This document shows positions 1-57,801 of a stretch of 57,801 nucleotides of DNA, piece after piece (position 1 is the first letter of the stretch; every line of letters begins with the position of its first letter). The DNA is taken from the NCBI GenBank assembly GCA_026396805.1, contig JAPLVZ010000002.1, forward strand, positions 1-57,801, given 5' to 3'. This DNA is from Candidatus Falkowiibacteriota bacterium (GTDB lineage Bacteria; Patescibacteriota; Patescibacteriia; Patescibacteriales; UBA12465). A program made the position numbers and the translations under genes. Under the pieces are notes generated by a model. It did not search any database. It worked only from the letters and a program-made list of their open reading frames with translations, and was not told the origin of the DNA.

Positions 1-47
1 AATGGTATCGGTATGGATTGAACTTAATCTCCGCCCTGGTTTGTATC

Positions 48-81
48 ATATCTTCGGATTTATTGCTTAATCCGAAGATAT
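48..81. other. Perfect 13-bp stem hairpin
   Basis: Arms 48-60 and 69-81 are exact reverse complements (TATCTTCGGATT core) around an 8-nt loop. No T-run follows, so it is not a classical intrinsic terminator. It may end an RNA or gene lying left of the window. No coding region is visible in 1-294. Confidence 0.5.
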
Positions 82-147
82 TACTCCAATTTGCCATATT
101 AGTCAGGGGGGTGTGTTAATTATGTCATGGACGAGTGCAAGAAGATT

Positions 148-275
148 GACATATAAATAACAACATATTTTAGAGCGCATGTGATTTCGTAGAGCAATCC
201 GCCATCCGCCAACCGGCGGAGGCGGATTGCCACAGAAATCACCTAAGCGAAAAAATATGTTGGGATTTATATGTC
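148..275. repeat. Long imperfect inverted repeat (MITE-like or structured RNA)
   Basis: The left half (148-210) and right half (215-275) are near reverse complements over about 60 bp. The outer ends read GACATATAAAT and ATTTATATGTC. Further in are CAACATATTTT, GTGATTTC and GCAATCCGCC with their complements. The tip is a GC-rich palindrome, TCCGCC / GGCGGA, around AACC. It ends about 20 bp before ruvA. It could be a miniature inverted-repeat element or a structured RNA; the sequence alone does not decide. Confidence 0.65.
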
Positions 276-294
276 TAACTAATATTAACAGTAT

Positions 295-867
295 ATGATC
301 TCATTCTTACGCGGCCGGATAATAAACAAAGGTCTTAATTACGCGATTATTGAAACGCATGATATCGGTTATCAGGTTTTTATGGGCGAAACCCTGCTGG
401 GCGACTTAAAAGTCGGCGCGGAGACCGAATTATATACGCATCACCAAGTTAAGGAAGACGCCAGTAATTTATACGGCTTCAAATCTTTGGAAGACTTGGA
501 ATTATTTGAATTGCTTTTAACGGTTTCCGGCGTCGGACCGAAATCGGCGCTCGGAGTATTGAGCATCGCTTCCGCCGCCGACATCAAAGAAGCGATTGTC
601 CGCGGTGATGCCAACCTTTTGACTAAAGTTTCCGGCATCGGCAAGAAGACGGCCGAGCGTTTAGTTTTGGAACTAAAAACGAAAATAATGCGTTTCGGTG
701 GCAGTTCGATAACTTTAAGTTCACTGGCTGCTGGTGGCGATGATGAAATAGACGCGCTGATGTCTCTAGGCTTTTCCTTGTCGGAAGCGCGCGTGGCTTT
801 GAATTCAGTGAATCAGGAGCTGACCGATAGCGGTGAGCGGGTAAAAGCGGCGCTTAAGAAGATGTAA
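295..867 (+). CDS. ruvA: Holliday junction branch migration protein RuvA
   Basis: RuvA binds the four-way Holliday junction as a tetramer and loads the RuvB motor during recombination and repair. The 190-residue protein has the usual three parts. An N-terminal OB-fold begins MISFLRGRI. The middle has two helix-hairpin-helix motifs (SGVGPKSALGV near residue 80 and SGIGKKTAERLVLEL near residue 115). A small C-terminal RuvB-binding domain contains DEIDALMSLGFSLSEA. Length is normal for the family. The ATG follows an AT-rich stretch with a possible -10 (TAATAT at 280) and no Shine-Dalgarno. ruvB and ruvC are not in the window. A strong terminator follows. Confidence 0.95.
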   Translation: MISFLRGRIINKGLNYAIIETHDIGYQVFMGETLLGDLKVGAETELYTHHQVKEDASNLYGFKSLEDLELFELLLTVSGVGPKSALGVLSIASAADIKEAIVRGDANLLTKVSGIGKKTAERLVLELKTKIMRFGGSSITLSSLAAGGDDEIDALMSLGFSLSEARVALNSVNQELTDSGERVKAALKKM

Positions 868-942
868 CGAATAATTTCAAGGCGTGAATGATTATTTGAG
901 ACGCAATAATTATTTACGATGTCAATGGCCATATAATTACCC

Positions 943-985
943 GGCTCTTGAAGATTAAATTATCTTTACAAGAGCCTGTTTTTTG
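943..985 (+). terminator. Intrinsic terminator after ruvA
   Basis: GGCTCTTG (943-950) pairs with CAAGAGCC (969-976), the stem is extended inward by AAGAT/ATCTT, and a T-rich tail follows. Confidence 0.85.
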
Positions 986-1024
986 GTTAAGATGTAGATA
1001 ATTAAACACTCTTAATTTATATTT

Positions 1025-2266
1025 ATGCGCCAATCGCAACTTTTTACCAGGACTGTCAAAGAATTACCGAAAGACGAAACCAGTTATAACGCGCAAGCGC
1101 TGATTCGAGCTGGTTTTATTGATAAAGTTGCGGCCGGTGTTTATTCTTATCTGCCGCTAGGCAAGCGCGTCTTGGATAAGATTTGTCGCCTTATCCGTAA
1201 AGAGATGGATGAAATCGGCGGCCAAGAGATATTAATGTCCGCCCTGATCCCGAAAGAGAATATGGAAGCTTCCGGTCGCTGGGCGGCTTTTGATGTCTTG
1301 TTCCGCTTAAACGGCGGTGATAATGGTGATAATAAAGAGTACGCTCTCGGGGCGACGCACGAAGAAATCGTTTCGCCGCTGGCCAAAAAATTCATTTACT
1401 CCTATAAAGATTTACCTTTCGGCGTTTATCAGATTCAGACTAAGTTCCGTAATGAAAAAAGAGCCAAAGCCGGATTATTGCGCGGTCGGGAATTTTTAAT
1501 GAAAGACTTATATTCTTTTCATACCGACCAGGCGGATTTGGACGCTTATTATGAAAAAGCGACTGCCGCTTATAAGAAGATTTATCAGCGTTTGGGTTTG
1601 GGGGATATTACTTATTTGACCTACGCCGCCGGCGGAACTTTTTCCAAATATTCTCACGAGTTTCAGACGGTGACGCCGGCTGGAGAAGATTCAATTTATA
1701 TCTGTGAGAAATGCTCGAATAAAGTCGCTGTTAATAAGGAGATAATCGCCGAGCAGAACGCTTGCCCGCTTTGCGGCAATAAGAAATTGACGGAGAAAAA
1801 AGCGATTGAAGTCGGCAATATCTTTAAGCTCGGTACGAAGTTTTCCGCGCCTTTTCATATTTCTTATAAAGATAGCGCCGGTCAGGAAAATACCCCGGTT
1901 ATGGGCTGTTACGGTATGGGACCGAGCCGGATTATGGGCGCTATTGTAGAAATTCATCATGATGATAAGGGAATTATCTGGCCGGAAAGTATCGCGCCGT
2001 TTAAGATACATCTTTTGTCTTTAAATGAAAACGAAGCGGCCACGCGTATTTATGTCGAGTTGAGCTTGGCTGGTTTTGAGGTCTTGTATGACGACCGGGA
2101 ATTGTCGGCCGGAGAAAAATTCGCCGACGCCGATTTAATCGGCTGTCCTTATCGTCTCGTCGTCAGTAAGAAAACTTTAAGCGCGGACAGCGTGGAGATA
2201 AAGCGGCGCTCGGCCGCCGCCGGTTCATTGGTTAAGATTAAAGATTTAGCTTCTAAATTAAAATAA
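1025..2266 (+). CDS. proS: Prolyl-tRNA synthetase, short form without INS editing domain
   Basis: Charges tRNA-Pro with proline (class II aaRS). Seen: the N-terminal helix typical of bacterial ProRS (MRQSQLFTRTVKE), ATHEE near 110, motif 2 (FRNEKRAKAGLLRGREFLMKD, about 141-161), motif 3 (GMGPSRIMGAIVE, about 297-309) and an anticodon-binding domain after about 325. It has 413 residues against roughly 570 in bacteria with the INS editing domain. Where INS would sit there is a short segment with two CxxC pairs (C227, C230, C247, C250), suggesting a zinc knuckle. The stop lies 3 bp before mreB. No Shine-Dalgarno is visible. Confidence 0.94.
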   Translation: MRQSQLFTRTVKELPKDETSYNAQALIRAGFIDKVAAGVYSYLPLGKRVLDKICRLIRKEMDEIGGQEILMSALIPKENMEASGRWAAFDVLFRLNGGDNGDNKEYALGATHEEIVSPLAKKFIYSYKDLPFGVYQIQTKFRNEKRAKAGLLRGREFLMKDLYSFHTDQADLDAYYEKATAAYKKIYQRLGLGDITYLTYAAGGTFSKYSHEFQTVTPAGEDSIYICEKCSNKVAVNKEIIAEQNACPLCGNKKLTEKKAIEVGNIFKLGTKFSAPFHISYKDSAGQENTPVMGCYGMGPSRIMGAIVEIHHDDKGIIWPESIAPFKIHLLSLNENEAATRIYVELSLAGFEVLYDDRELSAGEKFADADLIGCPYRLVVSKKTLSADSVEIKRRSAAAGSLVKIKDLASKLK

Positions 2267-2269
2267 TTT

Positions 2270-3310
2270 ATGTTCAATAAATTGCTCGGAAAATTCAGTC
2301 ATGATTTGGGCATCGACCTGGGGACTAAAAATACCTTGGTTTATGTCGTGGATAAAGGGCTGGTAATCAATGAACCGAGCGTCGTTGCCATCAATAAGCG
2401 GACGAATGAAATCTTGGAAGTCGGGGAAGCCGCCAAGAAGATGGTCGGCAAGACGCCGGGGCATATTGAAACGATCAAACCGCTGGTCGAGGGAATTATT
2501 TCCGATTTTGAAGTGACGGAAAAGATGTTGAAATATTTTATAAATAAAGTTCATGCCGAGCATTTTACCCTTATTTCCCGGCCGCGCGTCGTTATCGGCA
2601 TTCCGCTGGACCTGACGGAAGTTGAGAAAAAAGCGGTTGAGGACGCCGCGAAATCCGCCGGCGCTCGGAAAGTTTATCTGATTGAAGAGGCGATGGCCGC
2701 CGCTATCGGCGCGCGTTTGCCGGTGACCGAAGCGACCGCGACCATGATTGTCGATATCGGCGGCGGTACGACTGAAATCGCCGTTATCTCTCTGGGCGGC
2801 GTCGTCACCTGGAAATCTTTAAAAGCGGCCGGTAATGAATTTGATAATGATATTATTGAATATATCCGCGAAGAATTTAATATCCTGATTGGCGAACAGC
2901 TGGCGGAAGCGATTAAGATTGCCGTCGGTTCGGCCATGCCCCTGGAAACGCCGACGGAAATTGAGGTGCGCGGCCGCGACCTGGTGACCGGTTTGCCGAA
3001 AGCCTTAATGGTCAGCGATAAGCAGATTCGGGAAGCGATCAGCCGCACGGTCGTTAAGATAATCGATAATATCAAGACGATTCTGGAAACAACTCCGCCG
3101 GAACTGGTATCCGATATTTATGAGCGCGGGCTTTATCTGTCCGGCGGCGGCGCCTTGCTCCGCGGTTTAGATAAGGCGATTTCTCTGGCCACGAAAATTC
3201 CGGTTAAGATTTCCGACGATCCGCTGACCTGCGTCGTCCGCGGCACCGGAATTTTATTGACCGATAAGGAATTATTGGCGAAAGTCCTCCTGCCTTCAAA
3301 TACCGATTAA
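2270..3310 (+). CDS. mreB: Rod shape-determining actin homologue MreB
   Basis: Actin-like ATPase that forms membrane-associated filaments and positions lateral wall synthesis. Seen in 346 residues: phosphate-1 loop IDLGTKNTLVYV (about 17-28), INEPSVVA, phosphate-2 DIGGGTTEIAVISLGG (about 162-177) and adenosine motif LSGGGALLRGLD (about 289-300). First gene of an mreB-mreC-mreD run: mreC starts 1 bp after the stop and mreD 31 bp after mreC. A second MreB is encoded at 8199. Confidence 0.96.
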   Translation: MFNKLLGKFSHDLGIDLGTKNTLVYVVDKGLVINEPSVVAINKRTNEILEVGEAAKKMVGKTPGHIETIKPLVEGIISDFEVTEKMLKYFINKVHAEHFTLISRPRVVIGIPLDLTEVEKKAVEDAAKSAGARKVYLIEEAMAAAIGARLPVTEATATMIVDIGGGTTEIAVISLGGVVTWKSLKAAGNEFDNDIIEYIREEFNILIGEQLAEAIKIAVGSAMPLETPTEIEVRGRDLVTGLPKALMVSDKQIREAISRTVVKIIDNIKTILETTPPELVSDIYERGLYLSGGGALLRGLDKAISLATKIPVKISDDPLTCVVRGTGILLTDKELLAKVLLPSNTD

Positions 3311-3311
3311 T

Positions 3312-4115
3312 ATGGTCATAATAAAAAAAAACAGACTAATCATCTCTGGCTTGATAATCGCCGCCCTTCTGTTTTTTTCGCATCTGATCGGAATCTTACG
3401 TCCGGTGGAAAATTTTTTATTTTATCTGACGAAGCCGATTGCCGGCCGTTTTTATAAGACCGGGACGGATCTTAAAATAGCTTATGACGAGAGTAATACT
3501 CAGGAAAATTTAAACGCCAAAGTCGAGCGCTTAACCAAGGAAGTGGCCGTCTTGACCGTGGCTGATTCTCGCAGCCTGGAAATAGAAGAAGAGAACCGGA
3601 AACTGCGCGAGGCTTTGAAATTTGTCGGTAATAATAATTCCCGCGTCGTGGTCGCGAGCGTCATCGCCAAAGAAGCGGCGGCCGAAGACAGCTTGGGATT
3701 GATTATTAATCGCGGCGCCAAGGACGGCTTGGCTGCCGGTTTGGCGGTCGTCAGCGAAGAAGGTCTGATTGTCGGCAAGGTTTTGGAAACCAAAGATACG
3801 ACGGCTAAGATCTGTCTGACGACCAATCGAAATTGTCAGCTGGCGGCGGCTATCCAGAATTCCAATAGGACCCAAGGAATTACCGACGGTGACCTCGGTT
3901 TAACCATTAAAATGAATTATATTCCGCAATTAGAGAAGATAACGCCCGGTGATATCGTTATCACTTCCGGACTCGGCGAACATATTGCTCGCGGTTTGGT
4001 TATCGGTCGGATTGCGACGGTTTATAACGAGAGTAATGAAGTCTGGCAGTCGGCGACTATCGAGCCTTTGGTTAATTTGAACAATTTAACTATCGTGGCC
4101 GTCATCATTCCTTAA
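3312..4115 (+). CDS. mreC: Rod shape-determining protein MreC
   Basis: Bitopic envelope protein that links MreB to the PBP2/RodA elongation machinery. The 267 residues show a basic N-terminus, one membrane helix (about 8-30), a coiled coil (about 60-100, NLNAKVERLTKEVAVL to ENRKLREALKF) and a beta-rich C-terminal domain (VASVIAKEAAAEDSLGLIIN, GLIVGKVLE, ITSGLGEHIARGLVIG). The last string is the conserved MreC glycine-rich block. Start chosen by its position 1 bp after the mreB stop. Confidence 0.93.
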   Translation: MVIIKKNRLIISGLIIAALLFFSHLIGILRPVENFLFYLTKPIAGRFYKTGTDLKIAYDESNTQENLNAKVERLTKEVAVLTVADSRSLEIEEENRKLREALKFVGNNNSRVVVASVIAKEAAAEDSLGLIINRGAKDGLAAGLAVVSEEGLIVGKVLETKDTTAKICLTTNRNCQLAAAIQNSNRTQGITDGDLGLTIKMNYIPQLEKITPGDIVITSGLGEHIARGLVIGRIATVYNESNEVWQSATIEPLVNLNNLTIVAVIIP

Positions 4116-4146
4116 GAACCCCCGGTCATTAGAATTATATGGGATT

Positions 4147-4680
4147 ATGTTGAAAAAAATCGGGCAGATATTTTTTTTAGTTCTATTGTTTTCGGGCGTC
4201 GCAATCGTCCAGTTTTCTTTTGTTTTAGCGCTGCCGTCGGTTTTTAATCAGATAAATCTGACGGTGATAGTTTTGGTCTTCACCTTATTTTTTTTCGGCC
4301 TCCGGCCGGCGCTTTACGCCGCCATCATTTTAGGCGGCTGGCTGGATCTTTACTCTTTTAATTTTTTTGGGCTTTATCTGCTTCTTTTTTGTCTGACCGT
4401 TATCCTCGTCAACTGGATACTTAAGGCCTGGCTGACTAACCGCTCTTTATATTCTTTTCTGTTATTAATGTTAATCGCGACGCTGACCTTTGGCTTGGCG
4501 TCGGGTTTCCTGTTTTATTTTTCCGGCGCGTCTTCCGGCGGCTTCTTTTTATGGAGCGGCGCTTTTTGGTCAAAGCTGTTTTATCAGGCGGTTTGGAGCG
4601 AACTGGCCGGTTTACTCTTGTTCAGTTTGACCGGCGCGACGGCGCGCCGTTTCCAGCCCTTTTTTCTGGAGAAAAGATAA
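4147..4680 (+). CDS. mreD: Rod shape-determining membrane protein MreD
   Basis: 177-residue, very hydrophobic protein with about five predicted membrane helices. Called mainly from position behind mreBC, hydropathy and length; MreD sequences diverge strongly. Seen: an N-terminal helix, ALYAAIILGGWLDLYSFNFFG (matching the family's short conserved segment around the third helix) and a basic C-terminus. A separate promoter for the next gene follows, so the mre operon probably ends here. Confidence 0.8.
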   Translation: MLKKIGQIFFLVLLFSGVAIVQFSFVLALPSVFNQINLTVIVLVFTLFFFGLRPALYAAIILGGWLDLYSFNFFGLYLLLFCLTVILVNWILKAWLTNRSLYSFLLLMLIATLTFGLASGFLFYFSGASSGGFFLWSGAFWSKLFYQAVWSELAGLLLFSLTGATARRFQPFFLEKR

Positions 4681-4697
4681 TTTTTGGAGCCGGGTTT

Positions 4698-4726
4698 TTG
4701 GAGAAAGGGGCGCCTTATGTTATTAT
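4698..4726 (+). promoter_or_regulatory. Probable sigma-70 promoter for the PfkB-family kinase
   Basis: TTGGAG, 17-bp spacer, TATTAT. It lies in the mreD-kinase gap with a leader of about 35-40 nt. Confidence 0.4.
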
Positions 4727-4768
4727 ATAAATAATTAATTTTAATAAGACATTTTATTAACAGCTATT

Positions 4769-5746
4769 ATGTACGATTTTATAACCATCGGCGGGACGAC
4801 GCGCGACATTTCCTTTTTTACCGATCAGGGGGTATTGCTGAATAATGACGCGGATATTTTACGCCAGAAACTTCTGGCGTTTGAATCGGGCGCGAAAATA
4901 AAAGTTGATAAATTTTATTATTCTTACGGCGGCGGGGCGGCCAATGCCGCGGTCTGTCTGGCTAATTTCGGTCTTAGAACCGCCTGTCTCGCGCCGGTTG
5001 GCGACGACAAAAACGGGCGTTTGATTATTGAGAATTTGCGGGCGCGGCGGGTGGATACGCGCTTGATGGACAAGATAAAAAATGAAGAAAGCGGTTCTTC
5101 GTTTATTCTGATCGCTCCGGACGGTGAAAGGATAATTTTCGCCCAGCGCGCCGCCAATACGAGTTTGGCGATAAATGAAAAAGATATTTCTTATTTAAAG
5201 AAGACTAAGGGCATCTACATCGCCTCTTTGGCCGGTGATTGGCCGGGAAATTTAAGGAAGATTTTTTCCGTCGTCGGTGCCAAGGGTCCGAATGTCTTTT
5301 GGAATCCGGGGACGACGCAACTACTGGGCGGAGCGGAGAAGATAAAAATGTATCTGAAAAAAACGACCGTCTTAGCTTGCAATAAGGATGAAGCGCTGGC
5401 TTTAGTCTTAAATTCCGAGGGTTATAAGAATACCGATCATGAGGTTTTAAATAAAACGGAAAATCTTATCAAGATTATTCATAGCTTCGGTCCCAAAATC
5501 GTGGTCATTACTCTGGGGACTGACGGCGTGGTAGTTTTTGACGGCCGGAAGGTTTATCGGCATGGTATTTTAAAAGAAAAGAAGCGCGTGGATACGACCG
5601 GCGTCGGCGACATTTTTAATTCCTCTTTCGCCGCCGGCTGGACTTTACTCAAAGGCGATATTGATAAAGCCCTGCATTTAAGCTTGCAGAACGCCGCCGC
5701 TAAAGTCGCTCATATCGGCGCTCAAACCAGCTTAATTAAGATTTAA
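4769..5746 (+). CDS. PfkB-family carbohydrate kinase
   Basis: Ribokinase-fold sugar or nucleoside kinase using ATP; substrate not identifiable. Seen: N-terminal ITIGGTTRDISFF, the sugar-contacting glycine block YGGGAANAAVCLANFG (about 51-66), N-P-G-T segment FWNPGTTQLLGG, and PfkB signature 2 with the catalytic Asp, DTTGVGDIFNSSFAAG (about 270-285). At 325 residues the length is normal. It precedes sugar-nucleotide genes, so a role in preparing a sugar for surface glycans is plausible but inferred. Confidence 0.85.
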   Translation: MYDFITIGGTTRDISFFTDQGVLLNNDADILRQKLLAFESGAKIKVDKFYYSYGGGAANAAVCLANFGLRTACLAPVGDDKNGRLIIENLRARRVDTRLMDKIKNEESGSSFILIAPDGERIIFAQRAANTSLAINEKDISYLKKTKGIYIASLAGDWPGNLRKIFSVVGAKGPNVFWNPGTTQLLGGAEKIKMYLKKTTVLACNKDEALALVLNSEGYKNTDHEVLNKTENLIKIIHSFGPKIVVITLGTDGVVVFDGRKVYRHGILKEKKRVDTTGVGDIFNSSFAAGWTLLKGDIDKALHLSLQNAAAKVAHIGAQTSLIKI

Positions 5747-5815
5747 TTTTTGGTCTTATTTTATTGATTCTATTAAAGTATTTGTAGATTAAAACGCCTT
5801 AACTAAACGCCTTAT

Positions 5816-6268
5816 ATGATTAACGGAGTGATTATCAGAAAAATAGAAAAATACGAAGACAATCGCGGTTGGCTGGCGGAAATTTTCCGTCGCGACGAAC
5901 TGCATTTCGATATGGCCATGGCTTACGCCAGTCTGACGAAGCCGGGCGTAATCCGCGGTCCGCACGAACATACGGAGCAGAGCGACTGCTTTGTCTTTTT
6001 GGGCCCGGGTTCTTTCCGTTTGTACCTTTGGGACCGCCGCAACGCTTCATCAACCAGGGGCGAGACTTTAGAAATTGAGGCCGGAGCCGATAACCCGAGT
6101 TTGGTTATCGTGCCACCGGGCGTCGTTCACGGCTATAAATGCGTTTCCGCTCTTCCGGCTTTAGTCATTAATTTTCCCGATAAATTATATAAAGGTGAAG
6201 GGAAGAGGGAAGAGATTGATGAAATCCGCTGGGAAACCAGAGAAGATAGCCCTTACAGAATAAAATAA
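5816..6268 (+). CDS. RmlC-like cupin (dTDP-4-dehydrorhamnose 3,5-epimerase-related)
   Basis: 150-residue single-domain cupin of the RmlC/WxcM type. Seen: start IRKIEKYEDNRGWLAEIFR, typical of 3,5-epimerases; metal/substrate histidines in GVIRGPHEHTEQSDCFVF (about 43-60); and the second cupin motif IVPPGVVHGYKC (about 99-110). It is shorter than classical RmlC (about 180). The usual RGLHYQ active-site string is replaced by RGPHEHTEQ, so it may be an isomerase rather than RmlC proper. The HIT gene starts 1 bp after its stop and rmlB follows. Confidence 0.78.
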   Translation: MINGVIIRKIEKYEDNRGWLAEIFRRDELHFDMAMAYASLTKPGVIRGPHEHTEQSDCFVFLGPGSFRLYLWDRRNASSTRGETLEIEAGADNPSLVIVPPGVVHGYKCVSALPALVINFPDKLYKGEGKREEIDEIRWETREDSPYRIK

Positions 6269-6269
6269 T

Positions 6270-6665
6270 ATGTGTATTTTTTGCCAAATAATTAATAATA
6301 AAATCCCCTCCTTTAAGGTTTATGAAAACGATAAGATTTTGGCTATTTTAGATATTCAACCGGTTAATGCCGGCCATACTATCGTGATGAGCAAGAAACA
6401 CTACCCTAATATTGAAGAAGCGGGCGAAGATGATCTCACGGCTATAATTTTAGCGATTAAGAAAATCGGTCATCTTTTGAAAAATAAATTAGGCGTCGCC
6501 GGTTATAACGTTACGGCTAACAATGATCCGGTCGCCGGACAGATTATTCCGCACCTTCATTTTCATGTTATTCCTCGCCGCGAGGGCGACGGCCTGAAAT
6601 TATGGCCGACTTTTGGATATGGTCCGGGCGAGAGAGAAAAGATTTTAAAAAAATTATTGTCTTAA
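6270..6665 (+). CDS. HIT family nucleotide hydrolase/transferase
   Basis: 131 residues with the histidine triad HLHFHVIPR (about 96-104), where the middle His of H-x-H-x-H is the nucleophile on nucleoside phosphates. Other family marks: CIFCQIINNKIPSFKVYE at the N-terminus, a CxxC compatible with zinc, and AGHTIVMSKKHYPN. Resembles the HinT/Hit clade; the physiological substrate cannot be told. Sits inside the sugar-nucleotide operon, 1 bp after the upstream stop and 3 bp before rmlB. Confidence 0.9.
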   Translation: MCIFCQIINNKIPSFKVYENDKILAILDIQPVNAGHTIVMSKKHYPNIEEAGEDDLTAIILAIKKIGHLLKNKLGVAGYNVTANNDPVAGQIIPHLHFHVIPRREGDGLKLWPTFGYGPGEREKILKKLLS

Positions 6666-6668
6666 AAT

Positions 6669-7631
6669 ATGAAACTACTCGTTACCGGCGGCGCCGGCTT
6701 CATCGGTTCTAACTTCATCCATTATTGGCTGAAGAATTATCCTGAAGACAGAATAATCAATCTGGACGCGCTGACTTACGCTGGGAATCTGGATAACCTC
6801 AAGGATTTAGAGGGTCAGGCTAATTATGAATTCGTTAAAGGCGATATCTGTGATGCCGTTTTAGTTAACGATCTGGTCAAAGGCGTTGACTTAATAGTCA
6901 ATTTCGCGGCCGAAAGCCACGTTGACCGCTCCATTAAAAATAGCACCGATTTTATTAAAACGAACGTTGAGGGAACACGCGTCCTGCTGGAAGCCGCGAA
7001 AAATAACGGTAATGTTCGTTTTCATCATATTTCCACCGATGAAGTCTTCGGAGCTTTAGAATTCGGGGCGCTGCCGTTCAATGAAAAGACGCCTTATGAT
7101 CCGCGTTCGCCTTATAGCGCCTCCAAAGCCGCCTCCGATCATCTGGTCCGCGCTTATTATCATACTTATAAATTACCGATCACTATTTCCAATTGCTCCA
7201 ATAACTACGGTCCGTACCAGTATCCGGAAAAGCTGATTCCGCTTTTTATCACTAATCTGATGGCCGGGAAACCGGTTCCGGTTTACGGCGCCGGTGCTAA
7301 TATCCGCGACTGGATTCATGTTGACGACCATAATCGCGGCGTGGATATGATAATTAAGAAAGGCCGTATCGGTGAAACTTATTGCCTGGGCGGACATAAT
7401 GAAAAAACTAATTTGGAAATCACCGGTTTGATCCTAAGCTTGATGGGCAAAGGGAGAGAGATGATTGAATACGTCCCGGATCGCTTAGGCCATGATTTAA
7501 GATACGCGATTGATTTTTCTAAGGCGAAGAAAGAATTAGGCTGGGAGCCGCTCCTATCTTTTGCGGACGGCTTGCGCGCCACCGTCGACTGGTATAAGGT
7601 TAATGTGGCTTGGTGGCAGAAGTTAAAATAA
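6669..7631 (+). CDS. rfbB: dTDP-glucose 4,6-dehydratase
   Basis: Converts dTDP-glucose to dTDP-4-keto-6-deoxyglucose, the entry to rhamnose and other deoxy sugars. Seen in 320 residues: NAD-binding TGGAGFIGSNF (about 6-16), NFAAESHVDRSI, the catalytic Thr-Asp-Glu in HISTDEVFG (about 117-125), YxxxK in YSASKAASDH (about 143-152) and NCSNNYGPYQYPEKLIP. This is typical RmlB/RfbB rather than a general epimerase. Partner genes rmlA and rmlD are not in the window; the RmlC-like gene is two genes upstream. Confidence 0.9.
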   Translation: MKLLVTGGAGFIGSNFIHYWLKNYPEDRIINLDALTYAGNLDNLKDLEGQANYEFVKGDICDAVLVNDLVKGVDLIVNFAAESHVDRSIKNSTDFIKTNVEGTRVLLEAAKNNGNVRFHHISTDEVFGALEFGALPFNEKTPYDPRSPYSASKAASDHLVRAYYHTYKLPITISNCSNNYGPYQYPEKLIPLFITNLMAGKPVPVYGAGANIRDWIHVDDHNRGVDMIIKKGRIGETYCLGGHNEKTNLEITGLILSLMGKGREMIEYVPDRLGHDLRYAIDFSKAKKELGWEPLLSFADGLRATVDWYKVNVAWWQKLK

Positions 7632-7643
7632 TTTATTACCCCT

Positions 7644-7686
7644 GAAGAATCGCGGGTTATCCGCCGCCGGTGGTTCGCGATTCTTC
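7644..7686. other. Perfect 11-bp stem hairpin after rfbB
   Basis: GAAGAATCGCG (7644-7654) and CGCGATTCTTC (7676-7686) are exact complements around a 21-nt loop. No T-run follows on either strand, so it is a hairpin of unknown role, perhaps 3'-end protection. The next start codon is 12 nt downstream. Confidence 0.55.
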
Positions 7687-7697
7687 CTCGAATAAAT

Positions 7698-8114
7698 ATG
7701 GAGAACAAAAAAATTTTTATCATTGAAGATGACGCCAATCTTCTTTACGGCCTGGAATCGCAGTTTGCCGCCGATGAATTTGAAGTGGCGACCGCGACCG
7801 GCGCCGAGGAGCTGGAAGAACTGATGGAGACGCTCCGGGATTTTGATCCGGATTTTATTATTCTGGATTTGATTTTGCCGAAAATCGATGGTTTTGAAAT
7901 CATCAAGAAATTAAAATCCGACGACGAGCTCAATGATAAGCAGATCTTCATCTTTACCGATTTAAGCGATGAAGACAGCCGTCAGCGCAGCTTACAGTTG
8001 GGAGCCGATTATATTTTTTTCAAAGATGAGCTGGATACTTTTGAATTTGCCGAAAAAGTTAAGCATATTGTCGCGGTGAGCGAGAAGAGCGTTGATCGTG
8101 ACTACGAAGAATAG
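7698..8114 (+). CDS. Stand-alone response-regulator receiver domain protein
   Basis: 138 residues, one CheY-like domain and no output domain. Seen: acidic pair IIEDDANLL (about 9-17), phospho-acceptor Asp in IILDLILPKIDGFE (about 52-65), Thr switch residue in IFIFTDLSDED and the conserved Lys in IFFKDELDT (about 110-118). A receiver of this type is phosphorylated by a histidine kinase and signals by protein contact. No kinase gene lies nearby. A terminator follows, so it is probably monocistronic. Confidence 0.88.
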   Translation: MENKKIFIIEDDANLLYGLESQFAADEFEVATATGAEELEELMETLRDFDPDFIILDLILPKIDGFEIIKKLKSDDELNDKQIFIFTDLSDEDSRQRSLQLGADYIFFKDELDTFEFAEKVKHIVAVSEKSVDRDYEE

Positions 8115-8141
8115 AACGAATTTAATAATCTCGCCGGTTTG

Positions 8142-8185
8142 ACTAATACCCTTAAAAATACTAAGATAGATTGGTATTAGTTTTT
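8142..8185 (+). terminator. Intrinsic terminator after the receiver gene
   Basis: ACTAATACC (8142-8150) pairs exactly with GGTATTAGT (8173-8181), followed by a run of T. A promoter-like TTGACT-17-TAAGAT overlaps at 8139-8167 and could serve the MreB paralogue. Confidence 0.7.
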
Positions 8186-8198
8186 GTTAATTACCTCC

Positions 8199-9206
8199 AT
8201 GTTTATTAAAAGAATCGGGATTGATCTCGGTACAACCTATACTTTAATCCATCTGCCCAAGCGCGGTATTGTTATCAATGAACCGAGCGTGGTGGCGGTT
8301 TCGGTTATTGATAAAAAAATCCTGGCGGTCGGAAACGAGGCCAAGGATATGATCGGCCGCACCCCGGATACGATTATCGCCGTTCGCCCTTTGAAAGATG
8401 GGGTAATCGCCGATTATCGGGCGACGGAAGCGATGATTCGTTATTTTATCAATAAGACTTTGGGCGGTATCCGGCTTTTTCGTCCGGAGGTCATGGTCGC
8501 CGTGCCGGCGGGCATTTCTTCCACGGAACGCCGGGCGGTCATCGAAGCGACAATCGCGGCCGGCGCCAAAGCCGCTTATATTATCAAGGAACCGGTCGCG
8601 GCCGCTATCGGCGCCGATATTCCCATCGGTTCGGCCACCGGTCATATGGTTATCGATATCGGCGGCGGAACGGCGGAAATGGCCGTTATTTCTTTAGGCG
8701 GCATCGTCGCCTCCACTTCCGTGCGCGTCGGCGGTAATAAATTTGACGCCGCGATTTTAGAATATATCCGCAAGAAATATAATTTGGCCATCGGCGAACG
8801 CACCGCCGAAGAAATAAAAATCAATATCGGTTCGGCTTTATATATGGAAGATAAATTATATTTGGAAATCCGCGGCCGCGATATCGTCACCGGCTTGCCG
8901 CGCAGCCTGACCGTCTCGAGCGACGATGTGACGGAAGCGATTCAGAATGAATTAGAAATGATTATCGCCGCCGCCAAAAAAGTTTTGCAAAAAACTCCGC
9001 CGGAGCTGTCGGCCGATATCATGGATAAGGGCATAGTGCTTACCGGCGGCAGCGCTTTGCTTAGGAATATCGACCAATTGATCACGCGGACGCTCGGCGT
9101 GGCCGCTTATGTCGCCGATGACGCCATGCTTTGCGTCGCCAAAGGCACCGGTATCGCTTTGGATAATTTAGATTCTTATAAACGCAGTATCTTAGCCACG
9201 AAATAA
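8199..9206 (+). CDS. Second MreB/Mbl-like actin homologue
   Basis: MreB-family actin-like ATPase of about 335 residues, clearly a paralogue of the protein encoded at 2270. Seen: IGIDLGTTYTLIHLP, INEPSVVAVS, IDIGGGTAEMAVISLGGI and LTGGSALLRNID. An in-frame TTG lies at 8184, but it falls in the tail of the preceding terminator, so I take the ATG at 8199. It is not next to mreC/mreD and sits among nucleotide-sugar and glycosyltransferase genes. It may be an Mbl-like filament steering a different synthetic complex; that role is inference. Confidence 0.9.
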   Translation: MFIKRIGIDLGTTYTLIHLPKRGIVINEPSVVAVSVIDKKILAVGNEAKDMIGRTPDTIIAVRPLKDGVIADYRATEAMIRYFINKTLGGIRLFRPEVMVAVPAGISSTERRAVIEATIAAGAKAAYIIKEPVAAAIGADIPIGSATGHMVIDIGGGTAEMAVISLGGIVASTSVRVGGNKFDAAILEYIRKKYNLAIGERTAEEIKINIGSALYMEDKLYLEIRGRDIVTGLPRSLTVSSDDVTEAIQNELEMIIAAAKKVLQKTPPELSADIMDKGIVLTGGSALLRNIDQLITRTLGVAAYVADDAMLCVAKGTGIALDNLDSYKRSILATK

Positions 9207-9208
9207 TC

Positions 9209-9234
9209 AGCTGATGGCAACATCGGCTTTTTTT
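9209..9234 (+). terminator. Intrinsic terminator after the second MreB
   Basis: AGCTGATG (9209-9216) pairs with CATCGGCT (9221-9228), with one wobble, and runs straight into a seven-T tract. The next start codon (9239) is only 4 nt further on. Confidence 0.8.
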
Positions 9235-9238
9235 ATTT

Positions 9239-10453
9239 ATGATAATCGGCATTGACGCTTCACGCGCTAACTTGATCCACAAGACCGGCACCGAATGGTA
9301 CTCTTTTTATTTGATTAAAAATTTAGCGGCCATAGATAAGACCAATATTTATTGGCTCTATCTTAATAAGCCGGCGCGCTCGGAGCTGATTGAGGCGGTT
9401 CGAGATAATCCGAATTTTTCTTTCAAATTTTTAAAGTGGCCGTTTTTTTCTTTTTGGACTTTAGGCCGTTTGACCTTAGAAATGTTATGGTGCCGTCCGG
9501 ACGTTTTGTTCGTTCCGGCCCATACTTTACCGCTATTTAGTCCGCGCCGCACTCTTAATACTATCCATGACATCGCTTTTGTCCGCGCCCATAATCTTTA
9601 TCGGGCAGTGGAGGCGAAGACTAGTTCGGCCGGGACGCGCCGTCTGATTAATTTTTTCGTAAAGCTCTTGACCTTGGGGCGCTATCGCAGCGATTCCGTG
9701 GATTATCTTTATTGGTCGACCGCTTTCGCCCTGCGCCACGCTCGGAAGATTATCGCCGTTTCTGAATTTACTAGGCAAGACATTTTAAATCTTTATCCCA
9801 AGACTCCGGCCGATAAGGTCGTGGTTATTCATAATGGCTATAATAATGAACTATATCGCCGCCTCCAGGCGACCCCGGACAAGACCGCGGCCGTGTTGGA
9901 TAAATACGCTTTAGAAGCGCCATATTTTTTGTATGTCGGACGTCTGGAAAAGAAAAAGAATATTTCCGCTTTAGTGGAAGCTTTCGCTTCTTTAAAAGAA
10001 AACCATCCGGAAATAAAAGCGAAATTAGTCTTAATCGGCGATGCCGGCTTCGGCTATGACGAAATAAGATATATAATTGAAGAATTTAATCTTAATCGTA
10101 AGGTCATCATGCCCGGCTGGGTCGCCGAAGAAGATATGCCTTATATAATGAACGCCGCCGCCGCCTTTATTTTTCCGTCCAAACATGAAGGCTTCGGCAT
10201 TCCGGTTTTGCAGGCTTTGGCCTGCGGCATTCCGACCGCCGTTTCCGATTTACCGGTTTTAAGAGAAGTTGCCGGTGACGCCGTCTTATATTTCAATCAA
10301 AACGACAAACATCTGCTGGCGGAGGCAATGGAGAAAATATTGACTGACGAAGATTTAAGAAAAACCCTGGTGATCAGAGGCCTTGACCGGGTTAAAAAAT
10401 TCAGTTGGCGTAAGTGCGCGGAAGAAACTTTAGCCCTGATCGAGAATCTGTAA
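9239..10453 (+). CDS. GT4-type glycosyltransferase
   Basis: 404-residue GT-B glycosyltransferase, probably transferring a sugar from a nucleotide donor to a surface glycan or lipid. Seen: N-terminal IIGIDASRANLIHKTGTEWYS, acceptor-domain TIHDIAF, IIAVSEFTRQDIL at the domain boundary, C-terminal YVGRLEKKKNISALVEAF, and the donor-binding HEGFGIPVLQALACGIP. In that last motif the final Glu of the EX7E pair is Gln. Resembles mannosyl/rhamnosyl transferases; donor unknown. Transcription must read through or start very near the ATG because a terminator ends 4 nt upstream. Confidence 0.88.
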   Translation: MIIGIDASRANLIHKTGTEWYSFYLIKNLAAIDKTNIYWLYLNKPARSELIEAVRDNPNFSFKFLKWPFFSFWTLGRLTLEMLWCRPDVLFVPAHTLPLFSPRRTLNTIHDIAFVRAHNLYRAVEAKTSSAGTRRLINFFVKLLTLGRYRSDSVDYLYWSTAFALRHARKIIAVSEFTRQDILNLYPKTPADKVVVIHNGYNNELYRRLQATPDKTAAVLDKYALEAPYFLYVGRLEKKKNISALVEAFASLKENHPEIKAKLVLIGDAGFGYDEIRYIIEEFNLNRKVIMPGWVAEEDMPYIMNAAAAFIFPSKHEGFGIPVLQALACGIPTAVSDLPVLREVAGDAVLYFNQNDKHLLAEAMEKILTDEDLRKTLVIRGLDRVKKFSWRKCAEETLALIENL

Positions 10454-10468
10454 ATAATAATTTAAATA

Positions 10469-10477
10469 TGCTAGTAT
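10469..10477 (+). promoter_or_regulatory. Extended -10 promoter element before the subtilase
   Basis: TGC-TAGTAT, with the subtilase ATG 11 nt downstream. Predicted start of transcription falls inside the left arm of the terminator stem at 10479. Confidence 0.4.
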
Positions 10478-10478
10478 T

Positions 10479-10515
10479 AAGATGTTATATGAGAAAACTG
10501 ATAACATCTTTTTTT
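10479..10515 (+). terminator. Terminator overlapping the subtilase start codon
   Basis: AAGATGTTAT (10479-10488) pairs exactly with ATAACATCTT (10501-10510), followed by more T. The ATG at 10489 is the first base triplet of the loop, and the T-run encodes Phe residues of the signal peptide. Confidence 0.75.
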
Positions 10516-12519
10516 ATTCTTTCGTTATTTTTCGTGGAGCCTGTTTTGGCTAATATTACGCCGAACGATTTTTATTATGGTAATCAATGGTATCTGTCTA
10601 AAATTAAGGCTGACAGCGCTTGGGATAAGATTTCCGGCAGTCCGGATATGGTTATCGCGGTGATTGATTCCGGAATCCAGATAAATCATCCCGACTTAAA
10701 AAATAATATTTGGAAAAATGCTCGGGAGATTCCGGGTAATAATATTGACGATGATCAGAACGGCTTTATCGACGATGTTAGCGGTTGGGATTTCGTCAAT
10801 AATCTCCCTGATCCGTCGCCGAAATTTACGGCCGGCTGGACCGAGGCCGGAGTTTCCCACGGCACGATGGTCGCGGGGGTTATCGCCGCAAGCGGAAATA
10901 ATAATGAAGGCGTCGCCGGCGTTACTTGGCAAGCGCAGATAATGGCTCTAAAAGTTTTAAATGATAGTGGCGAAGGAAGATTAAGCAATGTCATCAGAGC
11001 GATCGATTACGCGACGAGTAACGGCGCGGATATAATTAATTTAAGTTTTGTTTCTTTTAATTATAGCGAGGGGATGCAAGAAGCGATCCGACGCGCGCAT
11101 AAGGCCGGAATCATGATTGTGGCCGCCGCCGGCAACGAACAAACGGGCGGCGTCGGTTATGATATTGAAAAAACGCCTATTTATCCGGCTTGTTATGACG
11201 GCGAGCTTATCGGGGAAAATATGGTTATCGGCGTAGCCGCGACGGACGCGCTCGATCAGAAAACGAAATTTTCCAGTTATGGATCGCGTTGCGTTGATCT
11301 GGTCGCTCCGGGCATAAGCTTTTTCAGCACGGTGACCGCCGGCAGCGTGCCCGACTATCCGGATAAGATTTATGACGGCTATTGGTCGGGCACTTCGATG
11401 GCCGCGCCCCAAGTGGCGGCGACCCTGGCTCTCATCGCCCAAGCCAATCCGGAATTAAGCCGCCGGGAAATCGTCAATATCTTATTCGCTTCCACCGATA
11501 ATATCAGCCGGCTTAACCCCGATTATCCGGGCCAGCTCGGCAACGGGCGCTTGAATGTTGATCGAGCGGTAGAAATGGCTAAAGAAAAATTATATAGCCG
11601 CGTCGGGCGCTTGGTCGTCTTACCGCAAAGCGTCGCTAAGAATAGGCCGGCTAAATTAACCGCCGCGACCGGAGAATTAGTCAGCAACCTGTCTTTAGAC
11701 CTTAAGGGCGGAGAAAGCATCGCTGTCGGAGACGTCAACGGCGACGGTAATCAAGAAATGGTTATCGGATCCGGAGCCAACACCGTTCCCGAAGTTTTGA
11801 TATATAGCAGTGCCGGCAAGCTGATTAAGAAACTCTTGGTTTTTGATAAATATTGGCGCGGCGGCCTAAGCGTCGCCTTGATTGATACTGACGGCGATGA
11901 GCAGATGGAAATCGCCACGGCTCAAGCGGCCGGCGGTACCGGACAAATTAAAATTTTTAATTTTAACGGCCAATTAAAAACGCAATTTTTAGCGGACAGT
12001 AAATATTGGCGCGGCGGTTTGAATTTGGCGGCCGGCGACATTGACGGCGACGGCGACCAGGAAATAGTGGCCGCTTACGGCGCCGGGACCGAACCGCAAG
12101 TCCGAATTTTTAACGCGAGCGGTCAAATTGCCGGTATTTTCTTGGCTTATGAAAAAAAATTCCGCGGCGGTGTCAAGGTGGCGGTCGCGAATCTTAACGG
12201 CCGCAAAAATCATAATCAGGCCGACATTATCACGGCGCCGGGCAAGGGCCGCGATCCGCAAATTAAGATTTTTAACAATCGGGCTATCTTAGCGCGCCAG
12301 TTCTTAGCTTATGGCCGTAATTGGCAAGGCGGAGTAAATCTGGCCGCCGGCGACCTTAATAATGACGGTTTGCCGGAAATAGCGACGGCCGCCCAGACGG
12401 GCGCCGCGCCGCATGTCCGCGTTTTTGACGGTCGGGGCGAGTTGATGGAATCATTTTACGCTTGGGAAGAAAACTGGAACGGCGGCGTAAATATTGGTAT
12501 AATAAAAATTGGCAATTAA
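10489..12519 (+). CDS. Secreted subtilisin-like serine protease (S8) with C-terminal repeat propeller
   Basis: About 676 residues from the ATG at 10489, chosen because it opens a clean signal peptide (MRKLITSFFILSLFF, cleavage after VLA). The catalytic triad is visible: Asp in AVIDSGIQINHPDL, His in SHGTMVAGVIAA, Ser in GTSMAAPQVAATLALI. Behind the protease (about residue 410 on) are five or six repeats of about 47 residues with the pattern W-x-GG-x-x-x-A-x-GD-[IL]-[ND]-GDG-x-x-E-I. This is an FG-GAP/VCBS-like calcium-binding propeller. Likely exported and acting on or from the surface; substrates unknown. An alternative ATG at 10468 would place seven residues before the signal peptide. Confidence 0.9.
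   Translation: MRKLITSFFILSLFFVEPVLANITPNDFYYGNQWYLSKIKADSAWDKISGSPDMVIAVIDSGIQINHPDLKNNIWKNAREIPGNNIDDDQNGFIDDVSGWDFVNNLPDPSPKFTAGWTEAGVSHGTMVAGVIAASGNNNEGVAGVTWQAQIMALKVLNDSGEGRLSNVIRAIDYATSNGADIINLSFVSFNYSEGMQEAIRRAHKAGIMIVAAAGNEQTGGVGYDIEKTPIYPACYDGELIGENMVIGVAATDALDQKTKFSSYGSRCVDLVAPGISFFSTVTAGSVPDYPDKIYDGYWSGTSMAAPQVAATLALIAQANPELSRREIVNILFASTDNISRLNPDYPGQLGNGRLNVDRAVEMAKEKLYSRVGRLVVLPQSVAKNRPAKLTAATGELVSNLSLDLKGGESIAVGDVNGDGNQEMVIGSGANTVPEVLIYSSAGKLIKKLLVFDKYWRGGLSVALIDTDGDEQMEIATAQAAGGTGQIKIFNFNGQLKTQFLADSKYWRGGLNLAAGDIDGDGDQEIVAAYGAGTEPQVRIFNASGQIAGIFLAYEKKFRGGVKVAVANLNGRKNHNQADIITAPGKGRDPQIKIFNNRAILARQFLAYGRNWQGGVNLAAGDLNNDGLPEIATAAQTGAAPHVRVFDGRGELMESFYAWEENWNGGVNIGIIKIGN
12495..12503 (+). 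promoter_or_regulatory. Extended -10 promoter for the UXS-like epimerase
   Basis: TGG-TATAAT inside the 3' end of the subtilase gene, with a leader of about 40 nt to the ATG at 12551. Confidence 0.4.
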
Positions 12520-12550
12520 TAGTCCTAATTAATTCACGCATATCTCTCAT

Positions 12551-13573
12551 ATGTCTAAACAAGTCATTTTTGACAAGAAGAATATCCTCGTCGCCGGCGG
12601 CGCCGGTTTTATCGGTTCGCACCTTTGCGATGAGCTGATTAAGAATAATAAGGTTATCTGCGTGGATAATTTTATCACCGGCAGCGAGCGCAATATCGAT
12701 CATCTGCTCGCCAATCCTGATTTTATCTTCATCAATCATGATTTATCCAAGCCTTTGGATTTGGAAGCGATTCTGGAGTTGAAGAAATTCAAGGTAGAAT
12801 TTCAGGGTTTGCAGGAAATTTATAATTTGGCTTGTCCGATGTCGCCGCGCCGTTTCTTGGAAAACCGCTTAGCGACGCTTCTGGCTAGTTCTTATGTCGT
12901 CAAAAATCTTTTGGATCTGGCCGTTAAATATAGTTCTAAATTTTTGCAGTTTTCTTCGTCCGTAGTTTATGGACCGCGCCAAGCGGATAATCCCGGTTTA
13001 AAAGTGAAGGAAAGCGATTGGGGCATGGTGGATCAATTATCCGAGCGCAGCTCTTATGATGAAGGCAAGCGTTTCGCGGAAACTATCGTCAGCAATTACC
13101 GCTCCCTTTATAACGTGGACGCGCGCATTTTGCGCCTCTTCCGCGTTTATGGTCCGCGCATGGAAGCGAACGACGATCAGATGATACCTGATTTCATCAA
13201 AGACGCTTTGGATAATAAAGATATTACCATCAGCGGCGACAAGAATTTTTCTTCTTCTTTCTGTTATATAGACGATGTTTTAGACGCAACGGGTAAGTTC
13301 ATGAATTCCGAGATTCCGGGTCCGATAAATATCGGTTCGGATGTGGATATTAATCTGACCGATTTAGTGAAGACGATAATTAATTTAACTAAATCAAGCT
13401 CTAAGATCGTTTATGTTGCCAATAAATTATTCCTAAGCGAATTAGTCTTGCCGGATATTCATCTGGCGCGCAACGAACTGGGCTGGATGCCGGTCGTGAC
13501 GCTGGAGAACGGCCTGAAAAAGACTATTTTCGATATTGAAGCCAATAAGAGATTGCAAGGGTTTGGCAGTTAA
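12551..13573 (+). CDS. NAD-dependent epimerase/dehydratase, UDP-glucuronate decarboxylase-like
   Basis: Extended SDR enzyme of 340 residues acting on a nucleotide sugar. Seen: VAGGAGFIGSHLCDELI (about 12-28), the UXS-like IYNLACPMSPRRFLENR, catalytic Ser in QFSSSVVYGPR, YxxxK in SSYDEGKRFAETIV, and LFRVYGPRMEANDDQMIPDFI. The YDEGKR string and MSPRRF segment point to UDP-xylose synthase (decarboxylase) more than to a 4-epimerase, but product identity is not proven. It converges on the minus-strand glycosyltransferase operon at a shared terminator. Confidence 0.82.
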   Translation: MSKQVIFDKKNILVAGGAGFIGSHLCDELIKNNKVICVDNFITGSERNIDHLLANPDFIFINHDLSKPLDLEAILELKKFKVEFQGLQEIYNLACPMSPRRFLENRLATLLASSYVVKNLLDLAVKYSSKFLQFSSSVVYGPRQADNPGLKVKESDWGMVDQLSERSSYDEGKRFAETIVSNYRSLYNVDARILRLFRVYGPRMEANDDQMIPDFIKDALDNKDITISGDKNFSSSFCYIDDVLDATGKFMNSEIPGPINIGSDVDINLTDLVKTIINLTKSSSKIVYVANKLFLSELVLPDIHLARNELGWMPVVTLENGLKKTIFDIEANKRLQGFGS

Positions 13574-13611
13574 TCGAAGTCGTGGGTTCTTAATTATAAA
13601 TTAGTTTCATA

Positions 13612-13638
13612 AAAAGACCGGTTACGCGCCGGTCTTTT
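13612..13638. terminator. Bidirectional terminator between convergent genes
   Basis: AAAAGACCGG pairs with CCGGTCTTTT across a 7-nt loop. The A-run before and T-run after serve both strands. The stop codon of the minus-strand glycosyltransferase (13622-13624) lies in the loop. Confidence 0.85.
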
Positions 13639-14698
13639 CGGTCATCAATAATATTTTTTCCCTTAAATCATTCTCATCTCCGGGCGCGAATAATCGATCA
13701 TCTTTTCCCATCAATTCCGGAACGCCGCCGAGGCGGCTAGCGATAACCGGCAGGCCGGCGGCCTGGGCGCCATAAATAGTCGTCGGTGAATTTTCATAAC
13801 ATAAGGAGGGAACGATCAGACAATCGCTCGCCGCTTTTACTTTTTCCGTTTCTTCATAAGAGAGCGGTCCTAAGAATTTTATTCGCGCGTCAGTACCGGC
13901 GGCCGCGCGCGCCTTCTCCAGGCTGCCGCCGCCGCCGCGAATGGCGATCGTTAAAGTTAATTCCGGCCGTTTTATTTTCTTGAAAGCGTTAATAAGTAAA
14001 AATATTCCTTTCTGTTCTTCAACTTGGCCGATAAAAAGAAAATTTTTGGCTAGACCGTTCCGAAGTGGATTTTGAATTGTCGTTTTCGGCCAAATAAAGG
14101 GTCTGACTTCATGTTCGGAATCCTTGAAAAAGCCGCGCTGTTTATGCATTTCCAGAAGCCAATCAGACGGCGAGGTTACTTTAACCGGGGAGGCGAAGAG
14201 AGCGCGCGTTAAGGCCTGATAGATTTTGGCCGTCGGTTTATTTATTTTCTGTTCCCGCTTGAAAATCATCAGTCCCGAAGGGTGAAGGAGTTGGATGTCG
14301 TGCAGCCAATGTTCGTGGCGGATATTCAGTTGCCTTAAAACGGACGGAACCATAAATCCTAAACCCATCAGATTGTGCGTGATGATTAAATCCGGTTTTT
14401 CCAGTTTCAGAATTTTTTTTATTTCTCCCGCTTTCCTAAAAGAAAAAATATTGCCGATTTGCCAGAGAGCGCGGTAAAACCGGGAACGCTTATTCAGATT
14501 ATAGAATTCGGAGTTTATATAATAGATTTTGGCGTCTCCGTTCATTATTTCGACTTTCCGGCCACTTTTAGGCCGTGTCGTAATCATAAAAACTTGTTGG
14601 CCGTCCGCCCGGAAATTATTCGCCATAATATTTACGGCCGTCTCCGCGCCGCCGCGGCTGTATTCTCCATATAAATTGTGCATCAGGCCTATTTTCAT
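13622..14698 (-). CDS. GT4-type glycosyltransferase
   Basis: 358-residue GT-B enzyme. Seen: IGLMHNLYGEYSRGGAETAV at the N-terminus (the GGAE motif of family 4), DLIITHNLMGLG, the linker LFIGQVEEQKGIFLLINAF, and donor-domain PSLCYENSPTTIYGAQAAG-LPVIAS. Here the usual EX7E is replaced by E-N-S-P-T-T-I-Y-G. Last gene of the minus-strand cluster. A TATAAT sits about 12 nt before its ATG on the minus strand, so it may also be transcribed separately from the 135-bp gap. Sugar and acceptor unknown. Confidence 0.86.
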   Translation of the reverse strand: MKIGLMHNLYGEYSRGGAETAVNIMANNFRADGQQVFMITTRPKSGRKVEIMNGDAKIYYINSEFYNLNKRSRFYRALWQIGNIFSFRKAGEIKKILKLEKPDLIITHNLMGLGFMVPSVLRQLNIRHEHWLHDIQLLHPSGLMIFKREQKINKPTAKIYQALTRALFASPVKVTSPSDWLLEMHKQRGFFKDSEHEVRPFIWPKTTIQNPLRNGLAKNFLFIGQVEEQKGIFLLINAFKKIKRPELTLTIAIRGGGGSLEKARAAAGTDARIKFLGPLSYEETEKVKAASDCLIVPSLCYENSPTTIYGAQAAGLPVIASRLGGVPELMGKDDRLFAPGDENDLREKILLMTEKTGA

Positions 14699-14833
14699 AT
14701 ATGTTTAATGATTATATAATTTAAAGTTCTAAAAATATTTTTTCCGTTCAGGATTTTTTCTGTGGGAAAAAATTATTATCATAACTTTTTCCTCTACGAA
14801 AAAATATTCACTCCAAAAACATTTTTATTGGTT

Positions 14834-15961
14834 TTATTTAAATAATCCTTTAAGCCTATCAGCCATCATCTCTTCGCCATATTTGGTTTCAGCCAACACT
14901 CTGGCTTTTCGCGCCATTTCTTCGGGCATCGCCTTATCGCTCATAAATAACGTCAACTTTTTTTCTAAATCAGAAACACTGCCTGGTTCGACCAGTAATC
15001 CTTCTTCGCGGTCAGTAAAGACGCGGCGAACGCCAGGCAAGTCCGACGCCATTACCGGCACGCCGCAAGCCAGCGCTTCTATCAAGACGATACCGAAAGC
15101 CTCATTGCTATTAATTGACGGTAAAATTAATAAATCAGCTTTTTGAAAAACGCGGATAAGGTCCGAGCCGCTTAATTTACCGGCAAACTTCACTTTTTTT
15201 TCTAATCCGAGACGAAGCGCCAGCGCTTCATATTCCGGCCGCTTATCGCCGTCGCCCACTAGCGTCAATTCAAAGTTAAAATTATCTAATCCCGCGGCCG
15301 CGCGCAGTAACACCTCTACGCCCTTGAAATAATGGGCCGCGTCCAGTCCGCCGACAAACAATAAATTAAAGCGATTTTTCTTGATGAAGTTCGCGCTGAT
15401 AAAATTAATGATGGCTTTGGCCTGGGCGAGCAGAGGATTCTTAGCCGGCCGTTTCAGCTCGCTCGGGCGGAATTTTTTTAAGTCCACCGCGAAGGGGATT
15501 TCTCGGAATTTTTCGGGGTGAGCCCTGTAATAATTTTTTATTCTGGATTGACGCACATAATCCAGACTGGCCGTAACGATTATTTCCGCCTGCTTCAGTA
15601 AGGACGCGCGAATCAGGCGGCTCGGCCAGCTTAGTATTTTAGCCAGCGGGCTCAAGCCGACGACATCCATATGATAATGGATTATCAATTTCGGTTTCTG
15701 ATTGAATATTTTAATCAGCCAAACGATTTCCGCCGTGCCGAAATACGGATAATGAAGATAAATATAATCAAATGATTTTAAGCGCCATAAAAGAGATCCC
15801 AAAACAGAACCGTGGCCGTATTTCAGCCACGGTTTCAGGTGGGACGGCGTAAAATCCACGACCTCGTGTTCGGATCTTAATATTTGACTGATTCGGTCGG
15901 CGCTACTGGCGATACCGCCGGCATAGGGCGGCCAGGCGCAAACGATGGAAGCGATTTTCAT
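14834..15961 (-). CDS. GT4-type glycosyltransferase
   Basis: 375-residue GT-B enzyme, start MKIASIVCAWPPYAGGIASSADR. Seen: HYHMDVVGLSPLAKI, ISANFIKKNRFNLLFVGGLD at the linker, KVKFAGKLSGSDLIRVFQKAD, and an intact EX7E in NEAFGIVLIEALACGVPVMA. Ends EKYGEEMMADRLKGLF-like, as in mannosyltransferases. The upstream DUF2304 gene ends 3 bp before its ATG, so it is translationally linked to it. Inferred role: surface polysaccharide or glycolipid synthesis. Confidence 0.87.
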   Translation of the reverse strand: MKIASIVCAWPPYAGGIASSADRISQILRSEHEVVDFTPSHLKPWLKYGHGSVLGSLLWRLKSFDYIYLHYPYFGTAEIVWLIKIFNQKPKLIIHYHMDVVGLSPLAKILSWPSRLIRASLLKQAEIIVTASLDYVRQSRIKNYYRAHPEKFREIPFAVDLKKFRPSELKRPAKNPLLAQAKAIINFISANFIKKNRFNLLFVGGLDAAHYFKGVEVLLRAAAGLDNFNFELTLVGDGDKRPEYEALALRLGLEKKVKFAGKLSGSDLIRVFQKADLLILPSINSNEAFGIVLIEALACGVPVMASDLPGVRRVFTDREEGLLVEPGSVSDLEKKLTLFMSDKAMPEEMARKARVLAETKYGEEMMADRLKGLFK

Positions 15962-15964
15962 GTT

Positions 15965-16285
15965 TTATTTCTTTAAGGTTATTTGGCGGACGATTTCCGT
16001 GAGATTTTTATCCATTTTCGCGTGATCTAACTGAAGTCGGAAAATGAGATAGAATAAGGCTAAAACCGCGATATAAATCAGAAAATTAATGCCGCTGCCG
16101 GAAAAACCGAGCCAGGCGACCAGGCGGTCTATCTGTTTGATGAAGATGATGGCGGCCGCGGCGACCAGCCAGAAGGCGAGCCATAAAGAAAATTCGTTGT
16201 GACTGATAATTTTTTTCTTTTTTTGCGCGGCGAGCCGAAAAACGAAAAAGATGATTATGACGATGGCGATTATCTGCTGCAGCAT
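15965..16285 (-). CDS. DUF2304 family membrane protein
   Basis: 106 residues with three hydrophobic segments (about 2-18, 32-50, 66-84) and a charged C-terminal tail (RLQLDHAKMDKNLTEIVRQITLKK). Composition, size and location between a GT2 and GT4 gene fit DUF2304, a small membrane protein often encoded beside dolichol-phosphate-mannose-synthase-like GT2 enzymes. Its biochemical role is not known to me. It may anchor or regulate the neighbouring GT2. Confidence 0.72.
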   Translation of the reverse strand: MLQQIIAIVIIIFFVFRLAAQKKKKIISHNEFSLWLAFWLVAAAAIIFIKQIDRLVAWLGFSGSGINFLIYIAVLALFYLIFRLQLDHAKMDKNLTEIVRQITLKK

Positions 16286-16355
16286 AGATTTATTTTGTTG
16301 ATTTATTTATTTATTAGTTTACCTTTTTTAATTTATTTATTTTAGGCCTTTTAAC

Positions 16356-17018
16356 TTATTTGATTATTTTATGGATTAATAAGTCTCTGATGACTTTGAA
16401 ACCGCCGGCCAGCTTTTGGCCGAAATGATGATAGACGACGGTAATCGGCACTTCCGCTATCCGTAATTTTTCTTGGAAAGCTTTTATTTGGATTTCGCTG
16501 TTGTGAGCCATTCCCCGGTTATTTATTCTGATCCGCCTAGCGGCCGCTTGACTAAGCGCCCTAAAACCGTTTTGCGGATCGCTTAACTTTATCCCAAGAA
16601 TCACGCGCGTAAAAAGTCGCGCGAGCGGCATGATCAGATATTTTTTAAACGTCGGCAAATTAGATTTTTTCCCCAAGAAACGGGAACCGAAAACAATATC
16701 GGCGCGCCCCGCCAGTATCGGCGCGACCATATCTTTTATTTCGCTCGCCAAGAATTGGTCGTCGGCGTCAAAATGGACGATGATATCGGCCTGATGCTCC
16801 AGGGCGTAATCATTGCCGGTCTGCAGAGCCGCGCCTTGTCCGCGGTTGAGCGGATGGCGGAAAACTATCGCGCCCGCCTGTTTCGCCAAATCAAAAGTAT
16901 CATCTCGGGAGCAATCATCTACGACCACCACCTCATCGACAAAGGGGCGGACGCCGCTCACGACCAGCGAAATATTTTTAGCTTCATTATAAGCGGGGAT
17001 GACGCAGGTTATTTTCAT
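16356..17018 (-). CDS. GT2 glycosyltransferase, polyprenyl-phosphate sugar synthase-like
   Basis: 220-residue GT-A enzyme. Seen: VIPAYNEAKNISLVV at the N-terminus, VVVDDCSRDDTF, NRGQGAALQTGNDYAL (the nucleotide-binding helix) and the metal-binding DADDQF (about 94-99), followed by DIVFGSRFLGKKS and DPQNGFRALS. There are no C-terminal membrane helices, as in the soluble DPM1 type. It probably moves a sugar onto a polyprenyl phosphate for use outside. The ATPase gene upstream ends 2 bp before its start. Confidence 0.88.
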   Translation of the reverse strand: MKITCVIPAYNEAKNISLVVSGVRPFVDEVVVVDDCSRDDTFDLAKQAGAIVFRHPLNRGQGAALQTGNDYALEHQADIIVHFDADDQFLASEIKDMVAPILAGRADIVFGSRFLGKKSNLPTFKKYLIMPLARLFTRVILGIKLSDPQNGFRALSQAAARRIRINNRGMAHNSEIQIKAFQEKLRIAEVPITVVYHHFGQKLAGGFKVIRDLLIHKIIK

Positions 17019-17020
17019 AT

Positions 17021-18031
17021 TTATATTAATCCGTCTTTGGTTTTTCTGAAGTGGTCGTCGGCTAAAGGGCGGAAGCCATTTTTTAGCGCCAGTTTTTCCA
17101 GCTTGGTTTGATAGTTCTTAAATTCTTGGCCGCGCGCTTCAATCAGAAATTTTTTCAGAGCCGGCGTAATTTTTAAAATTTCAAATAAACCGATGGCGCG
17201 GCGCTGGTCGGGAGCGGTTTTTTTAACTTTCCTTTTCAAGACGGCTAAGCGCTGACTGACAATCATCTTCAGGCTATCCAGTTTCAATTTCAAGGGCAAC
17301 GGCCAGGCTATTATTTTTTCCAGCACCTCCCAAGAGTTATCGGCCTCAATCGTGCCGAAAACCAAGCGTCCGCTCGCCGCCGCCCGGATGGCCAGTCCTA
17401 AGGCCTTAGTTTCATCAAGATCGTCGGCTAAGATTATTTCCGAATCCAGAGTCAGGATTTTTTCCCAGTTAGTCGCGGTTGGAACTAAAGAGACAATTCC
17501 CGGAATCTCATAAGCGCGATGTTTCAGAAAAGAATAAATGCTCTTATTAGAATCACTTAATTCAAGAAGCAGGGAATTAAGGGTGGCGCTTTTGCCGCCG
17601 CCGCCGGGAGAACCGATAAGTATCAGTCCCGACTTTAAGCCCAGAGATTTTTTTATTTCCTGAAGCTCGGACCGTTGCAGGCCGAGCTGGTTGAGGCGCC
17701 AGAGAGTAGCCGGTGGCTTAATGAGATTAATAATCATCTTTTCGCCGCTCGCCTCCGGCAGAATGGTCAGATAAAAATTCAAACAGCCGGTCCGATGGGG
17801 CAGCCGGCCATATTTTTGGGCGGTGAATTCTCCGGGAGCGACGGTTAATATTCTTCTTAGACTGGAAAATAATTCTTGTTCCAGTTTTTTTGGCAAGACT
17901 AAGCTTCGTTTGGCTCGCCCGACAAAATAACAATCCAAAATCAGCTGGTCGGCCTGCCTGGTGATAACCAAATTATCCGCTCCTTCGCCGGCGGCGTAAT
18001 TGAATATTTTAGTAATAATTTTTTGGCTCAT
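17021..18031 (-). CDS. Divergent PilB/GspE-like type II/IV secretion ATPase
   Basis: 336 residues, recognisably the C-terminal ATPase half of the PilB/PilT/GspE family. Walker A is GSPGGGGKSAT (about 157-167), followed by an Asp-box-like region and AIRAAASGRLVFGTIEAD. Several conserved positions are changed. The Walker B region reads SEIILADDLDE rather than the family's VGEIRD type. The His box (usually STLHTN) reads GTIEAD. There are no zinc cysteines. It may have lost mechanical activity or act as a sugar-cluster regulator. First gene of the minus-strand glycosyltransferase operon and leaderless by its promoter position. No pilin genes lie nearby. Confidence 0.75.
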   Translation of the reverse strand: MSQKIITKIFNYAAGEGADNLVITRQADQLILDCYFVGRAKRSLVLPKKLEQELFSSLRRILTVAPGEFTAQKYGRLPHRTGCLNFYLTILPEASGEKMIINLIKPPATLWRLNQLGLQRSELQEIKKSLGLKSGLILIGSPGGGGKSATLNSLLLELSDSNKSIYSFLKHRAYEIPGIVSLVPTATNWEKILTLDSEIILADDLDETKALGLAIRAAASGRLVFGTIEADNSWEVLEKIIAWPLPLKLKLDSLKMIVSQRLAVLKRKVKKTAPDQRRAIGLFEILKITPALKKFLIEARGQEFKNYQTKLEKLALKNGFRPLADDHFRKTKDGLI

Positions 18032-18040
18032 AATATCTTA

Positions 18041-18049
18041 ATTATAACA
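18041..18049 (-). promoter_or_regulatory. Extended -10 promoter of the minus-strand glycosyltransferase operon
   Basis: On the minus strand TGT-TATAAT ends 9 nt before the ATG (18031), giving an almost leaderless transcript. Confidence 0.55.
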
Positions 18050-18112
18050 TAGTTTTGTATTATTTTAAAATGTGATAAACTAAAAATAAAGAGATTATTC
18101 GCTTATTTTTTT

Positions 18113-18526
18113 ATGGCTTATTCTAATTTTTACGCCAATTTTTACTCTTTCTGTCAAGAAATAAGGGCTGCGGGCGCGGCGCTTTGGCGTTTTATCCCGA
18201 GCCGCTTTTATTTAGGGATAGCCGTTCTCTTGCAGGCCGCCAGTTGGTTACAAGCGATTTTTATTTATAAGCACCTAAGCGGAGAACTCCTGGTTCTTCA
18301 TTATAATATCGATTTCGGCATCAATTTGATCGGAGAACCGCGACGGATATTTTTGTATCCGCTGTTTGGTTTGGGAATTTTCGCGCTGAATTGGATAATC
18401 GCCGCCGCCCTGCGCCGGCGTCAGTATTTTCGTTTATTCACTCATCTCCTCCTGACGGCCGCTCTGTTATTTTCTTTATTCGTCAGTTTGGCTTTAATGT
18501 TTATTTATTTGATTAATTTTAGATAA
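18113..18526 (+). CDS. Small multi-pass membrane protein, unknown function
   Basis: 137 residues with three likely membrane helices (about 30-50, 77-97, 106-133). A segment between the first two, LHYNIDFGINLIGEPRRIFLYP, looks conserved-type. The string HYNIDFGINLIG recalls small CPR membrane proteins beside mraY, but I do not recognise a named family. Ends 9 bp before mraY and may be co-transcribed with it. A weak promoter-like TGT-GATAAA lies near 18071. Confidence 0.6.
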   Translation: MAYSNFYANFYSFCQEIRAAGAALWRFIPSRFYLGIAVLLQAASWLQAIFIYKHLSGELLVLHYNIDFGINLIGEPRRIFLYPLFGLGIFALNWIIAAALRRRQYFRLFTHLLLTAALLFSLFVSLALMFIYLINFR

Positions 18527-18535
18527 CCTCGCTTT

Positions 18536-19585
18536 ATGATGGAATTTTATACTGTTAAGATTTTGTTTTTTTCCGCACTCGCTTTTATTTTTACGATTAT
18601 CGTCGCGCCGCTTTTAACCCATTATCTTTATAAATATAAATTAGGGAAGAAAATTCGCCGCGGCGGCGAGACGCCGATTTTCAGCGAACTTCACGCCCAT
18701 AAAGAGGGAACGCCGACTATGGGCGGCGTCCTGATTTGGGGGACGGTTTTGATTTTTATTCTCGGTTTTTCCCTGTTAAACAACCTTTTCCCCGGCAGTA
18801 TTTTCCAGCACCTGAATTTTTTGTCCCGCTCGGAAACCCTCCTGCCTCTGGGCGCTTTGATTATTTCCGCTCTGATCGGACTCTTTGACGATTGGCTGGA
18901 TGTGCGCGGCAAAGGCGTGCTCGGCGGCGGCGGCTTAAAAATGCGTCATCGCCTGCTTATCTATGTCCTAATCGCGATCGCCGGCGCGCTGTGGTTTTAT
19001 TATAAATTGGATTGGACGGTTTTCCATATCCCTTTTTTGGGTAATTTTGAAATCGGCGGCTGGTATATTCCGATATTTATCTTTATCATCGTCGCCACTT
19101 CTTTCTCGGTCAATGAGACTGACGGCTTGGACGGTTTGGCCGGCGGGACTTTGGCGATCGCTTTCGCCGCTTACGGCGTAATCGCGTTTATCTTGGGACG
19201 TTATGAACTCGCGACTTTTTGTGGCGTCATTATCGGCGCCCTCCTCGCTTTCTTATGGTTTAATATTCCGCCCGCCCGCTTCTATCTGGGCGACACCGGG
19301 TCCATGAGTCTGGGAGTCACCCTCGGCATTATCGCCATGCTCACCAATAATTCGCTCCTGCTTATTTTTATCGGTTTGATTTTCTTGTTGGAATCACTAT
19401 CAGTCATTATCCAGGTCTTATCCAAGAAATTCCGTGGCCGCAAAGTTTTTTTATCAGCGCCCATCCATCATCATTACCAGGCTAAGGGCTGGCCGGAAGC
19501 GAAAGTCGTGATGCGTTTTTGGGTGATAGCGGGCATCGGCTCGGCCATCGCGCTGATGATTTTTTTTCTTGATCAAAAGTTTTAA
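18536..19585 (+). CDS. mraY: Phospho-N-acetylmuramoyl-pentapeptide transferase
   Basis: Transfers phospho-MurNAc-pentapeptide to undecaprenyl phosphate to make lipid I. Polytopic, 349 residues, normal length. Seen: GTPTMGGVLIW (about 58-68), FDDWLDV with two Asp residues (about 117-123), NETDGLDGLAGGT with catalytic Asp residues, GDTGSMSLG and PIHHHYQAKGWPE. These are all MraY hallmarks. ATG-ATG start; either codon is possible. Heads mraY-ftsW-murG-murC. Confidence 0.95.
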   Translation: MMEFYTVKILFFSALAFIFTIIVAPLLTHYLYKYKLGKKIRRGGETPIFSELHAHKEGTPTMGGVLIWGTVLIFILGFSLLNNLFPGSIFQHLNFLSRSETLLPLGALIISALIGLFDDWLDVRGKGVLGGGGLKMRHRLLIYVLIAIAGALWFYYKLDWTVFHIPFLGNFEIGGWYIPIFIFIIVATSFSVNETDGLDGLAGGTLAIAFAAYGVIAFILGRYELATFCGVIIGALLAFLWFNIPPARFYLGDTGSMSLGVTLGIIAMLTNNSLLLIFIGLIFLLESLSVIIQVLSKKFRGRKVFLSAPIHHHYQAKGWPEAKVVMRFWVIAGIGSAIALMIFFLDQKF

Positions 19586-19605
19586 GTCCGTCCGAATTTT
19601 TTATT

Positions 19606-20757
19606 ATGCTGCGAATTTTCCGAGGAAAATCGGCGCCGCGTCCGAGCGAGCATGAACCCGATAAAAGCCTGATAACGGCTTTATTCGTTTTGCTTATTTT
19701 CGGACTGGTAATGCTTTTCAGCGCCTCTTGGATCGTTTCTTACGCCCGTTTTGGCAATACTTATCATTATCTTATCGGCCAGGTTTTCAGTCTAGCAATC
19801 GCCTTAGCGGTTTTTTTTATCGCCACGCGCGTTGATTATCATTGGTGGAAGAAGTTCGCCGGTTTCTTCCTGCTATTTTCCATCATTCTGCTTTTATTGG
19901 TTTTTATTCCCGGACTCCAGGCCGGCTATGGCACCGCTCGCAGTTGGATATATATCTTCGGTCAATCCTTCCAGCCGTCGGAATTGGTGAAAGTTTCTTT
20001 CTTGATATATCTGGCGACATGGCTCGAAGCGAAAAAAGAGGGACTCGGCAGCCTGACGAGCGGCGTCATCCCTTTTTTAATAATCCTGGGAGTTATCAGC
20101 GCGCTCATGATCTTGCAGCCTGATTTAGGAACGCTGTTTATTATCGCTTTCACGGCTCTGGTTGTTTTTTTCGCCGGCGGCGGACGAGTGACTCATATTA
20201 TCATCGCCTTGCTCTTAGCCACTCTGGCCGTATTTTTATTTTTGAATTTAAAATCTTATCAGAGTGACCGTTTTAAATGTTTGCAAGATCCCAGTTACAG
20301 TACTAATGATAAATGCTATCAGATTAACCAATCGCTGATCGCGGTCGGTTCCGGCGGACTTTTCGGCCGCGGTTTAGGTCAGAGCCGTCAGAAGTTCATG
20401 TATTTGCCGGAGGTCTGGAGCGATTCCATCTTTTCGATTATCGCCGAAGAGATCGGGTTTTTCTTTTCCACGCTTTTGATATTATTATATCTATTCCTGT
20501 TTTATCGCGGTTTGCTTATTGCCCGCGGCGCTCCGGATCTTTACGGCAGTTCCTTGGCGATTGGCATCGTCGTCTGGCTGGCGGTCCAGACATTCCTAAA
20601 TATCGGCGGTATGACTAACCTTATCCCGATGACCGGCGTGCCTTTGCCCTTTATTTCCGCCGGCGGATCGGCGGCCTTGTCGTCTCTACTTGGTATGGGC
20701 ATACTGGTTAATATAAGCAAACAGACAAAACGACGCGGGTATAATAAGACGGCTTAG
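19606..20757 (+). CDS. ftsW: Peptidoglycan glycosyltransferase FtsW (SEDS family)
   Basis: Polymerises lipid II at the division site. 383 residues with about ten membrane helices. Seen: LMLFSASW-like segment VMLFSASWIVS, GTARSWI, QPSELVKVSFLIYLATWL, LQPDLGTL, IAEEIGFF and the C-terminal MTGVPLPFISAGGSA. Position between mraY and murG favours FtsW over RodA, although sequence alone separates the two poorly. Confidence 0.9.
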   Translation: MLRIFRGKSAPRPSEHEPDKSLITALFVLLIFGLVMLFSASWIVSYARFGNTYHYLIGQVFSLAIALAVFFIATRVDYHWWKKFAGFFLLFSIILLLLVFIPGLQAGYGTARSWIYIFGQSFQPSELVKVSFLIYLATWLEAKKEGLGSLTSGVIPFLIILGVISALMILQPDLGTLFIIAFTALVVFFAGGGRVTHIIIALLLATLAVFLFLNLKSYQSDRFKCLQDPSYSTNDKCYQINQSLIAVGSGGLFGRGLGQSRQKFMYLPEVWSDSIFSIIAEEIGFFFSTLLILLYLFLFYRGLLIARGAPDLYGSSLAIGIVVWLAVQTFLNIGGMTNLIPMTGVPLPFISAGGSAALSSLLGMGILVNISKQTKRRGYNKTA

Positions 20758-20783
20758 ATAATAATAAATTAGATAATAATAAA

Positions 20784-21914
20784 ATGGCTAATAGTCGACC
20801 GACAAAAATAATAATGTTCAGCGGCGGCGGAACCGGGGGATCGGTGGCTCCGCTTTTGGCCGTGGCCGAAGAGCTATGGAAGGAACCGGGCGATTCTGAT
20901 TTACGGTTTGTCTTCGTCGGCACCAAGAGCGGCCCGGAAAGGGAAATGGTCGCCGCTTTTAATAAGGAAATCGGCCCGATGGAATTCATTCCGCTTATCA
21001 GCGGCAAATGGCGCCGTTATTTCTCTATTTATAATTTTTTGGACATTTTTAAAATTATCGCCGCTTGGTTTCAATCTTTCGGCCTGTTGGCAAAAATTCG
21101 TCCGGATATCGTCATCAGCGCCGGCGCTTTCGTCAGCGTCCCTTTAGTTTGGGCGGCGACCGGAAAAAAAATTCCCGTCCTCATTCATCAGCAGGATTTA
21201 CGTCCCGGCCTGGCCAATAAATTAATGGCCCATCGAGCGCGCGCCATTACCGTCGTTTTTGAAAAATCTCTGCTTGATTATGGTCCGAAAGCGGTCTTAG
21301 CGGGGAATCCGATACGCCAATTAATGAATATCCGAGATGAAAATTTGGTTAAAAAATTAAAAGCTGAATATTCTTTAGATAATTCCATTCCTCTGGTTTT
21401 ATTTTTTGGCGGCGGTCTCGGCGCGACCGGAATAAACCGTTTAGTTTTTAAGGCCGCCTCCGGTCTGGCCCGGGACTGTCAGATTATCCATCTGACCGGT
21501 CGGGGGAAGATGCCTGAAGATTCTAATTTATTAAAGATTAATAATTATCATGTCTTAGAATTTCTAGATAATCGTGAATTAGCTACCTTGATGGCTCTGT
21601 CCGATTTGGTCGTTTCTCGCGCCGGTCTCGGCACTTTGACGGAATTATCTTATTGGCGCAAGCCGACAATTCTGATTCCGATGCCGAACTCGCATCAGGA
21701 AGAAAACGCCGCTTATTTCGCGCAGGAGCGGGCGGCTTTATTTATGAATCAAGCGGAACTCACTCCGGAAAAATTAACGGCGGCCGTCAAAGACGTTTTG
21801 GCTGATTCGATCTTAAAAAGGGAATTAAGCAATAATATCGGCAAGATTATGAAGCGCGGCGCGGCCGGCACCATTGCCGGGATTATCTGGGAAATTATCG
21901 GCGGACAAAAATAA
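20784..21914 (+). CDS. murG: UDP-GlcNAc--lipid I N-acetylglucosamine transferase MurG
   Basis: Adds GlcNAc to lipid I to form lipid II on the inner membrane face. 376 residues, GT-B. Seen: glycine loop SGGGTGGSVAPLLAV (about 13-27), HQQDLRPGLANKLMA (about 130-144), NPIRQ, FGGGLGATGINRLV and the donor motif SRAGLGTLTELSYWRKP followed by HQEENA. All match MurG. The N-terminal loop reads TGGSVAP where E. coli has TGGHVFP. Confidence 0.94.
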   Translation: MANSRPTKIIMFSGGGTGGSVAPLLAVAEELWKEPGDSDLRFVFVGTKSGPEREMVAAFNKEIGPMEFIPLISGKWRRYFSIYNFLDIFKIIAAWFQSFGLLAKIRPDIVISAGAFVSVPLVWAATGKKIPVLIHQQDLRPGLANKLMAHRARAITVVFEKSLLDYGPKAVLAGNPIRQLMNIRDENLVKKLKAEYSLDNSIPLVLFFGGGLGATGINRLVFKAASGLARDCQIIHLTGRGKMPEDSNLLKINNYHVLEFLDNRELATLMALSDLVVSRAGLGTLTELSYWRKPTILIPMPNSHQEENAAYFAQERAALFMNQAELTPEKLTAAVKDVLADSILKRELSNNIGKIMKRGAAGTIAGIIWEIIGGQK

Positions 21915-21969
21915 ATGGACAAAAATAAATCAGGACGGATAAAAGGCGGCGCTTTAACTTGATTTCATT

Positions 21970-23496
21970 ATGGCTAAATTAATAAAGACAAAAAAAAATA
22001 AAATAAAGAAAAATATTTATTTTATCGGCATCAAAGGTGCGGGTATGACGATGCTGGCTCAATTTTTAGCGGCGCAGGGACACCAGGTTTCCGGTTCCGA
22101 TATCCAAGATTCTTTTTTGACCGATAAAGTCTTAAAGAAGGCCAAAATAAAAGTTTTGTCGCCGTTTGCGGCGAGTAATATTCCCGTCCGGCCGGATTTG
22201 ATAATTTATTCTTCCGCTTATAACGAGAAAAATAATCCGGAAATGGCTGAAATAAAAAAGCCGGCGGATTTTAAGAATATTCCCGTTTTATCTTACGCCG
22301 CCGCTTTAGGCCGGGTTTTTAATGAACATGACGGCGTCGCGGTCTGCGGCAGCCACGGAAAAACCACGACTTCCGCTTGGCTCGGCTATGTCCTGATGAA
22401 AGCCGGTCAGGAGCCGAACGTGCTCGTCGGTTCCCGCGTCCCTCAATTTAGCGGCAGCAGTTTAAAAGGTTCATCGCCTTATCTTATCGCTGAAGTCGAT
22501 GAATATCAAAATAAATTACAATACTTCCGACCCATTGGCGTCGTGCTAAATAATATTGATTACGACCACCCCGATTATTTTAAGACCGCCGCCGCTTATA
22601 CTAAAGTTTTCGCCGACTTTATCAAGAAAATTTCGCCGGCCGGCTTCTTAATCATCAATGGCCGCGATCAAGAAATAAAAAAGATAAAAAAATATTGCCG
22701 CGGCCGGGTGCGCTCTTATGATTTAGCGCCGAACGCCAAGACCTTTGTCGAGGCGGAAGAAGCAATTAAGACCGAAGTCGATTATTTGGCTTATGATTTA
22801 AGGTTGAGAAACGGCTATCAAATATTTAAAGTCGCAAGCCGCGAGACAAAAGTGAGCGCTAAGCTGCGCGTCGAAAATGTTTACGGCTTGGGAGAATTCA
22901 AGATCAGTCTCTGGGGAGAACATAACGCGCTCAACGCGCTCGCGGTTCTTGCCGCCGCCCGTGAATTAAAAGTGTCTTTAGAAGAAGTCAGAAGCGCCCT
23001 GGCCTCATTCACCGGTACCGAACGCCGCGCTCAAATCCTTGGGAAATATCACGGCGCTCTGATAATCGACGATTACGCCCATCATCCGACGGAAATCGCG
23101 GCGACTCTGAAAGGCCTGTGCGCTCATTATCCGGATAAAAATATTATTACCGTCTTTCATCCTCATACTTTCACCCGCACCAAAGAATTTTTCCATGATT
23201 TTGTGACCAGTTTTACCTCTTCCGATGAACTCATAATTCTGGATATTTACGGTTCGGCTCGGGAATCCGCCGGCCGGCGGACGGTGGAAGCAAAAGACGG
23301 AATTTCCAGCCGCCAACTGGTCGTTGCTATCGATAAATTCAACAAAAATCAGAAGCGCAAGCAGTCGGTCAAATATTTAGGCACTATACCAGAAGTAATC
23401 GCGTATTTGCGCCGGCGTTTGACTTCCAAAGACACTTTACTGTTAATGGGAGCCGGCGATGTTTTTAGAATCGGGGAAGACTTGTTAAAACCATAA
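21970..23496 (+). CDS. murC: UDP-N-acetylmuramate--L-alanine ligase MurC
   Basis: ATP-dependent Mur ligase adding L-Ala to UDP-MurNAc. 508 residues. Seen: Rossmann-like IGIKGAGMTMLAQFL (about 17-31), GSDIQDSFLT, P-loop CGSHGKTTTSAW (about 125-136), EVDEYQNKL, NNIDYDHPDYF and IDDYAHHPTEIAATL. The pattern follows MurC, although KGAGM replaces the usual GIGGxGM. Start chosen at the first ATG behind an AT-rich gap. Confidence 0.9.
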   Translation: MAKLIKTKKNKIKKNIYFIGIKGAGMTMLAQFLAAQGHQVSGSDIQDSFLTDKVLKKAKIKVLSPFAASNIPVRPDLIIYSSAYNEKNNPEMAEIKKPADFKNIPVLSYAAALGRVFNEHDGVAVCGSHGKTTTSAWLGYVLMKAGQEPNVLVGSRVPQFSGSSLKGSSPYLIAEVDEYQNKLQYFRPIGVVLNNIDYDHPDYFKTAAAYTKVFADFIKKISPAGFLIINGRDQEIKKIKKYCRGRVRSYDLAPNAKTFVEAEEAIKTEVDYLAYDLRLRNGYQIFKVASRETKVSAKLRVENVYGLGEFKISLWGEHNALNALAVLAAARELKVSLEEVRSALASFTGTERRAQILGKYHGALIIDDYAHHPTEIAATLKGLCAHYPDKNIITVFHPHTFTRTKEFFHDFVTSFTSSDELIILDIYGSARESAGRRTVEAKDGISSRQLVVAIDKFNKNQKRKQSVKYLGTIPEVIAYLRRRLTSKDTLLLMGAGDVFRIGEDLLKP

Positions 23497-23510
23497 AAAT
23501 TTTGTATTAT
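23482..23510 (+). promoter_or_regulatory. Promoter for the ABC exporter, nearly leaderless
   Basis: TTGTTA, 17-bp spacer, TATTAT, then 8 nt to the ATG at 23519. It overlaps the end of murC. Confidence 0.5.
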
Positions 23511-23518
23511 TCCTATCT

Positions 23519-25309
23519 ATGATTCAAGTCGACGAAAATAAAACTGAAAAAGAGAGTATCTCCTGGAAGCGTTTTTGGGTGGAATTATGGCGTTTACTGG
23601 CGTCTTTTAGGAAATTATTCGGGACGATAACGATTGTCACTCTGCTGGCGGCGATTTTGGATTTGGGAAAACCCTATATCTTAAAATTGGTTATCGACAA
23701 TTTGAATAATTTTTCCAAGGATCAATTATTCTTCTTATTAAAACTGATCGTTCTTTATCTGGCGACGGATGAGTTTCGTTCTTTTATATCTTATCTGGGT
23801 GATCGTTGGATTCTGAAATTATTGGTCAAGGTGGAATATTTTTTGGGCATGACCGCCCAGGAAAAATTGGTTTTTTTAAGCTTGGGCTATCATGAGCGCC
23901 AAAATACCGGGGCGAAGATAATTAAGATTGAAAGAGGGGTGGAAAAGATTTCCGAATTTTTGAATAATATTTTTTGGGAAGTCTTGCCGACCGTGTTTCA
24001 ACTTGTTTTTACTCTCGTGGCTTTATTCTGGTCCGATTGGCGCATCGGCCTTTCCTTTTTGGTTTTCGCGCCGCTTTTTATCTTCATAACCTATTGGTCC
24101 AATAAGCGGATGTATCCGATTCGGAAAGCGATTTATCGCGATTATGAAATCGCTTCCGGCAAGATGGGGCAGGCGATAATCAATATCAACGCCGTCCAAT
24201 CTTTCGTGCAGGAAGAGAACGAACTGAAAGGCTTCGGACGCGTCAAAGCGAAGATCCGTGATAACGAAGACAAGCAATGGGGCTGGATGATGAAAATCGG
24301 CCTGGGGCGCAATTTTATCGTTGATTTCGGCCGGGCGGCCGTTTTATTTCTAGGCGTTTATTTGGTTTACAAGGGAACGCTCTCCGTCGGTTCTTTGATT
24401 TTCGTCTTCACGCTAAGCGAGAAAGCCTATGCGTCTTTATTTCGTCTTTCCCGTTTTTACGACCGGATGGAAGAAGGCCGTGAAGGCGTCAACCGCTTGA
24501 TCGCCCTGTTTAACGAGGAGAATGAAATCGTCAATCCGCCAGGTGGCTTGAAACCGTCAGACATCAAAGGCGAAATAAAATTTGATCATGCTTCTTTCCA
24601 TTACAATATTAATAAGCGAGCCGCGGTCAGCGATTTGAGTTTTACAATCAAAGCGGGCAGCATCACGGCCTTAGTCGGTCCTTCCGGCGGCGGTAAAACT
24701 ACCGTCGCCCGCTTGGTTTATCGTCATTATGATCCTCAAGTCGGCCGCGTCTTACTAGACGGGAAAGACCTGCGCGCTTATGATTTGCGGAGCTTCAGGA
24801 AATTTTTAGCCATCGTTCCGCAAGAGGTGGAAATTTTCGATCTGACCGTGGCGGCCAATATCGCTTACGCCCGTCCCGAGGCCACACGCGCGGAGATTGT
24901 TGAAGCGGCACGCATCGCTAACGCGGACGAATTCATCGCTCGGCTTGATAAGGGTTATGATACGTTAACCGGCGAAAGAGGCATAAAATTATCCGGCGGT
25001 CAGCGCCAGCGCCTCGGCATCGCTCGGGCGATTCTGGCTAATCCGCGTGTTCTAATTTTTGATGAAGCGACTTCTAATCTGGATAGTCAAAGTGAAGCGC
25101 TGATTCAAGACGCGATAAAAAAAATCAGCCGCAATCGGACAATGATAATCATCGCCCATCGTTTAAGCACGATCAAACAAGCCGATAAGATTGTCGTTTT
25201 GGAAGGCGGGAAAGTCGTTGAAGAGGGAAGCCATAAAGAATTGGCTTCCGCTCAGGGCGGCTTATACGCCAAGCTCTTGAAACTGCAGGCGCTGGGAGAA
25301 GTAGATTAA
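23519..25309 (+). CDS. ABC exporter, fused membrane and ATPase domains
   Basis: 596-residue half-transporter, working as a dimer. Six membrane helices (about 35-330) precede the nucleotide-binding domain. Seen: Walker A GPSGGGKTT (about 391-399), Q-loop VPQEVEIF, signature LSGGQRQRLG, Walker B VLIFDEATSNLD and H-loop IIAHRLSTI. Resembles MsbA/multidrug exporters; substrate not deducible. Placement inside the mur cluster hints at an envelope precursor or lipid, which is only inference. Confidence 0.9.
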   Translation: MIQVDENKTEKESISWKRFWVELWRLLASFRKLFGTITIVTLLAAILDLGKPYILKLVIDNLNNFSKDQLFFLLKLIVLYLATDEFRSFISYLGDRWILKLLVKVEYFLGMTAQEKLVFLSLGYHERQNTGAKIIKIERGVEKISEFLNNIFWEVLPTVFQLVFTLVALFWSDWRIGLSFLVFAPLFIFITYWSNKRMYPIRKAIYRDYEIASGKMGQAIININAVQSFVQEENELKGFGRVKAKIRDNEDKQWGWMMKIGLGRNFIVDFGRAAVLFLGVYLVYKGTLSVGSLIFVFTLSEKAYASLFRLSRFYDRMEEGREGVNRLIALFNEENEIVNPPGGLKPSDIKGEIKFDHASFHYNINKRAAVSDLSFTIKAGSITALVGPSGGGKTTVARLVYRHYDPQVGRVLLDGKDLRAYDLRSFRKFLAIVPQEVEIFDLTVAANIAYARPEATRAEIVEAARIANADEFIARLDKGYDTLTGERGIKLSGGQRQRLGIARAILANPRVLIFDEATSNLDSQSEALIQDAIKKISRNRTMIIIAHRLSTIKQADKIVVLEGGKVVEEGSHKELASAQGGLYAKLLKLQALGEVD

Positions 25310-25324
25310 TCAAAATTTTCCGAT

Positions 25325-25330
25325 TATAAT
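25325..25330 (+). promoter_or_regulatory. -10 box for leaderless murB
   Basis: TATAAT lies 6 nt before the murB ATG; no good -35 was seen. Confidence 0.4.
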
Positions 25331-25336
25331 GGGAAT

Positions 25337-26356
25337 ATGTTAAAGATTGAACCAAATAAAAATTTAACTCGCCTCACGACTCTTCAAATCGGCGCTCCGG
25401 CCGAATTTTTCGCTGTTATCAAGAGCCGAGAAGATCTGGACGAAGCGATTGTCTGGGCCAAAAAAAACAAGAAAACCATTTGGATATTGGGAGGCGGTTC
25501 TAACGTCTTGATTTCTAAAAAAATAGTCGGCTTGGTTTTAAAGAATGAGATCAGGGGCATGGCCATAAAGAAAGAAGGCGCGACCACGGCGATTGTCGAG
25601 GCGAAGTCCGGAGAAAGCTGGATTCGTTTCGTTAATTTTACCGTAGAACATAATTTAAGCGGGCTGGAAAATTTATTTTTAATTTACGGCACCGTCGGCG
25701 CCGCTCCGGTTCAAAATATCGGCGCTTACGGCGTGGAACTAAAAGATGTTTTTTATTCGCTCACGGCGATTGATTTAAAAACCGGGTGCGAAAGAATCTT
25801 TAAGCCGGCCGATTGTCGCTTCGGCTATCGCGACAGTATTTTCAAGAATAAATTGAAAGGCCGCTACTTTATATATTCCGTCGCCGTCAAGTTAAGCAAG
25901 AAACCGTCTTTAAAATTAGATTACGGATCTTTGCGGGAAAAATTGGCCGAGCAAGGGATAAAGAAGCCGTCTCTAAAAGATGTTGTGGCCGCGATTGCCG
26001 AAATCAGAAACAGTAAGTTGCCGAATCCCGGGACTCTGCCCAACGCCGGCTCTTTCTTTAAAAATATAGAAACGAGCTTAGCTATTTATAAAAAATTATT
26101 AAAAAAATATCCGGGCTTGCCGTTCTGGCCGGTCTCCGCCGCCCGCGTTAAGATTCCGGCCGGCTGGCTGATAGAGAACGCCGGGTTCAAGGGCAAGAAA
26201 TTTGGTTCGGTCGGCATGCACGATAAACAAGCCTTGATTCTCGTTAATTACGGCGGCGCGAGCGCCAAACAGGCCGGCGCTTTAGTTAAGAAGGTTAAAG
26301 CCGCGGTCAAGAAGAAATTTGGCCTTGATTTAGAGGAAGAAGTTAATATAATATAG
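25337..26356 (+). CDS. murB: UDP-N-acetylenolpyruvoylglucosamine reductase MurB
   Basis: FAD enzyme reducing enolpyruvyl-UDP-GlcNAc to UDP-MurNAc. 339 residues, like the longer type I enzymes. Seen: TTLQIGAPAEFF, ILGGGSNVLI (about 50-59), GTVGAAPVQNIGAYGVE (about 120-136), GYRDSIFK, the catalytic Ser in NAGSFFKN (about 239-246) and GWLIENAGFKGKKFG. The alaS gene starts 6 bp after its stop. Confidence 0.93.
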   Translation: MLKIEPNKNLTRLTTLQIGAPAEFFAVIKSREDLDEAIVWAKKNKKTIWILGGGSNVLISKKIVGLVLKNEIRGMAIKKEGATTAIVEAKSGESWIRFVNFTVEHNLSGLENLFLIYGTVGAAPVQNIGAYGVELKDVFYSLTAIDLKTGCERIFKPADCRFGYRDSIFKNKLKGRYFIYSVAVKLSKKPSLKLDYGSLREKLAEQGIKKPSLKDVVAAIAEIRNSKLPNPGTLPNAGSFFKNIETSLAIYKKLLKKYPGLPFWPVSAARVKIPAGWLIENAGFKGKKFGSVGMHDKQALILVNYGGASAKQAGALVKKVKAAVKKKFGLDLEEEVNII

Positions 26357-26362
26357 AAACCT

Positions 26363-28210
26363 ATGAACTCGCATGAACTCCGCCAAAAATATTTGGATTT
26401 TTTTAAGAGCCATAATCACGCCGTGATTTCCGGCGCTTCTTTGATTCCGGAAAACGATCCGACCGTCCTGTTCACGACCGCCGGCATGCATCCGCTGGTT
26501 CCTTATTTATTGGGCGAGAAACATCCGTCCGGGACTCGACTGGTTAATGTGCAAAAATGTATCCGCACGGGCGATATTGACGAGGTCGGCGACAAAACTC
26601 ATCACACTTTTTTTGAGATGATGGGAAATTGGTCCCTCGGCGATTATTTTAAGCCCGAATCCATTAATTACAGCTGGGAGTTTTTGACTGATCCGAAATG
26701 GCTTGGTTTAGACAAGAATCGTTTGGCCGTTTCTGTCTTTGAAGGCGACGCCGACGCGCCATATGACGAGGAAGCTTATAATTTATGGGCGGAAATATTC
26801 AAGAAAAATAACCTGCCCTTGGAACGTATCGCTAAGCTGCCGAAAAAGAATAATTGGTGGGGACCAGCCGGCGCGACCGGTCCTTGCGGCCCGGATATAG
26901 AAATTTTTTATTGGGGCGGCGCCGCCAATCAAGTTCCCGGAAGTTTTAACGATGACAACGAGGCCTGGATAGAAATCTGGAATAACGTTTTCATGCAATA
27001 TAATAAGAACGCCGCCGGGAAGTTTGAACCCTTAGCTCAAAAAAACGTGGATACCGGCTTGGGGCTAGAAAGAGTCTTGGCGGTTATGAATGGCTTGGAT
27101 GATAATTATAAGACCGATTTGTTTAGTCATATTATTAAGAAAATAGAAGATTTAACCTTAAATCCCAAAACTGGAGATCGACATATATATGGCGAAAGTC
27201 CTGAAACTACGCGGGCGATGCGCATTATCGCCGACCATCTCAAGGCCGCGACTTTTATTATCGGCGACGACCGCGGTGTCTCCCCGTCTAATACCGACCA
27301 AGGTTATGTCGTCCGTCGCTTGATTAGACGAGCGATAAGATATGCCAAATTAATCGGCATTAAAGAAGCGCATTTTACCTCTGAAATCGCTAAAATTGTC
27401 ATTGTTCAATATAAAAATATTTATCCCGAGTTAGAAATGAATCAAGATTTTATTATTGAAAATTTAGTAAAAGAAGAAAATAAATTCGTTGGCACCCTGG
27501 AAAAAGGCTTGATTGAATTCAATAAATTAGCCACTGACGGCATCAGCGGCAAAGAAGCTTTTAAGCTTTATCAGAGTTATGGTTTTCCGCTGGAAATAAC
27601 CGAGGAATTGGCGAAAGAAAAAGGCGTCACTATCGACCGTACCGGTTTCGAAGTTGAACTCCAGAAACATCAATCCCTCTCCCGCACCGCTTCGGCCGGA
27701 AAATTCAAGGGTGGTTTGGCTGATGCCGGAGAAGAAACGACTAAGCTCCATACGGCCGCGCACCTGCTCTTGGCCTCTTTGCGCCGTGTTCTCGGTGATC
27801 ACGTAACTCAAAAGGGAAGTAATATCACCCCCGAACGTTTACGTCTGGATTTTTCTCATCCCGATAAAATGACTCCAATCCAAATCAAACAAGTCGAGGA
27901 CTTAGTCAACGGCGCGATTAAAAATGATTTTAAAGTCGTTTGCGAAGAATTATCTCTGGAAGAAGCTAAAAAACGCGGCGCCATGGGAGTTTTTGACTCT
28001 AAATACGGAGAAAAAGTTAAAGTTTATACTATCTGTCATTTGGGTGAAGGTAATATATTAGCTCCCGAATGCTTAAAGTCCGCCTTTTCCCAAGAAATTT
28101 GCGGCGGTCCGCATGTCGCCAATACTGAAGTATTAGGCCATTTTTCCATTCAAAAAGAAGAGGCCTCAAGCGCCGGAGTTAGAAGGATTAAAGCTGTCTT
28201 AACGAAATAA
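26363..28210 (+). CDS. alaS: Alanyl-tRNA synthetase, C-terminally shortened
   Basis: Charges tRNA-Ala (class II). Seen: N-terminal ELRQKYLDFFKSHNHAVI, TTAGMHPLVPYL, motif 2 region TFFEMMGNWSLGDYF, motif 3 GLGLERVLAVM, and an editing domain with zinc ligands HTAAH (about 471-475) and CGGPH (about 584-588). It has 615 residues against about 870 in E. coli: it stops directly behind the editing domain, so the C-Ala oligomerisation/tRNA-elbow domain is missing. The reading frame ends normally before the infA promoter, so this looks like a real short form rather than a lesion. Confidence 0.93.
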   Translation: MNSHELRQKYLDFFKSHNHAVISGASLIPENDPTVLFTTAGMHPLVPYLLGEKHPSGTRLVNVQKCIRTGDIDEVGDKTHHTFFEMMGNWSLGDYFKPESINYSWEFLTDPKWLGLDKNRLAVSVFEGDADAPYDEEAYNLWAEIFKKNNLPLERIAKLPKKNNWWGPAGATGPCGPDIEIFYWGGAANQVPGSFNDDNEAWIEIWNNVFMQYNKNAAGKFEPLAQKNVDTGLGLERVLAVMNGLDDNYKTDLFSHIIKKIEDLTLNPKTGDRHIYGESPETTRAMRIIADHLKAATFIIGDDRGVSPSNTDQGYVVRRLIRRAIRYAKLIGIKEAHFTSEIAKIVIVQYKNIYPELEMNQDFIIENLVKEENKFVGTLEKGLIEFNKLATDGISGKEAFKLYQSYGFPLEITEELAKEKGVTIDRTGFEVELQKHQSLSRTASAGKFKGGLADAGEETTKLHTAAHLLLASLRRVLGDHVTQKGSNITPERLRLDFSHPDKMTPIQIKQVEDLVNGAIKNDFKVVCEELSLEEAKKRGAMGVFDSKYGEKVKVYTICHLGEGNILAPECLKSAFSQEICGGPHVANTEVLGHFSIQKEEASSAGVRRIKAVLTK

Positions 28211-28230
28211 GGCTTTTTCGGCTCTATGTC

Positions 28231-28259
28231 TTGACAATTCCCAATCTTATCTCTATAAT
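28231..28259 (+). promoter_or_regulatory. Consensus sigma-70 promoter of the infA-rpsI operon
   Basis: TTGACA, 17-bp spacer, TATAAT: a perfect match to the consensus. It drives nine translation/transcription genes. Confidence 0.85.
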
Positions 28260-28309
28260 AATTTTATTAAGATTATTAGAAAAAATAACTTAAATAATTT
28301 TTAAAGAAT

Positions 28310-28346
28310 TTTGATAAAACGCCTTTAGCCTTTATCAAATTTTTTT
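28310..28346 (+). promoter_or_regulatory. Attenuator-like leader hairpin before infA
   Basis: TTTGATAAA (28310-28318) pairs with TTTATCAAA (28331-28339), followed by seven T. It has the form of an intrinsic terminator inside the leader, between the promoter and the infA start. Confidence 0.65.
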
Positions 28347-28352
28347 GTGTTA

Positions 28353-28610
28353 ATGTCAAACGAAAAAGAAAATATTAACGACAGTTCGGTCACTCTTAAC
28401 GCCAAAGACTTCATTGAAATGCAGGGCGAAGTCCTGAAACTGATGCCGGCGGCCAGTTTCAAGGTCGGTTTGGAAAACGGCCATGAAATCTTGGCGCACC
28501 TGTCGGGGAAAATGCGGATGAATAAGATTCGTCTGCTTCCGGGAGATAAAGTCAAGCTGCAAATAAGTCCCTACGATCTGACCAAGGGTCGGATAACTTA
28601 TCGCCTGTAA
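28353..28610 (+). CDS. infA: Translation initiation factor IF-1
   Basis: 85 residues from the ATG at 28353; an in-frame GTG two codons earlier (28347) lies at the end of the leader T-run and is less likely. Single S1/OB domain: [31 protein letters not shown]-type order with [15 protein letters not shown] and [15 protein letters not shown], matching IF-1. It has an acidic N-terminal extension of about 17 residues. First gene of the ribosomal operon. Confidence 0.93.
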
Positions 28611-28620
28611 TCCGGCGGAT

Positions 28621-28658
28621 AAGTCGATATTTTTTTAATAAGTCGATATTTTTTTAAT
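28621..28658. repeat. Tandem 19-bp duplication between infA and rpmJ
   Basis: Two perfect copies (28621-28639, 28640-28658) of a unit beginning AAGTCGATA and ending in a T-run plus AAT. Confidence 0.8.
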
Positions 28659-28674
28659 TAGATAAATTTTTTAT

Positions 28675-28788
28675 ATGAAAGTAAGAGCCAGCATTAAAAA
28701 AATTTGTAAAGATTGCAAAGTGGTGCGCCGTAAAGGCTGTATCCATGTTATTTGCAAAAATCCTAAACATAAACAGAGACAGGGTTAA
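28675..28788 (+). CDS. rpmJ: 50S ribosomal protein L36
   Basis: 37 residues, the normal size. Zinc-ribbon ligands are all present in the classical spacing: C11, C14, C27 and H32 (CxxC-x12-C-x4-H). The first residues, [20 protein letters not shown], are standard L36. It lies between infA and rpsM, its usual place in bacterial ribosomal operons. Confidence 0.95.
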
Positions 28789-28806
28789 TTTTTAAATACC
28801 TAAAAT

Positions 28807-29202
28807 ATGGCAGTAAGAATCGCGGGAGTCAATATCCCCAATGACAAAAGAATCGAAATCGCTTTAACCTATATCCATGGTGTTGGCCGCACCCGGTCCA
28901 ATAAGATTTTGGCGGACGCTAAGGTTAATCGGGATACCAGAGTTAAGGACTTAAAAGAAACTGAAGTTAACGCCCTTCGGGAAATCGTTGAAAAGAAATA
29001 TACGGTTGAAGGCGATTTGCGGCGCGATGTTCAGAGTAATATCAAGCGTCTAAGAGAAATCGGCTGCTATCGCGGCCTGCGCCACGCCAAGCATTTGCCG
29101 GTTCGCGGCCAGCGCACTAAGACCAATAGCCGGACGGTTAGAGGCAATAAGCGCGTGACCATGGGCAGCGGTAAGAGCAAGGCCGGTTTGCAGAAGACCT
29201 AA
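28807..29202 (+). CDS. rpsM: 30S ribosomal protein S13
   Basis: 131 residues. Seen: [22 protein letters not shown]-type start (IAGVNIP), helix-two-turn-helix [32 protein letters not shown] and a basic tail with TNSRTVRG. Binds the 30S head and contacts S19 and the P-site tRNA. Usual order rpsM-rpsK-rpsD-rpoA-rplQ follows. Confidence 0.97.
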
Positions 29203-29254
29203 TCTGGAGAACTAATTAAGTGATTTAAACTTTACGAATTAAGAATTAAGAATT

Positions 29255-29833
29255 ATGTCCGAAGAAGTAAAAAAAGAAGACGCTCCGGCAGCTGACGGGG
29301 GTAATGGAGAAAAAATTAGCGAGCCCAAAGAAAGCGGCTCCCCGGAAAAGGAAGGCGCTGATTTTTCTTTTGATTCGGTCGTGGAAGAATTGCCGGAAGA
29401 AATCAAACAGAAGCTGGAAAGCAATAAAGCCGCGCGAGCGAAAAAGAAATTAATCAAGAAGAAAAAGAAGAAAGTCGCCAGAGTCGTTAAAGTCGGCCGC
29501 GCTTATATCCAGGCGACTTATAACAACACCATGATTACGCTGACCGATGCCAGCGGCGACGTGATTTCTTGGGCGAGCGCCGGTTTGGCCGGTTTCAAGG
29601 GCGCCAAAAAGGCGACGCCTTATGCCGCTCAAATTATCACTAAAATCGCCTCTCAAAAAGCCAGAGAAGAATATGGTTTGGAAGAAGTGAGCGTTTTTGT
29701 TTCCGGCGTCGGCACCGGCCGAGAAGCGGCCATTCGCGCTTTAAACGCCAACGGTTTGAACGTCACTTCGATTAAAGATATGACCTCCGTTCCTCATAAC
29801 GGTTGTCGTCCGAAAAAACCGAGAAGAGTTTAA
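29255..29833 (+). CDS. rpsK: 30S ribosomal protein S11 with long charged N-terminal extension
   Basis: 192 residues against about 129 in E. coli. The S11 core begins near residue 75 ([21 protein letters not shown]) and runs to the conserved end [12 protein letters not shown]. The region ahead is an acidic stretch rich in Glu, Ser and Gly, then a lysine-rich block at about 58-74. The core loop usually KGPGPGRE reads SGVGTGRE. The extension is in frame with the only usable ATG; an internal start would need a non-ATG codon or lose the basic block. Confidence 0.94.
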
Positions 29834-29875
29834 TTTTAACTACAAAAGACCTAAGGTCATTAACGATATAAAGCT

Positions 29876-30505
29876 ATGGGAAGAAATATTGACAGTACCT
29901 GCAGCCAGTGCCGCCGTTCCGGCGAGAAGCTGTTCTTAAAAGGAGATCGCTGTTTCACTCCGAAATGCGCGATGGTTAAGCGTAACTACGCTCCCGGTTT
30001 CCACGGTCCTAAGGGCCGCAAGCGTTTGAGCGATTACGGCGCTCAATTGGCCGAAAAGCAGAAAGCCAAGAAATTTTATGGCTTGCTGGAAAAGCAATTC
30101 CGCTTGACGCTTACCAAAGCCTCCAAAAAAACCGGGGACGCCGGCAAGAATTTTTTGCGCGCTTTGGAGATGCGCCTGGATAACGTCGTTTATCGTTTGG
30201 GTTGGGCCACTTCCCGAGCGGCCGCCCGCCAATTAGTCAATCACGGCCATTTCACCGTTGATAATCGTAAAGCCGATATCCCGTCTTTTTCCGTTAAAGT
30301 CGGTCAGACCATAAGAGTTAAGAAAAATAGCGCCAATAATGTTTATTTCAAAAGAGCGGGGGAGAATCTAAAGAGGGCGGAACGTCCGAGCTGGTTGAAT
30401 TTTGACGTTAAAGATCTTAGCGCCAAGGTTTTACACGAACCGAAAGACGCTGATTTGCCTCTGAACCTGAATGTCCAAGTCATCATTGAGTATTACTCGA
30501 AATAA
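29876..30505 (+). CDS. rpsD: 30S ribosomal protein S4 (zinc-binding form)
   Basis: 209 residues. The N-terminus has four cysteines (CSQCRRSGEK with C9 and C12, then CFTPKC about 26-31), the zinc-binding variant of S4. The S4 RNA-binding domain follows: MRLDNVVYRLGWATSRAAARQLVNHGHF (split across about 101-128). S4 is a primary 16S rRNA binder and in many bacteria autoregulates its operon; no such site was identified here. Confidence 0.96.
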   Translation: MGRNIDSTCSQCRRSGEKLFLKGDRCFTPKCAMVKRNYAPGFHGPKGRKRLSDYGAQLAEKQKAKKFYGLLEKQFRLTLTKASKKTGDAGKNFLRALEMRLDNVVYRLGWATSRAAARQLVNHGHFTVDNRKADIPSFSVKVGQTIRVKKNSANNVYFKRAGENLKRAERPSWLNFDVKDLSAKVLHEPKDADLPLNLNVQVIIEYYSK

Positions 30506-30520
30506 TCTCAACATAAAGCT

Positions 30521-30549
30521 TTCGCCGTCCGCCACCTAGCGGAGGCGAA
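30521..30549. repeat. REP-like palindrome upstream of rpoA
   Basis: TTCGCC-G-TCCGC, loop, GCGGA-GGCGAA. It has the same architecture (outer arm, 1-nt bulge, TCCGC(C) tip) as the tip of the inverted repeat near position 210, so this is probably a dispersed palindrome. Confidence 0.55.
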
Positions 30550-30552
30550 TTG

Positions 30553-30558
30553 TATAAT
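30553..30558 (+). promoter_or_regulatory. -10 box for a leaderless rpoA transcript
   Basis: TATAAT with 8 nt to the rpoA ATG. The palindrome at 30521-30549 occupies the -35 position, so this internal promoter may be weak. Confidence 0.35.
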
Positions 30559-30566
30559 AAAAAAAT

Positions 30567-31397
30567 ATGCAAAACATCGCTTTGCCAAAAAAAATTGAAT
30601 TCAAAGCCGGTAATGATCTCCATGAAGGGATTATTACGGTTGAACCATTATTCCCGGGCTACGGCATGACTTTAGGCAACTCGCTTCGCCGCGTTCTCTT
30701 ATCCTCTCTTCCGGGAGCCGCCGTTATCGGCGCTAAAATCAAAGGCGCCAGTCATGAATTCATGGTTTTGCCTCATATTAAAGAAGATGTTTTGGAAATT
30801 TTATTGAATTTAAAACAATTGCGCCTGAAGATTTTTACGGAAGAAGAGGTGCGCCTGGAATTAAAAATCAAGGGCAAGAAAACGGTTAAGGCCGGCGATA
30901 TCATCAAGAATTCTTTGGTAGAAATCAAGAATCCGGAACTCGTCATCGCTCATGTCACCAATGAAGCCGGCAGTTTGGACATAGAAATTACCGTCAAGGA
31001 AGGCCACGGCTATAAGTTAGCCGATGACACCAAGAAGGACAATCGCGAGATCGGCTATATTGAAATTGATTCTATTTTTTCTCCGGTTACTATCGTCAGC
31101 ATCAATGTGGAAAATACCCGCGTCGGCAAAATGACTGATTGGGATAAATTGGTTCTTAACGTTAAAACCGACGGAACCATCAGCGCCGAAAACGCTTTTA
31201 AGGAAGCGGTGAAGATTCTCGTCGATCAGTATTCTTCATTCTTGGCTATCGCCGGTCAGAAAGAAGAAACAGCGGCGCCCGAAGCTAAAATGGTGTTTGA
31301 AGAAATTGAAGAAGTTGAAAAAGTTAAGGAAGAAAAAGAAGGCCAAGAAGAGAAGGCGGCCAAAAAAGAAAAGAAAACCAAAAAAATTAAAAAATAA
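30567..31397 (+). CDS. rpoA: RNA polymerase alpha subunit lacking the C-terminal domain
   Basis: 276 residues against about 329 in E. coli. The N-terminal assembly domain is intact: EPLFPGYGMTLGNSLRRVLLSS is split here as EPLFPGYGMTLG and NSLRRVLLSSLPGAAV; also HEFMVLPHIKEDV and IFSPVTIVSINVENTRVG. It ends near residue 232 (DQYSSFLAIAG). The flexible linker and helical alpha-CTD that contact UP elements and activators are replaced by a tail of about 40 residues rich in Glu and Lys. The frame ends at a normal TAA, 24 bp before rplQ. Confidence 0.95.
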   Translation: MQNIALPKKIEFKAGNDLHEGIITVEPLFPGYGMTLGNSLRRVLLSSLPGAAVIGAKIKGASHEFMVLPHIKEDVLEILLNLKQLRLKIFTEEEVRLELKIKGKKTVKAGDIIKNSLVEIKNPELVIAHVTNEAGSLDIEITVKEGHGYKLADDTKKDNREIGYIEIDSIFSPVTIVSINVENTRVGKMTDWDKLVLNVKTDGTISAENAFKEAVKILVDQYSSFLAIAGQKEETAAPEAKMVFEEIEEVEKVKEEKEGQEEKAAKKEKKTKKIKK

Positions 31398-31421
31398 TTC
31401 GTAATTTGTAATTGAACCGAT

Positions 31422-31772
31422 ATGCGCCACAGAAATAAAAATAAAATCCTTGACCGCCAGAAAGGTCCGCGCGAACTAATGCTTCGTAATTTAGCTTCCA
31501 GTATTTTGTTATATGAAAAAGTTAAGACGACCAGAGCGAAAGCGGCCGCCGTCCGTCCTTTGGTTGAGAAATTGATTACCGCTTCCAAAGCCGGAGATTT
31601 GACGGCTCGCCGCGGTTTAATCAAGGTATTACTCCAGAAGAATGCCGTTAAGAAAGCGATTGAAGTGCTCGGTGTCCGCTATAAGAATCGTCCGGGGGGC
31701 TATACTCGCACCGTTAAATTAGAGGCGCGCCAAGGCGATGGTGCGGCCATGGTCCAGATTGAATTAGTCTAA
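31422..31772 (+). CDS. rplQ: 50S ribosomal protein L17
   Basis: 116 residues, a normal short bacterial L17. Seen: MRHRNKNKILDRQKGPRELMLRNLASSIL-type start (RKLxR replaced by KILDR), TTRAKAAAVRPLVEKLIT and RPGGYTRTVKLEARQGDGA. Standard position behind rpoA. Confidence 0.95.
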   Translation: MRHRNKNKILDRQKGPRELMLRNLASSILLYEKVKTTRAKAAAVRPLVEKLITASKAGDLTARRGLIKVLLQKNAVKKAIEVLGVRYKNRPGGYTRTVKLEARQGDGAAMVQIELV

Positions 31773-31777
31773 ATTAT

Positions 31778-32134
31778 ATGAAAAATATTGAAAGAAAATT
31801 ACAGAAGATTGACGCGACCGGCCAGACCATCGGTCGGATGGCGACCAAGATTGCTAATATCTTGCGCGGCAAGACTAAGCCGGAATTCCAGCCGTATTTA
31901 GATTTAGGCGATATCGTCGAAGTTTCAAATATCGCAAAAGTGAAATTCACCGGCAAAAAGCTCGGTCAGAAAGAGTATCATCATTACTCCGGCTATTTGG
32001 GCGGTTTAAAAACCAAGAAAATGAGCGAAGTTTATCTGAAGGACCCGGGCGAAGTTTTAATTAAGGCCGTGCGCGAGATGCTTCCGCCGACGAAATTGCG
32101 CGTCGATATGCTCAAAAGATTAATTATCAAATAA
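31778..32134 (+). CDS. rplM: 50S ribosomal protein L13
   Basis: 118 residues, shorter than the usual 140 or so. Seen: DATGQTIGRMATKIANILRGK, KVKFTGKKLGQKEYHHYSGY and the closing block EVLIKAVREMLPPTKLRVDMLKRL. The C-terminal loop after LKRL is trimmed. Starts 5 bp after rplQ and is followed 1 bp later by rpsI, the common L13-S9 pair. Confidence 0.95.
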   Translation: MKNIERKLQKIDATGQTIGRMATKIANILRGKTKPEFQPYLDLGDIVEVSNIAKVKFTGKKLGQKEYHHYSGYLGGLKTKKMSEVYLKDPGEVLIKAVREMLPPTKLRVDMLKRLIIK

Positions 32135-32135
32135 T

Positions 32136-32669
32136 ATGGCAGAGAGAAAAACAAAATCCGCTAAAGTCAAAGAGACTCCAGTTGAGGAAGTTTTAGTTGC
32201 CGAAATCCCGGCGGAAAAAGAAGCGGAAGAAGAAAAAGACTGGGCGAATCTGCCGGCTGGCGGAGAAGTCGCCGAATTCAAAGGAAAATATATCAAGACG
32301 GTCGGCCGCCGTAAGACCGCGGTCGCCAAAGTCCGTTTATATGAAGGCGGCAAGGGCATAATCATGGTTAACGGTTTGCGCGCCAGTCAGTATTTCCCGG
32401 GTGAAGGCGCCAATCTTATTTCTCAACCGCTCCGAGTGACCGGCCACGGCCGCGATTATAATTTTTCCATAATCGCCCAAAGCGGCGGCAAGCAAGGTCA
32501 GATTGGCGCTGTCCGTTTGGGTATTGCGCGCGCTGTTCTGGCGATTGATCCGGCAGCCAAAGAAGCTCTGAAGGCCAATGATTTCTTAACCCGCGACCCC
32601 AGACAGGTGGAAAGAAAGAAACCCGGTCTGCGCAAAGCCAGAAAAGCCCCGCAATGGAGCAAGCGCTAA
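32136..32669 (+). CDS. rpsI: 30S ribosomal protein S9 with charged N-terminal extension
   Basis: 177 residues against about 130. The S9 core starts near residue 50 (YIKTVGRRKTAVAKVRLYEGG) and ends with the conserved P-site tail KKPGLRKARKAPQWSKR. The first 45 residues are Lys/Glu-rich with a Trp (EKDWANLPAGGE). Last gene of the operon; a strong terminator follows. Confidence 0.95.
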   Translation: MAERKTKSAKVKETPVEEVLVAEIPAEKEAEEEKDWANLPAGGEVAEFKGKYIKTVGRRKTAVAKVRLYEGGKGIIMVNGLRASQYFPGEGANLISQPLRVTGHGRDYNFSIIAQSGGKQGQIGAVRLGIARAVLAIDPAAKEALKANDFLTRDPRQVERKKPGLRKARKAPQWSKR

Positions 32670-32687
32670 ATTTATATCTACGATTAG

Positions 32688-32717
32688 AAATACCACGGAC
32701 AACCGTGGTATTTTTTT
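32688..32717 (+). terminator. Intrinsic terminator of the ribosomal operon
   Basis: AAATACCACGG pairs with CCGTGGTATTT across ACAA, with a T-run. Confidence 0.92.
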
Positions 32718-32766
32718 GAATGTCGGGCGTTTCTTATTATTTTGGGTATTAAACCTTATTTGCAAA

Positions 32767-32928
32767 AAATGGCAGGTACCCCAAACCCTAGATACTTTAG
32801 GGGGATTAGTATATAATATCCATAGGACAATATATCGTTATAATCACACCAGAATACATACTAAATTAAAAATGCCGCCTGTTTTGTACAGTCGGCAATA
32901 TCATGAGCTCCATAGACAATGTGTCTAA
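32767..32928 (+). pseudogene. Transposase (DDE integrase) C-terminal remnant
   Basis: About 53 codons in frame with the C-terminal pattern of IS3/IS481-type integrases: IHRTIYRYNHTRIHTKLKMP, that is YN-x(2)-R-x-H-x(2)-L-x(3)-P. The DDE catalytic core and any start are missing. GGTACCCC (near 32776) and GGGGTACCCC (near 32936) flank the fragment and may be remains of element ends. It marks the junction between the ribosomal operon and the surface locus. The rest of 32718-32962 shows nothing else. Confidence 0.6.
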
Positions 32929-32962
32929 GGAAAGGGGTACCCCCCAGTTGAGAAATAATATT

Positions 32963-33367
32963 ATGGAAATCACCTCCAAATCCTTGCACCACGCCAATAT
33001 CGTCTTTGTTTTTGAGGAAAATAAGTTCGTCATGCCGGACAATTCAGCGATATTGTCTTTGTATAAAGGGCAGATAGCGGGCGGGGCTAATTTTGCCGAT
33101 GATGTGACGCTAAGGGCTAAGGTTCTTGATTTGCCCCGTTTAAAAATACAAATCAGCGTCGAGCCGTATCGTTTGCGGATAGATAATAATTCTCAGCAGG
33201 AGCTAGGCGGGATGATGCTGGTTAAAGAGGCTATCGCCGTTTATCGCCAACTTTTCCCTAAGACGCCATTAACCGGTTTTGGTTTTAATTTCGATATTTA
33301 TTATCAGTTTAAGGAGGTTTTGATGATTAAAAATTTCTTCGCGCGTTTTGTTGAACCGCAAATATGA
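32963..33367 (+). CDS. Hypothetical protein, probably frameshifted near its 3' end
   Basis: 134 residues from the ATG at 32963. An upstream in-frame ATG at 32903 lies inside the transposase remnant and is unlikely. No recognised family. A beta-rich first half (LHHANIVFVFEENKFVMPD) leads into GFGFNFDIYYQFKEVLMIKNFF. The stop is TGA, unusual here. Just past position 33346 the next frame (+1) continues as an apparent protein, RKYEIAVHVNHHFFRSQ to EVVNNLKF, to a TAA at 33489-33491. A one-base shift in the TTTTGTTG region would give about 175 residues. Confidence 0.5.
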   Translation: MEITSKSLHHANIVFVFEENKFVMPDNSAILSLYKGQIAGGANFADDVTLRAKVLDLPRLKIQISVEPYRLRIDNNSQQELGGMMLVKEAIAVYRQLFPKTPLTGFGFNFDIYYQFKEVLMIKNFFARFVEPQI

Positions 33368-33535
33368 AATAGCGGTCCACGTTAATCATCATTTTTTTCG
33401 GTCGCAAATACCAGAGCAGTCGGATTTTCAGCGGCTTCTGGAAACATGCTACCGCGAAATTGATGAAGTGGTTAATAATTTAAAGTTTTAAAATCAGTGT
33501 TTAATCATTAATCTCATTATTTTCCGCCAGTTTCT

Positions 33536-34438
33536 ATGAGTATCACCTCTCGCGGTGTAAAATTTAATCATAAGCCGAAGGGTATTATTCTCCTGGGTTT
33601 TTTCACTTTGGTGGAATATGTTTTAACGACTATCTTCTTTATTTCCCTGTCGGCTAATATTTGGTATCCGGAAAGAGCGAGAGCAGCTCAAGGTGTTTCT
33701 AAGATTCTTTCCTATCAAGGCCGATTGACTGATATTAACAGTAATCCTTTGGGCGGATCCGGGACTAATTATTGTTTCCGTTTTTCTATTTATAATAATT
33801 CGTCCGGCGGGGCTCCGCTTTGGCCGAACGGCACGCCGACGTCCAACACGATTAGCGTGGCTAATGGTATATTTAATGCCGGCATCGGTCAAGCGGATGA
33901 TCTTGGTACTTTTAATTTTTATGAAAATTATGACACCGGCATTTACTTAAATATCGAAGTTAATAATACGCCGGTAACTTGTACCGGCAGTTGGGAGACG
34001 CTTTTGCCGCGACAGAGAATTGATGCGGTCGGTTATGCCCAGGTAGCGAGGGATGTTTACGGCGATTTACTCCGCACGCTTAACAGCGCTACTCCGCCAC
34101 GGGTACAAATCGGCACCGGTTCGGGCGTCAGCACCCCGGTCTATCTTAGTTTGGATGTTAAAAATAGCGGCGAGGATCCAATCGGCGGCAGTGATTGTAG
34201 CAGCATCATCGGCAATGGGCGAATTTGGTATAACTCTACTAATGGCCGGGCTCTAGTTTGTGAAAATAATGTTTTTAAAGCGGTCGGCAACGCCTCGGAA
34301 CTTTCCGGCGTTAAAGCCGAGGGGGCGGCTTCTCTTATCAGTTCCGGGTCCTTGGTCTTAGTGGGCGGCAATAATATTACTTTAAGCCAAGCGACTGGTA
34401 CCGGGGGGGGGGACAATCACAATCTCCGCCGGCAATAA
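33536..34438 (+). CDS. Giant repeat-fibre protein, fragment 1 (N-terminal export and head region)
   Basis: First of four frame fragments of one gene (33536-40205). 300 residues. A basic N-terminus and a hydrophobic helix (about 18-42) ending in ARA suggest an export signal or anchor. Then comes a globular domain starting ILSYQGRLTDINSNPLGG with FRFSIYNNSSGG and GIFNAGIGQ, an N-terminal domain type I associate with large secreted proteins of uncultured bacteria. Near residue 270 is a beta module (ISSGSLVLVGGNNITLSQ). The frame breaks in a run of ten G (34403-34412); with nine G it would continue TGTGGGTITISAGNN into fragment 2. Confidence 0.7.
   Translation: MSITSRGVKFNHKPKGIILLGFFTLVEYVLTTIFFISLSANIWYPERARAAQGVSKILSYQGRLTDINSNPLGGSGTNYCFRFSIYNNSSGGAPLWPNGTPTSNTISVANGIFNAGIGQADDLGTFNFYENYDTGIYLNIEVNNTPVTCTGSWETLLPRQRIDAVGYAQVARDVYGDLLRTLNSATPPRVQIGTGSGVSTPVYLSLDVKNSGEDPIGGSDCSSIIGNGRIWYNSTNGRALVCENNVFKAVGNASELSGVKAEGAASLISSGSLVLVGGNNITLSQATGTGGGDNHNLRRQ
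34403..34412 (+). repeat. Homopolymer of ten G at a frame break
   Basis: Removing one G joins fragments 1 and 2 in frame. Confidence 0.85.
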
Positions 34439-34451
34439 TGGCGGGAGCGGT

Positions 34452-35936
34452 GTGGGCGGAATTGGCGCGGGAACGCAGACGGCCAGCGTTGGCACGGTTA
34501 TTTTTTCTAACGCTAATAATGTTTCTTTCGGTTTGGACGGCCAAATCATTACGGCCAGCTTCGCCCCTAGCGCTAACGCCGGGGTTGGCGGCATCGCGGT
34601 GGGGACGCAGATCGCTTCCAGCGGTACGATCCAATTATTCGGCGGTAATAATGTTACTTTATCTCAAGAAGGGAATGCTATTACTATATTAGGCGGCGCG
34701 TTTAATCAATCTGTTCAGACCCAGAATGTTCATGATGTTGTTTTGGGAGGGAATACCACTGGCACCATGTTCACAATTTCTTCCGGCGTAATGACGTTCG
34801 CCGGCGGTAACAATATTACTCTGTCTCAAAATGGTAACGCGGTTACAATTGTGGGGCCAAGTAATTTTGCTACGAATGATTTTTTGGGAACGGGAGCTAC
34901 TTCCAACTTCTTGGGAACGGGAGCTACTTCCAACTTTTTGGGAACGGGAGCTACTTCCAACTTTTTGGGGACGGGAGCGAGTGGTTCGTTCCTCTTAACT
35001 GGCGCTACTTCTGATTTCCTGGGCATTAATGCCGGCTCTGATTTCCAATATACTTCCGCCAACACTAACTTCTTGGGCACCGCCGCTTCCGGCTCATTCC
35101 TCCAGACGGCCAATAGTTCGCTACTCCAGGTTTCCGGCAACTATCTGACTACGGCGATGGCGTCTAATGCCGGGTCTAATTTCTTAGGGGCGGGAGCTAG
35201 CGCTGACTTCCTCGCATCCAATGCCGGTTCCAACTTCTTCGCCTCTAATGCCGGAACTGGTTTCATGGCTACCGGGGAAAGAGTTAGCTATCTCCAAACT
35301 GCTAATTCAAATCTCTTCCAATTATCAGGTAACTATCAAACAGCTGGCGCCTATCTCACCACCGCGATGGCCTCTGATGCGGGGACTAACTTCCTATCTA
35401 ACAACGCTGGCTCTAATTTCTTAGCTGTTGGTGTTTCAACAAATTTTCTCTCCAATAATGCTGGGTCATTATTCTTGGGTTCCGCTGCTTCTGCTAACTT
35501 CCTATCAAACAATGCTGGAACATTATTCTTAGCTTCTAACGCCGGCACAGGTTTCATGGCCACTGGTGAAAGAGCTAACTATTTTCTCGCTGCTAATAGC
35601 ACTAATCTACAACCGACCGGTGCCTATCTTACCACCGCCATGTTGTCTAATGCCGGGTCTAATTTCTTAGGGGCGGGAGCTAGCGCTGACTTCCTCGCAT
35701 CTAATGCCGGATCCAATTTCCAACCTACCGGAAATTATCTCACTACCGCGATGGCCTCTGATGCGGGATCATTATTCATGGGTGCTAACGCTGGTTCTAA
35801 TTTTCTAGCGGCTAACGCCGGCACAGGTTTCATGGCTACCGGGGAAAGAGTTAGCTATCTCCAAACTGCTAATTCAAATCTCTTCCAATTATCAGGTAAC
35901 TATCAAACAGCTGGCGTCATTATTCATGGGTGCTAA
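34452..35936 (+). CDS. Giant repeat-fibre protein, fragment 2 (start of the stalk)
   Basis: 494 residues. The GTG given as start is only the first start-like codon in this frame; coding sense clearly extends upstream to the G-run. Three beta modules (SSGTIQLFGGNNVTLSQ, ISSGVMTFAGGNNITLSQ and a diverged first copy) are followed by four 9-residue repeats (LGTGATSNF). Then the stalk begins, with phrases such as SNAGTGFMATGERVSYL, QTANSNLFQLSGNY and GAYLTTAMASDAGTNFL. It ends out of frame in VIIHGC because a 148-bp block is duplicated at the junction near 35917. Confidence 0.7.
   Translation: MGGIGAGTQTASVGTVIFSNANNVSFGLDGQIITASFAPSANAGVGGIAVGTQIASSGTIQLFGGNNVTLSQEGNAITILGGAFNQSVQTQNVHDVVLGGNTTGTMFTISSGVMTFAGGNNITLSQNGNAVTIVGPSNFATNDFLGTGATSNFLGTGATSNFLGTGATSNFLGTGASGSFLLTGATSDFLGINAGSDFQYTSANTNFLGTAASGSFLQTANSSLLQVSGNYLTTAMASNAGSNFLGAGASADFLASNAGSNFFASNAGTGFMATGERVSYLQTANSNLFQLSGNYQTAGAYLTTAMASDAGTNFLSNNAGSNFLAVGVSTNFLSNNAGSLFLGSAASANFLSNNAGTLFLASNAGTGFMATGERANYFLAANSTNLQPTGAYLTTAMLSNAGSNFLGAGASADFLASNAGSNFQPTGNYLTTAMASDAGSLFMGANAGSNFLAANAGTGFMATGERVSYLQTANSNLFQLSGNYQTAGVIIHGC
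34884..34991 (+). repeat. 27-bp tandem repeats in the fibre gene
   Basis: Three almost identical units and a fourth diverged unit, each encoding LGTGATSNF. Confidence 0.85.
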
Positions 35937-36064
35937 CGCTGGTTCTAATTTTCTAGCGGCTAACGCCGGCACAGGTTTCATGGCTACCGGGGAAAGAGCC
36001 AGCTATCTCCAAACTGCTAATTCAAATCTCTTCCAATTATCAGGTAACTATCAAACAGCCGGCA
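35769..36064 (+). repeat. 148-bp tandem duplication causing a frame break
   Basis: 35769-35916 and 35917-36064 are nearly identical; they differ at only a few positions, such as AGAGTT versus AGAGCC. 148 is not a multiple of three. Confidence 0.8.
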
Positions 36065-36543
36065 ACTATCTGACCACGGCCATGTTATCCAATGCCGGAT
36101 CTCTATTCCAGTCAACCGGAAATTATTTGACGACCGCCATGGCCTCTAATGAGGGATCTAATTTCTTAGCTGTTGGTGCTTCAACAAATTTCCTCTCCAA
36201 TAATGCCGGGTCTTTCTTAGCTGTTGGTGCTTCAACAAATTTCCTCTCCAATAATGCCGGGTCATTATTCTTGGGTTCTAATGCCGGATCTCTATTCCAG
36301 TCAACCGGAAATTATTTGACGACCGCCATGGCCTCTAATGAGGGATCTAATTTCTTAGCTGTTGGTGCTTCAACAAATTTTCTCTCCAATAATGCCGGGT
36401 CATTATTCTTGGGTTCTAATGCCTCAACTAATTATCTCCAAACAGCCAATAGTTCACTATTTCAATACACTTCAGCCAATACTAATTTCCTCGCCTCTAA
36501 GGCACTGGTTTCATGTCTACCGGAGAAAGAGCTAATTATTTAG
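35926..36543 (+). CDS. Giant repeat-fibre protein, fragment 3 (stalk)
   Basis: 205 residues, entirely stalk repeats: NAGTGFMATGERASYL, QTAGNYLTTAMLSNAGS, AVGASTNFLSNNAGSLF. The frame breaks near 36500 where the recurrent DNA phrase for SNAGTGFM has lost four bases (TCTAA----GGCACTGG), giving the out-of-frame end KALVSCLPEKELII. Not an independent gene. Confidence 0.65.
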   Translation: MGANAGSNFLAANAGTGFMATGERASYLQTANSNLFQLSGNYQTAGNYLTTAMLSNAGSLFQSTGNYLTTAMASNEGSNFLAVGASTNFLSNNAGSFLAVGASTNFLSNNAGSLFLGSNAGSLFQSTGNYLTTAMASNEGSNFLAVGASTNFLSNNAGSLFLGSNASTNYLQTANSSLFQYTSANTNFLASKALVSCLPEKELII

Positions 36544-39500
36544 GTACTGCCTATACTGCCAACTTCCTCTCTAACAATGCTGGGTCTAATTTCTTAGCTG
36601 TTGGTGCTTCAACAAATTTCCTCTCCAATAATGCCGGGTCATTATTCTTGGGTTCTAATGCCGGATCTAATTTCTTAGCATCTAATGCTGGCACTGGTTT
36701 CATGTCTACCGGAGAAAGAGCCAGTTATTTCCTCACGGCCAACTCCTCATTATTCCAAGCCTCCGGAAATTATTTGACGACCGCCATGGCCTCTAATGAG
36801 GGATCTAATTTCTTAGCTATTGGTGCTTCAACAAATTTCCTCTCCAATAATGCTGGGTCTAACTTCCTCGCATCTAATGCCGGGTCTGCTTTCCAATATA
36901 CTTCCGCCAACACTAACTTTCTGGGCACCGCCGCCTCCGGTTCATTCCTCCAGACGGCCAACAGTTCGTTGTTTCAATATACTTCCGCCAATACTAACTT
37001 CCTGGGCGTTGGCGCGGCCGCCTCTTTCCGCTACACCTCCAACGATTCATTATTACAGGCCTCCGGCAACTATCTGACCACGGCGATGGCCTCCAACGCC
37101 GGGTCTCTATTCCAATATACTTCCGCCAACACTAACTTTCTGGGCACTAATGCCGGCACCGGTTTCATGTCGACGGGCGAGAGAGCCAGCTATTTCCTCA
37201 CGGCTAACTCCTCGCTCCTGCAAGCCTCGGGGAATTACCTGACCACGGCGATGTTATCCAACGCTGGTTCTGCTTTCCAATATACATCTGCTAATTCCAA
37301 CTTCTTTGCTGTTGCCAACTCCTCCAACCTGCTCGGCACCGCGGCGAGCGGCTCGTTCCTCCAGACGGCTAATTCCTCTCTCTTCCAATACACTTCGGCC
37401 AACACTAACTTCCTGGGCACTAACGCCGGCACTGGTTTCATGTCGACGGGCGAAAGAGTCAGCTATTTCCTCACCGCCAACTCTTCGCTTCTGCAGGCCT
37501 CGGGCAATTACCTTACCACCGCCATGGCCTCCAACGCCGGGTCTCTATTCCAATATACTTCCGCCAATACTAATTTCCTCGGCACTAACGCCGGCACTGG
37601 TTTCATGAGCACCGGAGAAAGAGTCAGCTATTTCCTCACCGCCAACTCCTCACTGTTACAGGCCTCCGGTAATTATTTGACCACCGCCATGTTATCCAAC
37701 GCTGGTTCCGCTTTCCAATATACTTCCGCCAATACTAACTTCCTCGGCACCGCCGCTTCCGGTTCATTCCTCCAGACCGCCAACAGTTCGCTGTTTCAAT
37801 ATACTAGTGCTAACACTAATTTCCTCGGCACCGCCGCGAGTGGTTTATTCCTCCAGACGGCCAACAGTTCGCTGTTTCAATATACTAGTGCTAACACTAA
37901 TTTCCTGGGTACTAACGCCGGCACTGGCTTCATGAGCACCGGCGAAAGAGCCAGCTATCTCCTTACGGCCAACTCCTCGCTCCTGCAAGCCTCCGGCAAC
38001 TACCTGACCACGGCGATGGCCTCCAACGCCGGGTCTCTATTTCAATATACTTCCGCCAACACTAATTTCCTCGGCACTAATGCCGGAACTGGTTTCATGT
38101 CGACGGGCGAAAGAGTCAGCTATTTTCTCACGGCCAACTCTTCGCTCTTGCAGACCACGGGCAATTATCTCACCACGGCGATGCTGTCTAATGCCGGATC
38201 AGCTTTCCAATATACCTCGGCCAACACTAATTTCATGCAGGGCTGGGCGCTCGCCGGAGCTAACACTGCCGGTACCACCTCCAGCGCGCAGGGAACACAA
38301 TTATATTTTTCCGGCGGAAACATGATGACTATTTCCGGCAATTCCAATTCTCTGGTCTTCTCAGTCAACACCGCCAGCCTATTGGGTACCGGCGCAGCCG
38401 CTTCTTTCCTATATACCTCCGCTTCCTCCAACCTGCTCAATACCTCCGCTTCCTCCAATTTCTTCCTCACGGCCAACTCCTCACTGTTACAGGCCTCGGG
38501 AAATTACCTGACCACGGCGATGTTATCCAACGCTGGTTCCGCTTTCCAATATACTTCCGCCAACACTAATTTTCTCGGCACTAACGCCGGAACTGGTTTC
38601 ATGTCGACGGGCGAAAGAGCCAGCTATTTTCTCACCGCCAACTCCTCGCTCCTGCAGGCCTCCGGAAACTACTTGACGACAGCCATGGCCTCCAATGTCG
38701 GATCTCTATTCCAATACACTTCAGCCAACACTAACTTCCTGGGTACCGCCGCCAGCGGATCATTCCTCCAGACGGCTAACAGTTCGCTGTTTCAATATAC
38801 TAGCGCCAACACTAATTTCCTGGGTTCGGCCGCGAGCGGATCGTTCCTCGGCACCGCGGCCTCTGGCTCGTTCCTCCAGACGGCCAACTCCTCTCTCTTC
38901 CAATACACATCCGCCAACACTAATTTCCTGGGTTCGGCCGCTTCCTCCAACTTCCTCTCATCTAATGCTAGCTCTAATTACCTCGGTTCCGGAGCAACTT
39001 CCAACTTCCTCTCATCTAATGCTAGCTCTAATTACCTCGGTTCCGGAGCCTCTTCTAATTTTCTCTCATCTAATGCTAGTTCTAATTATTTGGGCACCGG
39101 TAATAGTAGTAACATCGTTCGTAATTTTACAATTGGCGGTAACTCCACTAGCGTTGGCGGAGGATATGTTGCAATCAGTAGCGGTACAATGTTGTTAGCC
39201 GGTGGCGCTAATATTACTTTGTCGCAGAATGGCCAATCAATTACCATACTCGGCGGCGCCGGTGGCGGTGGTTTCGCGATGTCGCTCAGTGGCAATTCTA
39301 CCAGTAATGGTGGCGGCTATTCCTTAATTACTAATGGCACGATGTATTTAGCCGGCGGTAACGGTATCACCCTTTCTCAAAACGGACAATCAATAACAAT
39401 TTCCGCGGCCAATAACCTTAATGGTATCGTAATTGGCGGCAACACCGCCGGTGTGACCGCTTCAATATCTTCCGGTTACATGACTTTAGCGGGCGGCGAT

Positions 39501-40205
39501 AACATCACCATATCTCAGAACGGCAACGCGCTGACCATTTCCGGTGCCGCTGCGGCTGGCGGCGGAGCGACTTTATCGAATTTTCGCCCAATGGAAAATA
39601 TCTTCTCTTCAATTGGTACTATCCCACAGGGGTCGTGCTCGATAAGGCCGGTTTATATACCGTTCAATGTAACGGGAAGCGTCATGAAATTTGCTGTTTC
39701 TAACAACGTCGGTACTGTCGCAAATAATTCTTCAGCCGGCCAAAATATTAGTATGAATGTGGCAATCTATTCTTATAATAATTCCAGCCTTTCGCTAATC
39801 ACCTCCGGAAGCACTTATCAGTATGCTTCTTATTCCAGCAACGTCACCGGGTCCATGACCGGCATGAAGCAACTTACCGTTCCCATCGATATTAATATCG
39901 CGCCGGGCGAGTATTGGATAGGGTTGGCAGTTTCATGGGCCACGAGCGGGCAGACATCGCTCGGCCAATCAAAGACTCTTTACGGGGATCCTCTGATGCC
40001 TACCGCAGCTCAAGCTAATAACATTGGTAATATAGGCAATGGGACGGCCACGATCAGGCATGCTTATCCGTTTCTTGGGGTTTACACCGCCGGGATATCC
40101 GCCTGCCCCGTGTCCATCAGCTCCGGACAAATTAATGCCACCTCTGCATCCAATCCGGTAAGGGCTAATTTCTGGTTTGAAATGCGGAGCAATCAGCCGT
40201 GGTAA
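36513..40205 (+). CDS. Giant repeat-fibre protein, fragment 4 (stalk and C-terminal head)
   Basis: 1230 residues. Residues 1 to about 865 are stalk repeats of several interleaved phrases (FQYTSANTNFLGT, AASGSFLQTANSSL, GTGFMSTGERASYFLTANSS, QASGNYLTTAMASNAGS), ending in three 18-residue repeats. Then come three beta modules (ISSGTMLLAGGANITLSQ and relatives, about 880-1015). A non-repetitive C-terminal domain (about 1019-1230) has two Cys and ends EMRSNQPW. This head-stalk-head plan resembles phage tail fibres or trimeric surface adhesins; the C-terminal domain may bind a receptor. There are no catalytic motifs. No transmembrane anchor at this end. Confidence 0.75.
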   Translation: MSTGERANYLGTAYTANFLSNNAGSNFLAVGASTNFLSNNAGSLFLGSNAGSNFLASNAGTGFMSTGERASYFLTANSSLFQASGNYLTTAMASNEGSNFLAIGASTNFLSNNAGSNFLASNAGSAFQYTSANTNFLGTAASGSFLQTANSSLFQYTSANTNFLGVGAAASFRYTSNDSLLQASGNYLTTAMASNAGSLFQYTSANTNFLGTNAGTGFMSTGERASYFLTANSSLLQASGNYLTTAMLSNAGSAFQYTSANSNFFAVANSSNLLGTAASGSFLQTANSSLFQYTSANTNFLGTNAGTGFMSTGERVSYFLTANSSLLQASGNYLTTAMASNAGSLFQYTSANTNFLGTNAGTGFMSTGERVSYFLTANSSLLQASGNYLTTAMLSNAGSAFQYTSANTNFLGTAASGSFLQTANSSLFQYTSANTNFLGTAASGLFLQTANSSLFQYTSANTNFLGTNAGTGFMSTGERASYLLTANSSLLQASGNYLTTAMASNAGSLFQYTSANTNFLGTNAGTGFMSTGERVSYFLTANSSLLQTTGNYLTTAMLSNAGSAFQYTSANTNFMQGWALAGANTAGTTSSAQGTQLYFSGGNMMTISGNSNSLVFSVNTASLLGTGAAASFLYTSASSNLLNTSASSNFFLTANSSLLQASGNYLTTAMLSNAGSAFQYTSANTNFLGTNAGTGFMSTGERASYFLTANSSLLQASGNYLTTAMASNVGSLFQYTSANTNFLGTAASGSFLQTANSSLFQYTSANTNFLGSAASGSFLGTAASGSFLQTANSSLFQYTSANTNFLGSAASSNFLSSNASSNYLGSGATSNFLSSNASSNYLGSGASSNFLSSNASSNYLGTGNSSNIVRNFTIGGNSTSVGGGYVAISSGTMLLAGGANITLSQNGQSITILGGAGGGGFAMSLSGNSTSNGGGYSLITNGTMYLAGGNGITLSQNGQSITISAANNLNGIVIGGNTAGVTASISSGYMTLAGGDNITISQNGNALTISGAAAAGGGATLSNFRPMENIFSSIGTIPQGSCSIRPVYIPFNVTGSVMKFAVSNNVGTVANNSSAGQNISMNVAIYSYNNSSLSLITSGSTYQYASYSSNVTGSMTGMKQLTVPIDINIAPGEYWIGLAVSWATSGQTSLGQSKTLYGDPLMPTAAQANNIGNIGNGTATIRHAYPFLGVYTAGISACPVSISSGQINATSASNPVRANFWFEMRSNQPW
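38934..39099 (+). repeat. 54-bp tandem repeats in the fibre stalk
   Basis: Three units encoding SNFLSSNASSNYLGSGA-type repeats of 18 residues at the stalk's end. Confidence 0.75.
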
Positions 40206-40250
40206 AGCCCTGTCAAAAATATTTATCTTACTTAATAAATTTCTAATAAC

Positions 40251-41264
40251 ATGATCAAACGATTCATAATCTTCATAGTCAGCGGGGTCATTATTTTAGG
40301 GATCGGCATAAGCATCGGTTATTATCGGGCGCATTTTTTGTTATCTACAATGTCTGCCGTTAATACCCAGCCTGCTTATACCGTCGCTCCTGCCATTTTT
40401 AATAGCAATGACGATGCGTTTCCGTTCATAAATCCTACGGTTACCTCAAATTTGGGCAAACATTTTATCATTAACTTTAAGCCGCTCAAAGAACAAATGA
40501 CCGCTATCCAGAAAAAATACCCTCAACATACCTATATTTACTTTTCATATCTTAATAATTCTTCCTGGGTGGGCATAAACGAACGCGATTTATTCGTGTC
40601 GGCCAGTACCATTAAAGTTCCTTTAACCATGGCCGTATTAAAGGCCGAGGAGGATAATAAATTGAAATTGGCAGACAAATATGCGCTGGAAGAATTGGAT
40701 CTGGATGGTAATTTCGGAGAATTGTATCAAGTCGGATCTGATAAAGAATTATCGGTTGAAGAATTAATAAAGATCATGTTGGAGAAGTCGGATAATACGG
40801 CGATGAGAGCCATCATCAATATTTTAAATAAGATCGGAATCAATGATCCTTTTGTCAACGTTTATGAGGCAATGGGATGGGATACCAGCGATACCGACTT
40901 AATACCCGAAATTGGAAAGGCGCCAAATTATCAAGCGATCAATCTCAAAACTTTGTCCAATATGTTCATAGCTCTTTATGATTCAAAGTATATCAATACA
41001 GAAAATTCCAATAGGGTTCTTGAATACTTGGCCAATACGCCATTCAACGATAAAATAGTCGCCGGCGTGCCCAAGGACATACTAGTCGCGCACAAGATCG
41101 GAATTTCTGTGACGGATAATACCTTTTCCGATTGCGGAATCGTTTACGCGCCTAACCGGAATTATATTTTATGCTTGGGTTCAAGCGGCGCTGACGAAGC
41201 GAACGCCGACAAATTCATGGCTGAAATCTCGAAAGTCGTGTATCAGTTTGTGATAAATAACTAG
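40251..41264 (+). CDS. Class A beta-lactamase-like serine hydrolase, membrane-anchored
   Basis: 337 residues. An N-terminal hydrophobic helix (about 5-27) suggests a signal anchor. The penicillin-recognising fold is visible through SxxK in SASTIKVPLTMAV (about 117-129), SDN in EKSDNTAMRAI (about 179-189) and a KTG-like HKIGIS. It could be a true beta-lactamase, but the HKIG change and surface context also fit a peptidoglycan-processing or non-catalytic relative. Not resolvable here. It follows the fibre gene by 45 bp. Confidence 0.8.
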   Translation: MIKRFIIFIVSGVIILGIGISIGYYRAHFLLSTMSAVNTQPAYTVAPAIFNSNDDAFPFINPTVTSNLGKHFIINFKPLKEQMTAIQKKYPQHTYIYFSYLNNSSWVGINERDLFVSASTIKVPLTMAVLKAEEDNKLKLADKYALEELDLDGNFGELYQVGSDKELSVEELIKIMLEKSDNTAMRAIINILNKIGINDPFVNVYEAMGWDTSDTDLIPEIGKAPNYQAINLKTLSNMFIALYDSKYINTENSNRVLEYLANTPFNDKIVAGVPKDILVAHKIGISVTDNTFSDCGIVYAPNRNYILCLGSSGADEANADKFMAEISKVVYQFVINN

Positions 41265-41269
41265 ACCCG

Positions 41270-41293
41270 ATTAATCCACGGGAGGATTAATTT
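41270..41293 (+). terminator. Hairpin, probable terminator
   Basis: ATTAATCC pairs exactly with GGATTAAT across a 6-nt loop. The following T-run is short, so efficiency is uncertain. Confidence 0.5.
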
Positions 41294-41303
41294 CCAGTTA
41301 AAT

Positions 41304-41332
41304 TTGACCCCTTATAATGTTGTTGCTATACT
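41304..41332 (+). promoter_or_regulatory. Sigma-70 promoter for the GT/methyltransferase pair
   Basis: TTGACC, 17-bp spacer, TATACT; leader about 40 nt. Confidence 0.65.
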
Positions 41333-41377
41333 AATTTTTAGATAAAATAAATTATAATTAAGTTAAAATTAATATTT

Positions 41378-42097
41378 ATGCAAGCTCAAATTGTTAGTGA
41401 AAATTTTCAGGGCCGTCATAATTCTGATATTCTAAGCAGCGTTGAGCGCTTAGAAAATGGCCAAGGTTATCGAGACTTATCAACCATCTGTGTCGTTCCA
41501 ACCAGAGGCATGATTCCGGCTAAGGCCGCGCAAAGCTGGATGGGCATGATGTCGCCGATGAATCAGAAGTTTACTCGCCTTTTTATGATTGGCATGGAAG
41601 TCGGCGAAGCTTATAATTCAGTGATTGAGAGTATCCTGGCTAACCCAGAATTATCCAAATGGAAATATTTGTTGACCCTGGAAGAAGATAATTTGCCGCC
41701 GCCCGATGGCCTCTTGAAGCTTTACGAACACATTGACGATTACGCGGCTTTAGGCGGTTTGTATTGGACAAAAGGCGAGGGCGGTCAGCCCATGATTTAC
41801 GGCGAGGGGAAGGAAGGCGATATGCATTTCCGCCCTCAACCGCCAACTTTAGAGATTCAGGAATGTGATGGTTTGGGCATGGGCTTTACCTTGTTTAAAA
41901 TGGATATTTTTAAAGATCCGCGTTTAGAAAAACCCTGGTTCAAGACTTGTCAGGAGTTTGATCCGGCGCGCGGCGCTAAAGTTATGACCCAAGACCTTTA
42001 TTTCTTTGAGAAGATTAGGAAGCTGGGTTATAAAGTCGCTTGCGATACGCGCGTGCGGGTCGGGCATTACGATTATAATATGGATATCGTCTGGTAA
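41378..42097 (+). CDS. GT-A-fold glycosyltransferase-like protein
   Basis: 239 residues. Seen: STICVVPTRGMIPAKAAQSW, GMEVGEAYNSVIESIL, an acidic LTLEEDNLPPPDGLLKL (about 105-121) in the place of a GT-A DxD, then LGGLYWTKGEGGQPM and CDGLGMGFTLFKMDIF. Proteins of this kind are common in phages and uncultured bacteria and are often annotated as glycosyltransferases; the activity is not shown. Paired with a methyltransferase 35 bp downstream. Confidence 0.6.
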   Translation: MQAQIVSENFQGRHNSDILSSVERLENGQGYRDLSTICVVPTRGMIPAKAAQSWMGMMSPMNQKFTRLFMIGMEVGEAYNSVIESILANPELSKWKYLLTLEEDNLPPPDGLLKLYEHIDDYAALGGLYWTKGEGGQPMIYGEGKEGDMHFRPQPPTLEIQECDGLGMGFTLFKMDIFKDPRLEKPWFKTCQEFDPARGAKVMTQDLYFFEKIRKLGYKVACDTRVRVGHYDYNMDIVW

Positions 42098-42132
42098 ATT
42101 AAAATAGTATAAAAATTAACTAATATCATCAT

Positions 42133-42723
42133 ATGAAACTAGACATCGCCTGCGGGCAAAACAAGCAAGTTGGATTTATGGGCGTCGATATCGCTGCCGC
42201 TCCCGGCGTCGACTTCGTTTTTGACTTAGAAAAATTTCCCTGGACGCAATTTAAAGACAACTCTGTTGAGGAAGTTTATTGCAGCCATTATCTAGAGCAT
42301 GTACCGAATCTGGTAAAATTTTTTGATGAAGTCTGGCGAATTTGTTCTAATGGCGCCAAAGTAACTTTTTTGAGCCCTTACTATACTTCCATCCGGGCCT
42401 GGCAGGATCCGACTCACGTCCGGCCGATTTCCGAAGCCACCTTCTTATATACTGATAAGAATTGGCGGATTTCTCAAAAATTAGACCATTATCCGATGCA
42501 GTGTAATTTTAAGACAGAAAAATTGACCGTTTTCTTTGTCCCGCCTTGGGATAAGAAAACCGAAGAAGCGCGTCAGTTCGCCGCTCAGCATTATTTTAAT
42601 GTTATTTCCGATATTGTTGTGGAACTCACGGTTATTAAAGATCAAATCGAAGCCAAGTCCCAAGAAAAGACCCCAGAGAAGCCAGAAGAAAAGTCCCCCA
42701 AAAAGCCGGCCGTTAAGAAATAA
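42133..42723 (+). CDS. Class I SAM-dependent methyltransferase-like protein
   Basis: 196 residues. Start MKLDIACGQNKQVGFMGVDI has the SAM-binding glycine motif in the form DIACGQNK, followed by FDLEKFPWTQFKDNSVEEVY and HYLEHVPNLVKFFDEVWRI, typical of the small-molecule/sugar methyltransferase group. PTHVRPISEATF is also family-like. The last 35 residues are a Lys/Pro/Glu-rich tail (KTPEKPEEKSPKKPA). Probably modifies a glycan with the upstream GT; inferred. Confidence 0.75.
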   Translation: MKLDIACGQNKQVGFMGVDIAAAPGVDFVFDLEKFPWTQFKDNSVEEVYCSHYLEHVPNLVKFFDEVWRICSNGAKVTFLSPYYTSIRAWQDPTHVRPISEATFLYTDKNWRISQKLDHYPMQCNFKTEKLTVFFVPPWDKKTEEARQFAAQHYFNVISDIVVELTVIKDQIEAKSQEKTPEKPEEKSPKKPAVKK

Positions 42724-42736
42724 TCTAAAATAGACA

Positions 42737-43240
42737 ATGCGCGACCAAATTATCGGAAAAATTTATAAGATTATCGGTTTGATTTTAATGATTCTTATTC
42801 TCGCCTTGATATTTTGGTTACGGTCCGACAGGGCGTCCTTTCCCACGACGCAACCCGAAAGCGGGTTTCAGCTTGCTCCCCTAAGTCCCGGATTTAGCAA
42901 CGGGTCAACGCCGGAAAATAGCACCAGTTCCACAGCTATCCTCCCACCCCCCAGCCAATTTTCTTATTTTAATTACGACCTCGCGTCGCTAAACACTAAA
43001 AATACTTTATCCATAGAAATAAAATGCCAAGCGGCCTATTATACGATTCTGGTCTTCAGTTCTAAGGATGATTACCGGGAAAACCCCGCCGCCGCCCGGT
43101 TTAATCAGGCGACGCCTTGCCGCCTAGGGGAAGAGATTAAGCGCAGTTTGGACTTAAAGGAACTTAATCTGACGGCAGGGAGATATTATTATATCCGGGC
43201 TGATCAGGGCCAGGCCGGCAGTTGGTATAATGCCCGTTAA
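42737..43240 (+). CDS. Single-pass membrane protein, unknown function
   Basis: 167 residues. A membrane helix (about 9-28) is followed by a Ser/Thr/Pro/Asn-rich linker and a C-terminal region (about 75-167) with FSYFNYDLASLNTKN, CQAAYYTILVFSSKDDYRE and LTAGRYYYIRADQGQ. This looks like a small extracytoplasmic beta domain with two Cys. No family recognised. Stands 13 bp behind the methyltransferase. Confidence 0.55.
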   Translation: MRDQIIGKIYKIIGLILMILILALIFWLRSDRASFPTTQPESGFQLAPLSPGFSNGSTPENSTSSTAILPPPSQFSYFNYDLASLNTKNTLSIEIKCQAAYYTILVFSSKDDYRENPAAARFNQATPCRLGEEIKRSLDLKELNLTAGRYYYIRADQGQAGSWYNAR

Positions 43241-43274
43241 TATCCGGTAATGCCCAGAAAAAAATAATTTAAAT

Positions 43275-43283
43275 TGATATAAA
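43275..43283 (+). promoter_or_regulatory. Extended -10 element before the 149-residue membrane protein
   Basis: TGA-TATAAA with 11 nt to the ATG at 43295. Confidence 0.35.
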
Positions 43284-43294
43284 AATAAAAAACT

Positions 43295-43744
43295 ATGTTC
43301 CAATTTATTAAAACTAAGAAATTTTGGCTGAAGGCCGTTATCGCGATTATCGTGCTGGCCGCTCTCGTTATAATTCTCCAAAAGCCTTTAGTAAAGCTTT
43401 GGGCGAAGATTCCCTTAGGCAAGCCGGTCTATTACGCCGTCCAGCTGAACAATAACCAAGTTTATTTCGGCCATATTAAATCGATAAATTCTAATACCAT
43501 CGTTCTGACCGATGTCTTTTATTTCGAATCTTACGAATCGCCCGCCAGCCAGAGTCCGGACGGCAATCTGCAAATCCAATCGACATCCCAGAAAATTTAT
43601 AATTTTACCAAGCGGGGCGCTGTTAGCCCGATGTTGACCGATAATCGGATGTTTATTAATCGGGCCGCGGTGCTTTTTTGGGAAAAATTGAGCGCCGGAT
43701 CCGATATGGCCAAGTGGATAGACCAGGGGAAAGCCCAAAAATAA
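43295..43744 (+). CDS. Membrane-anchored protein, unknown function
   Basis: 149 residues. The N-terminal helix (about 11-30) is followed by a basic stretch and an extracytoplasmic domain: YYAVQLNNNQVYFGHIKSI, TNTIVLTDVFYFE-like, then INRAAVLFWEKLSAGSDMAKW. The phrase YAVxLxNxQVYFGxI recurs in CPR membrane proteins I have seen, but no function is known to me. It precedes the dockerin gene and may belong to that operon. Confidence 0.55.
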   Translation: MFQFIKTKKFWLKAVIAIIVLAALVIILQKPLVKLWAKIPLGKPVYYAVQLNNNQVYFGHIKSINSNTIVLTDVFYFESYESPASQSPDGNLQIQSTSQKIYNFTKRGAVSPMLTDNRMFINRAAVLFWEKLSAGSDMAKWIDQGKAQK

Positions 43745-43786
43745 ATTTTCCAGTTTTAAGGATTGCGCCTAATCTTGCTCATCAAT

Positions 43787-45829
43787 ATGCCAAATAGAGC
43801 TATTATCGCTATTTTGGTTTTCTTCACTATTATTATTGTTGTTTCCCGAGCCGAGGCTTTTGACGCCAATTCTTCACACTTCAAATTAAACGCGGCGGCC
43901 ATTGACAGTATCGCGGGTAGCGGCGCTTCGGCGAGTTTTAAGAATACCGGCGCCGGCGGGCAACTCGCCAGCGGTTTGTCTACTAATATCCAAAAAATTT
44001 ATTCCGGCATTCTTTATTGGTTATATAGTTCTAATCACGCCCCGCTGTTTACTATCGGTGACGAACCGCGCGAAGACCCAATTTCTAACAGTGACACGCC
44101 GACGGAAGTAGACGCTAATGTGACGTTTAAGGCTAGGGCCACTGATGCCGAAGGCGACGGTTGGTATTTGGCTATTTGCAAAGGAGAGGGAATTATTCCT
44201 GGGACCAGCGGTACCGTGCCGAGTTGTACTAATGGGACTTGGGCTAAATCCAGCTCTTTTTTTGTTTCTGGCTCGGAAATAACTCTTAACTATAAAGTCA
44301 CAGCTAGCGAGGTAAATGACAATTACGTTTGGTATGCTTACGCCTGTGATAATAACATTAAAGAACCCTTATGTTCCCCGGTTTCTAACAGCGGTACCGG
44401 CGGCGGCAATGGTTCGCCTTTTAATGTTCATGTCGCCGCTCCTCCGGTCGTCATCACGAACCCTACTCAGTCCGTGACAGTGGTGGCTGGTAGTGATGTA
44501 ATTAACCCCACTATTAATATTGACTCCCTAACCACTGATAACGGGACGGCGACCAGCGCGACATTACCAGCCATTACTTTGAATGTCACGACCAGCCTGT
44601 CCACAACTGCAGTTAATGTGGCGATTCCTAGCAACACAGAAATTATGGCGCCAACGGGATGGAATGGAATCATTAATGCTCCTCAAGTAAAACCTAATTC
44701 TAGTGTTACTGTCACACCGGATAGTGGAAAAACTGTCACAATATCTTCTGTCATTGAAATCGGATCCGATGATATAAAATTAACTTTTGATAAGGCGGTG
44801 CGTATTCTTATGCCCGGACAGTCAGGGAAATATGGCGGTTATTATCGAAGCGGCGTTTTTACCAAGATAACCAATACTTGTTCTAGCGACACGCAAACAG
44901 CCGGGAATGCTTTAGGACCAGAAGGTGATTGTAAAATAGACGTCGGCTCAGACATGATTATCTGGACAAAGCATTTTACTAGTTTTGTTACTTATACGCA
45001 GACAACTAATACGGACGGCGGAAGCAGTGGGAGCGGAAGCAGTGGGAGCGGAAGCAGTGGGGGCGGCGGCGCGGCCTCTTTACCGTCTACTGTAACTTTG
45101 TCCGGCCGCGCTTATCCCTTGAGCCAGGTTACTATTTTAAAAGACGGACAGATTGCCGCCACGACTATCGCCGGTCCTGACGCCAGTTTTAAAGTTTCTT
45201 TGGCTATCGCGAGCAGCGGCAATTATATTATCGCTGTTTATGGCGAAGATTCTCAGGGCATCAGATCAAATCTATTTACTTTCCCTATGTCTTTAGCAAC
45301 CGGTTCGTCTTCAACGGTCAATGATATTTTCATCGCCCCGACTATCACGATTGATAAGACAGAAGTCAAGCGCGGCGACACTCTGGTTATTTTTGGACAA
45401 TCATCGCCTAACGCGGAAATGACCATTGAAGTGAATTCCGAAAATAGCCTTTTCTTTAAAACTATCGCGGATAGTAAAGGCGCCTATTTAAGTAATTTTG
45501 ACACCTCGCCATTAGAGGTCGGCCAGCATTTAACGCGGTCGAAAGCCGCCGCGGCCGGCAAGATAAGTCCGGCGAGTAAAACTCTTAGCTTCGCAGTTAA
45601 CGACACTGGTTCTGTCTTAGCTCCGACTACGCCGACCACGGCTAAAATTCTCAAAGGCGATTTAAATAAAGACGGCCGAGTGAATCTGATTGATTTTTCT
45701 ATCGCTGCTTATTGGTATAAGCGTACTTTAAGCACTGCCTCTAGCGCTCTAGAAAAAGAACGTTTGAACGGTGATGGGAAAATCGACTTGATTGATTTCA
45801 GCATCATGGCTTATTATTGGACCGGCTAA
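43787..45829 (+). CDS. Secreted dockerin-domain protein with Ig-like domains
   Basis: About 680 residues from the ATG at 43787, chosen because it opens a signal peptide (MPNRAIIAILVFFTIIIVV, cleavage near AEA); a TTG at 43763 is less likely. Mid-regions are Ig/fibronectin-like (VTFKARATDAEGDGWYLAIC; LSGRAYPLSQVTILKDGQI; KRGDTLVIFGQSSPNAEMTI). A Gly/Ser linker at about 420-436 separates halves. The last 60 residues hold two dockerin repeats: GDLNKDGRVNLIDFSIAAYW and LNGDGKIDLIDFSIMAYYW, each an EF-hand-like calcium loop with helix. No catalytic domain seen. The next two genes encode cohesins. Confidence 0.85.
   Translation: MPNRAIIAILVFFTIIIVVSRAEAFDANSSHFKLNAAAIDSIAGSGASASFKNTGAGGQLASGLSTNIQKIYSGILYWLYSSNHAPLFTIGDEPREDPISNSDTPTEVDANVTFKARATDAEGDGWYLAICKGEGIIPGTSGTVPSCTNGTWAKSSSFFVSGSEITLNYKVTASEVNDNYVWYAYACDNNIKEPLCSPVSNSGTGGGNGSPFNVHVAAPPVVITNPTQSVTVVAGSDVINPTINIDSLTTDNGTATSATLPAITLNVTTSLSTTAVNVAIPSNTEIMAPTGWNGIINAPQVKPNSSVTVTPDSGKTVTISSVIEIGSDDIKLTFDKAVRILMPGQSGKYGGYYRSGVFTKITNTCSSDTQTAGNALGPEGDCKIDVGSDMIIWTKHFTSFVTYTQTTNTDGGSSGSGSSGSGSSGGGGAASLPSTVTLSGRAYPLSQVTILKDGQIAATTIAGPDASFKVSLAIASSGNYIIAVYGEDSQGIRSNLFTFPMSLATGSSSTVNDIFIAPTITIDKTEVKRGDTLVIFGQSSPNAEMTIEVNSENSLFFKTIADSKGAYLSNFDTSPLEVGQHLTRSKAAAAGKISPASKTLSFAVNDTGSVLAPTTPTTAKILKGDLNKDGRVNLIDFSIAAYWYKRTLSTASSALEKERLNGDGKIDLIDFSIMAYYWTG
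45020..45064 (+). repeat. 15-bp tandem repeat encoding a Gly/Ser linker
   Basis: Three units of GGAAGCAGTGGGAGC, the last with one change. Confidence 0.8.
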
Positions 45830-45855
45830 ATTTTATTTAGTACGACCTCGTTAAT

Positions 45856-46740
45856 ATGGTTCCGAAAAAATCTTTGTCCAAAATTATTAATTACTTCGCC
45901 GTCGCTTTAGTGATTGTCGGGTTTTTTAGTGTTGTTAAATCGGTTAAAGCCGTTGCGTTGCGGGTCGACTCCACCACGCGGGCAGTGCCCGTTAGCGGAC
46001 AATTAGCCGCCAATATTTTTTTGGACAATGTTGACACGGCTGTTAACGCCATCGCGGGCGAAATTACTTTTCCGGACGGACTTTTGGAATTACAGACAGT
46101 TAGTGACGGTGATTCTATTATTAACTTTTGGATAGAGCGCCCCCAGGTCGTTAACGGGAAAGTTATTTTTTCCGGAATCATCCCGGGCGGGTATTCCGGG
46201 CCGAGCGGTTCACTTTTTTCGCTTATTTTTAAAGCGAAAACTATCGGGTCGGGTGCGGTGTCTATTAGTCGGGCGCAAGTCTTACTGAATGATGGCAAGG
46301 GTGGGGAAGCAACGACTACGCTGGTGAATTTAGAGTTTCAAAACCTGCCTCAAACCGCCACTACCTCGGCGGTAATTGCCAAGATTGACGATCAGGAGAA
46401 ACCGGAAAATTTTATGCCGATTGTCGCCACCGATTCAGAAATTTTTTTCGGAAAAAAGTTTCTCGTATTCGCTACCCAGGATAAAGGGTCGGGGATTGAT
46501 CATTATGAGGTGCAGGAAGGCGATCGTGCCTGGCAACTGGCAATTAGCCCCTATCTTTTACAGGATCAAAATTTAGATAAAATTATCAGAGTCAAGGCTA
46601 TTGATAAAAATGGTAATACTCTCATCGTCAGCTTGCCGGCGCCCCCCCATGTTTGGTATAATAGTTATTGGTTAATAATAATCTCAATTTTATTATTAGG
46701 ACTCGTATATTTTATCAGCCGACGAGTATGGCGGAAATAG
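45856..46740 (+). CDS. Membrane-anchored cohesin-domain protein
   Basis: 294 residues. Signal helix at about 9-29. A cohesin domain (about 34-165) shows LRVDSTTRAVPVSGQLAANI, NAIAGEITFPDGLLELQTV, SGIIPGGYSGPSGSLFSLI and AQVLLNDGKGGEATT, the beta-sandwich pattern that binds dockerins. A second region (about 195-260) resembles an Ig-like repeat also found in the next protein (GSGIDHYEVQEGDRAWQ). A C-terminal membrane helix (about 269-289) and a basic tail anchor it. Overlaps the next gene by 13 bp. Confidence 0.82.
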   Translation: MVPKKSLSKIINYFAVALVIVGFFSVVKSVKAVALRVDSTTRAVPVSGQLAANIFLDNVDTAVNAIAGEITFPDGLLELQTVSDGDSIINFWIERPQVVNGKVIFSGIIPGGYSGPSGSLFSLIFKAKTIGSGAVSISRAQVLLNDGKGGEATTTLVNLEFQNLPQTATTSAVIAKIDDQEKPENFMPIVATDSEIFFGKKFLVFATQDKGSGIDHYEVQEGDRAWQLAISPYLLQDQNLDKIIRVKAIDKNGNTLIVSLPAPPHVWYNSYWLIIISILLLGLVYFISRRVWRK

Positions 46741-48548
46741 TCGTAAAACCGACGTCGAAATATCAGTTAAACAGACGCCTAGTTTTAAGTGTCGGGTTGG
46801 CATTTATATTTAGCGTCTTTTTGGCGTTGCCGGCGACAGCGCTGGCGGCGTCGCTGTATTTTTCTCCCTCGGCCGGCGCTTATGAAGTGGGGAAAACTTT
46901 TAGCGTCAGCGTCTATGTTTCCAGCGCCGATCAAGCGATGAACGCCGCCTCGGGTGCCATTTCTTTCCCTAAGGATAAGTTAGAGATCACGGCTCTTTCC
47001 AAGAGTGGTTCGATTTTTTCTCTTTGGGTGCAAGAGCCGGTGTTTTCCAATAGTACCGGCGTCATTAATTTTGAAGGCATTGTTTTGAATCCTGGTTTTA
47101 GCGGTTCCGGCGGAAAAATCATGACAATTAATTTTAAAGTGAAAGCAGCCGGTCAGGCGGGCTTAAATTTTTCTTCCGGTTCAATTTTGGCCAATGACGG
47201 AGCGGGTACCAATATTTTGAAAAGCCTGGGCTCGGCAAGTTATAAGTTATCGGCCGCCGCCAGTCCGGGAACGCCGGTGGGGCAAGTGACCGAAGCAAAA
47301 CCAGCCGTAGCCGGGGAAGTTCCGGCGCCAGCGGCTCCGCCGGCAATTGCGGGCGTTCCGGCGGCTCCACAAATATTATCCTCCACCCATCCCGACCCCA
47401 ACGCTTGGTATAATAACAATAACCCTAAATTTACCTGGAAAGTACCGGCAGGTATAACAACGGTTCGGGTTCTCTATGATAAATATCCGGTTTCCAATCC
47501 CACTGTTGTCTATCAGCCACCCATTAGCGGCAAGGACTTAGTTGGATTGTCAGACGGCACCTATTATTTCCACGCCCAATTCCGTAACGCCAAAGGCTGG
47601 GGGGCGGTCAGTCATTTCCGTTTTCAGATCGATACCGTCCCGCCCGTCGCCTTTACCGTTAAATTTCCGTCTCAACAGAATACTAATGATCCGCGTCCGG
47701 TCGTTTTATTCGATACTACCGACGAATTATCCGGCATTGATTATTATGAAATTAAGGCGGGCGACGGGCAAGCTTTTAAAGTGACGCCGGGCGAGATAGT
47801 GGGGTCCAATCCTTATGTCCTGCCGGTTCAGAAACCGGGACAGCATTCCATAATCGTCAAAGCGGTAGACAAGGCGGGAAATTCCGCCACCGCCTCGGAA
47901 ATATTTAGCGTGACCGCTTTAGATGCTCCGGTTTTGGACTATTATCCCAACGATTTGACTGAAGGCGATGTCTTAAAGGTTCCCGGCAAGACTTACCCCG
48001 AATCCAACGTTACGATTTTTGTCAGAGATGAATTAGGTTTGGTTTCCAGCGATACGATTATCAGCAACTCCCAAGGCAACTTTACCATGATCTGGTCTAA
48101 GCGGTTATTGGTCGGTACCTATAGTCTCTGGGCGCAAGTAACGAATGTAGACGGCGCCAAGAGTGCTATTACCACACCCAGCACTTTTGTCGTCAGACAG
48201 CCGGTGTTGGATAAAATAGCTAACCTAGTTTTAAACTATCTCTCCGTCTTTATGCTGTTAGTTTTCTTTATTCTCGGTTTGATTTTCTTCGCTTGGTATG
48301 GCTGGCATAAGTTCTTATTGCTGAAAAAGAAGATTAAGAAGGAAGCCAAAGGAGTAGAAAAGGATTTCTTGGATATTTTTGATCATTTACAGCAAGATAT
48401 TGAACAGCAGATACGGCTGATTGAGAAAGCGAAAAACCGCCGGGAGTTAACCACGGAAGAAAAGCGTATCATTACTATCTTAAGACGCGACTTGGCCGTC
48501 GCTAAAAAAGTTTTAAGCGAAGAGATGAAAAATATCGCCACGAAATAA
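46728..48548 (+). CDS. Membrane-anchored cohesin-domain protein with cytoplasmic coiled coil
   Basis: About 606 residues from the ATG at 46728, chosen over an upstream in-frame start because it gives a signal peptide ending ALAA. Cohesin domain (about 38-185): LYFSPSAGAYEVGKTFSVS, NAASGAISFPKDKLEITAL, GIVLNPGFSGSGGKIMTI and GSILANDGAGTN. A Pro/Ala-rich linker, then Ig-like domains (TVPPVAFTVKFPSQQN, DELSGIDYYEIKAGDG, YPESNVTIFVRDELGL). A membrane helix near 510-530 is followed by a long charged coiled coil (KKKIKKEAKGVEKDFLDIF and on) to the C-terminus, on the cytoplasmic side. It has two more Ig-like domains than its neighbour. A terminator follows. Confidence 0.84.
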   Translation: MAEIVVKPTSKYQLNRRLVLSVGLAFIFSVFLALPATALAASLYFSPSAGAYEVGKTFSVSVYVSSADQAMNAASGAISFPKDKLEITALSKSGSIFSLWVQEPVFSNSTGVINFEGIVLNPGFSGSGGKIMTINFKVKAAGQAGLNFSSGSILANDGAGTNILKSLGSASYKLSAAASPGTPVGQVTEAKPAVAGEVPAPAAPPAIAGVPAAPQILSSTHPDPNAWYNNNNPKFTWKVPAGITTVRVLYDKYPVSNPTVVYQPPISGKDLVGLSDGTYYFHAQFRNAKGWGAVSHFRFQIDTVPPVAFTVKFPSQQNTNDPRPVVLFDTTDELSGIDYYEIKAGDGQAFKVTPGEIVGSNPYVLPVQKPGQHSIIVKAVDKAGNSATASEIFSVTALDAPVLDYYPNDLTEGDVLKVPGKTYPESNVTIFVRDELGLVSSDTIISNSQGNFTMIWSKRLLVGTYSLWAQVTNVDGAKSAITTPSTFVVRQPVLDKIANLVLNYLSVFMLLVFFILGLIFFAWYGWHKFLLLKKKIKKEAKGVEKDFLDIFDHLQQDIEQQIRLIEKAKNRRELTTEEKRIITILRRDLAVAKKVLSEEMKNIATK

Positions 48549-48570
48549 AAGAATAATATATCTTTTTACA

Positions 48571-48599
48571 AAAACGTCCGTTTACTCGGGCGTTTTTTT
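48571..48599 (+). terminator. Terminator of the dockerin-cohesin operon
   Basis: AAAACGTCCG pairs with CGGGCGTTTT (one wobble), followed by T. Confidence 0.85.
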
Positions 48600-48631
48600 G
48601 ATTAGGGTACTCCTAGCCAATTTGGCAGGCC

Positions 48632-48660
48632 TTTACAAAAATATAATATTATTGTAATAT
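48632..48660 (+). promoter_or_regulatory. Promoter of the lipoprotein gene
   Basis: TTTACA, 17-bp spacer, TAATAT. A boxA-like AGATCTTTAAAA follows at 48675-48686. Confidence 0.5.
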
Positions 48661-48700
48661 ATTTAATAATTCACAGATCTTTAAAAAACAAGATTATCTG

Positions 48701-48749
48701 GGTTAATTGCTAAATTTATTTAGCGTTTAGATGAATTTGGCAATTAACC
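48701..48749 (+). promoter_or_regulatory. Leader hairpin before the lipoprotein gene
   Basis: GGTTAATTGCTAAATT (48701-48716) pairs with AATTTGGCAATTAACC (48734-48749) with one wobble; loop 17 nt. A strong 16-bp stem, of unknown regulatory role. Confidence 0.6.
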
Positions 48750-48775
48750 GAGTATTAATCTTAAAAGTTTAAACA

Positions 48776-49303
48776 ATGAAAAAACTAGTCGTATTTTTAT
48801 TACCGCTCATGCTAATTATTAGCTGTGAAAAAGAAAACACAGCCCAGGGTTTTAAGACCTTACCAATTTTGGATCTAAGGGTAAATAATAATTTATTACC
48901 ATCACTATGGTTAACCGATTATCCTGAAGAAATCGTACCCCTCTCCGGCACTAATCCCGTTCGATATGATACCTTGGGTCGTACGAAAGTGTTTTTTAAC
49001 AAAGATTTAATCTTTGATTATCAATGGGAATTTGGGTATCAGTCGCCAATTCATCGAAAATCCAAAGTCTTATTTTCAGCTACTGAAAAAACTGAAGTGG
49101 TATTTATTAGCCGTACAGACGTATTTTTTACCATGATGGCTATAATAAGCAACGGGTCACTGATAAAAAAAATCGATTTTTCAACAGTCAATATTAAAAA
49201 AGTTGAGATCGATGAAATAAATAAACAATTAAGGGTTACCAGCAATAAAGGCTGGACCAGAACTGGCGAATTGCCGGATGATATAACAGTTATTAACTAT
49301 TAA
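48776..49303 (+). CDS. Putative lipoprotein, unknown function
   Basis: 175 residues. The N-terminus MKKLVVFLLPLMLIISCEKEN carries a lipobox-like LIISC with Cys at about 17, so it is probably a lipid-anchored or exported protein. The rest has a beta-rich look (LDLRVNNNLLPSLWLTDY, YQSPIHRKSKVLF, KVEIDEINKQLRVTSNKGW) and matches nothing I recognise. AT-rich, with codon use unlike the neighbours, its own promoter, a boxA-like motif and a leader hairpin, so possibly acquired. The style recalls Bacteroidetes lipoproteins; that is only an impression. Confidence 0.6.
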   Translation: MKKLVVFLLPLMLIISCEKENTAQGFKTLPILDLRVNNNLLPSLWLTDYPEEIVPLSGTNPVRYDTLGRTKVFFNKDLIFDYQWEFGYQSPIHRKSKVLFSATEKTEVVFISRTDVFFTMMAIISNGSLIKKIDFSTVNIKKVEIDEINKQLRVTSNKGWTRTGELPDDITVINY

Positions 49304-49321
49304 TAACCGGGTAAGATTAAC

Positions 49322-49348
49322 AGGGGACTTAACATAGCCCCCTTTTTT
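49322..49348 (+). terminator. Terminator after the lipoprotein gene
   Basis: AGGGG and CCCCT arms with a six-T tail; short stem. Confidence 0.6.
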
Positions 49349-49376
49349 ATTTAAACGTTTATTTCTTAATTATTTC

Positions 49377-49385
49377 TGTTATAAT
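49377..49385 (+). promoter_or_regulatory. Extended -10 promoter of leaderless prfB
   Basis: TGT-TATAAT, only 7 nt before the prfB ATG. Confidence 0.65.
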
Positions 49386-49392
49386 ATAAGAT

Positions 49393-50520
49393 ATGGAAAA
49401 TCTCTTGAAAAAAATGGAAGAACTGCGCGAACGCTTTTTAAAGACGAAAGCGCTTTTAGATATTGACCGCAAAGCGGTTCAAGAAAGGGAATTGCGTCTG
49501 CGGATGTCGGAACCGGATTTTTGGGACGACCGCGAGAGCGCCGTTAAGATCGGTCGGGAAGTAGAAGAACTGGCTCTCCAAACTAAAGAATGGCGGGCGC
49601 TTGAAAAAGAAATCAGGGAAGCGGAAGAAATAATGGCTTTGGCTGAAAAAGAAACGCTAAAGGACCCGACTAAATCCGAAAAAGAAGGTGAAACCGGCCT
49701 GTCCGCGGATATGGAGAAAAAATATTTGGAACTGGAAAATAAATTCAGTCAGCTGGAGTTCATTTCGCTTTTTTCCGAAAAATATGACCATGACAACGCC
49801 CTACTAGCTATTCATGCCGGTACCGGCGGTGTAGACGCGCAGGATTGGGCGCAAATGTTGGAACGATTATATTTGCGCTTCAGCGAGCGCCAGGGCTGGA
49901 AAGCGGAAATCATGGACAGAAATTACGGCGGTGAAGCGGGAATTAAAAACGTCGTGATGCGCGTATCCGGCTCTTGGGTTTACGGGTATTTAAAAAGCGA
50001 GAACGGCTCGCATCGCTTACTGCGCAATTCGCCATATAACGCCGACGGCCTGCGCCAGACTTCTTATGCGCTCGTGGAAGTTATTCCGGAAATCAAAGAT
50101 GACGGATTGATAGTGATTAAGGAAGAAGATGTGCGCGTTGACGTCTTCCGTTCCAGCGGCCCCGGCGGTCAAAGCGTCAACACGACTGATTCGGCCGTAC
50201 GCCTGATCCATATCCCGACCGGAATTACCGTCGCCTGCCAGAGCGAGCGCTCCCAGCATCAGAACAAGGAAAATGCTTTTAAGATTCTGAAGGCCAAACT
50301 ATATCAGCGCGTTTTAGAGGAAAGGGAAGCGGAAGAACGGAAACTTAAAGGCGAAGTCCAAAAAGCGGCCTGGAGTTCACAGATTCGGTCTTATTGTTTA
50401 TATGGCAAGCGCTATGTCAAGGATCATCGGACCGGTTATGAAACCTCCAATATTGACGCTGTGCTGGACGGAGCTTTAGAACCGTTTATGGAAGCGTATT
50501 TAAGGTGGCTGAAGAAATAA
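49393..50520 (+). CDS. prfB: Peptide chain release factor 2
   Basis: Class I release factor for UAA and UGA. 375 residues in a single frame: no programmed frameshift is needed. Seen: SEPDFWDDRESAVK near residue 40, GTGGVDAQDWAQML, catalytic GGQ in SSGPGGQSVNTTDSAVR and HQNKENAFKILKAKL. The codon-recognition tripeptide, SPF in E. coli RF2, reads SPY (HRLLRNSPYNADGLRQ), a conservative change. Release factor 1 uses PAT there, so RF2 identity is secure. A terminator follows. Confidence 0.95.
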   Translation: MENLLKKMEELRERFLKTKALLDIDRKAVQERELRLRMSEPDFWDDRESAVKIGREVEELALQTKEWRALEKEIREAEEIMALAEKETLKDPTKSEKEGETGLSADMEKKYLELENKFSQLEFISLFSEKYDHDNALLAIHAGTGGVDAQDWAQMLERLYLRFSERQGWKAEIMDRNYGGEAGIKNVVMRVSGSWVYGYLKSENGSHRLLRNSPYNADGLRQTSYALVEVIPEIKDDGLIVIKEEDVRVDVFRSSGPGGQSVNTTDSAVRLIHIPTGITVACQSERSQHQNKENAFKILKAKLYQRVLEEREAEERKLKGEVQKAAWSSQIRSYCLYGKRYVKDHRTGYETSNIDAVLDGALEPFMEAYLRWLKK

Positions 50521-50526
50521 TTCGGC

Positions 50527-50590
50527 CTTTATCTTTTCTTCATCTCCAATGTTATAGAATACCGTTATAAGTCATAACGGTATTTTTTTA
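50527..50590 (+). repeat. 64-bp element, copy 1 (extended -10 plus terminator)
   Basis: Matches 51212-51275 at 54 of 64 positions. Contains TGTTATAGAAT and the terminator stem. The two copies flank the 50861 gene. Confidence 0.8.
50558..50589 (+). terminator. Terminator of prfB
   Basis: AATACCGTTAT pairs with ATAACGGTATT across a 5-nt loop, followed by T. Confidence 0.88.
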
Positions 50591-50683
50591 GTACACATAT
50601 TGGCTGATTTTCGCATATTATTCTGAAAACCGCCATGTGTGTGTGCACATTAATTATCGCCACCATCGGGCCGAATCAGGCTA

Positions 50684-50712
50684 TTGACAATATTTTATAT
50701 ATGTGCTATAGT
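50684..50712 (+). promoter_or_regulatory. Strong extended promoter of the small membrane protein
   Basis: TTGACA, 17-bp spacer ending TGC, TATAGT. A perfect -35 and an extended -10; leader about 140 nt. Confidence 0.8.
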
Positions 50713-50730
50713 TGCGTTATAAAAATTGAA

Positions 50731-50842
50731 CGCCCTTTAACAAAATGGTTAATATCAAGATTTAATTACTTACTAGCTTCTTAATAATTAAGGGGTTGAT
50801 AAGTAATTAAATCAAATAATACTAACCGCTTCAAAAAGAAGC
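50731..50842 (+). promoter_or_regulatory. Structured leader with boxA-like motif
   Basis: CGCCCTTTAACA (50731-50742) matches 10 of 12 positions of the E. coli rrn boxA. Then a perfect 14-bp stem, GATTTAATTACTTA (50759-50772) with TAAGTAATTAAATC (50800-50813), and a small hairpin GCTTC/GAAGC (50828-50842). An AAGGA sits 5 nt before the ATG. This accounts for most of the 340-bp gap 50521-50860. Confidence 0.6.
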
Positions 50843-50860
50843 ACAAAAAAAAGGAAAAAC

Positions 50861-51178
50861 ATGAGAAAATTAATCTTGGTAAGTGGAAATGGCGACAGAA
50901 TTACCGGCGCCACAGTAATTACAAATGTTGAAATCATTGATTTGGAACTTCGTAAGAAGATAGTTCGCGTCATCACTAAAGTCGCAAAAATCGCGGTTCA
51001 GGCCATTCTGCTGACAGCGCTGTTTATACCAATGGTCGCCGGGATTATTGATAACACAGCTGGAACAAACTTTTTTTCTTTTTTTCAGAGAAATACTACT
51101 GAGATGGGATTCGCTTTTCGCGAATTGATCATTTTTTTAGCAGTATGTATTTTTTCTAGCCTGACTAGTCAAAGATGA
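50861..51178 (+). CDS. Small membrane protein, unknown function
   Basis: 105 residues. A soluble N-terminal part (MRKLILVSGNGDRITGATVI) precedes two membrane helices (about 44-63, 87-102). Unrecognised. It stands alone between two copies of a 64-bp element, has a Shine-Dalgarno-like AAGGA (rare here) and ends in TGA, the only intact gene in the window to do so. These point to acquisition from elsewhere, with its own promoter and structured leader. Confidence 0.6.
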   Translation: MRKLILVSGNGDRITGATVITNVEIIDLELRKKIVRVITKVAKIAVQAILLTALFIPMVAGIIDNTAGTNFFSFFQRNTTEMGFAFRELIIFLAVCIFSSLTSQR

Positions 51179-51234
51179 TGATTTTATCAGAAAGCTTAGT
51201 ATAAGTTAGGACTTTATCTTTTCTTCATCTCTGA

Positions 51235-51243
51235 TGTTATAGA
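51235..51243 (+). promoter_or_regulatory. Extended -10 element before comEC
   Basis: TGT-TATAGA. A transcript from here would start after most of the terminator's left arm. Confidence 0.35.
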
Positions 51244-51274
51244 ATGCTGTTATGAGTTACGACAGCATTTTTTT
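51243..51274 (+). terminator. Terminator abutting the comEC start
   Basis: AATGCTGT pairs with ACAGCATT, loop 11 nt, T-run ends at the comEC ATG. Confidence 0.75.
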
Positions 51275-52711
51275 ATGGAAAAATTTAAAATTGAGGCCAG
51301 CCCTAAAAAACGTCCCTTCTGGCGCTCGCCGGCGCGAGTTTTGTTAGTCGCCAATTTAATTTTTATCGTTGTCATTTTTATTTTAGGTTTTTCCCCAAAG
51401 GCTTTTCGGACGGAAATAGGCCAAGATGATTTGGCGTTTTATAACGGCCGAAAAATAATATTTTCCGGTCGCGTCTGCGAGGAAGCGGATGTGGATTATA
51501 AGAATCAAAGATTGACGCTTTGCGCCGGCGGGCAAACGCGCGGCCGCGCTCTGGTGACGGCCAATCTTTATCCGGTTTATGATTACGGCGACTTCTTGAA
51601 AATCAGCGGGGAACTGCAAACTCCGCCCGTTATAGAAGGTTTTGATTATGAAACTTATTTGGCGCGTTATGATATTTATTCGGTGATGTATTATCCGAAA
51701 ATAAAAAGGTTGAGCGGAAGCTTGACTTGGCCGCAGAGTATTTATTTGAGACTGATACGCGGGAAGCAATATTTAAAAGCGATTATGGATTCTAATTTGC
51801 CCGAACCTGAAGCCGGCCTGGCGGACGCGCTCCTCTTAGGTTATCGCCGCACCGTAGACAGGGAAGACTTGAATATTTTTTCTCGCGTCGGGTTGAGCCA
51901 TATGATTGCCATTTCCGGCTCGCATATCACGATTTTAAGCGCCATGGCTCTTAATTTCTTATTGGCGCTTGGTTTTCACCGCCGCCGCGCTTTGAAAATA
52001 ATTTTCGTCTTTTTATTTTTATATCCGCTCATTACCGGCCTATCCGCTTCGGCCGTCCGTTCCGCTCTGATGGGGGCGCTGGCATTACTGGCGATTTATT
52101 ATCAGCGGATTAGTTCGCTGATAAGGGCGCTTATCTTCGCGGCCGCGCTCATGCTCGCTTTCAATCCGCGCCTCTTGCGCGACGATATCGGTTTTCAATT
52201 GTCGTTTTTGGCGCTCTTAGGCATCATCTATATTTATCCGCTGGGAGAAAGAATAACGCGGCGATTCTTGGCCAAGAGAAAATGGCGCGCCGGAGTCAAG
52301 AAACGGCTTGAAAATATCTTGGGTACCGTTAACCTCACGCTCGTTTCCCAGATAATGATCCTGCCCATCGCTCTAATAGATTTTAAGCAGTTTTCCCTGA
52401 TTGCGCCGCTGGCTAATGTTTTAGTCCTTTGGGTCTTCGCGCCGCTACTCGCCGCTCTTATTATCGGGATTCTGGCGAGCGCTTTAATCCCGCCTTTGGG
52501 AGTATTATTTTTCGCTCCGGCTTATTTTTTATTAAAATTCATTTTTCTGATGGCCGGCGCGTTGGCTCGGCCAAGCTGGGCGGCGGTTCCGGCAAGCGGG
52601 TTTAATTGGTATCAGGGAGCTTTATATTATTTATTTTTGGCCGCTCTTGTAATTTTTGTTCGGAAAATCTTAAAATCTCGTTCTAGTAATCGGTTTGGTA
52701 AAAGACTTTAG
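51275..52711 (+). CDS. comEC: ComEC/Rec2 DNA-uptake channel, competence domain only
   Basis: 478 residues, multi-pass. An N-terminal helix (about 22-40) and an extracytoplasmic OB-like region (RVCEEADVDYKNQRLTLC) are followed by the Competence domain: LADALLLGYRRTVDREDL, FSRVGLSHMIAISGSHITIL, the family's most conserved block, and SASAVRSALMGALALLA. The C-terminal metallo-beta-lactamase domain found in longer ComEC proteins is absent. The channel moves single-stranded DNA inward in competent cells; many CPR keep it. Confidence 0.88.
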   Translation: MEKFKIEASPKKRPFWRSPARVLLVANLIFIVVIFILGFSPKAFRTEIGQDDLAFYNGRKIIFSGRVCEEADVDYKNQRLTLCAGGQTRGRALVTANLYPVYDYGDFLKISGELQTPPVIEGFDYETYLARYDIYSVMYYPKIKRLSGSLTWPQSIYLRLIRGKQYLKAIMDSNLPEPEAGLADALLLGYRRTVDREDLNIFSRVGLSHMIAISGSHITILSAMALNFLLALGFHRRRALKIIFVFLFLYPLITGLSASAVRSALMGALALLAIYYQRISSLIRALIFAAALMLAFNPRLLRDDIGFQLSFLALLGIIYIYPLGERITRRFLAKRKWRAGVKKRLENILGTVNLTLVSQIMILPIALIDFKQFSLIAPLANVLVLWVFAPLLAALIIGILASALIPPLGVLFFAPAYFLLKFIFLMAGALARPSWAAVPASGFNWYQGALYYLFLAALVIFVRKILKSRSSNRFGKRL

Positions 52712-52725
52712 GGGCTTGATAAAAA

Positions 52726-52731
52726 TTGACA
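52726..52731 (+). promoter_or_regulatory. -35 box of a weak promoter before the helical protein gene
   Basis: TTGACA is perfect but no clear -10 stands 16-18 bp downstream. A boxA-like AGAACTTTAACA lies at 52830-52841, about 28 nt before the ATG. Confidence 0.35.
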
Positions 52732-52868
52732 GATGTGGTAATTTTAAATGTTGAATCTAGAGACTGATTTAGAGTTGGGTTTAATCGACAAGTTTGAGCC
52801 GTGTCAATCGCGGCCGCTTCTAAATTAAAAGAACTTTAACAATTTAAAATACTGATATTAACTAAAAA

Positions 52869-53627
52869 ATGAAAGGGAATAAAATGGAAAGAAAAATTTT
52901 TGAAGCCGCTGTTTGGGCTTTCGCCAAAAGTGGACAATATGAAAAGGCTTTAAACGCCACTTTTAAATTTAAAGAAGGTTTAAATCTCTCAAAACAACTT
53001 TTCAAATACTATCTACGACAGATGGATTTGCTAAATTGCCGCAAATTGTCAGCCGGCGACTGGACTCAGATTTTGGAATATTTCAAAGCGGCTCTTGAGG
53101 TTGCTGAAAAAATTTACTTTTTTCAACGCCATTCTCGCTATAGAAAAGAAGTTATTATGAAGGGATTGGAATATCTTCAGAAACCGAATGCTCCCGTAGA
53201 GGAACTTGTCGAATTCTTATACGAAACGCGGGCGGGATTCGACGACGTTCTCATAAAAACGGTGATAAAAATTTATTTGAGTATTCCCCAGCTTGGAGGC
53301 GCGGAGATATTAAAAATTACCCAGTTAATGATGTCGGAAGAGAGGCTTCCAGAGGTTAAAAAACTCGTCCCGATTTTTATTAAACGGGGCGACTATGAAG
53401 CCTTGGAACTGATAAGAAAAAATGACGGAAAATTTGGAGACGAAATCATTTCCCAGTCAGAGCAGATAATTCTATCCTGTTTGAGGCGGGGGAGAATAGA
53501 AAATGCTGCCGGGGCGGTATCTCTAATACCTGACGATAACAAACGTCAAAAGTACTGTATGCTCCTCGGTGTCGATTTTGTGCCTAATGGCTCTGATGTT
53601 TCTGACGCCGAAGAAAAAATAAACTAA
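52869..53627 (+). CDS. Predicted all-helical repeat protein, unknown function
   Basis: 252 residues, no membrane helix. The whole protein reads as paired amphipathic helices (EAAVWAFAKSGQYEKALNAT; ILEYFKAALEVAEKIYFF; LVPIFIKRGDYEALELIRK), suggesting TPR-, PPR- or HEAT-like packing, though no canonical motif is clear. An alternative ATG at 52884 would follow an AAAGGG ribosome-binding-like stretch. Singleton with its own leader and terminator; AT-rich, like the other isolated genes near it. Confidence 0.55.
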   Translation: MKGNKMERKIFEAAVWAFAKSGQYEKALNATFKFKEGLNLSKQLFKYYLRQMDLLNCRKLSAGDWTQILEYFKAALEVAEKIYFFQRHSRYRKEVIMKGLEYLQKPNAPVEELVEFLYETRAGFDDVLIKTVIKIYLSIPQLGGAEILKITQLMMSEERLPEVKKLVPIFIKRGDYEALELIRKNDGKFGDEIISQSEQIILSCLRRGRIENAAGAVSLIPDDNKRQKYCMLLGVDFVPNGSDVSDAEEKIN

Positions 53628-53640
53628 GAGGGGAAACAAA

Positions 53641-53667
53641 AGAGACGTTTTTTAAACGCCTCTTTTT
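53641..53667 (+). terminator. Terminator after the helical protein gene
   Basis: AGAGACGTTT pairs with AAACGCCTCT (one mismatch), then T. Confidence 0.8.
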
Positions 53668-53687
53668 CATATCTTGATTTGAAAATT

Positions 53688-53900
53688 TTATTTTACCGGC
53701 TTTTTCGATTTTCTCTTAGCCTTGACGCGCTTCGGTTTATTAATAGTGCGCAGGCAAGAAGTGCAAAGTCTGGCCTTTGAACCGTCAACGATTCGACTCT
53801 GTAAATTGATATTCTGTCTTTTTAGGGTCTTGATTTTAGAATGAGATCGGCTGGCGCCTTTAGTCGCGCTCCGTCCGCATAAATCGCATTTTTTCGCCAT
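53688..53900 (-). CDS. rpmB: 50S ribosomal protein L28
   Basis: 70 residues. Seen: MAKKCDLCGRSATKG with CxxC (C5, C8), SRSHSKIKTLKRQNINLQ and a second CxxC in LCTSCLRT, then a Lys-rich tail. Zinc-binding L28. Minus strand, divergent from the M50 protease gene. Confidence 0.94.
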   Translation of the reverse strand: MAKKCDLCGRSATKGASRSHSKIKTLKRQNINLQSRIVDGSKARLCTSCLRTINKPKRVKAKRKSKKPVK

Positions 53901-53939
53901 ATTGGTTGGGGTTATCTTCTTTATTTTTTTAATGGTTTT

Positions 53940-53968
53940 ATTCTAACAATGTTTTTAAAATTAATCAA
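53940..53968 (-). promoter_or_regulatory. Promoter of rpmB (minus strand)
   Basis: On the minus strand TTGATT, 17-bp spacer ending TGT, TAGAAT: extended -10 with a good -35. Leader about 35 nt. Confidence 0.6.
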
Positions 53969-53972
53969 GCTA

Positions 53973-53981
53973 TGCTATAAT
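53973..53981 (+). promoter_or_regulatory. Extended -10 of the leaderless M50 protease gene
   Basis: TGC-TATAAT, 8 nt before the ATG at 53990; back-to-back with the rpmB promoter. Confidence 0.6.
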
Positions 53982-53989
53982 ATTTCCAT

Positions 53990-54589
53990 ATGATTGAAGT
54001 ATTTCAAATTGTTATTCTGATATTATCGGCCGTCGCCCATGAATATATGCATGGCTGGATGGCCTATCGCCTCGGCGACAATACGGCCAAGAACGCCGGC
54101 CGTCTGACTTTAAATCCGTTGGCGCATCTGGAATGGTTCGGGTCGTTATTTTTACCCTTAGTCATGATCATTTCCGGGATGCCGTTTGTTTTCGGTTGGG
54201 CCAAGCCGGTTCCTTATAATCCCTTTAATCTCCGGGATAAGAAATATGGTGAAGCGAAAGTGGCTCTCGCCGGTCCCCTGGCTAACCTGATAATTGCGGT
54301 ATTTTTTGGTTTATGTTTAAGGTTCCTGCCATTTTTTAGTATTAATTTCTACGGCCTTTTGGGAGTTATCGTCTATATCAACCTTGTTCTGATGATTTTT
54401 AATCTGGTGCCGATACCGCCCCTGGACGGTTCTAAAATCTTGGCGACCTTTTTGCCGGCGCATCTCCGGGAGCGCTATTTGGGAAGCGAAAGGATAGGTT
54501 TTATCTTTGTAATCCTTTTCGTGATGCTGGCCGGAAGCCTGATTATGCCCCTAGTCAATTTTTTGTTTAAAGTTATTGTCGGAGTTTAG
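53990..54589 (+). CDS. Site-2 protease family (M50) intramembrane metalloprotease
   Basis: 199 residues, four or so membrane helices. The zinc motif HEYMH is at 17-21 (HExxH, with the next residue Gly). The second metal-ligand region is NLVPIPPLDGSKIL (about 139-152), with the Asp ligand. Short, PDZ-less member of the SREBP site-2 protease-like group, like many CPR M50 proteins. The target is unknown. It also has FGWAKPVPYNPFNL, common in this subgroup. Confidence 0.88.
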   Translation: MIEVFQIVILILSAVAHEYMHGWMAYRLGDNTAKNAGRLTLNPLAHLEWFGSLFLPLVMIISGMPFVFGWAKPVPYNPFNLRDKKYGEAKVALAGPLANLIIAVFFGLCLRFLPFFSINFYGLLGVIVYINLVLMIFNLVPIPPLDGSKILATFLPAHLRERYLGSERIGFIFVILFVMLAGSLIMPLVNFLFKVIVGV

Positions 54590-54644
54590 GTCTCTAAAGA
54601 GGGGTTTTCGCTAAAAATAGCCATTCCTGGATTTTTGGGCGACC

Positions 54645-54673
54645 TTGACTTATGTTTTATATTTTGTTAAATT
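54645..54673 (+). promoter_or_regulatory. Promoter of rpsL-rpsG-fusA
   Basis: TTGACT, 17-bp spacer, TAAATT; leader about 70 nt. Confidence 0.55.
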
Positions 54674-54701
54674 AAATTAGTAATAAAAACAGTCTAAATT
54701 C

Positions 54702-54726
54702 ATCCTGAGTATTCAGGATTATTTTT
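54702..54726 (+). promoter_or_regulatory. Leader hairpin with T-rich tail before rpsL
   Basis: ATCCTGA pairs exactly with TCAGGAT across GTAT, followed by TATTTTT. Attenuator-like form, 21 nt before the start codon. Confidence 0.55.
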
Positions 54727-54747
54727 GATTATCAAGATTATAAGTTT

Positions 54748-55170
54748 ATGCCAACAATAAACCAATTAGTCCGCCAGGGACGCAAATCGCAGGGAAAAAG
54801 ACGCAATGCGATCGCTCTTCACACCAGCCTTGATTCTTTGCACCGCAAGAAGAAAGACACCGCTAAAGGCGCTCCTTTTAAACAAGGCGTCTGCTTAAAG
54901 GTAACTACGACCACTCCGAAGAAACCGAACTCCGCTTTACGTAAAATCGCCCGCGTCCGCCTGTCTAACGGCATGGAAGTCACCGCCTATATTCCGGGCA
55001 TGGGTCATAATCTGCAGGAGCACTCCATCGTTTTGGTAAAAGGCGGGAAAACCAAAGATTTGCCGGGTGTCCGTTATAAAATCGTTCGCGGCGTTTTTGA
55101 CGCTTCCGGCGTGGAAGCTCGCCGTCAAGGCCGAAGCTGTTATGGCGCCAAGAAACCGAAAAGCAAATAA
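54748..55170 (+). CDS. rpsL: 30S ribosomal protein S12
   Basis: 140 residues. Seen: [34 protein letters not shown] (decoding-site loop with the streptomycin-relevant Lys), [20 protein letters not shown] and [19 protein letters not shown]. The second streptomycin loop reads GGKTKDLPG. Standard start of the str operon. Confidence 0.97.
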
Positions 55171-55191
55171 TTGAAAAATTAAAATAAATTT

Positions 55192-55659
55192 ATGAGAGGC
55201 AAACCAGCTCCTAAAAGAACAATCGGCGGCGACGCGAAATATAACGATATCAATATCGCCAAATTTATTAACTATGTCATGGAACGCGGCAAGAAAAGCG
55301 GGGCCGAAAAGATCGTCTACGGCTCTTTTGAGATTTTAAAAGACAAGACCAAACAGGATCCGCGCCATATTTTTAATAAAGCGATTAAGAAAGTTTCTCC
55401 GCTGGTTGAGGTCAGGGGCAAGCGCGTCGGCGGCGCCAACTATCAGGTTCCTTTTCAGGTTCGCGGTGAAAGACGTTATTTTTTGGCTTGCAATTGGATT
55501 ATCAAGGCGGCTAATGACCGCAAAGGCCGCTCAACCGCGGAAAAATTAGCCACGGAGATTTTGGACGCTAGTAACGGTGAGGGTACGGCGGTTAAGAAAA
55601 GGGAAGCGGTTCATAAGATGGCCGAAGCCAATAAAGCCTTTGCTCATTTCTCCAGATAA
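55192..55659 (+). CDS. rpsG: 30S ribosomal protein S7
   Basis: 155 residues, a normal length. Seen: MRGKPAPKRTIGGDAKYND, FINYVMERGKKSGAEKIVYG, NKAIKKVSPLVEVRGKRVGGANYQVP (split) and KREAVHKMAEANKAFAHFS. A primary binder of the 16S 3' domain and in some bacteria the autoregulator of this operon. 44 bp separate it from fusA. Confidence 0.97.
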   Translation: MRGKPAPKRTIGGDAKYNDINIAKFINYVMERGKKSGAEKIVYGSFEILKDKTKQDPRHIFNKAIKKVSPLVEVRGKRVGGANYQVPFQVRGERRYFLACNWIIKAANDRKGRSTAEKLATEILDASNGEGTAVKKREAVHKMAEANKAFAHFSR

Positions 55660-55702
55660 ATCAATTTCCTTAATATTTTTTTAAAGTAAATTTATACATA
55701 AA

Positions 55703-57781
55703 ATGGCTCGAGACTACGCGTTGGAAAACATCAGGAATATTGGTATCATGGCGCACATTGACGCCGGCAAAACTACTTTTACCGAGCGTGTTTTGTTTTA
55801 TACCGGTAAGAAGCACAAGATCGGCGAGGTTCATGAAGGCGCCGCGGAAATGGACTGGATGGAACAGGAAAAAGAAAGAGGCATCACCATCACCTCCGCC
55901 GCCACCACTTGTTTTTGGAAACACAATAAAATCAATATCATCGATACTCCAGGTCACGTCGACTTCACGGTTGAAGTCGAGCGATCCCTCCGCGTTTTAG
56001 ACGGGGCGGTCGCTGTTTTTGACGGTCAGGCCGGCGTTGAACCGCAGTCCGAAACCGTTTGGCGCCAAGCGGATAAATATAATGTTCCCCGCCTTTGCTT
56101 CATCAATAAGATGGATAAGATGGGCGCGGATTTTTACATGAGCTTGAATTCCATCCGTACCAGATTGAACCAGAAAGCGGTCGCTATCCAGTTACCTATC
56201 GGCACGGAAAGTAACTTAAAGGGCGTCATTGATTTATTGGCTCAAAAAGCTTACCAGTTCACCGGCATCAACGGCGTCAATATTGAAAAAATTCCGATTC
56301 CGGAAGATATGAAAAAAAAAGTCGCCGAGTTCCATAATGAATTAATCGAAAGGGCGGTGGAATGCGATGAAAAAACGATGGAAAAATATTTGAGCGGAAG
56401 CGAAATCAGCTCGGAGGAATTAAAAACCGCCATTAGAAAAGGCGTTATCGCTAACGCGATTTATCCGGTTTTATGCGGGGCGGCACTACAAAACATCGGC
56501 GTTCAATTAGTTTTAGATGCGGTCAATGATTATCTCCCGTCTCCTTTAGATGTTCCGAAGCTGGAAGTGACCGATGTAAATGACGCGGATAAAAAAATAA
56601 TCATTTCGGCTGATGATAGCAAACCTTTCGTCGGTTTGGCTTTTAAGATCGCCACCGACCCCTTCGTCGGCAAGCTTTGTTTCGTTCGCGTTTATCAAGG
56701 CGTTTTGACCGCCGGTTCTTATATTCTCAACTCCTCTAAAGATAACAAGGAAAGAGTCGGTCGCTTGGTTCGCATGCACGCCAACCATCGCGAGGAAATC
56801 AAAGAAGTTTGCGCCGGCGATATCGCCGCCGTCATCGGTTTGAAAAATACTACTACCGGCAATACTTTATGCGCTGAAGATAATCCGGTCTTGCTGGAGT
56901 CGATTGTTTTTCCGGAACCGGTCATTAAGATTGCGGTTGAGCCGAAGACTAAGGTTGATCAGGAGAAGATGGGCGTCGCTTTGCAGCGTTTGGCGGAAGA
57001 AGATCCGACTTTTAGAGTAGAAACCGACCCGGAAACTAATCAGGTCTTAATTTCCGGCATGGGCGAACTTCATTTGGAAATCATCGTTGACAGAATGAAG
57101 CGCGAATTCGGCGTGGAAGCCAATGTCGGCAATCCGCAAGTTTCTTATCGTGAAACCATCACTAAAATCGCGGAAGCGGAACATAAGTATGTCAAACAAT
57201 CCGGCGGACGCGGTCAATACGGCCATTGTTCTCTGCGGGTTGAACCGCTTGAGTCCGGTAAAGGTTTTGAATTCGCCGATGAAGTTAAAGGCGGCGTCAT
57301 TCCGAGAGAATTTATTCCGGCGATTGAGAAGGGCGTTAAAGAAGCTCTTCTTAGCGGTACCGTGGCCGGTTATCCGATGATTGACGTTAAGGCGGCCGTT
57401 TTCTACGGTTCTTATCATGAAGTTGATTCTTCGGAAATCGCTTTTAAACTGGCGGCCATTTTCGCTTTTAAAGAGGCTTGCCAAAAAGCTGGGCCGATAC
57501 TCTTAGAACCGATCATGAAAATTGAAGTCACCACTCCGGAAGAATATATGGGTAACATTATCGGCGATTTGAGTTCCAAGCGCGGGCAGATAGAAGAAAT
57601 GTCCGATCGCGCGAACATTAAAGTCGTGAAGGCGAAAGCGCCGTTATCGGAAATGTTCGGTTATTCCACCTCTCTGCGTTCCATGAGCCAAGGCCGGGCC
57701 AATTACACGATGGAATTTTCCCATTACGCCGAAGTGCCGAAGAGTGTCTTGGAAATTATAAAAGAGAAACAGGGTAAATAA
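55703..57781 (+). CDS. fusA: Elongation factor G
   Basis: 692 residues, complete. Translocase GTPase of elongation. Seen: G1 AHIDAGKTT (about 17-25), G2 [12 protein letters not shown]3 DTPGHVDFT (about 81-89), G4 [10 protein letters not shown], then domains II-V with [30 protein letters not shown] and the end [17 protein letters not shown]. No frameshift or truncation. The window ends 20 bp later, where tuf often follows. Confidence 0.97.
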
Positions 57782-57801
57782 GATTTAAAATTATGTTTCC
57801 G

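Follow-up and report, generated by a model that had tools for sequence, protein, structure and literature searches.

Cohesin–dockerin pairs are known not only from the cellulosome; non-cellulosomal pairs occur in bacteria and archaea (Peer et al. 2009, as cited in PMC9012536). Binding has been shown for archaeal pairs, according to work cited in PMC9012536, and the pair of Archaeoglobus fulgidus was used in PMC9705933. In ANME archaea, surface attachment through dockerin and cohesin proteins has been proposed (PMC9012536). In the Omnitrophota, a giant open reading frame with nine dockerins has been proposed to encode an adhesin (PMC10066038). No description of a cohesin–dockerin system in Patescibacteria was found in the open-access literature searched.

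The window, that is, the whole stretch of 57,801 nucleotides analysed here, corresponds to contig 15 in the 828-kb genome of a tiny bacterium that probably depends on a host. It encodes three proteins, doc, coh1 and coh2, arranged head to tail in this order on the + strand (Table 1). The spacing between doc and coh1 is 26 bp, and coh1 and coh2 overlap by 13 bp; the positions, gap and overlap given in the first-pass annotation of this DNA agree with the ORF coordinates. Its named relatives belong to the Parcubacteria and other Patescibacteria. The trio is, with high probability, a non-cellulosomal display module, in which the dockerin end plugs a variable secreted protein into membrane-fixed cohesins on Ig-like stalks.

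Table 1. Positions of the three genes and their domains in the window
Feature	Position	Strand	Basis
doc, secreted protein with C-terminal dockerin, 680 aa	43787..45829, ATG 43787	+	ORF, signal segment, PF00404 28.2 bits, Big_6 42.3 bits
Variable head of doc, residues 25-410	43859..45016	+	Most dockerin homologues align only from ~400-420 on
Two Ig-like domains of the conserved docking cassette of doc, residues 411-620	45017..45646	+	Big_6; 29-61% identity with most other dockerin proteins
Dockerin type I domain of doc, last ~59 residues, end -YYWTG	45650..45826	+	PF00404, PDB dockerin profile matches
Calcium loop 1, DLNKDGRVNLID, canonical	45659..45694	+	Sequence, per-position counts in 57 dockerins
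Calcium loop 2, RLNGDGKIDLID, Arg for Asp at position 1	45761..45796	+	Sequence, per-position counts in 57 dockerins
coh1, membrane-anchored cohesin protein, 294 aa (signal segment, cohesin, Ig-like, C-terminal TM)	45856..46740	+	ORF, coh2 homology
Cohesin domain of coh1	45952..46341	+	Alignment A1; fold of the ortholog, L139 coh1, against PDB cohesins
C-terminal transmembrane helix of coh1	46651..46707	+	Hydropathy
coh2, membrane-anchored cohesin protein, 606 aa (signal segment, cohesin, three Ig-like, TM, helical cytoplasmic tail)	46728..48548, ATG 46728	+	ORF, PF00963, Big_13
Cohesin domain of coh2	46848..47246	+	PF00963; strands E41-46 to E169-175, mean pLDDT mostly >80
Three Ig-like domains of coh2	47409..48197	+	Big_13, strand pattern of the model
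Transmembrane helix of coh2	48240..48296	+	Hydropathy, continuous helix H493-571
Conserved cytoplasmic helical tail of coh2, consensus ..KRxLTxEExKI..QLKKDLDxAEK..	48297..48545	+	Alignment A6; helices H493-571, H576-605

The membrane-anchored cohesin proteins

The three products had been read at first sight as one dockerin and two cohesin proteins. This identity is upheld by Pfam for doc and coh2, by the homology of coh1 to coh2 and, for coh1, by the fold of an ortholog. The expected matches to the standard domain models were obtained only in part. PF00404 matched doc, and PF00963 matched coh2 (E = 2.1e-5) with 25.2 bits, barely above the cut-off of 24.1, but PF00963 failed on coh1, for which Pfam gave no match at all. 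The cohesin domain of coh2 is assigned on the basis of PF00963 together with its homology to coh1. The stalk of coh2 was recognised by Big_13 (39.8 bits), and the AlphaFold2 model of the protein had a mean pLDDT of 83. A fold search with the whole coh2 chain returned mostly Ig/FN3 arrays with low TM-scores, which tells nothing about the cohesin domain.

The cohesin domains of coh1 and coh2 are 33% identical over 110 aa (E = 8e-17), and coh1 scores 163.7 bits with the profile of its own family, which includes coh1 itself. In PDB sequence searches, neither single cohesin proteins nor the cohesin profiles A1 and A8 gave a significant cohesin match, so the identity of coh1 was settled by fold comparison only. 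The chain that was modelled comes from locus L139 of a Patescibacteria relative, where a single stop codon separates the dockerin gene from a coh1 gene in the same frame. In the model this stop is read through and the signal peptide serves as the linker, so that the two domains are tethered artificially, and the cohesin concerned is the coh1 of that relative only. Both domains were well predicted (mean pLDDT 87.8, pTM 0.78, cohesin part mostly 95-98). Nearly all of the best 50 PDB matches to the model were cohesins, with a target-normalised TM-score of up to 0.81; the closest by this measure were the non-cellulosomal cohesins of C. perfringens (2vo8, 0.81) and A. fulgidus (2xdh, 0.80). By this model, the coh1 family has the cohesin fold. 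Since the pTM is above the expectation for independently placed domains, the fused model also suggests a defined dockerin–cohesin arrangement.

By hydropathy, both cohesin proteins begin with a hydrophobic signal segment and have a single transmembrane helix, at the C-terminus in coh1 and toward it in coh2, as had been claimed for both; a surface location of the trio proteins is likewise supported. The plan of coh1 resembles that of coh2, with a single Ig-like domain and a short tail. The part of a scaffold, which had been foreseen for one of the partners, does not fit, as each protein combines a single cohesin with a membrane helix of its own and both look like anchors.

The first-pass annotation further proposed that the second anchor signals inward through its coiled coil. 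In a reading of this kind, the trio would be a receptor, with binding to or pulling on doc being relayed to the cell through the cytoplasmic tail of coh2. Conservation of this helical tail across Parcubacteria and its confidently helical prediction in the model are consistent with such a role. However, Pfam and NCBIfam recognised no signalling domain in the tail, no adjacent regulator was noted, and a conserved helical tail fits oligomerisation or cytoplasmic tethering equally well, which makes a receptor unlikely. In the display module favoured here, the tail would probably join the complex together or to something cytoplasmic.

The dockerin protein and its variable head

The doc protein starts with a hydrophobic signal segment. 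Its residues 623-675 match PF00404 (Dockerin_1) with E = 2.2e-6 against a cut-off of 22.9 bits, and the same dockerin reached 31.6 bits in the profile search of the source genome and E-values down to 2.4e-8 against PDB dockerins. It is the only dockerin above the cut-off in the source genome, in which there are exactly two cohesins, one per protein. A second, weak dockerin candidate (15.4 bits) sits in a protein that by eye is FG-GAP-like, and it was rejected.

Dockerin loops were judged by the presence of two duplicated calcium-binding loops with D1, N3, D5 and D12. The two C-terminal loops that had been reported for doc are both there, but only loop 1 is canonical. At position 1 of loop 2, D or N occurs in 46/57 dockerins with two scorable loops, and another residue in 11/57, of which 6 have Arg. 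With Arg at this position, loop 2 of the window may have little or no affinity for calcium. Loops 1 and 2 of the dockerin nearly repeat one another, a trait shared with dockerins that have two binding faces.

The alignment of doc to most other dockerin proteins starts at about residue 400-420 and thus covers the Ig-Ig-dockerin part only. Since the similarity is confined to this cassette, the head in front of it is exchangeable. No enzyme domain was found in doc by Pfam, and no glycosidase is fused to it, in line with the initial reading. Residues 83-270 of the head share 35% identity over 201 aa with a separate secreted protein whose gene precedes doc in other modules. The similarity hints at a functional link through gene fusion. 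Heads of very different kinds are found elsewhere. In particular, a relative from the same genus, assembled as a single 977-kb contig, has a stop-to-stop frame of 6,440 codons carrying a signal peptide close to the beginning and a C-terminal dockerin, and the fibronectin-type-III protein of about 6,440 residues lies directly before the cohesin pair. Other heads carry TIG domains.

Distribution, module types and the proposed assembly

Within the family of the window (39 genomes), the dockerin occurs in only five genomes, all of the same genus, and the cohesin pair in exactly these five; a sixth genome gave a partial match to the Ig region of coh2 only. In the order (111 genomes), cohesins of the coh1/coh2 family are present in 37 genomes and a dockerin in 37/37 of those, and there were only two further dockerin calls without these cohesins (E about 0.007). 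The independent Pfam model PF00963 exceeded its cut-off in 33/111 genomes of the order. In the phylum sample (380 genomes), a cohesin was detected in 87, a dockerin in 121 and both in 70 (Fisher p = 2.7e-27, uncorrected for phylogeny). In 17/87 of the cohesin genomes in this sample no dockerin was detected, and in 51 of the dockerin genomes no cohesin was, weak matches included, so other uses of these domains exist.

The gene order is conserved as well. A cohesin follows downstream, on the same strand and within 2.5 kb, in 44/53 of the strong dockerin matches examined in the phylum sample. Across 61 dockerin proteins, 0-2 residues separate the end of the dockerin from the C-terminus, which most commonly reads ...WTG, and a cohesin gene lies within about two genes after nearly all of them. 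A scan of genome contigs seeded with coh1 gave no match, alignment A1 offered no sufficiently conserved stretch for such a scan, and the coh2 seed succeeded. In the separate named collection searched with coh2, where the presence of coh2 is given by construction and that of doc and coh1 is independent of the seed, 18 of 20 Patescibacteria-type loci have the order doc-coh1-coh2, and the remaining two are cut at the doc side. One of the 20 records is titled Methylomirabilis and is probably misbinned. The 18 loci with this order belong to Parcubacteria and one Microgenomates. Since the same order is found across Patescibacteria, the trio is not due to chance.

There are two module types, namely doc-coh1-coh2 and a type B, doc-HSP20-coh2, that has no coh1 (HSP20 by Pfam in three). 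The nearest neighbour belonged to the same module type for 46/48 doc and 46/48 coh2 proteins, and therefore the modules are inherited as units. The absence of coh1 from type-B modules suggests that coh2 alone can suffice. Mirror-tree correlations of 0.73-0.84 were set aside as evidence of binding, because shared phylogeny explains them.

Cohesin–dockerin pairs can operate between proteins of different origin, and the fibronectin-type-III and TIG repeats among the heads would also suit a bridge between cells, in which the cohesins bind dockerin proteins of other cells or of the environment for aggregation rather than self-display. The dockerin and cohesin genes, however, adjoin and are co-inherited as module types, which favours assembly by a single cell, and a bridge is very improbable. 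Least probable of all, by a small step, is that the dockerin is a calcium-stabilised C-terminal cap with no binding role next to unrelated Ig-type surface proteins: Pfam is blind to the coh1 cohesin, but the fold matches PDB cohesins, the co-occurrence in the order is exact, and PF00963 is above the cut-off in 33 genomes there.

The original suggestion that doc is held at the surface by its neighbours has gained support from the conserved gene order, the exact co-occurrence in the order, the strictly C-terminal dockerin and, indirectly, the pTM of the fused model. In the display module, doc would be exported, and its conserved Ig-Ig-dockerin cassette would bind, presumably in a calcium-dependent manner, the cohesin domains of coh1 and coh2, either or both of which may be the partner. 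The latter would be fixed in the cytoplasmic membrane by their single C-terminal helices, with the cohesins raised on Ig-like domains, one in coh1 and three in coh2. The variable head would point outward and do a species-specific job, such as adhesion to or contact with cells or surfaces, or a role in a matrix; in some relatives, the outward head would be the fibronectin-type-III giant. On balance, it seems probable that this is a lineage-wide plug-and-socket display of Patescibacteria, made of a C-terminal Ig-Ig-dockerin or linker-dockerin cassette, heads from short to more than 6,000 residues, and a fixed membrane-cohesin pair of which one cohesin belongs to a divergent family that current profiles do not see.

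Little is known of the means by which Patescibacteria attach to their surroundings or hosts, and the trio provides named, testable candidates for surface contact. If the plug-and-socket reading is true, these bacteria would have in it a general means of mounting adhesins or contact fibres. The trio also adds a lineage-wide non-cellulosomal use of the cohesin–dockerin bond. Because standard profiles miss the divergent cohesin subfamily, such systems are probably under-counted.

Comparison with described cohesin–dockerin systems

The trio shares with the cellulosomes of Clostridia the dockerin type I and cohesin folds, a dockerin of the calcium-loop type and anchoring at the surface. A cellulosome can nevertheless be rejected, as the source genome has no multi-cohesin scaffoldin and its sole above-cut-off dockerin is in doc, without an enzyme domain. 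With cohesin and dockerin modules and neither a scaffoldin nor cellulosomal enzymes, the genome belongs with the non-cellulosomal systems. Known non-cellulosomal pairs likewise consist of single cohesins and dockerins without scaffoldin or cellulases. Unlike them, the trio is a fixed three-gene unit with two unequal membrane cohesins and an exchangeable head, and it is found in many families.

In the ANME archaea, scaffoldin-like proteins carry as many as five cohesins, and dockerins are found on S-layer proteins and on the binding proteins of ABC transporters (PMC9012536), whereas the trio has one cohesin per protein. The giant protein of the Omnitrophota (PMC10066038) is comparable in that it too is a dockerin-bearing giant at the surface of a very small bacterium. 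However, it has many dockerins and no described cohesin partner, while in the trio one C-terminal dockerin adjoins its cohesins. In architecture only, coh2 resembles TMEM132 (PMC6030884), with a cohesin, then Ig-like domains and one transmembrane helix; TMEM132 is an animal/holozoan protein with no known dockerin partner. Set beside these systems, the trio is apparently a widespread and hitherto undescribed kit for holding large proteins on the surface of Patescibacteria.

Genes flanking the module

Upstream of the module, the window has a gene whose product resembles class A beta-lactamases and matches Beta-lactamase2 at 127.7 bits. In other Parcubacteria, the dockerin gene doc is preceded by two further surface genes, neither of which was found in the window. 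The product of one is small, secreted and beta-rich; that of the other carries a C-terminal transmembrane helix and, in 5 of 11 members, a weak likeness to the WxL-interacting peptidoglycan-binding domain (best E = 0.0021).

Immediately past the cohesin gene coh2, the window holds a lipoprotein-like gene with a GC content of about 0.32 versus 0.45. Within the order, five other genomes have weak, scattered relatives of this gene, which looks like a recent acquisition. Directly downstream of coh2 in G030, a genus member, lies a gene whose product resembles GH16 glucanases and combines cadherin-like domains with a type IX sorting tail. In G029, which shares this flank, the gene is missing from the corresponding spot.

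Variant modules in relatives

In type-B modules, which lack coh1, doc and coh2 are separated by a gene for an HSP20 small heat-shock protein. In a single genome, G096, one protein combines a cohesin at its N-terminus with a dockerin at its C-terminus. The gene after it encodes a second cohesin protein, and the two could possibly form chains.

Coordinates of features in the window and in relatives
Feature	Source	Position
Beta-lactamase-like	window	40251-41264
Lipoprotein-like	window	48776-49303
GH16 glucanase-like	G030, L019	5146-6807
Extra surface genes before doc	L129	4467-5999
	L131	1069-2805
	L105	8325-9500
HSP20, type-B modules	L111	5648-6181
	L109	4569-5036
	L120	5078-5515
Cohesin-dockerin protein	G096, L113	4174-6219
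Second cohesin protein	G096, L113	6242-7441
Por_Secre_tail examples	L152	
	G029, C1	461102-461278
	G030, C5	20606-20800

Sorting tails in the family

Matches to Por_Secre_tail (PF18962) occur in 18 of the 39 family genomes, one of them a single contig, and the genomes with such proteins are small and Patescibacteria-like. A search for SprA_N gave no match, and neither did its controls. C-terminal sorting tails of this kind are characteristic of type IX secretion in Bacteroidota; the proteins may have been acquired from Bacteroidota partners or, in some genomes, may reflect binning error.
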